Source: Opitutaceae bacterium
GTDB lineage: Bacteria > Verrucomicrobiota > Verrucomicrobiia > Opitutales > Opitutaceae
Reading direction: 5' to 3'
DNA length: 38,883 bases
Assembly: GCA_030693515.1 (NCBI GenBank)
Contig: JAUYAK010000042.1
Span: 1 to 38,883 of the forward strand
Below are positions 1 to 38,883 of the stretch, piece after piece. The notes beneath the pieces were generated by a model that did no database searches, was not told where the DNA came from, and was given only the letters and a program-made list of their open reading frames with translations. Position 1 is the first letter of the stretch, and each line of letters starts with the position of its first letter. Position numbers and translations under genes: made by a program.

Positions 1-21
1 ATTCCGATCTTTCTGGTTCAT
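1..21 (-). CDS. Possible gene start leaving the window
   Basis: An ATG at 19-21 on the minus strand is preceded by a good purine-rich ribosome binding site (AAGGA, about 5 bases upstream) and opens a frame reading MNQKDRN to the window edge. Only seven codons are visible, so no function can be given. It sits just downstream of a strong hairpin (64-125) and the broken KAP NTPase, so it may belong to an inserted element. Confidence 0.2.
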
Positions 22-63
22 ATTTTCCTTCTGTCGCCCGAACCGGCCGACTCCGTGCCCTCC

Positions 64-125
64 GCTGTTTGGTCGCTTCCTGCGGCAAGCTCTTCGGCTC
101 CTGTCCTCGGAAGCGACCAAACAGC
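64..125. repeat. Perfect 17-bp inverted repeat with 28-nt loop
   Basis: Arm 64-80 (GCTGTTTGGTCGCTTCC) is the exact reverse complement of arm 109-125. There is no T-run on either side, so it is not a standard intrinsic terminator. It lies between the truncated KAP gene and a possible gene start at 21. It could be a REP-type hairpin, an insertion-sequence end, or a structure bound by a recombinase. Confidence 0.85.
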
Positions 126-169
126 TACCCGTCAACGCGGAGGTCTATGTCCACTAAATCGAGGCAATC

Positions 170-556
170 TCAACGCCGAAATTTCAGTGTAAGGCTCAAA
201 TTCTGCCACGGCCATTTCCCTCGGCGTAAGGCCGTTCCCACCTGGACGAAGAATGCGTCAATCAATTTGTCCCGGCCGCTCCACTCCCATGGAGAAAATT
301 CGATTGGATGAATGCCATGCTCTTCGCGAAGAAAATGCGCGGTGAAATGCTTCAGAGTGGTTTTACCGCACCCCCAATCGCCGAACAGCGCGATGACCTG
401 AGCCTCATCCGCCGCGGGGGTCAGCGCCATCGTTCGCGCTAGCTTTTGGGCGAACGTCGAACGCCCCAGTTCATCGTCTTCGATTCTTGTTCGGGCCGCG
501 TCGCCAGACCTTGGTTTCTGGTTCGCCGATTTCGTTTTCTCGCTCATCGAGCTCAC
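170..556 (-). pseudogene. Truncated KAP-family P-loop NTPase (N-terminal fragment)
   Basis: The 128-residue product contains a Walker A motif, GDWGCGKTT, at residues 59-67. It is followed by a segment (FSPWEWSGRDKLIDAFF) typical of KAP NTPases, large ATPases often linked to membranes and to phage defence or abortive functions. The frame ends right after TLKFRR, where the NTPase domain should continue for several hundred residues; no Walker B is present. No matching continuation was found in other frames between 170 and 1, so this is a deletion or recombination break rather than one frameshift. The start is either GTG at 556, which overlaps the stop of the upstream oxidoreductase as GTGA, or ATG at 547. 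Family assignment rests on the P-loop and flanking motif. Confidence 0.7.
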
Positions 557-1671
557 ACCCGCACTTCGATCCGCTTTCCGCCCTGCGCGGCGGAGGCGTA
601 GATGGCCTCGAGGATGACCATGTCGCGGCGGCCCATCGCGCCGGACACGGGCGACTCGCGGTCTTCACGGATGCACCGCGCAAAATCGTCGATCTGCACC
701 GCCTGCTGGCTCGGCGGCACCGCGGGCGTGAACGGCCCGCGGCTCGTCACCGCCTTGAGCCCGCCGTATTGGAAGGCCGGCGCGATCTCGATCCAGCCTT
801 TGTCGCCCTCGGCGCGGAAGCGGTCGAGGCCCTGGTTGTAACTCGTCGAAAAATCGCCGCGCTCGCCGCGGGCAAACTCCATCGTCCATTCGATCGTCTC
901 CTCCACGTCGCGGAAAAACTCCGGCCGCTGCTTCGGCAGCTCGCGCGCCGTGATCGCGATCGGGGCGACGCCGCCTGCCGCCATGCACGCCGCCTGCACG
1001 GCATAGATGCCGAGATCCATCAGCGGGCCGCCGCCAGCGAGCTTGCGCTCGGCGCGCCACTGCGGGCGCGTCATCTTGAAAGACAAGCCGCCGCTCATCT
1101 TTGCCAGCCGGCCGAAATCGCCGTCGCGCGCGAGGCGCTTCAGCTCGTCGTAGTGCGGCTCAAATTGGAGGCGGTAGCCGACGGAGAGCTTGACCCGGTT
1201 CGTGCGGCACGCGGCCAGCATCGCGTCGCACTCGCTCACGGTGAGCGCCAGCGGCTTCTCGCAGATCACGTGCTTGCCCGCCCACGCGGCGGCGCTCGCA
1301 TGCGCGAGGTGCAGGGCGTTGGGCGTGACGACGTAGACGATGTCGATGTCGCGGTTGTCGGCGAGCCGCGACATCTTGTCGTAATGATAGATGTAGTTTT
1401 CGGGAAACCCGAAATCCCGCGCCCATTGGCGGCCTTTGTCGGGCGAACCGGTGATGACGCCGCGCAGCTCCACGTGCTGCGTGAGCCGCAGCGCCGGCGC
1501 GAGCTGCCCGGTCGCGTAGCCGCCCAGGCCCGCGAGCGCGATGCCCAGCTTGCGGGGCGCCGGCTGCGCGCGACCGCGCGTGAGGATCGTCAACGCCGCC
1601 GCGCTGCCGGCGATCCGGCCGAAGAATGAACGCCGCGTCGAGGCGGGTGTCGGGGGAGATTTCGTTTTCAT
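553..1671 (-). CDS. Gfo/Idh/MocA family oxidoreductase, Tat-exported
   Basis: A 372-residue NAD(P)-dependent oxidoreductase. The N-terminus has a twin-arginine signal (R13-R14-SFFGR, then a hydrophobic run). The Rossmann fold begins with GIALAGLGGYATG, and the family signature CEKPLALT (with the conserved lysine) follows. The C-terminal half has the GGGPLMDLGIY motif of the glucose-fructose oxidoreductase-like alpha/beta domain. These enzymes act on sugars, inositols or sugar derivatives; the substrate cannot be read from sequence. ATG at 1671 was chosen over the in-frame ATG at 1710 because it places the Tat signal at the N-terminus. The stop overlaps the GTG of the KAP fragment. Confidence 0.9.
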   Translation of the reverse strand: MKTKSPPTPASTRRSFFGRIAGSAAALTILTRGRAQPAPRKLGIALAGLGGYATGQLAPALRLTQHVELRGVITGSPDKGRQWARDFGFPENYIYHYDKMSRLADNRDIDIVYVVTPNALHLAHASAAAWAGKHVICEKPLALTVSECDAMLAACRTNRVKLSVGYRLQFEPHYDELKRLARDGDFGRLAKMSGGLSFKMTRPQWRAERKLAGGGPLMDLGIYAVQAACMAAGGVAPIAITARELPKQRPEFFRDVEETIEWTMEFARGERGDFSTSYNQGLDRFRAEGDKGWIEIAPAFQYGGLKAVTSRGPFTPAVPPSQQAVQIDDFARCIREDRESPVSGAMGRRDMVILEAIYASAAQGGKRIEVRV

Positions 1672-1708
1672 GGGGCGAACGACTGTTCGTAGTCCCACCC
1701 CATTGCTC

Positions 1709-1890
1709 ATGCAATCCCTCGCTCGCCTCCCCCGCGTCGCGCTCGTGCTGCTCGGCGCCGCGCCTCTGGCCTTTGCCCAAAACGCCCCGCCGGCCGCCGC
1801 TGCCGGCGCGTGGACCGCCGCGCAGGATCACGCCGACATGATGCGCCAGCTCGGCATCACCCAGCTCCGCCCCGGCCCGAGCGGGCGCGA
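1709..1890 (+). pseudogene. 5' stub of a secreted acetylxylan/glucuronoyl esterase-like hydrolase
   Basis: From the ATG at 1709 the frame gives a clean signal peptide (LALVLLGAAPLAFAQ type) and then AAQDHADMMRQLGI followed by LRPGPSGRE. This block matches the start of mature alpha/beta-hydrolase esterases common in Planctomycetes and Verrucomicrobia, in which it is followed by an asparagine-rich APNxANYDEA segment and a catalytic domain of about 350 residues. Here the similarity stops after SGRE near 1890. The frame then runs through unrelated sequence to a stop at 2101, and nothing resembling the catalytic domain is present. The family assignment is from memory of conserved text and should be checked. 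Confidence 0.6.
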
Positions 1891-2070
1891 GGTCCACCTC
1901 AGTAGCGTTCGCACTCAAACCAAACTTCGGTTTGTCATTGCGAGAACGGCACGACCGCCCCAGCCGCCGTCGGGCGATCCAAGTGCGGAAAAGGAATCGG
2001 GAATCGCTCGCAGAACCGCAGGAAATATCGTCGTTGCAATTGTCGTTGGCCTATCCGGCTCTTTGCGGAC
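1891..2070. other. Non-coding stretch at an esterase breakpoint, with a small hairpin
   Basis: No convincing gene. It contains a 6-bp hairpin (CAAACC/GGTTTG near 1917-1940) running into TTTGTCATTGCGAGAACGG, which resembles the GTCATTGCGAG core of palindromic repeats seen in many bacteria. Base composition is lower in GC than the flanks, consistent with inserted or decaying DNA. Confidence 0.35.
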
Positions 2071-2337
2071 TCAAAGCCTAGTATTGGACATGACGAAATA
2101 GTATGGGCACACGAGCGACAGAACAATCGCAGGTATGGCTAAAAGCCTCTTCTTCTCCTTCGCGAGTATCGACAATACTCCAAGGAGCAGGCCGACAAAA
2201 GAGCCGAGAGCCGAGATGGGGACGATCAAGAAACCGACGGCCTCCAAAGCATACCGGGAGAAAAGAATACTGGCCGACATGGCGCCACTCACCAAAGCGA
2301 TCATCCAGCGACTCTGAATTTCCGAATAGTAACCCAT
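2071..2337 (-). CDS. Small multi-pass membrane protein of unknown function
   Basis: 88 residues starting MGYYSEIQSR, with a ribosome binding site GGAAG upstream of the ATG at 2337 that decides the start over an in-frame upstream codon at 2388. About three hydrophobic segments are visible: WMIALVSGAMSASIL, AVGFLIVPISALGSFVGLLLGVL (split for display) and IPAIVLSLVCPYYFVM. They are separated by a basic loop (KEKKR), giving an inner-membrane topology. No family is recognised. Base composition is lower in GC than the neighbouring enzymes, so it may have been acquired together with the sequence that broke the adjacent esterase. Confidence 0.6.
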   Translation of the reverse strand: MGYYSEIQSRWMIALVSGAMSASILFSRYALEAVGFLIVPISALGSFVGLLLGVLSILAKEKKRLLAIPAIVLSLVCPYYFVMSNTRL

Positions 2338-2395
2338 GCTATCTTCCGCCGAACATTTTTGATCAATCCGGCGGCGTATTTCCAACACTCACTCC

Positions 2396-3409
2396 TCACT
2401 TCACCACCGGCCGCAGCACCATGTTGCGATACTGCACGGCGCCGTGATCGCCTTGGAGGAAGATCGGGCCGGGCTTCGACTCGTCGCTCCACATCGCGCC
2501 GCCGGTGCAGCCGAGCACGGGTTGGTTGTCGATGATCGTGGTGCCGTTGAGGACGACGGTGAGGTGGCGGTCGACGAGCGTGATGTCCAAGGTCTGCCAC
2601 TGGCCGGCGGGTTTCTCGGCGGCGACGGACGGCGTGATGCGGCTGTAGAGCGCGCCCATGTTGTGCGAATCGAGTTTCTTGCCGAATGAGTCGTGCACCT
2701 GGATCTCGTAGATGCCGCGCAGATAGACGCCGCTGTTGCTGCCGGGGGGCACGTTGACCTCGAGCGTGAGGTTGAAGTCCTCGAACTCGCGCTCGGTGCG
2801 GAGATTCGCGGTGCGCTTGGCGGGCGTGCCGGGCGCGTGCGGCGGCGGGCGGTTGGCGAGCGTGCCCGCTTCGACGGACCACGCGCTTTCCATGGTGGTC
2901 TCCTTCGCCTTCCAGCCGGAGAGATCGCGGCCGTTGAAGAGCGCGATGGGTGCGCCGAACTTCACCTTCGCGAGGTCGGGGCGCGGCGGGAGCGGAAGGC
3001 TGCGCTGGGCGGTGAACTGCGCGCTGTCGTAGCCCGTGCCGTTGTTGCGCGGGTTGAGCTGCGTGAGGGCGAGGCGATCCGGGCCGTCGAGCTTGGCGGT
3101 GATGGCCTCGGTGAGCTGCTGCGTGCGCACGACCTGGCCGGCGGCGTCCTTGCGCTCGACGTTGCGCGTGCGCGTGACGATCAGCGTGTCGTCGCTGACC
3201 ACGACGCTCGAGAGCGGGACGACGCTGCCGCCGCCCCAGAGGATGGCGCCGTCGTAGTAGCCCTTTTCCTTTTTGATTTCGAGCCAGCCGGCGGCGCCAT
3301 TCGGAATCGTGAGGGCCCAGCGGCCGACGAAGGCCTCATTCGGCGCGGCGACGGCCGCGAGCGTGGTGAACAACGAGAGCGTGAGCAGGGAACGGAGCGA
3401 GGTTTTCAT
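2396..3409 (-). CDS. Secreted DUF1080 (3-keto-disaccharide hydrolase-type) protein
   Basis: 337 residues from the ATG at 3409, with a signal peptide (MKTSLRSLLTLSLFTTLAAVAA). Residues about 25-135 form a beta-rich N-terminal domain (FVGRWALTIPNGAAGWLEI). From about residue 155 comes a DUF1080 jelly-roll domain, with the typical IALFNGRDLSGW entry, NSGVYLRGIYEIQVHDS and MGALYSRITP. Characterised DUF1080 members hydrolyse 3-keto-glycosides or bind glycans, and are abundant in Verrucomicrobia and Planctomycetes. It is divergently arranged with the dehydrogenase pair at 3517-5924, across about 107 bases that must hold both promoters. The substrate is unknown. Confidence 0.9.
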   Translation of the reverse strand: MKTSLRSLLTLSLFTTLAAVAAPNEAFVGRWALTIPNGAAGWLEIKKEKGYYDGAILWGGGSVVPLSSVVVSDDTLIVTRTRNVERKDAAGQVVRTQQLTEAITAKLDGPDRLALTQLNPRNNGTGYDSAQFTAQRSLPLPPRPDLAKVKFGAPIALFNGRDLSGWKAKETTMESAWSVEAGTLANRPPPHAPGTPAKRTANLRTEREFEDFNLTLEVNVPPGSNSGVYLRGIYEIQVHDSFGKKLDSHNMGALYSRITPSVAAEKPAGQWQTLDITLVDRHLTVVLNGTTIIDNQPVLGCTGGAMWSDESKPGPIFLQGDHGAVQYRNMVLRPVVK

Positions 3410-3516
3410 GGGGAAGGGAAACGCCACCGAACGTGCGCACCGCCGCGCCGAAGACGAGCCGCAATGCGCTCCGGGCTTGCCGGCCCGCGCGCCGGGCGCA
3501 CGTTAAGCCGCCCCCG

Positions 3517-4089
3517 ATGAAACTCCCCCGCCTCCTCCTCGCCGGCTGCGCGCTGGCCGGCGCGGCCGCCCTCCGCGCCGAAGTGCAGATTGAACGCCTG
3601 CTCCTGCCCGACGCCGCGCCGAGCAGCTTCGCCATCGGGCTGCCCGGCGGCATCGGCTTCTGTTTTGATCCGGTGCGCGGCGGGCTCAGCTACGCGTGGA
3701 CCGGCGGCTTCGTCGATCTCACGCCCGCGCGGCCCGGCATGGGGAAATTCATCGCGCCGGCGAAGCTCGGCGGCCCGGTCGTGCACCGCGAGACCGGCGC
3801 CGCGCCGCTGCGCCGCGGCGATCCGGCGCGGGTGCCGGCGGTCGTTTTTTCAGGCTACACCCTGCGCGCCGACGCGATCGAATTTCGCTACACGGTGGAC
3901 GGGGTGGCCGTGCGCGAGGAAATACGCGCGCGCGCCGACGGCGGCGCGCTCGTGCGGCGAATCCATGTCGCCAGCGACACGGATGCGAAGTGGTGGCACG
4001 TCACGGACGGCCGCGTCGCGACCGAGCTGAAGCGCGAGGCCGATGGTGCGTTTGTGATCGAGGTGCCGCTGAGCGGAGGCGCGAAATGA
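3517..4089 (+). CDS. Small secreted domain protein (DUF6797-like), partner of the downstream dehydrogenase
   Basis: 190 residues with a signal peptide (MKLPRLLLAGCALAGAAALRA). The mature part includes GFCFDPVRGGLSYAWTGGFVDL and LRADAIEFRYTVDGVAVRE. This resembles a domain (I believe DUF6797) usually found inside large membrane-bound dehydrogenase/cytochrome proteins of Verrucomicrobia and Planctomycetes. The ATG at 3517 was chosen because the signal peptide follows it directly. The stop overlaps the next start as ATGA (4086-4089), which implies translational coupling and an obligate partnership. There are no cysteines in haem motifs. Its likely role is accessory to the periplasmic dehydrogenase; this is an inference from fusion patterns. 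Confidence 0.8.
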   Translation: MKLPRLLLAGCALAGAAALRAEVQIERLLLPDAAPSSFAIGLPGGIGFCFDPVRGGLSYAWTGGFVDLTPARPGMGKFIAPAKLGGPVVHRETGAAPLRRGDPARVPAVVFSGYTLRADAIEFRYTVDGVAVREEIRARADGGALVRRIHVASDTDAKWWHVTDGRVATELKREADGAFVIEVPLSGGAK

Positions 4090-5924
4090 AACGCCTTCGC
4101 CTTTTTCCCGCCCTGCTCGCACTCGCCGCGATCACGCCGGCCGCGCGCGCGGGCTACCGCATCGAGAACGTCGCCTATCCCGCCGAGCTGCGCGGCGGCA
4201 TCTCCGCCGTGGCGTTCACGCCGGCAGGCACGCTCGTCGTCGCGACGCGCCTCGGCGAAATCTGGATGCGCGCGCCAGCCACGGGCGCGTGGCGGCTCTT
4301 CGCCCGCGGGCTCGACGAGCCGCTCGGCCTCATCGCCGATTCCGAGCGCAGGGTGCACGTGGCGCACAAACCCGAGGTGCTGCGCGCCACCGACACGGAC
4401 GGCGACGGCCGCGCCGACACCTTCGACGCGATCGGCGGGCAGTGGGGCCTGCAGGCCAACTACCACAGCTTCTTCTTCGGACTGCGGCGCGATGCCGCGG
4501 GCAATTTCTACGGCTCTCCGTCGCTCGACTCCGGCATCGACAAAAACGCCGCCGCCCTGCCCGCGCGCGGCGTGCGCAACCTCACGCCGGTGCTCGAACC
4601 CGCCGGCCACCGCTCCGAGACGCCGTGGCGCGGCTGGGTCGTGCGGCTCACGCCGGACGGCCAGCTCGAGCCCTTTGCGAGCGGTTTTCGCCAGCCCAAC
4701 GGCTTCGGCCTCAGCCCGGAGGGCGAGCTCTTCGTCACCGACAACCAGGGCGACTACAAACCCGCGACCGGCCTGCTGCACGTGGCGCGCGGCGATTTTC
4801 ACGGTCACGTCGAGAGCCTGAAATGGGAGCCCGGCTTCGATGCAGCGGCGCTCACGACCGAAGCCGCGTGGCGGCGGAGCAAGTCCCCCGCGGTCGTGTT
4901 TCCCCACGGGCCGATGGGCATCTCGCCCGGCGAGCCGGTCTGGGACACGAGCGGCGGCAAGTTCGGGCCCTTTGCCGGGCAGGTCTTCACCGGCGACTAC
5001 AGCCGCCTCGTGATCCGCAGCTCGCTCGAGCGGGTGGGCGGCACGTGGCAGGGCGCGTGTTTTCCCTTCCTCGGGCGCAACGAGACGCCGGACTTCGTCA
5101 CCGGCGACAAACTCAAGGCCGGCGCCACGCGCGCGGCTTTGGCGCCGGATGGCAGCCTCTACCTCGGCGCGACCGGCGGCTGGGGCGCGGGTGAAGACGG
5201 CCTGCAACGCGTGGTGTGGGACGGCCGCGCGCCCGCCGAGATCCGGGACATGCGCCTCACCGACCGCGGGCTCGCGCTCACGTTCACGCAGCCGATGGAC
5301 GCCGCCACCCTCGCGAGCGCGGCGGCCTACGAAATCACGCGCTTCCGTTTCTACTACCAGGTGAAATACGGCTCGCCGTGGGTGGACGAAGCGCGCGTCG
5401 CCGTGACCGCGGTGCGCGCCGCGGCCGACGGCCGGGGCGCGGAGCTCGTGCTGGCGGATCTGCAGCCCGGCTTCGTTTACGAAGTCTCGGTGCCCACGTT
5501 GCGCACGCGCGGCGGCGAGCCGCTGGCCAATCCGCTCGGCTACTACACCGCCAACACCCTCCGCCACGGCGCGCCCCCGATCGGCGGCACCACGCGCCTG
5601 CCGCGCCCCGATGAGACCGCGCTCGGCGCCAAGGAGGCCATCGCCAGCGAGACCACCTCCGCCACGATGATCGCCGCGGGCGAGAAGACCTACCGCTTCT
5701 ACTGCGTCGCCTGCCACCAGCCTGATGGCCGCGGCATCGCGGGCGGCGCGGCCAACTTCATCGACGACAAGACGCGCCTCGCCAAGACGGACACCGAACT
5801 GCTCGCGCTGATCGAAAAGGGCAATGAGGCGAAGGCCATGCCGGCCTTCGGTGCGATCCTCAACGCGGCGCAGCGGCGCGCGGTGCTCGCCTACATCCGC
5901 GCGACCTTCGGGGAGAAAAAATAG
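4086..5924 (+). CDS. Periplasmic PQQ-dependent sugar dehydrogenase-like protein with C-terminal cytochrome c domain
   Basis: 612 residues. A signal peptide ends near AARAG. Residues about 25-375 form a six-bladed-propeller domain of the sorbosone/glucose dehydrogenase type (SAVAFTPAGTLVVATRLGEIW, FRQPNGFGLSPEGELFVTDNQGD, GDYSRLVIRSSLERVGG). A beta-sandwich segment at about 385-490 (LALTFTQPMDAATL) is typical of this architecture. A monohaem cytochrome c domain closes the protein, with C540-V-A-C543-H544 and the probable axial M585 (KAMPAFG). Electrons would pass from a sugar or alcohol substrate to haem c. The start is fixed by the ATGA overlap with the upstream gene. The substrate and whether PQQ is bound cannot be decided here. 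Confidence 0.88.
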   Translation: MKRLRLFPALLALAAITPAARAGYRIENVAYPAELRGGISAVAFTPAGTLVVATRLGEIWMRAPATGAWRLFARGLDEPLGLIADSERRVHVAHKPEVLRATDTDGDGRADTFDAIGGQWGLQANYHSFFFGLRRDAAGNFYGSPSLDSGIDKNAAALPARGVRNLTPVLEPAGHRSETPWRGWVVRLTPDGQLEPFASGFRQPNGFGLSPEGELFVTDNQGDYKPATGLLHVARGDFHGHVESLKWEPGFDAAALTTEAAWRRSKSPAVVFPHGPMGISPGEPVWDTSGGKFGPFAGQVFTGDYSRLVIRSSLERVGGTWQGACFPFLGRNETPDFVTGDKLKAGATRAALAPDGSLYLGATGGWGAGEDGLQRVVWDGRAPAEIRDMRLTDRGLALTFTQPMDAATLASAAAYEITRFRFYYQVKYGSPWVDEARVAVTAVRAAADGRGAELVLADLQPGFVYEVSVPTLRTRGGEPLANPLGYYTANTLRHGAPPIGGTTRLPRPDETALGAKEAIASETTSATMIAAGEKTYRFYCVACHQPDGRGIAGGAANFIDDKTRLAKTDTELLALIEKGNEAKAMPAFGAILNAAQRRAVLAYIRATFGEKK

Positions 5925-5945
5925 CGCGCGCCGGCCCGGCGCGGT

Positions 5946-7388
5946 TCACTGCACCGCGCTGACAAACGCATCGATCTCGGAATGGGCGCGCGTGAGCTGC
6001 CCGAGGCATTCCAGCCAATCGGCCAGGTCGAGACCCAAGAGTTCGAGGTGCGCGAGCCGTTCGGCCTCCCGCGCCGGCGCCAGGGGCGCCGGGGCTTCGG
6101 CAAAGGCGTGGGCGGCCTGATTGGCCAGACCGATCAGCGCGCAGAAAGTGGTTTCGTCGCCCGCGGCGGCCGGGGCGTGGTGGTGCGCGATCGCGGCTAC
6201 ATAGCGGGGCGGCAGATTCCAGCGCTGCGCCACCATCTCGCCGACCTCGGGATGCGTGAACTCCAGGAGTGTGCGCTCCGCTTCGAGGCTGCTGGCCCCG
6301 GCCACCCGCTCCAAATCGATCACCCGCTGATAATCGGAGCCGGCCTGCACGGCGAAGATGAGCTTGCCGATGTCATGCAGAATGCCGGCGGTAAACGCCT
6401 CGTCCGGCCGGCGCCCCAGGCGCTCCGCCAATAGGCGCGCCGCGGCGGCGGTGGTGACGGAATGGCGCCACAGACCCCCGAGTTTGAGCCGGTCGGTGCG
6501 GATGGAGTCGAAGGCCCCCAGGCCCAGGATCATGCCCTGCACGTTGACGAACCCGAGGACGCCGACCGCCTCGGCAATCGTGCCCACGCGGCGGGCGAAG
6601 CCGAAGAAGGCGGAGTTGGCCACCCGCAGAATCTTGGCCGAGATGGCCGGGTCCCGGCTAATCACGCCCTGCACCGACTCGGCGTCGCTCATCGGATCCT
6701 GGAGCACCTCCATCGCCTGCATGACCACGGCAGGCAGCGTCGGAATATCGAACAGCTCGCTCGGGTTGAAGCGCGCGAGCGATTGCCCGGTCACCTTGCT
6801 GGCGCCGGCCAATTCGCCCCCGGCGTCCACCAGCCCCCCGGTGAGTTCCGGATGCTGCAATTGAAACACGTGAATGGGGCGGGGCAGATCGCGCAGCCGA
6901 TGCAGCCCGTGATCGAGCAGGCTCACCCCCTCCGGCAGCGCCGTCTCCAGCACGCCGGCCGTGGCGGCGCTCAGCAGGGTCTGGCCGCCGCGGGCCACGC
7001 CCAGCAGGCGCGCGCAACGGTTGAGCGTCGTGCCGAAATAATCCCCGCCGCTCGCGTGCGCCGGCCCCGTGTGCAGCGCGATGCGGACGCGCAGCGGCGC
7101 ACTCGTCGGCCAGGTCTCGGCCTGCAGGCGGCGCTGGATCTCGCAGGCCGCGGCGACGGCGTCGGCCGGTTGCTCGAAGGTCGCGCAGAAGGCGTCGCCC
7201 ATGGTCTTGAAGACCTTGCCGCGGTGGCCCGCGATGGCCGCGGCGAGCAGCTGATCGTGGCGCTGGAGCGCCGGGCGCATGCGCTCCGCCTCGTGTTCCC
7301 ACAGCGCGGTGGAGCCCGCGATGTCGGTGAAGGCAAAGGTGAGCGTCACCAGCGGCGCTTCCGCCGCGGCCTTGCCGGTCACAGCCAT
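5946..7388 (-). CDS. Class III adenylate/guanylate cyclase domain fused to HDOD domain
   Basis: 480 residues. The N-terminal class III nucleotide cyclase domain (about 15-180) has both metal-binding aspartates, D22 in FTDIAGST and D65 in KTMGDAFCATF. It also has the TLNRCARLLG segment carrying the transition-state Asn and Arg, so catalysis looks possible. An HDOD domain follows (about 200-410; LFDIPTLPAVVMQAM, VISRDPAISAKILRVANSAFFG), including ILHDIGKLIF and IAHHHAPA. HDOD proteins act in signalling, often with cyclic nucleotides or chemotaxis. There is no signal peptide or membrane segment, so it is cytoplasmic. AGGAG lies about eight bases before the ATG at 7388. The order cyclase-HDOD in one chain is unusual. 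Confidence 0.9.
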   Translation of the reverse strand: MAVTGKAAAEAPLVTLTFAFTDIAGSTALWEHEAERMRPALQRHDQLLAAAIAGHRGKVFKTMGDAFCATFEQPADAVAAACEIQRRLQAETWPTSAPLRVRIALHTGPAHASGGDYFGTTLNRCARLLGVARGGQTLLSAATAGVLETALPEGVSLLDHGLHRLRDLPRPIHVFQLQHPELTGGLVDAGGELAGASKVTGQSLARFNPSELFDIPTLPAVVMQAMEVLQDPMSDAESVQGVISRDPAISAKILRVANSAFFGFARRVGTIAEAVGVLGFVNVQGMILGLGAFDSIRTDRLKLGGLWRHSVTTAAAARLLAERLGRRPDEAFTAGILHDIGKLIFAVQAGSDYQRVIDLERVAGASSLEAERTLLEFTHPEVGEMVAQRWNLPPRYVAAIAHHHAPAAAGDETTFCALIGLANQAAHAFAEAPAPLAPAREAERLAHLELLGLDLADWLECLGQLTRAHSEIDAFVSAVQ

Positions 7389-7476
7389 GGCGTGCTCCTG
7401 CTCATCGCGCGAAAATCATCCATTGCACTCCCGCTTGACGATCGCGACCGGCGGGCGATGCCTGCGGCGGCCGCGC

Positions 7477-7833
7477 TCAATCGAACCATTCGTCGTGCGG
7501 GTCGAACGCGGGGATGGCCACGTTCACGATCCGGAATTTGCCCACGAGCCGGTGACGGCAGCCGGGCTTGATGAAGATCGACATCATCGGCTTGGCGGGG
7601 ATGCGCTCGCCATCGAGCTCGATGAAGCCCTCACCCTCGAGCACGAGGTAGATCTCGGTCATCTGCCTGTGGTAGTGGGTGCGCGCGTCGATCGAGATGT
7701 CGACGAGGTGGATGGTCGCGAGCTTGTTGTCCGGCGTGGCGAAGCCACGGCGCGACTGGCCGCACGGGCACGGCACGGCGGGCACCGTGTCGAGCTGCGT
7801 GATCAGGTAGTTTTTCTCAGTCGCGGCTTTCAT
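7477..7833 (-). CDS. Small single-domain cupin protein
   Basis: 118 residues from the ATG at 7833, beginning MKAATEKNYL. Cupin motif 1 is HYHRQMTEIYLVLEGEG and motif 2 is PGCRHRLVG, with two histidines and a glutamate in place for a metal. It resembles mannose-6-phosphate isomerase-type cupins and small sugar-binding or isomerase cupins. The start overlaps the 3' end of the upstream repeat protein by 17 bases, so the two are probably co-transcribed. The substrate is unknown. Confidence 0.85.
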   Translation of the reverse strand: MKAATEKNYLITQLDTVPAVPCPCGQSRRGFATPDNKLATIHLVDISIDARTHYHRQMTEIYLVLEGEGFIELDGERIPAKPMMSIFIKPGCRHRLVGKFRIVNVAIPAFDPHDEWFD

Positions 7834-9466
7834 CGGCCGAGGCGGTGCCGGTGATGCGGCGGAGGCCGCGCATGAGGCGCGAGCCGCGCGGTTTGTCGGC
7901 GGCGGACTCGTCGGCACCGGCTTCGCCCGGTTCCTCGTCGCCGGCGGCGGCCTGCTTGGCGGCCTTGGCGTTGAGCCAGAGTTCGCCGCGGGCGTTCTTG
8001 CTGAGCCAGAGCATCTCCTCGCCGAGCGGCACGGAGACAATCTTCTCCCGGGCCTTCTCCGGAACCTTCAGGCCCGCGGTGGTGAGCGTCGCCAGAAATT
8101 CCTCGGGTGAACGGCCGAGCTCTTCGGCCAGGCTCTCGACCTTGGCGGCGAAGGAACCGGTGCGGGTTTCCTTCAGGAGCAGCCGCACGGCCGCGAGGGA
8201 TCCGGCACCGGTCTCAACCTGAGGGTGGGACGGATCGACCGGCGGCGCGGCTGATTCGCCGGACGCGGCGGCGGCTTCACCTTCGGCGGCGGAGAGGGCC
8301 GTCTCGCCCGGGCGTTTCTCCCGGCCGTTGATCCAGAGGCCGCCGCGGGAATCGACGTTGAGCCACCACAGCTCGTCACCGTGCTCGGTGTAAACGGGCT
8401 GGTCGCTCGCCGCAGTGGGCAGGGTCAGCCCGAAGGCGACGAAAGCCTCGCGCAGGGCGGACTCGTTGGTGCGCAGCGCGCGGGCGAGGAAAGTCGTGCT
8501 GCCCGAGCCGCCGGGGCCGCGGCGATTGCGGCGCATGTGGGGACGGATGCGGTCGAGCAACGCGGGGCCGGCGGGGAGCGGCTCGGGATTCTCGATCTTG
8601 GCTTCCCGGGTTTCGCGGGTTTCGGATTCGGCGGACGCACTTTCTGCGGGAGTCTCGCCGGTCGCCGGCTTTCCGTCGCCCGTTTCCGGTTTGCGGTCCC
8701 CGGACTTCGGCTCCTCGGCGGGCAGCTCGATGCGCGGGGCTTTCACCGTGCGGAAGACGGGGCGCGGTTTTTCCTTGGTGTTGATCCAGAGTTCGCCGCG
8801 GCGGTTGATGTTCAGCCAGTAGAGGTCGCCGTCGTATTCGATATACTCGGCCTTGCTGTCCTCGTCGGCCGGGAGGACGAAGCCGCACTCGACGAGCGCG
8901 CCCTTGAGGTCCTCCTCGGTCTGGTCCCATTTCTTGGCGAGAAAATCGACGCCGACGGACTGGCCCGGGCCGCGCTGGTTGCGGCGCATGTGGGGCTTGA
9001 GCGCCTCGAAGAAGGTGGGGAGTTCATCCTCCTCGGCGGCGGTGAGCTTGTCCCACTCGTCGGCCTTGTCGTCCTCCTGCGCCTCGGGATCGTCGTCGCG
9101 CGAAGTATCGACGGGCTTGCGGAAGCCATCGTCGGGCGAGGCCTTCTCCTCGATGAACCCCGCGCTGCGCGGCTCGTCCACGGCCGGCGCGGTGCTGGCG
9201 GCGGCCTTGAACTTGGCCTCAAATTCGACGCGGAGCCGGTCGGCCTCGACCTTGGCGGCGGCAGCGGCGGCGTCCTGCAGCGTCCAGTCGCGCTGCGTGG
9301 AGCGCCGGGCGAGGCCCGTGAACGCGAGGAAATTATCCGGCTGCGTGTGAAACTGGACAATCTCCCACTCTTCGCGGCCGAGATCGTTCAGAAATTTTTC
9401 CATCATCGCGGGCGAGGCGAATCCGCCCTTCCCGCTGGTGAACATCTTATATTCCCAAAGTGACAT
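7817..9466 (-). CDS. Protein with DUF4177-like N-terminus and three copies of a roughly 80-residue repeat
   Basis: 549 residues, start ATG at 9466 with GGAG upstream. The N-terminus (WEYKMFTSGKGGF, LNDLGREEWEIVQF) resembles the short DUF4177-like domain. It is followed by an acidic linker rich in Asp/Glu. Three repeats follow, coded around 9005-8745, 8550-8290 and 8195-7960. The first two share PHMRRNxRGPG, a helical segment with FLA, GxxLP, then WLNxxxRGxLWIN. The third is degenerate at its start but keeps EEFLATLTTAGLKVP and LWLSKNARGELWLN. Acidic low-complexity linkers separate them. There is no signal peptide, no membrane segment and no known catalytic motif. The fold suggests a nucleic-acid-binding or winged-helix-like unit, but this is a guess. 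Confidence 0.8.
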   Translation of the reverse strand: MSLWEYKMFTSGKGGFASPAMMEKFLNDLGREEWEIVQFHTQPDNFLAFTGLARRSTQRDWTLQDAAAAAAKVEADRLRVEFEAKFKAAASTAPAVDEPRSAGFIEEKASPDDGFRKPVDTSRDDDPEAQEDDKADEWDKLTAAEEDELPTFFEALKPHMRRNQRGPGQSVGVDFLAKKWDQTEEDLKGALVECGFVLPADEDSKAEYIEYDGDLYWLNINRRGELWINTKEKPRPVFRTVKAPRIELPAEEPKSGDRKPETGDGKPATGETPAESASAESETRETREAKIENPEPLPAGPALLDRIRPHMRRNRRGPGGSGSTTFLARALRTNESALREAFVAFGLTLPTAASDQPVYTEHGDELWWLNVDSRGGLWINGREKRPGETALSAAEGEAAAASGESAAPPVDPSHPQVETGAGSLAAVRLLLKETRTGSFAAKVESLAEELGRSPEEFLATLTTAGLKVPEKAREKIVSVPLGEEMLWLSKNARGELWLNAKAAKQAAAGDEEPGEAGADESAADKPRGSRLMRGLRRITGTASADESRD

Positions 9467-9562
9467 AGTTGCTCCGCGCCCGGCGCGGAAGCCAACCCAT
9501 CCCAAATGCGCGGGGGGATGCCGAGCCTAATCTCGCGCGTTGCGGCGAAGATGTGGGCTAGG

Positions 9563-9633
9563 GCGCGTTGACCTCAACGCGCTGGTTTGAGACGCAATCG
9601 CACGTCCGGAAAGCGCGTTGAGGTCAACGCGCT
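9563..9633. repeat. Twin 20-bp palindromes GCGCGTTGA-NN-TCAACGCGC in inverted arrangement
   Basis: Copy 1 at 9563-9582 has centre CC and copy 2 at 9613-9632 has centre GG. Each is a 9-bp perfect inverted repeat with a 2-bp spacer, and the two copies are also exact reverse complements of each other, so they can form two small hairpins or one 21-bp cruciform. They lie between the stop of the delta-60 gene (9645) and the start of the repeat-protein gene (9466). They may act as a terminator, an operator, or a REP element. Confidence 0.85.
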
Positions 9634-9644
9634 CCCCCTCCCGC

Positions 9645-12600
9645 TCAGCGCACCTCGTAGATTTCGAGGAGCGCTGTGCCGGCCGTGGCGGCGTTGACCT
9701 GCACGGTGTAGGCCCCGCCGGGCAGCGTCGCGAGCACGGCGGCATCGCGGCTGCCGGGCTCGAGGGCAAACGCACCGGACACGAGCGCCGCCTGCGAGAT
9801 CACCGCGATGCTGGAGACCCAGTTGTCGTTGCCGCCGAGAGTGCGGCCGGCCGCGTCGAAGAGGGTGAGCGCAGGATCCGCGACGACGCCCGTGGCGCCG
9901 AAGCGCACCAAGCCCGGGCCGACACCGCGGAGCAGCACGCGCTGCGCGCCATCGCCCGCGACCACAAAGCCGCTGATGAGCGCATCCGCGCCCGTGCCCG
10001 CCGTGCCGCGGGTGGAGAGATTGACGAGGCGCGTCGCCGGGCCGTGGCCCGCATCGTAGATCTCGGCGAGGGCGATGCCGGCGCCGCCCCGGGGATCGGA
10101 GACGTGCATGGTGTAGGTGCCGGGCGCGAGCGTGAGCACGGCCGCGCTGTCAGCGCTGCCGGGGGCAAAGGGAAACGCGCCCGTGGCCGCGGCGGTCTGC
10201 GTCAGCTCGGCCGCGCCCGCCCAGCCCGTGTTGGAGGCGATGACGGTGCCGGCGGCGTTGAACACCTGCAGGCGGGTCGCACCGAGCGAACCGGCGACCC
10301 CGAAGCCGTCCAAGGCCGGGCCGGCCGCGCGCACGAGCACGCGGCGCGGTTCGCTGCCCGCGAGCGCAAAGCCCAAGATGAGCGGGCTGTCGGCCGCCAC
10401 GCGGCCGCGCGTCGAGATGTTGGCGAGCTGCGTGAGCGACTGCGTCGCCTGCTCCAGCGCCGAGGTGGCGAAGATTTCCACCGAGCCCTCGCCGGGCACC
10501 ACCGTGACGGTCGCCCGCGCCGCGATGCCGGTGATCGGGTCGATGACGGGCGTGGGGGCGGCGGCCTGGAGGGGGGTCTGCACCGACGTCGCCGCAGGCG
10601 CGGCGAGCGGATTGGAGAAGTTGAACTCGCGGACCGATTCGAAAATGCCGGACGACGTGCCGCCGCCCGAAACCGCCAGGCCGCGCGCGCGGAGATAGAA
10701 GAGGCCGCTGGGCGGCAGGTTCAAACCGGTGCGTTGCCAATCGCCCGCCGTGCCCGTGCGCACGCCCTCGCCGAGGAGCGTCCACGTGATGCGATCGGCG
10801 GACTGCTCGAAGAGCACCGCGGCCACATCACCGCCGGTGCCGCCGCGGTTCCAGATGACCGTGGAGCGGTTGGCCGTGACGCCGAGCTGCTGCGTCGCCG
10901 GCGACGTGGCCGCGAGGCGCGCGATGCCGACGCGGGGCTGGCCGCCGATGGAGCTGAAGCTGCCGCCAGCGACGACGCGCCCATCGTCTTGTAAGGCGAC
11001 GGCTGTCACCGCGCCGTTGGGAGCAGGAGCAAAGGTCGGGTCGAGGGAACCGTTGACGTTGAGGCGCACCAGACGGGAGCCGGAACCGGCCACGACGATG
11101 CGGCCGTCGGCTTGGATCGCCAGCGAGAGCACCGAGCCGGCCGCAGCCGTGAACGAAGTGTCGGGCGCGCCGGTGGGCATGAGCCGTGCGAGCGCATTCT
11201 GATTCGTGGCGTAAAGCACCCGGCCATCGGGCTGCACGACGAGGGCCGTCACATTGCCGCTGGCGGCGGCGAAGGTGGCATCGGAGGAGCCATTGGCGTT
11301 GAGCCGCACGAGGCCGGCGGCCCCGCCGACGAGCACGCGACCGTCCGGCTGGAGCGCGAGTGCACGCACGAGGCCGGTGGAACCGGCGGTGAAGGTGGCG
11401 TCGAACGTGCCATCCGCATTGAACCGCGCGAGGCGGTTGCGCGCCGCGCCAGCGATGTTGGTGAACGCGCCGCCGACGATCGCGCGGCCATCGGGCAGCA
11501 CGAGGAGGGCGTGGACCACGCCGTCGGGGCGCGGCTGGAAGGTGGCGTTGACCGAGCCGTTGTCGTTGAGCGCGGCGAGATTCCGCGCGGGCACGCCGCC
11601 GATGGTGGCAAAGGCGCCGCCGACGTAGATCGAGGCGTTGAGCTGGAGGGTCGTGAAGCTGCCGGCGATGAGCGCCGTGCCATCGGGCCGCGCGAGCAGG
11701 GCGAAAACCCCGCCGTTCACGTCGGGATTGAAGTTGAGATCGAGCGTGCCATCGGCGCCGACGCGGGCGAGCCGGTTGCGCGCGACCGCGGCGCCGGCGT
11801 TGGGCGGCTGCAGCGCGGTGAACTGGCCCGCGAGCAGCACGGTGCCGCCGGCCTCGCGCGCGAGGGCGGTCACAACGCCGTTGGGGTTGGGATTGAAGGC
11901 GGCATCGACCGCGCCGTCGCTGTTGATCCGGGCGGCGTAGTTGCGCGTGGTCACCGCGCCCGTCCCGGCGAGCTGGAGCGAGGTGAAGGCGCCGCCGATG
12001 TAGAACTGGCCGGTCGCGGGTAGGGCGACGAGGGCGAGGACGACGTTGTTCGGGTTGGGATCGTAGTTCTGGTCGAGGGTGCCGTCGCTGTTGAGACGGG
12101 CGAGGAAGTTGCGGTTGAAGGCCGTGGTGCCGCCATTGGGCTGCACGGTGGTGAACGTGCCGCCGACGAGGACCTTGTTGTCGCTCGTCTGGAGCGCCAG
12201 GGCGTTGACCGGGCCATTCAGCGAGGGGTCAAAGGCATCAAGGGTGCCGTCCTTGTTGACGCGGGCGATGTAGTTGCGGGCGACGGTCGCGGTGGCCGCG
12301 TTGGGGGTGAACGTGGTGAACTGGCCGCCGACGATCAGCCGGTCGCCGGCCTCGGCAACCATGGCGCTCACGAGGCCGCTCGCATTGGGATCGTAGCCGG
12401 CGTCGATGGCGCCGGAGGTGCCGTTGAGGCGGGCGAGGCGGTTGCGGGCCAGCCCGCCGACGACGGTAAACGCGCCGCCGATGACCACATCGCCGTCGCT
12501 TTGCACCACGATGCCGGTCACGCGGGCATTGGGCGCGGGATCGAAATTGAGGTCGAGGGTGCCGTTGGCATTGAGCCGGAGGAGATTGGTGCGGGCGAAG

Positions 12601-15404
12601 GTATTGCCGCTCGCGCCGGGGGTCGTGCTGGTGAAGGAACCGCCGAGGATGAGGCGGCCCTGGCCGTCGATCGCGACGGCGGAGATGTCGCCGGAGACGA
12701 CGGTGTTGCTGGAGAAGCCGGGGCGGAGTGTGCCGTTGGCCGCGAGCCAGGCGAGGCCGCGGAGCTGCGAGGCGACGGGCGTGGCGTTGGGGCGGACGAC
12801 GATCGCATGGACGGGGCCGTCCACGGCGAGGGAGGTGCTGAAATCGGGGTCGGGTGTGCCCTCGGCGCGATAGCGCGCGAGGTTGGTGGTCCGGGCCCCG
12901 CCGAGGTCGGCAAAGTCGCCGCCGGCGATCACCTTGCCGTCGGGCTGCACGGCGAGGGCGTTGACGATGGCGCGCGTGGCGCCGCCGGTGCTGGCGTTGA
13001 AAGCGGTGTCGACCGAGGCATCGGCGGCGACGCGGGCGAAATTGAGCCGCGCGACCCGCTCCCGGCCGGTGGGCTGGAGCGCGGTGAAGACGCCGCCGAG
13101 CAAGATGCGGCCATCGGCCTGCACGCGGAGAGAATCGACGCGGTTGCCGCCGAGTTCGCTGATATCGAGGTTGAACGCGGCGTCCACGGTGCCATCGGCG
13201 TTGAGCCGGGCGGCGTATTTGCGGAGGACGGGGGTGGTCGCGCCGTTGGGCGTGAGGAAAAGGAAGGTGCCGCCGAGGAGAATCTTGCCGTTGGCATCGA
13301 GCGCGAGGGCGAGCACGGAGCCGTCGGCATTGGGATCGAAGGGCGTGTCGAGCGTGCCATCCGCGTTGAACCGCGCGATACCGTTGCGCGCGGTGGCGGT
13401 CGTGGCCGATTGCGCGACGACGGCGCTGAAGATACCGCCAATGACAATCTTGTTGTCGGCCTGGACGACGATGGCGCTGACCGGGGCGTTGATGACGGGG
13501 TTGAAGGCGGTATCGAGCGTGCCGTCGGCATTGAGCCGGGCGAAGTTGTTGCGGCCGGCCGGAGTCGCCGTGATGTTGGCCGCTTGGCCGGGGGTGAGGG
13601 CGGTGAAGGGTCCGCCGAGGAGAATCTTGCCGTCGCCCTGCACCGCGATGGCGGCGACGGAGGAGTTGGGCGAGGGATCGAAGGCGGTGTCGAGCGTGCC
13701 ATCGGCGTTGAGGCGGAGGAAATTGGAGCGATTCGTCGGGGTCGTCGCGCGGGTCGGAATCACACTGGTGAAGGAGCCGCCGACGAGGAGCTGGCCATTG
13801 GCCTGGCGGACGACGACGCCGACCTGACCGTCGAAATGCGGGTAAAATTCGGAGTCGATCGTGCCGTCGGCATTGAGCCGGGCGAGGCGTTCGCGCCGTT
13901 CTCCGCCGATGGTGGTGAAGGCGCCGCCGGCGATGATCTTGTTGGCCGCCGCATCGTAAACGATGGTGTAGACGCGGCCGTTGAAATCGGGGTTGTAGCT
14001 GTTGTCCACGGAGCCGTCGGCGTTGAGGCGCGCGACATAGTTGTGCGTGGCGCCGCCGACGTTGGTGAACGTGCCGGCGACGACGATCTTGCCGTCGGTC
14101 TGCGTGACGGAGGTGAGGATGCGGCCGCCGGCATCGAGCTCGAAGTTGCTGTCGAGCGAGCCGTCGCCGTTGAGGCGGGCGAGGCGGTTGCGGACGAGGG
14201 GCGTCGAGGCGCCGCGGGGCAGCGCGCGGGTGAAGGCGCCGCCGACCACAAGGCGGCCGTCCGGCAACGGCGCGATGGCGTTCACCGCGGCGTTAAGGAC
14301 CGGGGCAAAGGTCTCGTCGAGCGAGCCGTCGCCGGCGAAGCGGGCGACAAAGGCCCGCACGGCCTCGACGGAGCCGCGGCCCCAGACGGAATTGAAGGCG
14401 CCACCGACGAGGATGCGGCCGTCGCTCTGCAGGGCGACCGCCGCGACGGCGCCCTCGACGCGCGGGTAAAATTCGGAATCGAGCGTGCCATCGACGTTCA
14501 GGCGCGCGAGCCGGACGCGGTTGGCGGGGGCGGTGTCGCCGACCGGCTGGAGCGTCGTGAAGAAACCGCCGAGGAGAACCTTGCCGTCGCGCTGCACGGC
14601 GAGCGTGGTGACGCCGTTATTGGCGTTGGGATTGAACTCGGAGTCGACGGTGCCGTTGGGATTGAGGCGCGCGATGCGGTTGCGGGCGGAGGGCACGGTG
14701 TCGCCGGCCGGCCAGAGCGAGGTGAAGCCGCCGCCGATCACGAGCTTGCCATCGACGTGCGGCGCGAGCGCGAGCACAAAGCCGTTGGGCGCGGGGTCGA
14801 AGGCGTTGTCGAGGGAACCGTTGGCGTTGAAACGCGCGATATACTTGCGCTCGACGGCCGCGGGCTGGCCCGTGGGCTGCGCCGTGGTGAACGTGCCGCC
14901 AGCCACGATCTGGCCGTTGGCCTGGACCGCGAGGGCGTGGACCTGCGGCTGGAGGGCGCCGCCGAGGTTGGGGTTGAACGCCGCGTCGAGCGCGCCGTCG
15001 GCCTGGACCCGGGCGATACGGTTGCGCGTCGTGACGGTGCCGGCGCCGCCGGGCTGAAGGGTCGTGAAGTCGCCGCCGAGGACGATGCGGTTGTCCGCCA
15101 GCAGGAGGATCGCGCGCACCGGGCCGTTGGCGCTCGGGTTGAACGCGCCATCGAGGGTGCCGTCGGCATTGAGCCGGGCGACGTTGCTGCGCGCTATGCC
15201 ACCGACCTTGGAAAACTGGCCGCCGAGGATCAGCTTGCCGTCCGGCTGCGCCATGACGGCAAACACCGTGCCATCGACGTCGGGATTAAAGCCGTCGGCC
15301 GCCGAGGGCGACTGGGCCAGCACGGGCGTGACAACGGTAGCCACCAAGGCGGAGACGAGGCACAGGACACGCCGGGCCGACCGGAAAAACGAAGCGATAG
15401 GCAT
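9645..15404 (-). CDS. Giant secreted delta-60 repeat protein with duplicated C-terminal module
   Basis: 1919 residues from the ATG at 15404, which gives a short basic N-terminus and a signal peptide ending at VLAQ. From about residue 33 to about 1490 there are roughly 28 copies of the delta-60 repeat (pattern VxALAxQxDGKIxxGGxFT followed by RxNADGTLDxxFxP), expected to build beta-propeller or superhelical units on the cell surface. A linker with a sandwich-like segment (VIWNRGGTGGDVAAVLFEQS) follows. Two copies of a C-terminal module of about 115 residues (RLVNLSTRG, RGVGPGL, NDNW, GAFAL, LPGGAYTVQV) close the protein, which ends IYEVR. Repeat 23 is internally shortened. Function is unknown; surface adhesion or polymer binding is an inference. 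Confidence 0.9.
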   Translation of the reverse strand: MPIASFFRSARRVLCLVSALVATVVTPVLAQSPSAADGFNPDVDGTVFAVMAQPDGKLILGGQFSKVGGIARSNVARLNADGTLDGAFNPSANGPVRAILLLADNRIVLGGDFTTLQPGGAGTVTTRNRIARVQADGALDAAFNPNLGGALQPQVHALAVQANGQIVAGGTFTTAQPTGQPAAVERKYIARFNANGSLDNAFDPAPNGFVLALAPHVDGKLVIGGGFTSLWPAGDTVPSARNRIARLNPNGTVDSEFNPNANNGVTTLAVQRDGKVLLGGFFTTLQPVGDTAPANRVRLARLNVDGTLDSEFYPRVEGAVAAVALQSDGRILVGGAFNSVWGRGSVEAVRAFVARFAGDGSLDETFAPVLNAAVNAIAPLPDGRLVVGGAFTRALPRGASTPLVRNRLARLNGDGSLDSNFELDAGGRILTSVTQTDGKIVVAGTFTNVGGATHNYVARLNADGSVDNSYNPDFNGRVYTIVYDAAANKIIAGGAFTTIGGERRERLARLNADGTIDSEFYPHFDGQVGVVVRQANGQLLVGGSFTSVIPTRATTPTNRSNFLRLNADGTLDTAFDPSPNSSVAAIAVQGDGKILLGGPFTALTPGQAANITATPAGRNNFARLNADGTLDTAFNPVINAPVSAIVVQADNKIVIGGIFSAVVAQSATTATARNGIARFNADGTLDTPFDPNADGSVLALALDANGKILLGGTFLFLTPNGATTPVLRKYAARLNADGTVDAAFNLDISELGGNRVDSLRVQADGRILLGGVFTALQPTGRERVARLNFARVAADASVDTAFNASTGGATRAIVNALAVQPDGKVIAGGDFADLGGARTTNLARYRAEGTPDPDFSTSLAVDGPVHAIVVRPNATPVASQLRGLAWLAANGTLRPGFSSNTVVSGDISAVAIDGQGRLILGGSFTSTTPGASGNTFARTNLLRLNANGTLDLNFDPAPNARVTGIVVQSDGDVVIGGAFTVVGGLARNRLARLNGTSGAIDAGYDPNASGLVSAMVAEAGDRLIVGGQFTTFTPNAATATVARNYIARVNKDGTLDAFDPSLNGPVNALALQTSDNKVLVGGTFTTVQPNGGTTAFNRNFLARLNSDGTLDQNYDPNPNNVVLALVALPATGQFYIGGAFTSLQLAGTGAVTTRNYAARINSDGAVDAAFNPNPNGVVTALAREAGGTVLLAGQFTALQPPNAGAAVARNRLARVGADGTLDLNFNPDVNGGVFALLARPDGTALIAGSFTTLQLNASIYVGGAFATIGGVPARNLAALNDNGSVNATFQPRPDGVVHALLVLPDGRAIVGGAFTNIAGAARNRLARFNADGTFDATFTAGSTGLVRALALQPDGRVLVGGAAGLVRLNANGSSDATFAAASGNVTALVVQPDGRVLYATNQNALARLMPTGAPDTSFTAAAGSVLSLAIQADGRIVVAGSGSRLVRLNVNGSLDPTFAPAPNGAVTAVALQDDGRVVAGGSFSSIGGQPRVGIARLAATSPATQQLGVTANRSTVIWNRGGTGGDVAAVLFEQSADRITWTLLGEGVRTGTAGDWQRTGLNLPPSGLFYLRARGLAVSGGGTSSGIFESVREFNFSNPLAAPAATSVQTPLQAAAPTPVIDPITGIAARATVTVVPGEGSVEIFATSALEQATQSLTQLANISTRGRVAADSPLILGFALAGSEPRRVLVRAAGPALDGFGVAGSLGATRLQVFNAAGTVIASNTGWAGAAELTQTAAATGAFPFAPGSADSAAVLTLAPGTYTMHVSDPRGGAGIALAEIYDAGHGPATRLVNLSTRGTAGTGADALISGFVVAGDGAQRVLLRGVGPGLVRFGATGVVADPALTLFDAAGRTLGGNDNWVSSIAVISQAALVSGAFALEPGSRDAAVLATLPGGAYTVQVNAATAGTALLEIYEVR

Positions 15405-15573
15405 AAAGGGGAGCGGATAAGAGATCACGGGAGAACCGTGGGCAAGACCGATAACAGGGGAGGGGCCACCGGGGTTCCGGGAAATCGCCGTTGTGAATAA
15501 CTCGGGCGCGGCGGCCGCTAATTTTTTTCCCGGTTGGAGCGTTTTCGCTTTCATGCAGTCTCACCGCACCGCC

Positions 15574-17247
15574 ATGAACTTCCGCTCCCTGCTTGTTTTT
15601 GCGCTTTGCTTCGCTCCGCTGGCCGCCTTCGCCGCCCCGGTCGCCGCCGAATCATCGATCCGCGCCGTCACCGTTTATACCGACCGGGCCGTCGTCACCC
15701 GCACCGCCACGGTCGCGCTCGCCACACCGGGCGCCGTGGAGGTGACGTTTGAACGCCTCCCCGCCGGGCTCCTCGACCAGTCGCTCACCGTCTCCGGCCG
15801 CGGCACCGCGCAGGCCACCATCCTCGATGTGACGGCGCGGCTCGCGCACGTGGATTTCACGCCCAACGACCGCGTGAAACAACTCGAGGACCAGCTCCGC
15901 GCCCTCGCCAAGGAGCGCCGCGGGCTCGACGACCGCACCAAGCTCCTCGAAGTCCAGCGCAAGGGCATCGACCAGACCGAGACCGCCCTGCTCTCCCCTG
16001 CCGCCAAGGATGTCCCCCGCCCCAGCGTGGGCGATGTCACCGCCGCGCTGACCTTCGTGACCGACCAGCGCGCCACAATCACCACCGAGATCGCCGCACT
16101 CGACGAGCAGCGCGAGGCGCTCGCCGCGAAACAATCCGCCCTCGAACGCCAGCTCGCCCAGCTCCGCGGCGCCGGTGGCAAAAGCTACAAGACCGTGACC
16201 GTGCGCCTCGACGCCACGACCGCCGGCAGCCTCGACCTCACGCTCGGCTACGCCGTCCACGGCGCGAGCTGGACGCCGAGCTACGATGTGCGCGCCAGCT
16301 CCAACGACGGCGGCATCGCGCTGAGCTATTTCGGCCTCGTGCGCCAGAACACCGGTGAGGACTGGAAGGACATCGCGCTCACGCTCTCGACGGCGCGCCC
16401 CAGCCTCGGCGGCGCGGCGCCGGAGATTGGGAATTGGGTGGTGGAGCAGTTGGTGCCGCGGCCGATGCAGGGGCCTTCAGATAGGAACGTTTCTGCATGG
16501 ACTGGAGGACAGATGGCGCGCGGAGTGGAGACGGCCGGAAAAACCACGGCGGGCGAAGGATTGATACTCTCCACTCTTACGGAGGGTTTGGATTTCGCTT
16601 CCGCCGAAGCCTCCGTCGACACCGCCGCCACCAGCGCCTCGTTCAAAATCGCGACCGCCGCCACCGTGCCGAGCGACAACACCGCGCAGAAAATTCCGGT
16701 CACCTCCGCCAGCCTCACGGCCGCGCTCGAATACGCCACGACGCCCAAGCGCCTCGCCGCCGCGTTTCTCACCGCCAAGGTCGCCAACTCCTCCGATTTT
16801 CCTCTCCTGCCCGGTGCGATGAACATCTTTCTCGACGGCACGTTTGTCACCACCGGCGCGCTCAAGCTCGTGATGCCCGGCGAGAAGTTCGACCTCGCGC
16901 TCGGCGCCGACGACGGGATTGCCGTGAAGCACAAGCGCCTGCAGCGCTTCACCGAAAACACCGGCTTCACCAACAGCGGCCAGCGCATCACCTACGACTA
17001 CCTCCTCACGATCCAGAACAACAAAAAGGCCGCCGCCCGCGTGATCGTCTCCGACCATGTGCCCGTCTCACGCCACGAGAAAATCGGGGTGAAACAGCTC
17101 GTCCCGGATGCGCGGGAGGTGAAGCCCACCGCCGAAGGCGCGCTCAAGTGGACGCTCGACCTCAAGCCCGGCGAGAAGCGCGAGCTCACGCTGAAATTCA
17201 GCATTGAGCACCCGAACGACATGCAGGTCGCCGGACTCGAGCCGTAG
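15574..17247 (+). CDS. Secreted MuiA-family (DUF4140/DUF4139) protein
   Basis: 557 residues from the ATG at 15574 (a second in-frame ATG at 15553 is possible), with a signal peptide (FRSLLVFALCFAPLAAFA). DUF4140-like residues about 25-125 (AVTVYTDRAVVTRTATVAL) are followed by a coiled coil (about 90-215, KQLEDQLRALAKERR). Then comes DUF4139 (about 225-557), with LDLTLGYAVHGASWTPSYDVRA (split motif) and NTGEDWKDIALTLSTARP. The family is named after the mucoidy inhibitor MuiA; its biochemical role is unknown and it acts outside the cytoplasm. It is divergent from the giant delta-60 gene across 169 bases, so the two may share a regulatory region. Confidence 0.92.
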   Translation: MNFRSLLVFALCFAPLAAFAAPVAAESSIRAVTVYTDRAVVTRTATVALATPGAVEVTFERLPAGLLDQSLTVSGRGTAQATILDVTARLAHVDFTPNDRVKQLEDQLRALAKERRGLDDRTKLLEVQRKGIDQTETALLSPAAKDVPRPSVGDVTAALTFVTDQRATITTEIAALDEQREALAAKQSALERQLAQLRGAGGKSYKTVTVRLDATTAGSLDLTLGYAVHGASWTPSYDVRASSNDGGIALSYFGLVRQNTGEDWKDIALTLSTARPSLGGAAPEIGNWVVEQLVPRPMQGPSDRNVSAWTGGQMARGVETAGKTTAGEGLILSTLTEGLDFASAEASVDTAATSASFKIATAATVPSDNTAQKIPVTSASLTAALEYATTPKRLAAAFLTAKVANSSDFPLLPGAMNIFLDGTFVTTGALKLVMPGEKFDLALGADDGIAVKHKRLQRFTENTGFTNSGQRITYDYLLTIQNNKKAAARVIVSDHVPVSRHEKIGVKQLVPDAREVKPTAEGALKWTLDLKPGEKRELTLKFSIEHPNDMQVAGLEP

Positions 17248-17259
17248 CTTGAACCGTAG

Positions 17260-17317
17260 GGCCCGAGCTTGCTCGGGCCGTTGAAACGCACGCAAAAGGC
17301 CTCAGCAAGCTGAGGCC
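17260..17317. repeat. Two adjacent 9-bp hairpins, GGCCCGAGC-TT-GCTCGGGCC and GGCCTCAGC-AA-GCTGAGGCC
   Basis: Hairpin 1 occupies 17260-17279 and hairpin 2 occupies 17298-17317. Both are perfect, with 2-nt loops and the same plan GGCCnnAGCnnGCTnnGGCC. They lie between the convergent stops of the MuiA-family gene (17247) and argG (17330). A bidirectional terminator is plausible, but no T-tract follows. The shared plan suggests a repetitive palindrome family. Confidence 0.85.
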
Positions 17318-17329
17318 CTGCACCCGATC

Positions 17330-18556
17330 TCAGACCTTCGGCCCGCCCTGCGCGAGGCTGCGCGCACGGAGGCGCAGGCCGTTGAGGCGGATGAAGCCCG
17401 TCGAGTCGCTCTGGTTATACCAGCTCTTCACGCCCTCCATGGACGCGATGTTCATGTCGTAGAGCGAGTATTTCGACTTCCGGCCGCAGGTGATGATGTT
17501 GCCCTTGTAGAGCTTGAGCCGGACCGTGCCGGAGACGTAGCGCTGGCTCTCGTCCACGAGCGCCTGGAGCGCCTCGCGCTCGGGGGCGAACCAGAACCCG
17601 TAGTAAACGAGCTCCGCGTATTTCGGGATGAGCGAATCGCGCAGATGCATGACCTCGCGGTCCATCGTAAGCGACTCCACCTGCCGGTGGCCCTGCATCA
17701 GGATCGTGCCGCCCGGGGTCTCATAGACGCCGCGCGATTTCATGCCGACGAAGCGGTTCTCGACGAGGTCCACGCGGCCGATGCCGTGCTTGCCGCCGAG
17801 CTTGTTGAGGGTCTTCAGCACGCCAGCGGGCGTGAGCTTCTTGCCGTTGACCGCGGTGCAGTTGCCGCGCTCGAACTCGAGCTCGACGTATTCCGCCTTG
17901 TTGGGCGCGTCCTCGGGCGAGACGGAGAGCTTGAACATGCCCTTGTTCGCCTTGGTCGTCGGGTCGAACCACGGGTCCTCGAGGATGCCGGCCTCATAGG
18001 AGATGTGAAGGAGGTTTCGGTCCATCGAGTAGGGCTTCTTGAGCGAGGCCTCGATCGGAATTTTGTGTTTCGCGCAGTAGGCGATCATCTCGGCGCGGCC
18101 GGGAAATTCGTCGCGGAATTTCTCGATCTTCCAGGGGGCGAGGATTTCGAGGCGGGGATTGAGCGCCATGTAGGTCAGCTCAAAGCGGCACTGGTCGTTG
18201 CCCTTGCCGGTGGCGCCATGCGCGACGGTGTCGGCCTTTTCCTTCTTCGCGATGTCCACCTGCGCCTTGGCGATGAGCGGGCGCGCGATGGAGGTGCCGA
18301 GATAATACTGGCCCTCGTAGACGGCGTTGGCGCGGATCATCGGGTAGATGAAGTCGCGCGCAAACTCCTCCGTGAGATCGAGGGTGTAGTGCTTCGAGGC
18401 GCCGGTGGCGCGGGCCTTCTGCGGGAGGCCCTTCAGCTCCTCCTCCTGGCCGATGTCGGCGGCGAACGTGACGATCTCTGCGTCGTAGGTTTCGCGGAGC
18501 CACTTGACGATGACGGACGTGTCGAGGCCGCCCGAGTAGGCGAGGACGATTTTCAT
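17330..18556 (-). CDS. argG: Argininosuccinate synthase
   Basis: 408 residues, the usual length. It joins citrulline and aspartate with ATP to give argininosuccinate, the penultimate step of arginine synthesis, in the cytoplasm. The N-terminal ATP pyrophosphatase loop AYSGGLDTS spans residues 6-14. Other family blocks are [30 protein letters not shown] and [15 protein letters not shown]. The ATG at 18556 starts directly at [10 protein letters not shown]. It lies on the same strand as argF but is separated from it by a pseudopilin gene in the opposite orientation, so it must have its own promoter in 18557-18766. Confidence 0.98.
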
Positions 18557-18766
18557 GGTGAGGGGCGACTGTGGGGAAGCCGCGCCGCGGCAGGCAAAGT
18601 AAAAACATTGCCAGTTCGCGGCGCCGCGGCGTCGGCCAGGCGTAGTCCTACGCAGCGCAGGTTCATCACCGCTTTACCCCTGAGAAATTGCGCCGAAACC
18701 CCCTTGGTGAACACTCACGCGGGTCAGCGAATATTATCCATCATCCGATCATGTCAGCAATCCGCC

Positions 18767-19249
18767 ATGCATACATTCCATTCATCTGCGCAGCCGCGCC
18801 GCCGCGCCGCCGGCTTCACGCTTGTCGAAATCATGATAGTTACGGTCATCATCGGTCTCCTCGCACTGCTGGGGATGCCTGCGCTGCAGAAATCCCGCCT
18901 CGCCTCGCAGAATAACCGGTTCATCTCCGACCTGCGCGTCTTCGCCCAAGCCTTCGAATCCTACTCGGTGCTCAACGGCGGCTGGCCGCCCAACAGCGCC
19001 AGCGGCACCGTGCCAGCCGGCATGCAAGGAGAAATCCGCCACGCCAACTGGGCCATCGCCAACTCCGTCGGTGGCCGCTGGAACTGGGATAACAACAACG
19101 TTGGCATCACCGCCGGCATCTCCACGACCGGCGTCATAGCCACCGATGCCCAGATGATCGCCATCGATCGCCGGATTGACGATGGCGACCTCACGACCGG
19201 GCTCTTCCAAAAGATCGGCACGCGGTTCACCTACATCCTGGAGAATTGA
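18767..19249 (+). CDS. Type II secretion/type IV pilin-like protein (pseudopilin)
   Basis: 160 residues. A prepilin peptidase site G16|F17 with E21 (the Glu at mature position 5) is followed by a hydrophobic helix (LVEIMIVTVIIGLLALLGM). The soluble domain has the short form common in Verrucomicrobia (FESYSVLNGGWPPNSASG, then GGRWNWDNNN). It would be processed and placed in a pilus or pseudopilus at the inner membrane. No assembly ATPase, secretin or peptidase gene is near. It is inserted between argG and argF on the opposite strand. The start ATG at 18767 has a weak ribosome binding site. Confidence 0.88.
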   Translation: MHTFHSSAQPRRRAAGFTLVEIMIVTVIIGLLALLGMPALQKSRLASQNNRFISDLRVFAQAFESYSVLNGGWPPNSASGTVPAGMQGEIRHANWAIANSVGGRWNWDNNNVGITAGISTTGVIATDAQMIAIDRRIDDGDLTTGLFQKIGTRFTYILEN

Positions 19250-19257
19250 TCGCGGGC

Positions 19258-19298
19258 GCCCGGGCGGGTCCGCGGCTTCGCGCCGCCCCCGTCCGGGC
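19258..19298. terminator. Strong hairpin between convergent pseudopilin and argF genes
   Basis: Bases 19258-19268 pair with 19288-19298 (11 bp including one G-U), and an inner 5-bp stem pairs 72-76 with 82-86 of the same hundred (19272-19286). It lies exactly between the two converging stop codons. There is no T-tract on either strand, so intrinsic termination is uncertain. Confidence 0.4.
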
Positions 19299-19304
19299 AG
19301 CCCC

Positions 19305-20264
19305 TCATTTCCGTTTCGCCGCGAGGGTCGCCAGGATCGCCTTCTGCATGTGCAGCCTGTTCTCGGCCTCGTCGAAGATGATCGAGCGCGGGCTCGCGAG
19401 CACCTCGGGCATCACTTCCTCTCCGGCGTGCGCCGGCAGGCAGTGCATGAAGAGCGCGTCGGGCTTGGCCGCGGCGAAGAGTTTTCCGGTCACGGCATAC
19501 GGCGACATCAGGCGGATGCGCTGCTTGGTCTCCTCCTCCTTGCCCATGCTCACCCAGACATCGGTGTAAACCACATCCGCCCCGCGCACCGCCTCCAGCG
19601 GATCGGTCGTGAAGTTGTAGGCAGTCTTGGGATCGAAGCCCTCCCGGGCGAGAAGTGCGTCGCACTCCGCGCTGGGCGCGAAGCCCTTCGGCCCCGCGAG
19701 TGATATTTTCATCCCGAAGAGCGCCGCGCCGAGAATCCACGAGTTGGCCATGTTGCAGGCTGTGTCGCCGAGGAACGCAATCTTCCGGCCGCGGAGCGAA
19801 TCGACCAGCGCCTGGCCCGTCGTGCCCCGCGCCCACCGCTCGGCCATCGTGAACGCATCGGAGAAAATCTGGCACGGGTGCAGAAAATCCGTGAGCGCGT
19901 TGATTACCGGCACCGAGCCGGCGGCGGCGAGCCGCTCGACCTCCGCATGGTCGTAGGTGCGCACCACCAGGCCATGCACGAAACGCGACAGCACCTGCGC
20001 GGTGTCCTCGATGGTCTCGCCGCGGCCGAGCTGGATGTCGTTTTTGTTCAGGAAAAGCGGATTGCCGCCCAGCTCGTGGATGCCGACCTCGAACGACACG
20101 CGGGTGCGCGTGGACGACTTGGAAAAAATGAGCGCCCACGTCTGGCCCAGCAGCGGCTTCGGCGCCCCGCGCTTCCCCCGCGTGCGCTTGAGCTGACGGG
20201 CCAGCGCAAACAACTTCGGCAGCTCGGCGCGCGCGAAGTCGGTTTCTTTCAGGAAGTGCTTCAT
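19305..20264 (-). CDS. argF: Ornithine carbamoyltransferase
   Basis: 319 residues. It makes citrulline from ornithine and carbamoyl phosphate. The carbamoyl-phosphate site S51-T-R-T-R55 and H129-P-C-Q132 are intact. The ornithine-binding DVWVSMG and the catalytic-cysteine block HCLPAH are also intact; the usual arginine after HCLPAH is alanine here (HCLPAHAGEEV). The DVWVSMG and HCLPA motifs favour ornithine over acetyl- or succinyl-ornithine. ATG at 20264 starts MKHFLKETDF, a normal OTC N-terminus. It is separated from argD by a toxin-antitoxin pair and a giant peptidase gene. Confidence 0.97.
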   Translation of the reverse strand: MKHFLKETDFARAELPKLFALARQLKRTRGKRGAPKPLLGQTWALIFSKSSTRTRVSFEVGIHELGGNPLFLNKNDIQLGRGETIEDTAQVLSRFVHGLVVRTYDHAEVERLAAAGSVPVINALTDFLHPCQIFSDAFTMAERWARGTTGQALVDSLRGRKIAFLGDTACNMANSWILGAALFGMKISLAGPKGFAPSAECDALLAREGFDPKTAYNFTTDPLEAVRGADVVYTDVWVSMGKEEETKQRIRLMSPYAVTGKLFAAAKPDALFMHCLPAHAGEEVMPEVLASPRSIIFDEAENRLHMQKAILATLAAKRK

Positions 20265-20362
20265 GGGAAGCGGACGGGTGTAAGAGCCTCACCTGCGCCG
20301 CACGAGGGAAATCTGCGACGCAACCGGCACAGCGGCTGAGCGGTTCACAGCCCTGCTAATCT

Positions 20363-20761
20363 CTACCAAAATCGTCGCAGGCCAGCGCCACGATAGACAT
20401 CGAGCGCGCGGTCGCCTGAGATGAGCGTCAGTTTCGAGCGGATGGCCTGCCACACGAGCAATCGGTCAAACGGATCGCGATGAGCCGCGCTGGGAAGTTC
20501 ATGAAATGATGCCGCTGTCTCGCCATCGAGCGGGAGCACGTCGAAACGCATCCGCTCTGCCAGCCGGGGAAAATCGCCCGGCGTGACGCCAGTCAAATCG
20601 AGTTTGCCGAGCGCGTGCTTGAGCGACAGTTCCCAAAACGAAACGGCGCTGACCGCACAACGCGTCTCGGGTTGCGCCAGCAGATCGCGCACGCGTGCGC
20701 TCAACCCCTCCGGCTGCAGGGCGCACCAAAGGAACACGTGGGAATCGAGCAGATGGCTCAC
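20363..20761 (-). CDS. PIN-domain toxin (VapC-like)
   Basis: 132 residues. PIN acidic residues are visible: D6 in LLDSHVFLW, E44 in SFWELSLK, D98 in HRDPFDRLLVWQA, and D117 in SGDRALDVY. PIN toxins are Mg-dependent RNases that cut tRNA, rRNA or mRNA. The GTG start at 20761 overlaps the antitoxin stop as GTGA, the usual coupled toxin-antitoxin arrangement with the antitoxin first. Confidence 0.92.
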   Translation of the reverse strand: MSHLLDSHVFLWCALQPEGLSARVRDLLAQPETRCAVSAVSFWELSLKHALGKLDLTGVTPGDFPRLAERMRFDVLPLDGETAASFHELPSAAHRDPFDRLLVWQAIRSKLTLISGDRALDVYRGAGLRRFW

Positions 20762-20997
20762 AAGCCGAGCAGCTCCGCGTCCGTCATCTTGAACCCGCGC
20801 TTGAGGCGAAAGCCCGCCTTGCCTTTCAGCAGCCCCAGCTTGCGCGGAGCGACGACCGGCGCCCGCTCCGGCGGCACGAGAAAAGCGACCGGCTTCTTGC
20901 CCTGCCCGTAGCGCACGCCGACGACCGCCCCGCGCCTCACCTCCTCCAGGATGTCGGAGAACCTGGCCTTGAACTCACCGATGGTGTGCGTGGTCAT
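20758..20997 (-). CDS. Phd/YefM-type antitoxin
   Basis: 79 residues. The N-terminal TTHTIGEFKARFSDILEEV and VRYGQGKKPVAFLVP blocks fit the Phd/YefM fold, which binds the operon promoter. The C-terminal tail (KMTDAELLGL) would neutralise the toxin. The ATG at 20997 was chosen over an upstream TTG at 21009. It is coupled to the PIN toxin by a 4-base overlap. The pair probably autoregulates from the region 20998-21090. Confidence 0.88.
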   Translation of the reverse strand: MTTHTIGEFKARFSDILEEVRRGAVVGVRYGQGKKPVAFLVPPERAPVVAPRKLGLLKGKAGFRLKRGFKMTDAELLGL

Positions 20998-21096
20998 GGC
21001 CTCAGCCAAGGCGTGGATGACAAGTTGTCAACTTGGCAGTCAACTCCGTAGCTGACACCACTATCGCCGGGTCCAGCAAAACGTGCCCTATCCGCG

Positions 21097-24000
21097 TCAG
21101 GGCACTTCGTAGATTTCAACCAGCGCCACCCCGGTCGCTCCGCCTGCGCCGCTCACCTGCGCGCTGTAGGCGCCCGGTGGCAGTGTGACCAAGAGTGCGG
21201 CATCGCTTGAATTTGCCGGTAGGGCAAACGCCCCCAACGCGAAAAACGCCTCGGCGAGCGTGGAGTCACCGCCCCAATTGTCGTTTTGATTCAGGCGAAA
21301 GCCGGTCGAATCGAAGAGCGCGAGCTGTGGGTCAGCCAGCACACCGCCGACGCCGAATGCCGCGAGCGTCGGGCCCACTCCGCGGATGAGGAGTGTTTTC
21401 GAAATGTTGCCGGAGATGACAAACCCCGCGATGAGCGCGTTGCCATCGCTACCTGCAATGCTTCGCACGGAGAGATTGACCAGACGCGCGGGAGGAGACA
21501 CGGCAGCGTCCGCATCGTAAGCCTCGACCAGCACCACCCCTGCCGCGGCCGCGGCGGCTACTTGCACCGAGTAGGCGCCGGCGGGCAGGGCCGCGAGCAA
21601 CGCCGCGTCTTTGGAATTTGGCGGCAACGCAAAGGCTCCTACCTGCGCCGACGCTCCGACCAGCGCCGGCGTGCCGCCCCAATCGTCGTTTTGGTTCAAC
21701 ACGCGACCATCGGCCGCCAGCAGCCTGAGGCTCGGATCGGCCAGCGTATTGGTGACACCGAACGTTGCGAGCGTCGGCCCCACGCCCCGGATGAGCAGTT
21801 GTTTCTGCCCCGTGCCACTGACGACGAAACCAACGATGAGCGTCTCTGCCCCGCTGCCCGCATTCGACCGGACAGAAAGGTTGACGAATCGACTGAACGC
21901 GCCGGGAACCGTCAGCTTGGCCACATCGCTGGTCACTGAACCCTGGGCATTGCTGACGACCACCGAATAACCCGCCACATCGCCATACGCGACACTCGGC
22001 ATTGTGTAGGTGCTGGCAGTTGCCCCGGGAATGGCGACGCCGTCCTTGCGCCATTGGTAACGCGGCGCGGGATTGCCTAACGCGACAACTCGAAACGTCA
22101 CTCCTTCACCGACGGCAGCGGTTTTCCCTATCGGTTGGCTAGCAATCGACAGCGGCGTCGGGCCGACCGACAGCGGCACTCCATTGGAGGTGAACGAGCC
22201 GTCGGGCAGCGTGGCGACCATCGTGTAGACCCCGGTATCGGAGGGCTGAAGGGATGCGATGCGGTAGGTTTCCGTGGTCGCACCTGGAATGTTTACACCA
22301 TTCCTGCGCCACTGGTTTGAGGGAGCCTGAGTTCCGTCCCGCCCTATCCTAAAAGTGATCTCCGTCCCCGCTTGGGCTGTCGCTCCATCTGAATAGGCTT
22401 CGAAAGCCACCAAGTCCACGGCCCGGCTGCCAACGGAGCCGAAGAGATTCTTCACGACGACGTCGATACCGCCGCCATAGGTGCGATCGACGTAAGCGAT
22501 GTTTCTCAGCGTCAGCGACGCATGCGTCGCGCCCGGAATCGGAACTTGGTTTTTTCTCCACTGGTAGGTGGGCTCCGAGCCGGTGGCCTCAACGGTAAAC
22601 GTCGCGTCTTCGCGAATGACGCCGAATTGGGTTCGCGGTTGAGTCTTGATCCCGACCTCGGTGCCCAAAGACGCCGGTGCGCTCGTGGTGGATCCTCGGG
22701 CACCAGTGACGACAACGTCGTAGATGGCGATGTCGGTCGATGCCACGCCGGCCAAGGTGAGCGTCGCACCGGTCGCTCCCGCGATGCTGATCCCGTCTTT
22801 CCGCCATTGATAAGTGAACGGGCCCTGTCCGGTAGCAGCGACCGAAAATGTCCTGGTCGTGCCCTGTGTGAAGTCTTGGGTTTGCGGCTGAGCGGTAATC
22901 AGCAGAGGGACGCTTGCAGCGAGACTTTGTCGTCCACCCGCCGCGATCAAAAAGGTCTTCTGCAAACCGCTCGGAATCGTGGTCTGCCCGGTGGAGTTTT
23001 CACCCCACGCAACGACCGTGCCGTCCGATTTCAAAGCGAGCGAATGATAACTTCCGGCTGCCACCGCGACGACGTCACGCAATCCACCCGGCACATTGCA
23101 TTGCCCGTAGGTGTTGTCGCCCCACGCCTCGACGGTGCCATCTGATCGCGCGATGATCCCATGGTAACTTCCGGCCGCAATCTTGACCGTATTGCCCCGA
23201 TGGGCCGGGGCCGGTGTGCCCCTGAGCGTCCCCCACGGATAGACGTTGCTGCCGTTTACCATCATACCCCATTGATGCCCAGCGGCGATTTGGCTGATGA
23301 AGCCGATGTTGGGCGCGGATGTTTGCCCGCTGGAATTGTTGCCCCATGACACGACAGTCTGATCCACCCTTAAAGCCACCACGTGATCAAAACCAATCGC
23401 AATTTGGCGCACGGGACCGAGACCAGATGGAGGAGTGGTCAGGCCCGTCGAGGCATCGCCCCACAGCACCACCGAACCGTCGGTTCTTACGGCTGCGCTC
23501 ACATTGCCTCCCGCTCCGATGGATTCAACGTCGCGCAACTCTGCGGGCACACGCGACTGCCCGTAGGTATTGTCGCCCCAAGCGACCACCGTGCCGTTGG
23601 TTTTCAGGGCCAATCCGTGACGCTCGCCGGCGGCGATTGCTTTCACGGCAAAACTGGAAGGCACAAATTCGCTGTTTGAGCCCCATCCGACAGCGATGTT
23701 TGGCGGCGTCCTGACCGAAATATCGATGTCCAGATACTGTTCGGGATCGACTCCCCCTCGTGCGATGGGCCGAACACGAATGCCATATTCCGCATCGTTT
23801 AGTGTCGCCCCAATCGACAAAGCGACATCGAGCTGATCCGTGTTCGGTGTGAAATCCAATAGCTGCGTCTTCAAGCTATCCGCCTCAGTCCAGAAAACAT
23901 AAGCGCCGTTAGTAAGGGAGGTGTTGGCCGGAAAGTTCTGGCGATAGCCGATCCAATAGGTGCGTTGCCCGTCGCGAAACAATCGCAGGGCTTGGGATCG

Positions 24001-25686
24001 ATTCTGCGGCGCCGATTTGTGATCGAATCGAAAAAGACGGTAAACGCCGCTCTGCTCGATTTCAGACACCGCTTCACTGGGCAGCCAGCCCAGCCGATGC
24101 TTTGACGCGGGATTGAAATGTTGCGCGAGGGCGTCATCCAATTGATTTCCGGTTCCGCCCATCGCGTCAAAACGATCCCCATATTCGTCCACGGTTCCAT
24201 TGCTCGAAATCGGATTTCCGTCTTTTGTTTGCCACAAGGTGGCATGATCGAGCCCGAAAGTGTGACCGAGTTCATGCACAAACGGGCCAAACTGGGTCCT
24301 GCTGCCACCCGGGACAGGCGTGCCACTGATCCAAGCCCGGCGCCCTCCAAGCTGCGCTTGACCGGAAAAAAACGGCGAATCGGGGAATCGTGTCTTGGTA
24401 ATATCTGGCATCGCGATTACCACGCGATCGTAGTCATTCACCGAGAAGTCGCCTGCCGCCATCGCTACCGCGTCATCGAAAATGTCGTCAATTCGCCGCG
24501 GAGTGGCCGCATACACCGGGTAGGCCTTTGGCAAGCGATAGAGTTTCGACGTTACAGTGCCGCGCAATGCGACCCTTCCGTAGCTCGCGCGGTCGAAATA
24601 CGGCGTCACACTCTGGTCCATCGCATCCTGCCCCGCTGCCGCGCTCATCCACTCCCCCGGCACATCGGGAAAATCGACTCGAATCACGAGGAACTTCACG
24701 GTTCCCGTCGTCCATGCCGCAGCAGCGCTTGGGGTGACAGCGGGATCGTGATCTGCCGGCAGGTTGAGTAACAGTGGCGAGACCTTTCCTCCCGGAAGTG
24801 TTTCGGCAGCACTGAGCCGACGATCAAGCAGCGCCACCGCCCGGGCATCGGACAATCTCCATATCTTCCCATGCGCTTCCACCAGCAACGCGGCCTCGTC
24901 CTCGGCGTCGGTCGCCACGGGAGCGAACGTCATCGGATCGCGCATCTCAACCGCGCGGTCCGGTGTGTCGCCGGCCTCCAGCACCCGTAGCGGGTTTTCA
25001 TGCACCGCCATGTGTCCATCGAGCACGATGCCGTGCAACGAGGTCCGTTCCTTGCTGAGCTGCGCGTCCCGACGACCATAGCCATGCGCGACATAGGATT
25101 CGCGCCCCATCATCGCGAATCGACGAATCGACTCGAAGCCGCGCGGGCCGGGCGTCGGGCTCATGCACATCAGCGCGTAATCGCCGGTGCCCGCCACACG
25201 TGTTTCCAGCTCTGCGACGATAACGGATGGCAGCGCGCGCCTGACTGAGGCCGGCACGGTGGTCGCCAGCGCTCGTTCCGGATCCCGCTCGATCAGCATT
25301 CGCATCTCTACGCGACGCGCACGAGCGAGTTCGACACCTTCAAGTTGAAGTCGGATGCGCTCTTCCCCGGCGGTAGCTTGGAGATAGCTCCTAGTCCACT
25401 CGCGAAAGGCCGCCGATTTCGGCAACATCGTGCTCTCCCACTCCTGAGCGTAAGCCAAGCGGCGCAGTAATGGCACCGGCACGGCAGCCCCTCGAATTAT
25501 GTCTGACGTGACCGCACCCGCACTCGGTCGAGTTGCTCCGCTCGCTTCTTTGACGGCCGAGGACGCTTTGGTGGCGGCTGCAATTGGTGCGTCGTCGGCA
25601 TCGGCAAAGCCTCGGATGCTGCGCCAAACGATCAGTAACCCACCCAAAATCAGAACGCCCAGCAGGAAAAAGCGCGCACCTTTCAC
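21097..25686 (-). CDS. Secreted M11-like metallopeptidase with RCC1 repeats, Ig-like domains and duplicated C-terminal module
   Basis: 1529 residues from the GTG at 25686 (MKGARFFLLGVLILGG, a signal or anchor); a TTG at 25713 is the alternative. A long pro-region is followed by a zinc peptidase domain with H471-E-L-G-H475-TFG-LD-H481 and the Met-turn M509 in DRFDAMGG. The pattern fits metzincins, most like gametolysin family M11. Then come about seven RCC1-like blades (LALKTNGTVVAWGDNTYGQ), about four Ig-like domains (YQWRKDGxxIxGAT), and two copies of the C-terminal module seen in the delta-60 protein, ending IYEVP. By eye its GC content is lower than the flanking arg genes. Secreted protein degradation is inferred. 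Confidence 0.88.
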   Translation of the reverse strand: MKGARFFLLGVLILGGLLIVWRSIRGFADADDAPIAAATKASSAVKEASGATRPSAGAVTSDIIRGAAVPVPLLRRLAYAQEWESTMLPKSAAFREWTRSYLQATAGEERIRLQLEGVELARARRVEMRMLIERDPERALATTVPASVRRALPSVIVAELETRVAGTGDYALMCMSPTPGPRGFESIRRFAMMGRESYVAHGYGRRDAQLSKERTSLHGIVLDGHMAVHENPLRVLEAGDTPDRAVEMRDPMTFAPVATDAEDEAALLVEAHGKIWRLSDARAVALLDRRLSAAETLPGGKVSPLLLNLPADHDPAVTPSAAAAWTTGTVKFLVIRVDFPDVPGEWMSAAAGQDAMDQSVTPYFDRASYGRVALRGTVTSKLYRLPKAYPVYAATPRRIDDIFDDAVAMAAGDFSVNDYDRVVIAMPDITKTRFPDSPFFSGQAQLGGRRAWISGTPVPGGSRTQFGPFVHELGHTFGLDHATLWQTKDGNPISSNGTVDEYGDRFDAMGGTGNQLDDALAQHFNPASKHRLGWLPSEAVSEIEQSGVYRLFRFDHKSAPQNRSQALRLFRDGQRTYWIGYRQNFPANTSLTNGAYVFWTEADSLKTQLLDFTPNTDQLDVALSIGATLNDAEYGIRVRPIARGGVDPEQYLDIDISVRTPPNIAVGWGSNSEFVPSSFAVKAIAAGERHGLALKTNGTVVAWGDNTYGQSRVPAELRDVESIGAGGNVSAAVRTDGSVVLWGDASTGLTTPPSGLGPVRQIAIGFDHVVALRVDQTVVSWGNNSSGQTSAPNIGFISQIAAGHQWGMMVNGSNVYPWGTLRGTPAPAHRGNTVKIAAGSYHGIIARSDGTVEAWGDNTYGQCNVPGGLRDVVAVAAGSYHSLALKSDGTVVAWGENSTGQTTIPSGLQKTFLIAAGGRQSLAASVPLLITAQPQTQDFTQGTTRTFSVAATGQGPFTYQWRKDGISIAGATGATLTLAGVASTDIAIYDVVVTGARGSTTSAPASLGTEVGIKTQPRTQFGVIREDATFTVEATGSEPTYQWRKNQVPIPGATHASLTLRNIAYVDRTYGGGIDVVVKNLFGSVGSRAVDLVAFEAYSDGATAQAGTEITFRIGRDGTQAPSNQWRRNGVNIPGATTETYRIASLQPSDTGVYTMVATLPDGSFTSNGVPLSVGPTPLSIASQPIGKTAAVGEGVTFRVVALGNPAPRYQWRKDGVAIPGATASTYTMPSVAYGDVAGYSVVVSNAQGSVTSDVAKLTVPGAFSRFVNLSVRSNAGSGAETLIVGFVVSGTGQKQLLIRGVGPTLATFGVTNTLADPSLRLLAADGRVLNQNDDWGGTPALVGASAQVGAFALPPNSKDAALLAALPAGAYSVQVAAAAAAGVVLVEAYDADAAVSPPARLVNLSVRSIAGSDGNALIAGFVISGNISKTLLIRGVGPTLAAFGVGGVLADPQLALFDSTGFRLNQNDNWGGDSTLAEAFFALGAFALPANSSDAALLVTLPPGAYSAQVSGAGGATGVALVEIYEVP

Positions 25687-25780
25687 ATTTTGAAAGTGGA
25701 GGCATTGACCCAATCAGGGCAACGGCGAATCCAGCCGCGATCCGACACGGTGATTCATCACGAGTCTACTGCGCTCCGCG

Positions 25781-27001
25781 TCACGCCTTCGCGGCCAGCG
25801 CCGCGCGGAAAATCTCGACGGACTTCGCCAGCTCGCCGGGCGTGGCGTTGAGCGGCGGGAGGAGGCGGACGACGTTGCCGCCGGCGGGCGCGGCGAGGAG
25901 GCCGCCCTCGGCCAAAGCGGTGATCCAAGGCGTGGTTTCGCCCGTCATCTCGAAGCCGATGTGGAAGCCGCGGCCACGCACCTCCCGCACGTGCGCGGGG
26001 AAGTCCGCCGCCAGCTTTTTCAGCTCCGCCAGCCACGGCGCGCCGAGGCGCGTGACGTTTTCCAGCAGCCGCTCGTTTTCGATCACGTCGAGCACGGCGA
26101 GGCCGGCGGCGCACGCCAGGGGCGTGCCGCCGAAGGTCGTGCCATGCGCGCCGGGCGTGAAGAGATCGGCCGCGCGCTCACCCACCCAGATCGCGCCGAT
26201 GGGAAAGCCTCCGCCGAGGCCCTTGGCCATCGCGATGGCATCGGGCCGCACGCCCGCCGGCTCGAACGCGTAAAACGTGCCCGTGCGCCCGATGCCGCAC
26301 TGCACCTCATCGAGCAGGAGGAGGAGGTTGTGCTGGTCACACAGGGCGCGCAGGCCGCGGAGGAATTCCGGCGTGCAGGGATTGATGCCGCCGTCGCCCT
26401 GAATGCTCTCGACGATGATTGCGGCCGTGGCGTCGTCCACCAGGTCGGCGAAGCTCTGCAGATTGTTCAGCTCGCCGAAGACAAAGCCGGGCACGAGCGG
26501 GCGGAAGCCCTTCTGCACTTTTTCCTGCGGCGTCGCACTCATGCCGCCGAACATGCGGCCGTGAAACGCCTTCTTCGCGCCGATGACTTTGAAACACTTG
26601 CCCTCCTCGCCGCCGGCTTTGCGCACGCCGTGGAGGCGCGCGAGCTTGAGCAGCGCCTCGTCGGCCTCGCCACCGCTGTTGCAAAAGAAAACCCGGCCCG
26701 GCCCGGCGTAGCCCACGAGGCGCCGCGCAAGTTCGCCTTGGAGCGGAGTGCGAAACAGGTTGCTGACGTGGATGAGTTCCGCGGCCTGGCGCTGCACGGC
26801 CGCGACCCAATGCGGGTGGCAGTGGCCGAGCGCGCTCACGGCGATGCCCGAGGTGAAGTCGAGGTAGGCGTTGCCCGCATCGTCCCACACCTGTGCGCCG
26901 CGCCCGCGCACGAGCGTGAGGGCGGGACGCGCGTAGTTCTTCAGGACGTGCGCGTCGTAAAGCTCGGCGGTGGCGGTGCGAACCACGGAAGGAGGATTCA
27001 T
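25781..27001 (-). CDS. argD: Acetylornithine aminotransferase
   Basis: 406 residues. A PLP enzyme converting N-acetylglutamate semialdehyde to N-acetylornithine. The PLP lysine is K260 in AMAKGLGGG. Other blocks are LDFTSGIAVSALGH, FFCNSGGEADEAL, FHGRMFGGMSATP, LLLDEVQCGIGRTG and GTTFGGTPLACAA. The ATG at 27001 directly follows (on the minus strand) an inverted-repeat element at 27005-27114 that separates it from argB. Probably expressed with argB. Confidence 0.96.
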   Translation of the reverse strand: MNPPSVVRTATAELYDAHVLKNYARPALTLVRGRGAQVWDDAGNAYLDFTSGIAVSALGHCHPHWVAAVQRQAAELIHVSNLFRTPLQGELARRLVGYAGPGRVFFCNSGGEADEALLKLARLHGVRKAGGEEGKCFKVIGAKKAFHGRMFGGMSATPQEKVQKGFRPLVPGFVFGELNNLQSFADLVDDATAAIIVESIQGDGGINPCTPEFLRGLRALCDQHNLLLLLDEVQCGIGRTGTFYAFEPAGVRPDAIAMAKGLGGGFPIGAIWVGERAADLFTPGAHGTTFGGTPLACAAGLAVLDVIENERLLENVTRLGAPWLAELKKLAADFPAHVREVRGRGFHIGFEMTGETTPWITALAEGGLLAAPAGGNVVRLLPPLNATPGELAKSVEIFRAALAAKA

Positions 27002-27004
27002 TTT

Positions 27005-27114
27005 CTAGAAACCACGAATGGACACGAACGCTCACGAATGAAATCCCAACCCGTGAACACCTCCGCTGTTTTTTCAGCCATTAGTGTTCCTTCGTGTCCA
27101 TTCGTGGTTTCTAG
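27005..27114. repeat. 24-bp perfect inverted repeat of the CCACGAATGGACACGAA family
   Basis: Arm 27005-27028 (CTAGAAACCACGAATGGACA then CGAA) is the exact reverse complement of arm 27091-27114. It fills the whole gap between argB and argD. The right arm includes the argB stop codon (27111-27113), so the repeat has invaded up to or into the gene end. Internally the two halves stay similar for another dozen bases with mismatches. Related copies occur at 32831-32921 and 38473-38546. Confidence 0.9.
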
Positions 27115-27992
27115 CCATGCACGATCTCCGTGCCGATGCCTTTGTCGGTGAAAATCTCGAGCAGCAGCGAGTGCGGCAGCCGGCCGTCGATGAAGTGCAC
27201 GCGCTGCACGCCTTCCTCGAGCGCGCGGATGGCGCTCTGCACCTTCGGCCTCATGCCCTTGTCGATCACGCCCTTCTTCTTCAGGTCGTCCACCTGCGAG
27301 ATCTTCAGCGTGGAGATAAGCGAATCGGGATTCTTCGGATCGGCGAGGAGGCCGGGGACGTCGCTCATGTAAACGAGGCGCCGGGCCCGCAGCGCGCTCG
27401 CGACGCGGCCGGCGGCGGTGTCCGCGTTCACGTTGTAGGGCTTGCCGTCGTAGCCCTCGGCCACCGGCGAGATGATCGGGATGAAGCCTTCGCCGATTTC
27501 CTTCTTGATGAGCTTCACCTTCACTTCGGTGACATCGCCCACGTAGCCGAGGTCGATCGCCTTGCCGTCGTCGTCGGTGGTGAGCTTCTGGCAGACGAGC
27601 ACACTGTCACCCGGCAGGCCCTTGGGCTTGCCCTTGGCGGTGATGATGGCGTCGCACACATCCTTGTTCACAATCTCGTCGAGCGTCTTCTTCACGATCG
27701 CGATGGTGGCCTCGTCGGTCACGCGGAGGCCGTTGACGAAATTGGCCTTCAGGCCCGAGGCATCCATGGCGCGATTGATGGCCTTGCCGCCGCCGTGCAC
27801 GACCACGACGTTGATGCCGCACGCGGCGAGAAACGCGATGTCGGTCGAAACCCGCACGCGCAGCGCGGGATTGGGATCATCCATGAAGCTGCCGCCATAT
27901 TTGACGACAAAGGTGGAGCCGCGGAAATCCTGGATGTAGGGCAGCGCCTCGAGCAGCACCTTCGCCTTGGCAGTCACATCGGCTACATTCAT
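27111..27992 (-). CDS. argB: Acetylglutamate kinase
   Basis: 293 residues. It phosphorylates N-acetylglutamate, the committed step. Nucleotide and substrate motifs are [10 protein letters not shown] near the N-terminus, [31 protein letters not shown] and [15 protein letters not shown]. The N-terminal helix before the first strand ([17 protein letters not shown]) is characteristic of the longer, arginine-inhibited hexameric class; feedback control by arginine is therefore inferred. The stop lies inside the inverted repeat shared with the argD upstream region. It is divergent from argJ. Confidence 0.97.
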
Positions 27993-28224
27993 CGGCGTTC
28001 AGAGCACGCGGCCGGCGGCCGCGAGGGTGTGGTGGGAAAACGAAAGAGCGTTCACGAAGGCTTGGAGAAAATGCGACTAAGGCACGTGCGCCGCGCATTT
28101 CCATAAAAATTTTTCGCCGCGCGCGCCGGACAAGCAAGAGGGCCTGCGGTGCGCCGGGGATGGCTCGGCCCCGCCGGGTCAATTTCTTCTTCACACGGCG
28201 GCGGCGCGACGCCACTTGTCTCGC

Positions 28225-29541
28225 GTGCCCAGCACCGATCTCACCTTCGCCAGCCGCGACGCGCACCGCGCGTGGCTCGCCGCCCACGCCGCGCTGCCCG
28301 CCGGCTTCCGCGTGGGCGGCACGCGGTTCGACTTCATGCCGCGCGAGGCGCCCAAGCCCGCGAAGATGACACTCACGCTCCTCGCGCTCGACCAGCCGAC
28401 CACGTCGTTCGCGGCGATGTTCACGAAAAACGCCTTCCCCGGCGCGCCCATCATCGTCGGGCGCCGGCGCCTGCCCGAGCCCGCGCTCGGCGCCGTGATT
28501 ATCAACAACAAGATTTCCAACGTCTGCGCGCCCGGTGGCGTCGAGGCCTCGGAAAAAATCTGCGAGGCCACCGCGCGTCTGCTCGGTGTTGCTCCGGCGC
28601 AGGTGCTGCCGAGCTCGACTGGCGTCATCGGCTGGGGCCTGCCGGTCGATGCCATCATGGGCGCGCTGCCGCAGGCGGTCGCCACGCTGCAAAGCCAGTC
28701 GATCCTCCCCGCGGCCGAGGGCATCGTGACGACCGACCTTTATCCCAAGATCCGCCGCGCCGCCGTCGGCGCCGGCAGCATCGTGGGCATCGCCAAGGGC
28801 GCCGGCATGATCGAGCCCAACATGGCGACGATGCTCGTCTACATCCTCACCGACATCGCCGTGCCGCGCGCCGAGCTGCGCCCGATGCTCGCCCGCGCCG
28901 TCGATGCGAGCTTCAACGCCATCAGCGTGGACAGCGACACGAGCACCTCGGACACCGTCGTCGCCCTCTCCTCGGGCAAGGTGCCGTTCAACGACTGGGG
29001 CACTTTCGAGCGCGGCCTGCACCAAGTCTGCCGCGATCTCGCGGAGGATGTCGTGCGCAATGGCGAGGGCGTGCGCCACGTGATCCGCGTGACGGTGAAG
29101 AACGCCGCGAGCCTCGGCCTCGCCCGCGCGCTCGGCAAGGCGATCGTCAACGGCCCGCTCTTCAAGTGCGCCGTCGCCGGCAACGATCCCAACGTGGGCC
29201 GCCTCATCCAGGCGATCGGCAAGCATGTGGGTGCGCACGCCGCCGGCACCGACCTCTCGAAACTGAGCGCGCGCATGGGCGGCGTGGAGATTTTCGCCCA
29301 GGGTGTCTTCCAGCTCGACCCGACGAAGGAGGCCGCGCTCGTCGCGCACCTCAAGGGCGCGGAGCTCTACCAGAGCGCCCCGTCGAAGGACGGCGTCTTT
29401 GCCGCGCCCGTGGACTACCCGCCGCACGAGCGGGCCGTGGAGCTCGAGATCGACATCGGCAACGGCGCCGCCTCCGCCATCGTGCTCGGCGGCGATCTCA
29501 CGCACGAATACGTGAGCGAGAACGCGGACTACCGGAGCTGA
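28225..29541 (+). CDS. argJ: Bifunctional glutamate N-acetyltransferase/ornithine acetyltransferase
   Basis: 438 residues from the GTG at 28225 (the frame stays open to a TTG at 28216). It recycles the acetyl group from acetylornithine to glutamate. The self-cleavage site is KGAGMIEPNMAT-ML, with the nucleophile T202 by this start. SSTGVIGWGLPVD and SDTSTSDTVVALSSG are further conserved blocks, and the end (YVSENADYRS) is normal. No obvious ribosome binding site marks the start. It diverges from argB across about 230 bases that hold both promoters. Whether it is bi- or mono-functional cannot be read here. Confidence 0.96.
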   Translation: MPSTDLTFASRDAHRAWLAAHAALPAGFRVGGTRFDFMPREAPKPAKMTLTLLALDQPTTSFAAMFTKNAFPGAPIIVGRRRLPEPALGAVIINNKISNVCAPGGVEASEKICEATARLLGVAPAQVLPSSTGVIGWGLPVDAIMGALPQAVATLQSQSILPAAEGIVTTDLYPKIRRAAVGAGSIVGIAKGAGMIEPNMATMLVYILTDIAVPRAELRPMLARAVDASFNAISVDSDTSTSDTVVALSSGKVPFNDWGTFERGLHQVCRDLAEDVVRNGEGVRHVIRVTVKNAASLGLARALGKAIVNGPLFKCAVAGNDPNVGRLIQAIGKHVGAHAAGTDLSKLSARMGGVEIFAQGVFQLDPTKEAALVAHLKGAELYQSAPSKDGVFAAPVDYPPHERAVELEIDIGNGAASAIVLGGDLTHEYVSENADYRS

Positions 29542-29553
29542 GCGGCCTTCGCC

Positions 29554-30372
29554 ATGTTCTCTAGGTTTGGCAACGGACGGAAAGTTCTCGGCCGCCTCCC
29601 TGAACTTTCCGAGTGGGACGCAACTTGCCCTGATTGCGGTCACGATAACGGAAAACTGCACGAGTTGTTCTGCACCAGGGAAAGGTGTCCCTTTTGCGGC
29701 GGACAACTGATTTCCTGCAACTGCATGCCAACAGTGCTCGGACTCCGCGAGGAAGAGCGCCGTATCGTGGAAGAACACATCGACGACAGCGTCGAACCGC
29801 TGAAGCGCATCTTGGAAAACTGGCAGGAGGCGCTGAACAAGAAAGGTCGCATTCCATATCGCGCGATGCCGCTGGAGCCAACGGCCGACGGACTAATATT
29901 GGCCGCTGCTCGTGGCGCACTTCCGTTTGTTCGCAGGTTGATCGCGGAAGGCGTTCCCGTCGATGCAACCAACGACGTGAACCATACCGCACTCATGGCG
30001 GCGGCGTGGAATTCTCAAACCGCCGTCGTGACTTTTCTCCTTTCGATCGGAGCCAACGTCAACCGACGCAATGCCCATGGCTACACGCCGCTGCACTGCA
30101 GTGTCGCTACTCCGTCCGCGAAACCTGACCTGCAACGCGAGTGTGCTCGGCTTCTACTCGACCGAGGAGCCGAGGTTGCCGCGCTCGATCACGAGGGCGG
30201 CACACCGCTGATGAGCGCGGCATGGTTCGGCTGCCTGCCCGCTGTGCAGTTGCTCTTGGAGCGGGGCGCATCAGCATCGACGATGAATAAACGGGGTCAA
30301 ACGGCGGCAGATCTTGCCCAGCAGCGGGGCCACGCGACGGTCGCAAGAGTTCTCACGACTGGGCGCCCATGA
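29554..30372 (+). CDS. Zinc-ribbon plus ankyrin-repeat protein
   Basis: 272 residues. The N-terminus has several cysteine pairs (CPDCG, CTRERCPFCGG, CNC) that can hold one or two zinc ions. A helical linker follows (EEERRIVEEHIDD). Residues about 110-272 hold about five ankyrin repeats (DGLILAAARGALPFVRRLIA, HTALMAAAWNS, GYTPLHCSVATP, GGTPLMSAAWFG). There is no signal peptide, so it is probably a cytoplasmic protein-binding factor. It starts 12 bases after argJ and could be co-transcribed. GC is lower than argJ, which suggests a later arrival. Confidence 0.82.
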   Translation: MFSRFGNGRKVLGRLPELSEWDATCPDCGHDNGKLHELFCTRERCPFCGGQLISCNCMPTVLGLREEERRIVEEHIDDSVEPLKRILENWQEALNKKGRIPYRAMPLEPTADGLILAAARGALPFVRRLIAEGVPVDATNDVNHTALMAAAWNSQTAVVTFLLSIGANVNRRNAHGYTPLHCSVATPSAKPDLQRECARLLLDRGAEVAALDHEGGTPLMSAAWFGCLPAVQLLLERGASASTMNKRGQTAADLAQQRGHATVARVLTTGRP

Positions 30373-30405
30373 TGCCGAGGGAACCACGAATGCCGGAGCG
30401 ATGGA

Positions 30406-31320
30406 TTATCCGATTTGCGCCGCCCGGAAGCACACCACGCAATCCGATCCATCCGCCGTGCTCAGCCACCGCGGCTTCAGCGCCGCGAACTCACGATCGA
30501 TTGCCGCGCGCAGGCCGCCGACCTCGATCACGACGACGCCGTGCGGTTCGAGCCGCTCCCGCGCCTGCCGGAGAAGTTTCCGGATGATCACGAGGCCGTC
30601 GCGCCCGCCATCGTGCGCCAGCCGCGGCTCGGCGGCAAACTCCGGTGCCTGCGTGTCCACATGCGCACTCGGCTCGTAGGGCGGGTTGCTCAGGATCACG
30701 TCGTATTTCGCCGGCGGCACGGCATCGAGCACATCGCTCTCAAACAGCTTCACGCGCGCGCCGACTCCGTGCGCGGCGACATTGATCTGCGCGACTTCGA
30801 GCGCAGCGGCGGACACATCGCACGCCTCGACCCGCGCCCCCGGAAACTGGTGCGCGAGCAGAATCGCGAGGCAGCCGGAGCCGGTGCAGACATCGACGGC
30901 GCGGCGGACTTTTTTTCCCGGCGGCAGCAGGGCGGCCAGTTCGCCCGGGATGATTTCCAGAAAATAGCTGCGCGGGATAATCACGCGCTCATCGACGAAG
31001 AAGCGGTGCTCGCCCAGCCACGCCTCGCGCGTGAGGTAGGCGGCGGGGACGCGTTCGCCGATGCGGCGGCGGAAGATCTCCGCGAGCTTCGCGCCTTCGG
31101 CCGAGGTGAGTTTTTTTTCGAGCACATCCGGTTCGCTGTCGAGCGGCAGCCCCAGCCCGTGGAGAATGAGGTAGAGCGCCTCGTCGTGCGCGTCGGCGGC
31201 GACCTGGCCGAGGGCGACGCCCGTGCGGCCATATTCCGCCTCGGCCCAGCGCAGCCAGTCGCCGGGCGTGGCGAGTTTCCCAGTCCCTCCGGCCTCACGC
31301 CTGCCCGCGCCGGCGCTCAT
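30406..31320 (-). CDS. prmB: PrmB/HemK-type N5-glutamine methyltransferase
   Basis: 304 residues. An SAM-dependent methyltransferase that modifies the Gln of a GGQ-like or ribosomal target. The SAM site is VDVCTGSGCLAILLA and the catalytic NPPY motif is in VILSNPPYEP. The block FFVDERVIIPRSYFLEII is closer to the PrmB (ribosomal protein L3) branch than to PrmC, hence the symbol; this call is moderate. The start ATG at 31320 overlaps the stop of the upstream S2P-like gene as ATGA, so the two are translationally coupled. Confidence 0.88.
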   Translation of the reverse strand: MSAGAGRREAGGTGKLATPGDWLRWAEAEYGRTGVALGQVAADAHDEALYLILHGLGLPLDSEPDVLEKKLTSAEGAKLAEIFRRRIGERVPAAYLTREAWLGEHRFFVDERVIIPRSYFLEIIPGELAALLPPGKKVRRAVDVCTGSGCLAILLAHQFPGARVEACDVSAAALEVAQINVAAHGVGARVKLFESDVLDAVPPAKYDVILSNPPYEPSAHVDTQAPEFAAEPRLAHDGGRDGLVIIRKLLRQARERLEPHGVVVIEVGGLRAAIDREFAALKPRWLSTADGSDCVVCFRAAQIG

Positions 31321-31991
31321 CCCACGACGAGACTAAACAGGATCACAAACGGCGCCGCCATCACCGCCGCGCAGAGCCCGAGGAACTGCCGCACCGGCGG
31401 AAACTGGAACGCGATCAGGAGCCCGAGGCCCGCCCAGCGCGCGATCATCCCGTAGGTCTCATCGCTGATGAAGCCCCAGTAGCGCAGCAGCATGCCGCCC
31501 GGCAGCGGCGGCACCGGCAGCAGATCGAGCACCATCAGCATCGCACAGATCGACATGATGCCCAAGGTGAGCTCGCGGACCTTCATCTCGCCCGTGACGC
31601 GCAGGAGGAGGCCGCCGATTACCGCGGCCACGACGCCGAGGAGGATGCACATGCCAAAACCGGCGAACTGCACGAAGAGCTCCCCGCGGCGCGGGTTTTT
31701 GAAATAGGCGGGGTTGGTCGGCACCGGCTTGGTCCACGCGAGGAAGAAGTTGATGCGCGTGAGCTGCGGCTGGAAAAAGAGCACGCAAATCAGCGGGAGC
31801 ACCACGGTGCCAATCAGGTCCACATGCGGCGGCGGATAGAGCGTCATGCGGCCTTCGCCGCGGGGTGTCGGATCACCGAGGCGGTCGGCCAGCCAGGCCT
31901 GCGCATAGGCGCGCAGCACCAGGACGGAAAAAATCAGGAGGAAAAAAATGATGCCCGTGCGCAGTTGCTCGGGGCTGAGGCCGAAATCCAT
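31317..31991 (-). CDS. Site-2-protease-like (M50) membrane protein lacking all metal ligands
   Basis: 224 residues with about six hydrophobic segments. Overall it follows the short M50 family: WLADRLGDPTPRGEGRMTLYP, then HVDLIGTVVLPLI, then AWTKPVPTNPAYFKNPRRGEL. However, the zinc motif HEYAH is replaced by R27-A-Y-A-Q31, and the third ligand in PPLDGG is replaced by P164 (VPPLPGG). Thus both histidines, the catalytic glutamate and the aspartate are lost while the fold around them is kept. It should not be a working protease; a binding or chaperone role like that of iRhom pseudoenzymes is an inference. It is coupled to prmB by an ATGA overlap and starts 3 bases after the TPR gene. Confidence 0.88.
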   Translation of the reverse strand: MDFGLSPEQLRTGIIFFLLIFSVLVLRAYAQAWLADRLGDPTPRGEGRMTLYPPPHVDLIGTVVLPLICVLFFQPQLTRINFFLAWTKPVPTNPAYFKNPRRGELFVQFAGFGMCILLGVVAAVIGGLLLRVTGEMKVRELTLGIMSICAMLMVLDLLPVPPLPGGMLLRYWGFISDETYGMIARWAGLGLLIAFQFPPVRQFLGLCAAVMAAPFVILFSLVVG

Positions 31992-31994
31992 CCC

Positions 31995-32906
31995 TCAGTT
32001 CTTTGCCGGCGGTGCCATCTGCGCAACGAGCTTTTGTTTCTGCCCCTGGAGCTTGGGTTCGTCGACCGTGGCGAGCAGAGCCTTGGCGTGGTCCGCCTTG
32101 CCCAGCTTGAGGCAGATGTTGGCGGCGTGCAGGCGCATCGTCTGGCGCTCGATGGCGGTCGAAGCTTTTTCCTCAAGGGCGCTCCATAGTTTCAGGGCGG
32201 CGTCCCAGTCGGGTTTCTCCAGATCGTAGAACGACTCGGCGTAGCGATAGGAAAACTCGAAGCGATCGGGCGCGAGTTCGGCCGCCGTGCGGAAGGCCTC
32301 GTGCATGGCCTTGTCCAGCGTGTCGCGGGTCCACTCGGCGGCCTGGAGGAAAACGTCGCGCGCTTCCGCGAGCACCGTGCCGAGCTGGTAGTGGTAGAGC
32401 GGTTCCTTGGGCTCGAGCTTGATGGCGGCGATGAAGTAGGGCGCGGCCTGAAGGGGTTTGCCGTCCTCGGCGAGGAGGTTGCCGAGCTGGTTCTTGACGA
32501 GCGCGATGTCGGGATCGAGCTGGTTGGCCTTGAGCAGAATGGCAGCGGCTTCCTTCCGCATGTCGGTTTTGCTGAGAAAATAGCCGTAGGCGGCGAAGGC
32601 GGCGGCGAAGTCCGGGTTGTGCCGCACCAGCAGCTCGTAGTCGTGCGCGAGCGCCTGCATCTGCTGGCGGAAGGAGCCCTCGTCGAGGTTCTCACCTTGC
32701 CGGGCCGCGGTGGCGAACAGGTCGCGTTGTTGCTCCGCGAGCCGGCGGAGCGTGCGCTCGGCGAGGTTCTGGCCGGCGGGCTCGGCATCGCCGGCGTGCA
32801 GCGGGACCAGCGCAAGACCGAACAAGACCACCATGGATAACACGGATAGCAAAGATGCAGGACTGACACTGAAGCAGGCCGCTAGTTTTTTTCTTATCCG
32901 TTTCAT
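31995..32906 (-). CDS. TPR-repeat exported protein
   Basis: 303 residues with a signal-like N-terminus (MKRIRKK, then LLSVLSMVVLFGLALVPLHA). About 80-290 carry tetratricopeptide units (FAAAFAAYGYFLSKTDMRKEA, ALVKNQLGNLLAEDGKPLQA, PLYHYQLGTVLAEA). It probably acts as a periplasmic scaffold. The first 25 codons, including the basic start, lie inside an inverted-repeat element (32831-32921). A second possible start is the ATG at 32831, giving MVVLFGLALVPLHAG. The stop is 3 bases before the start of the S2P-like gene, so the three minus-strand genes form an operon. Confidence 0.82.
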   Translation of the reverse strand: MKRIRKKLAACFSVSPASLLSVLSMVVLFGLALVPLHAGDAEPAGQNLAERTLRRLAEQQRDLFATAARQGENLDEGSFRQQMQALAHDYELLVRHNPDFAAAFAAYGYFLSKTDMRKEAAAILLKANQLDPDIALVKNQLGNLLAEDGKPLQAAPYFIAAIKLEPKEPLYHYQLGTVLAEARDVFLQAAEWTRDTLDKAMHEAFRTAAELAPDRFEFSYRYAESFYDLEKPDWDAALKLWSALEEKASTAIERQTMRLHAANICLKLGKADHAKALLATVDEPKLQGQKQKLVAQMAPPAKN

Positions 32907-32921
32907 CCGTGTAATCCGTGG
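32831..32921. repeat. Inverted repeat of the CCACGGAT family overlapping a gene start
   Basis: Left arm 32831-32854 (CCATGGATAACACGGATAGC then AAAG) and right arm 32893-32921 are imperfect reverse complements of the repeat unit CCACGGATTACACGGATGAA. They encode the first 25 residues of the TPR protein on the minus strand. A related element occurs at 27005-27114 and at 38473-38546. Confidence 0.8.
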
Positions 32922-32955
32922 TTAAAAATAATGGTTGGGTCCGGGTCCGACACCC

Positions 32956-33813
32956 TCACTCCGCCAAGGTGCCGGCGTAAACATTCATCCGCATCGCCGC
33001 CGGCCCTGCGCCTGTCGAAGGGCGGAGGAAGCCCACGAGCGTCTGCCCGCTCTCGCGCGCAAACTCCACCGCCGCCGAGGTCGGCGCCGAGATCGCGGCA
33101 ACGCACGGCAGACCGGCGGCCAGGGCCTTTTGCATCAGCTCGAACGACACCCGGCCGCTCACGAGCAGAATGCGGTCGGTGAGCGGCAGGCTTTCGGCGA
33201 AAAACGCCCGGCCGATGAGCTTGTCGAGGGCGTTGTGGCGGCCGACATCCTCGCGCACCGCCTCAAGCACCCCGTCGCCGGTGAAGATCCCGCTCGCGTG
33301 CAACCCGCCCGTCGCCGTGAAACCCGCCTGCGCCGCGCGCAACTGCGCCGGCAACGCCGCCAGCACCGCGCGGCGGGGCGCCAGTGGCCGCGCGATCGCA
33401 GGGAACTGCGCGCGCACGGCCGCGATCGTGGCCTTGCTACAAATGCCGCAGCTCGACGACGTGAAGACGTGCCGCGTGAGCCGCGCCGGATCGAACGCCG
33501 CGCCGGGGGCGAGCAGCACGTCGAGGGTGTTCTCGCGCGCCTCGCCGGCACGGGCGTCGGTTTCCGCGGCGGTCGCGCAGTAAATCATGTCCATCACGTC
33601 GTCGCGCCGCCGCACAATGCCCTCGGTCACCAGAAAACCCGCCGCCAATTCACGGTCGTGGCCGGGCGTGCGCATCACGACCGCCACGCTGTGCCCGCCC
33701 ACGCGGATTTCCAGCGGCTCCTCGACGGCGAGCACGTCGTCGCGCAACTCGCCCGCCGCCGTGCCATCGTGCCGCGAGATGGGCACGGTGCGGATGACGG
33801 CGGCGAGGGACAT
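32956..33813 (-). CDS. fdhD: Formate dehydrogenase accessory sulfurtransferase FdhD
   Basis: 285 residues. FdhD carries sulfur from IscS to the bis-MGD molybdenum cofactor of formate dehydrogenases. The CxxC persulfide motif is C122-G-I-C125 in FTSSSCGICSKA. Other family blocks are EEPLEIRVGG, GFLVTEGIV, REDVGRHNALDKLIG and SGRVSFELMQKA. The ATG at 33813 (MSLAAVI) was chosen over the TTG at 33825. No formate dehydrogenase lies in the window, so its client must be elsewhere. Confidence 0.95.
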   Translation of the reverse strand: MSLAAVIRTVPISRHDGTAAGELRDDVLAVEEPLEIRVGGHSVAVVMRTPGHDRELAAGFLVTEGIVRRRDDVMDMIYCATAAETDARAGEARENTLDVLLAPGAAFDPARLTRHVFTSSSCGICSKATIAAVRAQFPAIARPLAPRRAVLAALPAQLRAAQAGFTATGGLHASGIFTGDGVLEAVREDVGRHNALDKLIGRAFFAESLPLTDRILLVSGRVSFELMQKALAAGLPCVAAISAPTSAAVEFARESGQTLVGFLRPSTGAGPAAMRMNVYAGTLAE

Positions 33814-33870
33814 GCGGCGAAACAATTCTTTTCAGGCTGGCGCCGCCACGCTTTTCCATAGCGTGTTCTC

Positions 33871-34950
33871 ATGCACACTTCTCCTCACGCCGCCCGCTGC
33901 GTCCTGCCCGGGCGGGGGGTCGCCTTCAACCCGCCCAACCGCTTCGAGCGCCTCCACCTCGCGGCCGATCCCGACGCCGAACAGCTCCCCGAGGAGGAGC
34001 GCCCGCACCCGCGCACGGAGTTTTTCCACGACGCCAGCGAGTCCATCCTCACACAGAACGACAGCCCCGACATCCCGTTTACCGTCGGCCTCAATCCCTA
34101 CCGCGGCTGTGAGCACGGCTGCGCCTACTGCTTCGCGCGGCCCTACCACGAGTATCTCGGTTTCTCGAGCGGCCTCGATTTCGAGACCAAGATCATGGTG
34201 AAGCTCCGCGCGCCGGAGCTGCTGCGCCGCGAGCTGGCCTCGCCACGCTGGGAGCCGCAATCCATCGCGATGAGCGGTGTGACCGACTGCTACCAGCCCT
34301 GCGAGCGGCAGTTTCGCGTGACGCGCGGCTGCCTCGAGGTCTGCGCCGAGCTGCGCCAGCCAATTTCCATCATCACGAAAAACGCGCTCGTCGCCCGGGA
34401 TCGCGACCTGCTCGGCGAGCTGGCGCGCCACGCCTGCACGGCGGTCTATGTCTCCGTCACCACGCTGGACCCCGAGCTCGCGGGCAAACTCGAGCCACGC
34501 GCTTCGCGTCCGGCCGCCCGGCTCCGCGCCATCCGCGAGCTGGCCGACGCTGGCATCCCCGTCGGCGCGATGGTCGCCCCGATCATCCCGGGCCTCAACG
34601 ACCACGAGGTGCCCGCCATCCTCGACGCCGTGGCCGCGGCGGGCGCGCGACGCGCGGGCTACGTCGTGCTGCGCCTGCCCTACGCGGTGAAGGAGGTGTT
34701 CCAACGCTGGCTCGACGACCACGCGCCGACCAAAAAGGCCCGCGTGCTCGATCGCGTGCGCGCGCTGCGCGGCGGCCAGCTCAACGTCTCCGAGTGGGGC
34801 GCGCGCATGAAAGGCGAAGGCATCTTCGCCGAGCAGATCCGCGATCTTTTCCAAGTCGCCGCCCGCCGCGCCGGCCTGAACCAGGAACGCCACGCGCTCA
34901 GCACCGCCCATTTCCGCCGGCCCGGCGGGGAGCAGTTGAGTCTTTTCTAG
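33871..34950 (+). CDS. PA0069/SplB-like radical SAM protein with QLSLF C-terminus
   Basis: 359 residues. The cluster cysteines are C80, C84 and C87 in YRGCEHGCAYCFARPYHEYLG, the pattern of the PA0069 family related to spore photoproduct lyase. FTVGLNPYRGC precedes it, followed by a TIM barrel (SGVTDCYQPCERQF, ISIITKNALVARD, SVTTLDPELAGKLEPRASRP). The last five residues, 355-359, read QLSLF, the consensus shape of a beta sliding clamp-binding peptide, preceded by a flexible GGE. Lesion repair is suggested by homology and this tail; neither is proved. It is divergent from fdhD with 57 bases between. Confidence 0.92.
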   Translation: MHTSPHAARCVLPGRGVAFNPPNRFERLHLAADPDAEQLPEEERPHPRTEFFHDASESILTQNDSPDIPFTVGLNPYRGCEHGCAYCFARPYHEYLGFSSGLDFETKIMVKLRAPELLRRELASPRWEPQSIAMSGVTDCYQPCERQFRVTRGCLEVCAELRQPISIITKNALVARDRDLLGELARHACTAVYVSVTTLDPELAGKLEPRASRPAARLRAIRELADAGIPVGAMVAPIIPGLNDHEVPAILDAVAAAGARRAGYVVLRLPYAVKEVFQRWLDDHAPTKKARVLDRVRALRGGQLNVSEWGARMKGEGIFAEQIRDLFQVAARRAGLNQERHALSTAHFRRPGGEQLSLF

Positions 34951-34982
34951 CCTCCGAAGATTGATCACTCCACCGTCGGCGC

Positions 34983-36377
34983 GTGGACGAGAACGCCAAC
35001 CCCGTCGTTGCATTCTGTCGCGGGCAATCCAGCCCGCGCAATTATGCGCTCTGGGGAGCGGGGCTTTTCTTCGCAAAGTGGAACATCGATCGCCTGATCG
35101 CCGCGGCGTTCTTCAATCAGGCGTGGCTGCCTTGGAACTATTTCTTGGCCGACCCGGCGGTGACTGCCTGGGAGAAGAACCGGAACCTCGCCCTGACGCT
35201 GGCCGCGCTAAGCCTGCCTTTCATCGCCATCGGCGTGGTCCTCACGGTTCGCCGGCTGCGGGATGCCGGCTGGCCGCTGTGGCTCGTGACGCTGTTTTTC
35301 GTGCCGTTCGTCAACCTCGCCTTCTTCCTCACACTTTGCCTGCTTCCGACCAAGCCGGCGGAAACAGCTGATGGAACCAAAGCGCCGGAAGCATGGTGGC
35401 GACGCATATTCCACTTTGACTCACGGCTCGGTAGCGCAGCCGCTGCGATCATGTTAACGACGGTGCTGATGGTGGCTCTGGTGACATTGGGCACCGCCGT
35501 GCTGAAGAATTACGGTTGGGGCCTGTTCGTCGGCGTGCCGTTTGTCGGAGGCTTTCTTGGCGCATGGCTGCACGGCCTTGCGACGCCGCGCCGTTTGGCC
35601 GAGTGCATCGTCGTCGCCTTGTTGGTTGTCGCGATCGCGGGAACCGCGTTGGTGCTGCTCGCGGTGGAGGGCGTGATCTGCGTGCTGATGGCCGCGCCGC
35701 TCGCGATTCCTCTGGCGCTGTTTGGCGCCGTCGTGGGCTACGCGGTGCAGCGGGAGCGTTGGAACCGGAGAGACGGCACGGGCGCGTCGCTCTATTCGGC
35801 CGCCTGGGTCCTCCTGCCACTCCTGCTTGTCGTGGAAAGCCGCGCGCCCCAAGCCAACCCGCTTCTCAGTGTGACCACGTCCGAAGAGATCGCCGCGCCA
35901 CCCGACATCGTATGGCGGCACGTCGTGGAATTTTCGGCGCTGCCGCCGCCGCGCGAGTTGATTTTTCGCAGCGGCATCGCCTATCCGGTGCGCGCCCGCA
36001 TCGAGGGCCGAGGCGTGGGCGCAGTCCGCCACTGCGAGTTTTCCACTGGGCCTTTTGTGGAGCCGATTACCGCTTGGGATGAGCCACGGTGGTTGGCCTT
36101 CGATGTCACGGCCCAGCCTCATCCCATGCGCGAACTCTCACCCTACCGCACACTCCACCCGCCGCATCTGGAGGGCTTCTTCCTCTCACGCCGGGGCGAA
36201 TTTCGCCTGATTGAGCTGCCCGGAGGACGCACCCGCCTCGACGGCACAACCTGGTATGAGCAGCGGCTCTGGCCGGCGCCCTACTGGCAGGCGTGGAGCG
36301 ACTGGCTGGTGCATTCGATTCACTCGCGGGTGCTCCGCCACATCAAGGCCGAGGCCGAGCACGACCTCGCTCACTAA
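34983..36377 (+). CDS. Multi-pass membrane protein (DUF805-like) fused to an SRPBCC domain
   Basis: 464 residues with a GTG start at 34983. Residues about 20-130 have helices and the RRLRDAGWPLWLVTLFFVPF block of DUF805-type membrane domains. More hydrophobic segments follow up to about 290. From about residue 297 a cytoplasmic or periplasmic START/SRPBCC-like domain begins (TSEEIAAPPDIVWRHVVEFSA, LDGTTWYEQRLWPAPYWQAW). SRPBCC domains bind hydrophobic ligands in a deep pocket. Fusion to a membrane anchor suggests lipid or polyketide handling at the membrane. Function is unknown. It starts 32 bases after the radical SAM gene. Confidence 0.82.
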   Translation: MDENANPVVAFCRGQSSPRNYALWGAGLFFAKWNIDRLIAAAFFNQAWLPWNYFLADPAVTAWEKNRNLALTLAALSLPFIAIGVVLTVRRLRDAGWPLWLVTLFFVPFVNLAFFLTLCLLPTKPAETADGTKAPEAWWRRIFHFDSRLGSAAAAIMLTTVLMVALVTLGTAVLKNYGWGLFVGVPFVGGFLGAWLHGLATPRRLAECIVVALLVVAIAGTALVLLAVEGVICVLMAAPLAIPLALFGAVVGYAVQRERWNRRDGTGASLYSAAWVLLPLLLVVESRAPQANPLLSVTTSEEIAAPPDIVWRHVVEFSALPPPRELIFRSGIAYPVRARIEGRGVGAVRHCEFSTGPFVEPITAWDEPRWLAFDVTAQPHPMRELSPYRTLHPPHLEGFFLSRRGEFRLIELPGGRTRLDGTTWYEQRLWPAPYWQAWSDWLVHSIHSRVLRHIKAEAEHDLAH

Positions 36378-36382
36378 GTCCC

Positions 36383-37105
36383 ATGTGCAGCCGCTTTCTC
36401 CTCCTCCAGCAACACTACCGTGACCTCCTCGCGCGGCTCGGCCTCGCGGCGCCGGCGGAGTTTCTCTCACGCTACAATATCGCGCCGGGCTCCGCCATCC
36501 CCCTCGTGCGGACGAAACCGGCCGGGCGCACGCCGGCGCCTCTCTCGCTCACGCGCCTGCACTGGGGCCTGGTGCCCGCGTGGGCGAAATCCGCCGACGG
36601 CGAGTTGCTCGTCAACGCCCGCGCCGAGACGCTCGCCACCAAACCCTCATTCCGCGACGCCTTCCGCGCCCGCCGCTGCATCATCCCGGCGAGCGGCTTT
36701 TATGAATGGGAAGCTGTGGGCCGCGCGCGCCAGCCGTGGTTGTTTCGCCGCCGCGACGAGCAACCGTTTGGTCTCGCCGGCCTCTGGGAAAGCTGGCGCG
36801 CACCCGATGGCGCCGTGTTTGAGACCTGTGCGGTCATCACAACCGAGCCCAACCCGCTCATGCGCCCGATCCACCACCGCATGCCCGTGATGCTTGATGA
36901 AGCCGCCTGCCGCGCGTGGCTCGAGCCCGGCGAACCCGCGGCGTTGCAAGCGCTGCTGCGTCCGGCCGACGCCGCGACGATGACCGCCACGGCCGTCGGC
37001 CCCCACGTGAGCAACGTGCGCCACGAAGGCCCGGAGTGCCTCGCGCCGGCGCCGGCGATGTCGCCCAGTGCGGGCGAGTCGCAGCTTTCGCTGGGCCTGG
37101 GGTGA
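36383..37105 (+). CDS. SRAP/YedK (HMCES-type) abasic-site crosslinking protein
   Basis: 240 residues, MCSRF start. SRAP proteins form a thiazolidine link between Cys2 and an abasic site in single-stranded DNA. C2, N78 (VNARAET), E108 (GFYEWE) and H164/H165 (IHHRMP) are all present. The C-terminus ends SQLSLGLG, a clamp-motif-like QLSL. It starts 5 bases after the membrane/SRPBCC gene and is close to the radical SAM gene with its QLSLF tail. It is likely part of the same transcription unit, on a DNA-damage theme. Confidence 0.95.
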   Translation: MCSRFLLLQQHYRDLLARLGLAAPAEFLSRYNIAPGSAIPLVRTKPAGRTPAPLSLTRLHWGLVPAWAKSADGELLVNARAETLATKPSFRDAFRARRCIIPASGFYEWEAVGRARQPWLFRRRDEQPFGLAGLWESWRAPDGAVFETCAVITTEPNPLMRPIHHRMPVMLDEAACRAWLEPGEPAALQALLRPADAATMTATAVGPHVSNVRHEGPECLAPAPAMSPSAGESQLSLGLG

Positions 37106-37121
37106 ACCTTTGCGCCGGATG

Positions 37122-37225
37122 GGTGGGCGCGTCCCTGCGCCCGCATTCTTCAATTGCACACGCGCGCCAACGTTCGCGCCCCATCCGCACGCACTCATGC
37201 AGGCGCAGGGACGCGCCTGCCCACC
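37122..37225. repeat. Inverted repeat built from GGGCGCGTCCCTGCGCCC-type hairpins
   Basis: Left arm 37122-37145 (GGTGGGCGCGTCCCTGCGCC then CGCA) is answered by right arm 37197-37225, which has a 4-base insert (AGGC) after GGTGGGC. Each arm also folds alone (GGGCGC/GCGCCC and CAGGCGC/GCGCCTG). It lies between SRAP and the LptF/LptG gene and creates a spurious 5' extension of the LptF/LptG reading frame. Confidence 0.8.
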
Positions 37226-37291
37226 CGCCACTTTGAAACCTTGTGCGCCTGGGCGCGGTCTGCGAAGACCTCCCGCGCTTCCGCGCCGACC

Positions 37292-38431
37292 TTGAACCTC
37301 CTCGACCGCCACATCTTCACCAGCGTGCTTTTCACCTGCGCGGCGGCGGTCGGGCTCTTCGCCTTCGTCGTGGCCTTGCCCAACGTCCTGCGCGAGCTCA
37401 TCGGCCCGCTGATGTCGGGCCAGATCGATGCCGGCACGTTTGGGCGGCTCGTCGGCCTGCTCCTCCCTTTTGCGATTTCCTACGCGCTCCCCATGGGCGT
37501 GCTCACCGGCGTGCTGCTCACGCTCGGCCGCCTCTCCGCCGACAGCGAGATCACCGCGATGCGCGCCGCGGGCATCGGCATCACACGCATCGCCTGGCCG
37601 GTGCTGCTGCTTGGAGCGATGTGCTCGGCCCTCGCCCTCTACGTCAACTTCGAGTCCATGCCTTGGGCGCGGGTGCAATACCACCGCGAATTCGACACCG
37701 CCATCCGGGCCGACCCGCTGCGCGTGATCGTGCCCAAGACCTTCATCCGCGACTTCCCCAACCACGTCCTCTACGTGCGCGAAAAGGACGGCTCGATCCT
37801 CCGCGACATCTGGCTCTGGGAACTGGACTCACAGTCGCGCGTAAAGCGGCTCGTGCGCGCCGAGTCGGGCAGCATCGCCTACGATGAGGCCACCAACACC
37901 CTCGTGCCCACCCTGCTGGGCGTGAAGGCCGAGGAGCGCGACACCGAGAACCCCGAGGACTTCAGCAAATCCCCCCGCGCCCCCTCGGTCGAACGCTCCG
38001 AGCAGGTCCAAATCTCCCTCGATCGCTACAGCAAGCGGGAGTCGCGCATGAAGGACGACTGGCTCACCTACGATGGCCTCCGCGCCAAACAGGCCGAACT
38101 CGCCGCCACGATCCCGCCGCCGGAAAAAACCCAGGAGCACGCCCGCACCCGCATGAAGCTCGCGATTGTGGTGCAGGAAAAATTCAACCTCGCCCTCGCC
38201 GTGCTCACGTTTGCCATCATCGGCGTGCCGCTGGGCATCAAAGTCTCACGGCGCGAGACCTCCGCCAACCTCGGCCTCGCCGTCGCGCTCGTCATCGGCT
38301 TCTACCTCCTCACCGCCGCCGTGAAGGCGCTCGACCGCCACCCCGAATATCGGCCGGACCTCCTGCTCTGGCTGCCCAACGTGCTTTTCCTCACCCTTGG
38401 CGTCCGGCTCTTCCGCCGGATCGCAAGGTAG
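37292..38431 (+). CDS. LptF/LptG-family LPS export permease
   Basis: 379 residues from the TTG at 37292 (MNLLDRHIFTSVLF). The frame is open upstream to 37154, but that part is a repeat element. This is a transmembrane subunit of the LptB2FG ABC transporter that extracts lipopolysaccharide. TM helices are present at the N-terminus (HIFTSVLFTCAAAVGLFAFVV, GLLLPFAISYALPMGVLTGVL) and the C-terminus. ALPMGVLTGVLLTLGRLSADSEITAMRAAGIG is split across TM2 and the cytoplasmic coupling helix. A periplasmic domain and FNLALAVLTFAIIGVPLGI follow. LptF or LptG cannot be distinguished. The stop TAG at 38429-38431 is part of a palindromic repeat. Confidence 0.9.
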   Translation: MNLLDRHIFTSVLFTCAAAVGLFAFVVALPNVLRELIGPLMSGQIDAGTFGRLVGLLLPFAISYALPMGVLTGVLLTLGRLSADSEITAMRAAGIGITRIAWPVLLLGAMCSALALYVNFESMPWARVQYHREFDTAIRADPLRVIVPKTFIRDFPNHVLYVREKDGSILRDIWLWELDSQSRVKRLVRAESGSIAYDEATNTLVPTLLGVKAEERDTENPEDFSKSPRAPSVERSEQVQISLDRYSKRESRMKDDWLTYDGLRAKQAELAATIPPPEKTQEHARTRMKLAIVVQEKFNLALAVLTFAIIGVPLGIKVSRRETSANLGLAVALVIGFYLLTAAVKALDRHPEYRPDLLLWLPNVLFLTLGVRLFRRIAR

Positions 38432-38457
38432 GGCGGGTCTGTGACCCGCCCTTTTCT
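38431..38457 (+). terminator. Hairpin GGGCGGGTC-TGT-GACCCGCCC followed by TTTTCTT
   Basis: A 9-bp GC stem (38431-38439 and 38443-38451) with a 3-nt loop is followed by TTTTCTT, the form of a Rho-independent terminator for the LptF/LptG gene. It is also the first of four copies of a palindromic repeat and supplies the last base of the stop codon. Confidence 0.6.
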
Positions 38458-38472
38458 TCGGACGGAGCTGGA

Positions 38473-38546
38473 CCACGGATGGCACGGATGAACACGGATG
38501 GATCCGCGCAGCGTGCATCCATCCGTAATAATCCGCGCCATCCGTG
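38473..38546. repeat. CCACGGATGGCACGGAT-family repeat with internal inverted symmetry
   Basis: The unit CCACGGATGGCACGGATGAA (38473-38492) and following ACACGGATGGAT are answered by ATCCATCCGT near 38517-38526 and GCCATCCGTG near 38538-38546 on the other strand. It is the same family as 27005-27114 and 32831-32921. No gene was seen in 38458-38796. Confidence 0.75.
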
Positions 38547-38548
38547 AT

Positions 38549-38713
38549 TATTGAGAATCGCGCGATAGCCTGACGGCGAGGTCCGAGGTAGGGCGGGTCT
38601 GTGACCCGCCCCGAAACGTTCGGCGCGCGAATGGGCGGGTCACAGACCCCGCCCTACCCAAGGCCACCGCTTCCGATTTCGAATCGTGTCAGCCTATCAC
38701 GCGATTCCCAATA
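38549..38713. repeat. Nested inverted repeat (outer 26-nt arms, inner GGGCGGGTC palindromes)
   Basis: The outer arms are 38549-38574 and 38688-38713, matching at 23 of 26 positions as reverse complements. Inside lie palindrome copy 2 (38591-38611) and an inverted copy 3 (38633-38658, with one extra G). The whole is about 165 bp with no gene, resembling a small MITE- or REP-pair-like element. Confidence 0.75.
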
Positions 38714-38744
38714 GGATTTTTGCGCATTCGAGGGCGGGTCACAG

Positions 38745-38883
38745 GAGACTGTCTCAAAAGTTGAACGTTATCGTGCCGGGGAGATCAAACCCGCCGATGA
38801 TTGAACCGATCACACCCGATTACGAACAGGAGTTTCTCTTGCCGCCGGCGCTGGAAGAATGGGTGCCGCGCGATCACCCCGCG
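38745..38883 (+). mobile_element. Left end of an IS1182-like insertion sequence (partial)
   Basis: The sequence GAGACTGTCTCAAAAGTT at 38745 is the typical form of an IS1182/IS5-type terminal repeat. A transposase start follows at 38797. The IS interrupts a copy of the GGGCGGGTCACAGACCCGCCC palindrome, of which only GGGCGGGTCACAG (38732-38744) remains at the left. The right end is outside the window. Confidence 0.75.
38797..38883 (+). CDS. IS1182-like transposase, N-terminal 29 residues
   Basis: Starts at the ATG at 38797 and runs off the window. The visible part, ending EFLLPPALEEWVPRDHPA, matches the N-terminal block of IS1182/IS5-group DDE transposases (usually LLPPSLxDWLPEDHLA). The DDE residues lie outside. 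It would move the element by cut-and-paste or copy-out. Confidence 0.8.
   Translation, partial: MIEPITPDYEQEFLLPPALEEWVPRDHPA

Follow-up and report, generated by a model that had tools for sequence, protein, structure and literature searches.

A putative site-2 pseudoprotease is maintained in Opitutaceae and exchanged with a Derlin-like gene in one gene cluster

Opitutaceae maintain a lineage of site-2 protease (S2P) relatives whose active site, judging by its motifs, is lost, and this pseudo-S2P has been exchanged with other genes in one position of a gene cluster. The member studied here is encoded in the window, the whole stretch of 38,883 nucleotides that was analysed, by an open reading frame of 224 codons with an ATG start (31317..31991, minus strand); its assignment to the M50 fold draws on the reading frame, the S2P tree, an AlphaFold2 model and the VIA rows. 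On balance, we think that Opitutaceae keep this dead S2P because it acts as a membrane client receptor or adaptor for which cutting is dispensable.

Alignment to active homologues places R27, A28 and Q31 of the motif RAYAQ (residues 27–31; 31899..31913, minus strand) where the His, Glu and His of HExxH are expected, which removes two zinc ligands and the catalytic Glu. The second motif of active relatives, NxxPxPPLDG, reads DLLPVPPLPGG in the window protein, with D156 at the conserved Asn of NxxP and P164 at the Asp that forms the third zinc ligand (D156 to P164; 31500..31526, minus strand). We take these positions to be the ligands of M50 proteases, and the same motif is present in S2Ps of the PDB. 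The first-pass annotation had claimed that all three ligands and the catalytic Glu are replaced; the alignment agrees, and shows that the motif Asn has changed as well. Compared to the known short S2Ps (Pfam M50, PF02163; mjS2P 3B4R, RseP and SpoIVFB), the window protein thus lacks the zinc ligands and the catalytic Glu, and it scores only 11.4 bits against PF02163, under the gathering score of 27.2. Read from this loss of motifs, it is a catalytically dead S2P.

The S2P membrane fold is predicted for the window protein. Its AlphaFold2 model has a pLDDT of 92.5, and the top four VIA rows of the structure comparison are S2P entries; a Foldseek search with the pseudo-S2P model gave a best E value of 1.7. 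A profile of the slot proteins, active rows included, matches mjS2P (E 4e-8) and 7w6y (E 7e-8) in the PDB. Common ancestry with active S2Ps is apparent from the S2P tree, where the pseudo rows sit among the active rows.

An S2P relative was present in 94 of the 252 Opitutaceae genomes searched: by motif, 61 of these are active-type, 26 pseudo and 3 partial, 1 has only a paralogue of another subfamily, and in 3 (G187, G216 and G270) the match lacks a motif reading. Paralogues with HEA[AS]H (L113–L121) and duplicates (L055–L061) were left out before counting. One pseudo locus at a contig edge (L051, 179 aa) was left out of the trees, and its genome, G255, was still counted as pseudo. The 25 full-length pseudo rows form a single clade amid active S2Ps (support 100/100, stem branch 0.63), which spans 8 genus codes; the fully dead clade arose once. 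Of the 12 loci read in the order's other families, 11 are active-type and one (L021) is partial. When 286 genomes across the class were searched with a profile of pseudo rows only, 79 gave matches. Motifs in this search were read at 21 new loci and at the loci read earlier, and all 21 new loci, which lie outside the family, have HExxH and PPLDG, and none is pseudo.

R27, Q31, D156 and P164 are identical in all 25 full-length pseudo rows, as are P75, P91, P100, G173 and G188, while residue 28 is Ala in 23 rows and Thr in 2. Among the active rows, 72/72 show H, E, H and D and 71/72 the Asn, a contrast that is definitional, since rows were sorted into active and pseudo by these motifs. The uniformity among the pseudo rows is not built in by this classing, however, and it indicates that the replacements are not due to chance. 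It also bears out the suggestion that RxxxQ and P164 would be conserved among homologues. A variant confined to a single genome is ruled out by the relatives that carry the same replacements in other genomes.

The conserved replacements raise the question of whether the fold has become a new enzyme or transporter that uses R27, Q31 and D156, which are polar and invariant at the old active site. We regard this as very improbable, because by eye there is no new conserved catalytic set, and most of the remaining residues specific to the clade are Pro, Gly, Leu, Phe, Trp, Arg and Gln. Under the client-receptor reading, R27 and Q31, with D156, probably keep the empty metal site together.

In line with the low dN/dS that the first-pass annotation had made a test of its proposal, Nei–Gojobori estimates were 0.015–0.309 in 12 pseudo pairs, one of which has a dS near saturation (1.75), compared to 0.046–0.237 in 10 active pairs. 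Stop codons were absent from the interior of every match listed. The gene is maintained under purifying selection. A decaying gene under relaxed selection might be expected from the Pfam score under the cut-off and from the long stem branch, but it has next to no probability given these dN/dS values, the lack of internal stops, the invariant replacements and the coupling to the cluster that has been kept; for the clade, dN/dS and conservation refute it. The view of a maintained pseudoprotease is hence supported by clade-wide replacements, low dN/dS and a conserved gene neighbourhood.

Three Opitutaceae loci have partial sites in which the Asp ligand is kept, with R-A-Q in L012, R-E-H in L017 and R-E-R in L092. 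The partial locus of another family of the order, L021, has R-E-Q and also keeps the Asp of the third ligand. None of the four groups with the main pseudo clade in the S2P tree. Possibly, they represent intermediate stages of site loss.

The pseudo-S2P gene lies in a cluster on the minus strand, between an upstream gene for a TPR-repeat protein (31995..32906; TPR families above cut-off) and a downstream prmB, encoding the ribosomal protein L3 glutamine methyltransferase (30406..31320; TIGR03533, 304.1 bits against a cut-off of 229.7). Only 3 nt separate the end of the TPR reading frame from the pseudo-S2P frame, which in turn shares 4 nt with prmB (31317–31320), as expected from the tight coupling noted earlier. 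The same neighbours recur in related genomes: among the 26 pseudo loci, TPR is upstream in 25 and prmB downstream in 24, the two loci without prmB being those where the contig end was reached. Among the active loci of the family, TPR was found in 52/61 and prmB in 54/61. Identity to the window's flanks in the S2P loci of the family is 56–100% for prmB and 33–100% for TPR. The TPR protein has a hydrophobic N-terminal segment and, as judged by eye, may be exported. We know of no link between PrmB and membrane quality control, and the coupling to prmB may be incidental.

The slot between TPR and prmB is not always filled by an S2P. In the window's genus, 21 of the 27 genomes lack an S2P relative, and in the 18 of these whose sequence upstream of prmB was read, another multi-helix gene was found there (18/18), preceded by the TPR gene in 17/18. 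When prmB loci of the genus were chosen irrespective of the slot, all 24 with enough upstream sequence held either an S2P (6) or this second gene (18). It is represented by L141:666-1478(+), together with L126, L143 and 42 further loci, and is present in 159/252 genomes of the family. The model of L141 (pLDDT 86.6) has human Derlin-1 and GlpG as its closest structures, and the WR motif is kept, W57 and R58 being invariant in 39 rows. GxSG, in contrast, occurs in 0/45 rows, and there is no conserved His in TM6 (a His at positions 175–196 is found in 1/45 rows, that of L141 itself). Hence, the protein combines a rhomboid fold and the WR motif with the loss of the catalytic Ser–His pair, and we infer that it is a Derlin-like rhomboid pseudoprotease. 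At E values up to 1, Pfam DER1 matched 6 of the 39 proteins scanned (best 1.5e-9; L143 exceeds the DER1 cut-off, L141 is without a match), and most of the 39 matched neither DER1 nor Rhomboid. At its C-terminus the protein has a Cys/His tail resembling a zinc module; when the Derlin-like profile was searched against PDB sequences, the best E value was 0.17, for zinc-ribbon ribosomal proteins matching this tail. Outside Opitutaceae, the Derlin-like gene was beside TPR or prmB in 0/18 loci. The 10 neighbour ORFs inspected outside Opitutaceae and in L220 have no common theme; neighbours at the order level include phosphofructokinase, MscS, an S49 peptidase, FeS assembly, DNA polymerase delta and phosphoglycerate mutase.

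In Opitutaceae, the slot is thus occupied by an active S2P, a pseudo-S2P or the Derlin-like protein, and these occupants tend to exclude each other. Once two S2P matches that are not slot genes had been removed, 81 of the 252 genomes had an S2P only, 148 the Derlin-like gene only, 11 both and 12 neither. Stratified by genus, S2P and Derlin-like genes avoid each other (z −7.65, 12 informative genera, p 2e-14), with some relatedness remaining within strata. The pseudo-S2P and the Derlin-like gene were found together in 0/26 genomes (z −5.17, 4 informative genera, p 2.3e-7, relatedness again partly remaining). Active S2Ps coexist with the Derlin-like gene in 10 of the 61 active-type genomes, plus G216 (motif not read), and therefore these two are not strictly exclusive. 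In five loci, L015 (G052), L081 (G154), L075 (G128), L107 (G138) and L106 (G257), the active S2P adjoins the Derlin-like gene, and both orders occur; such side-by-side loci may reflect an ancestral state or an intermediate one. Among the 23 genomes of the order seen in both searches, 10 had an S2P, 8 a strong Derlin-like match, none both and 5 neither.

Phylogenetically independent pairs gave a weaker signal. For pseudo-S2P versus Derlin-like, 3–5 of the 10 pairs were opposite and none the same, which is not significant (p 0.06–0.25); in the remaining 5–7 pairs the two rows were alike as to the Derlin-like gene. For any S2P versus Derlin-like, the pairs were mostly opposite in 6/6 (p 0.03) and in a second test mostly in 5/5 (p 0.06), a result that is partly built in, because the rows were picked for having an S2P or a Derlin-like gene in the slot. 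Other rhomboid-fold proteins can occur in genomes with a pseudo-S2P. In G051, the weak match (5e-4) of the Derlin-like profile is to a different protein, rhomboid-like and 303 aa long, which has no Cys/His tail; a similar match in G244 is to a further member of the rhomboid family, in which His residues are seen by eye at the two usual positions. The G051 protein, L249:522-1433(+), lacks GxSG and is a second kind of rhomboid-like protein.

The histories of the slot and of its flanks disagree. On the prmB tree (114 loci), which has many weak branches and a bootstrap that did not settle, the pseudo-S2P needs 13 changes, 9 of which are forced by the starred branches, and on the TPR tree (102 loci) it needs 10 changes, all 10 forced. 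All slot labels together need 22 changes on the prmB tree and 17 on the TPR tree. Only loci with an S2P or Derlin-like gene entered these trees, and prmB proteins had to reach both 200 aa and 200 bits, TPR proteins 120 aa. Inheritance of the pseudo-S2P as one clade along with its flanks is rejected by AU tests (p-AU 1e-71 for prmB, 2e-41 for TPR). One pseudo-S2P clade with many changes on the flank trees implies repeated replacement of the slot gene, for which recombination across the flanks is the simplest route. Ancestral tandem copies followed by differential loss may also explain the pattern, but among the 252 genomes none pairs the pseudo-S2P with the slot's Derlin-like gene. Two loci, L101 (G146) and L108 (G265), carry an active S2P from a different subclade, and the prmB of these two genomes groups within, or beside, the prmB of pseudo-S2P genomes; these may be reverse replacements.

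An alternative explanation might be that the slot is a mere hot spot of recombination, where homologous flanks swap any small membrane gene, and that the exclusivity is mechanical and implies no common function. The conserved flanks and the frequent exchange would fit, as would a few loci with unread gaps of 200–650 nt in the cluster (e.g., L086, L096, L111 and L178). Yet, we consider it quite improbable, because all 24 prmB loci of the genus with enough upstream sequence hold one of the same two kinds of gene, and because the exclusivity persists outside the family (0/23 order genomes with both), where the Derlin-like gene lies outside the slot.

The window protein could also act on other S2Ps, binding the substrates of active S2Ps or pairing with them and restraining them as iRhoms do. 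Its own genome has two further M50 genes with intact motifs, which by eye were labelled RseP-like (HELGH/LDGG) and CBS-type (HEFGH/MDGG). The search for a second active S2P was therefore positive, and both belong to other subfamilies; the window protein has no close active paralogue within its own subfamily, since the genome gives one match only. For rhomboids, iRhoms are a reported precedent (PMC3149277). This regulatory role is nevertheless unlikely, because the slot is exchanged with the Derlin-like gene and with active S2Ps of the same subfamily, and a swap from inhibitor to active enzyme would be unexpected. Moreover, Pfam M50 genes are present in 252/252 genomes of the family regardless of the occupant.

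A working protease or an unrelated dead protease in the same slot suggests that holding, not cutting, can be the job. The client-receptor reading further gains support from the slot being common to a Derlin-like rhomboid-fold protein, and we infer from this that the window protein may be a membrane client-binding factor, as had been proposed. The slot protein, embedded in the membrane, would take transmembrane segments of clients into the former substrate cleft, and would then hold them or pass them on to a protease that acts processively, with FtsH as the likeliest candidate. The TPR protein, from its position, would be the partner, and in the active version cutting would be an optional extra. 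A broader proposal is that in Opitutaceae this one slot holds a bacterial equivalent of the client receptor of ERAD, in the form of a dead S2P or a dead rhomboid, two unrelated folds that swap by gene exchange, the S2P having gained a Derlin-like role; this we offer tentatively, as somewhat short of probable.

The turn of intramembrane proteases into pseudoproteases is best known from rhomboids. Our results show the same step for the S2P family in bacteria, where partial stages survive in relatives. The natural replacement by a Derlin-like gene at one locus offers a direct genetic test of client holding versus cutting as the selected function.

Pseudoproteases in general, and even one pseudo-S2P, are already known in kind. 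EGY3 is a conserved S2P pseudoprotease of plant chloroplasts that lacks HExxH and is reported to matter for the abundance of other proteins (PMC10978774; PMC9355673), and it is said to occur in plants only (PMC9355673). By this description, the window protein resembles EGY3 as an S2P homologue without HExxH. It differs in being part of a bacterial clade in a gene cluster, exchanged with other genes, and in a tree without plant rows its clade lies among the S2Ps of its own order. For the proposed role, the best precedent is YqgP of Bacillus subtilis, a dead mutant of which still presents MgtE to FtsH and needs an unoccupied active site (PMC7231995). The likeness to Derlins (Der1) and YqgP lies in the proposed mode, a dead intramembrane-protease fold that would receive membrane clients, and in the Derlin-like gene in the slot of relatives; the window protein is no rhomboid, however, and shares with them only the slot and the supposed role. 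With iRhoms, it shares being a maintained inactive member of an intramembrane protease family, while iRhoms have the rhomboid fold and, reportedly, ADAM17 as their partner in mammals. In the open-access literature searched (subscription papers and preprints were outside the scope), neither a pseudo-S2P lineage in bacteria nor its exchange with a bacterial Derlin-like protein in one slot came up.

Elsewhere in the window, an ankyrin-repeat protein with Cys pairs near its N-terminus is encoded at 29554–30372 (plus strand), 12 nt after argJ (28216–29541).
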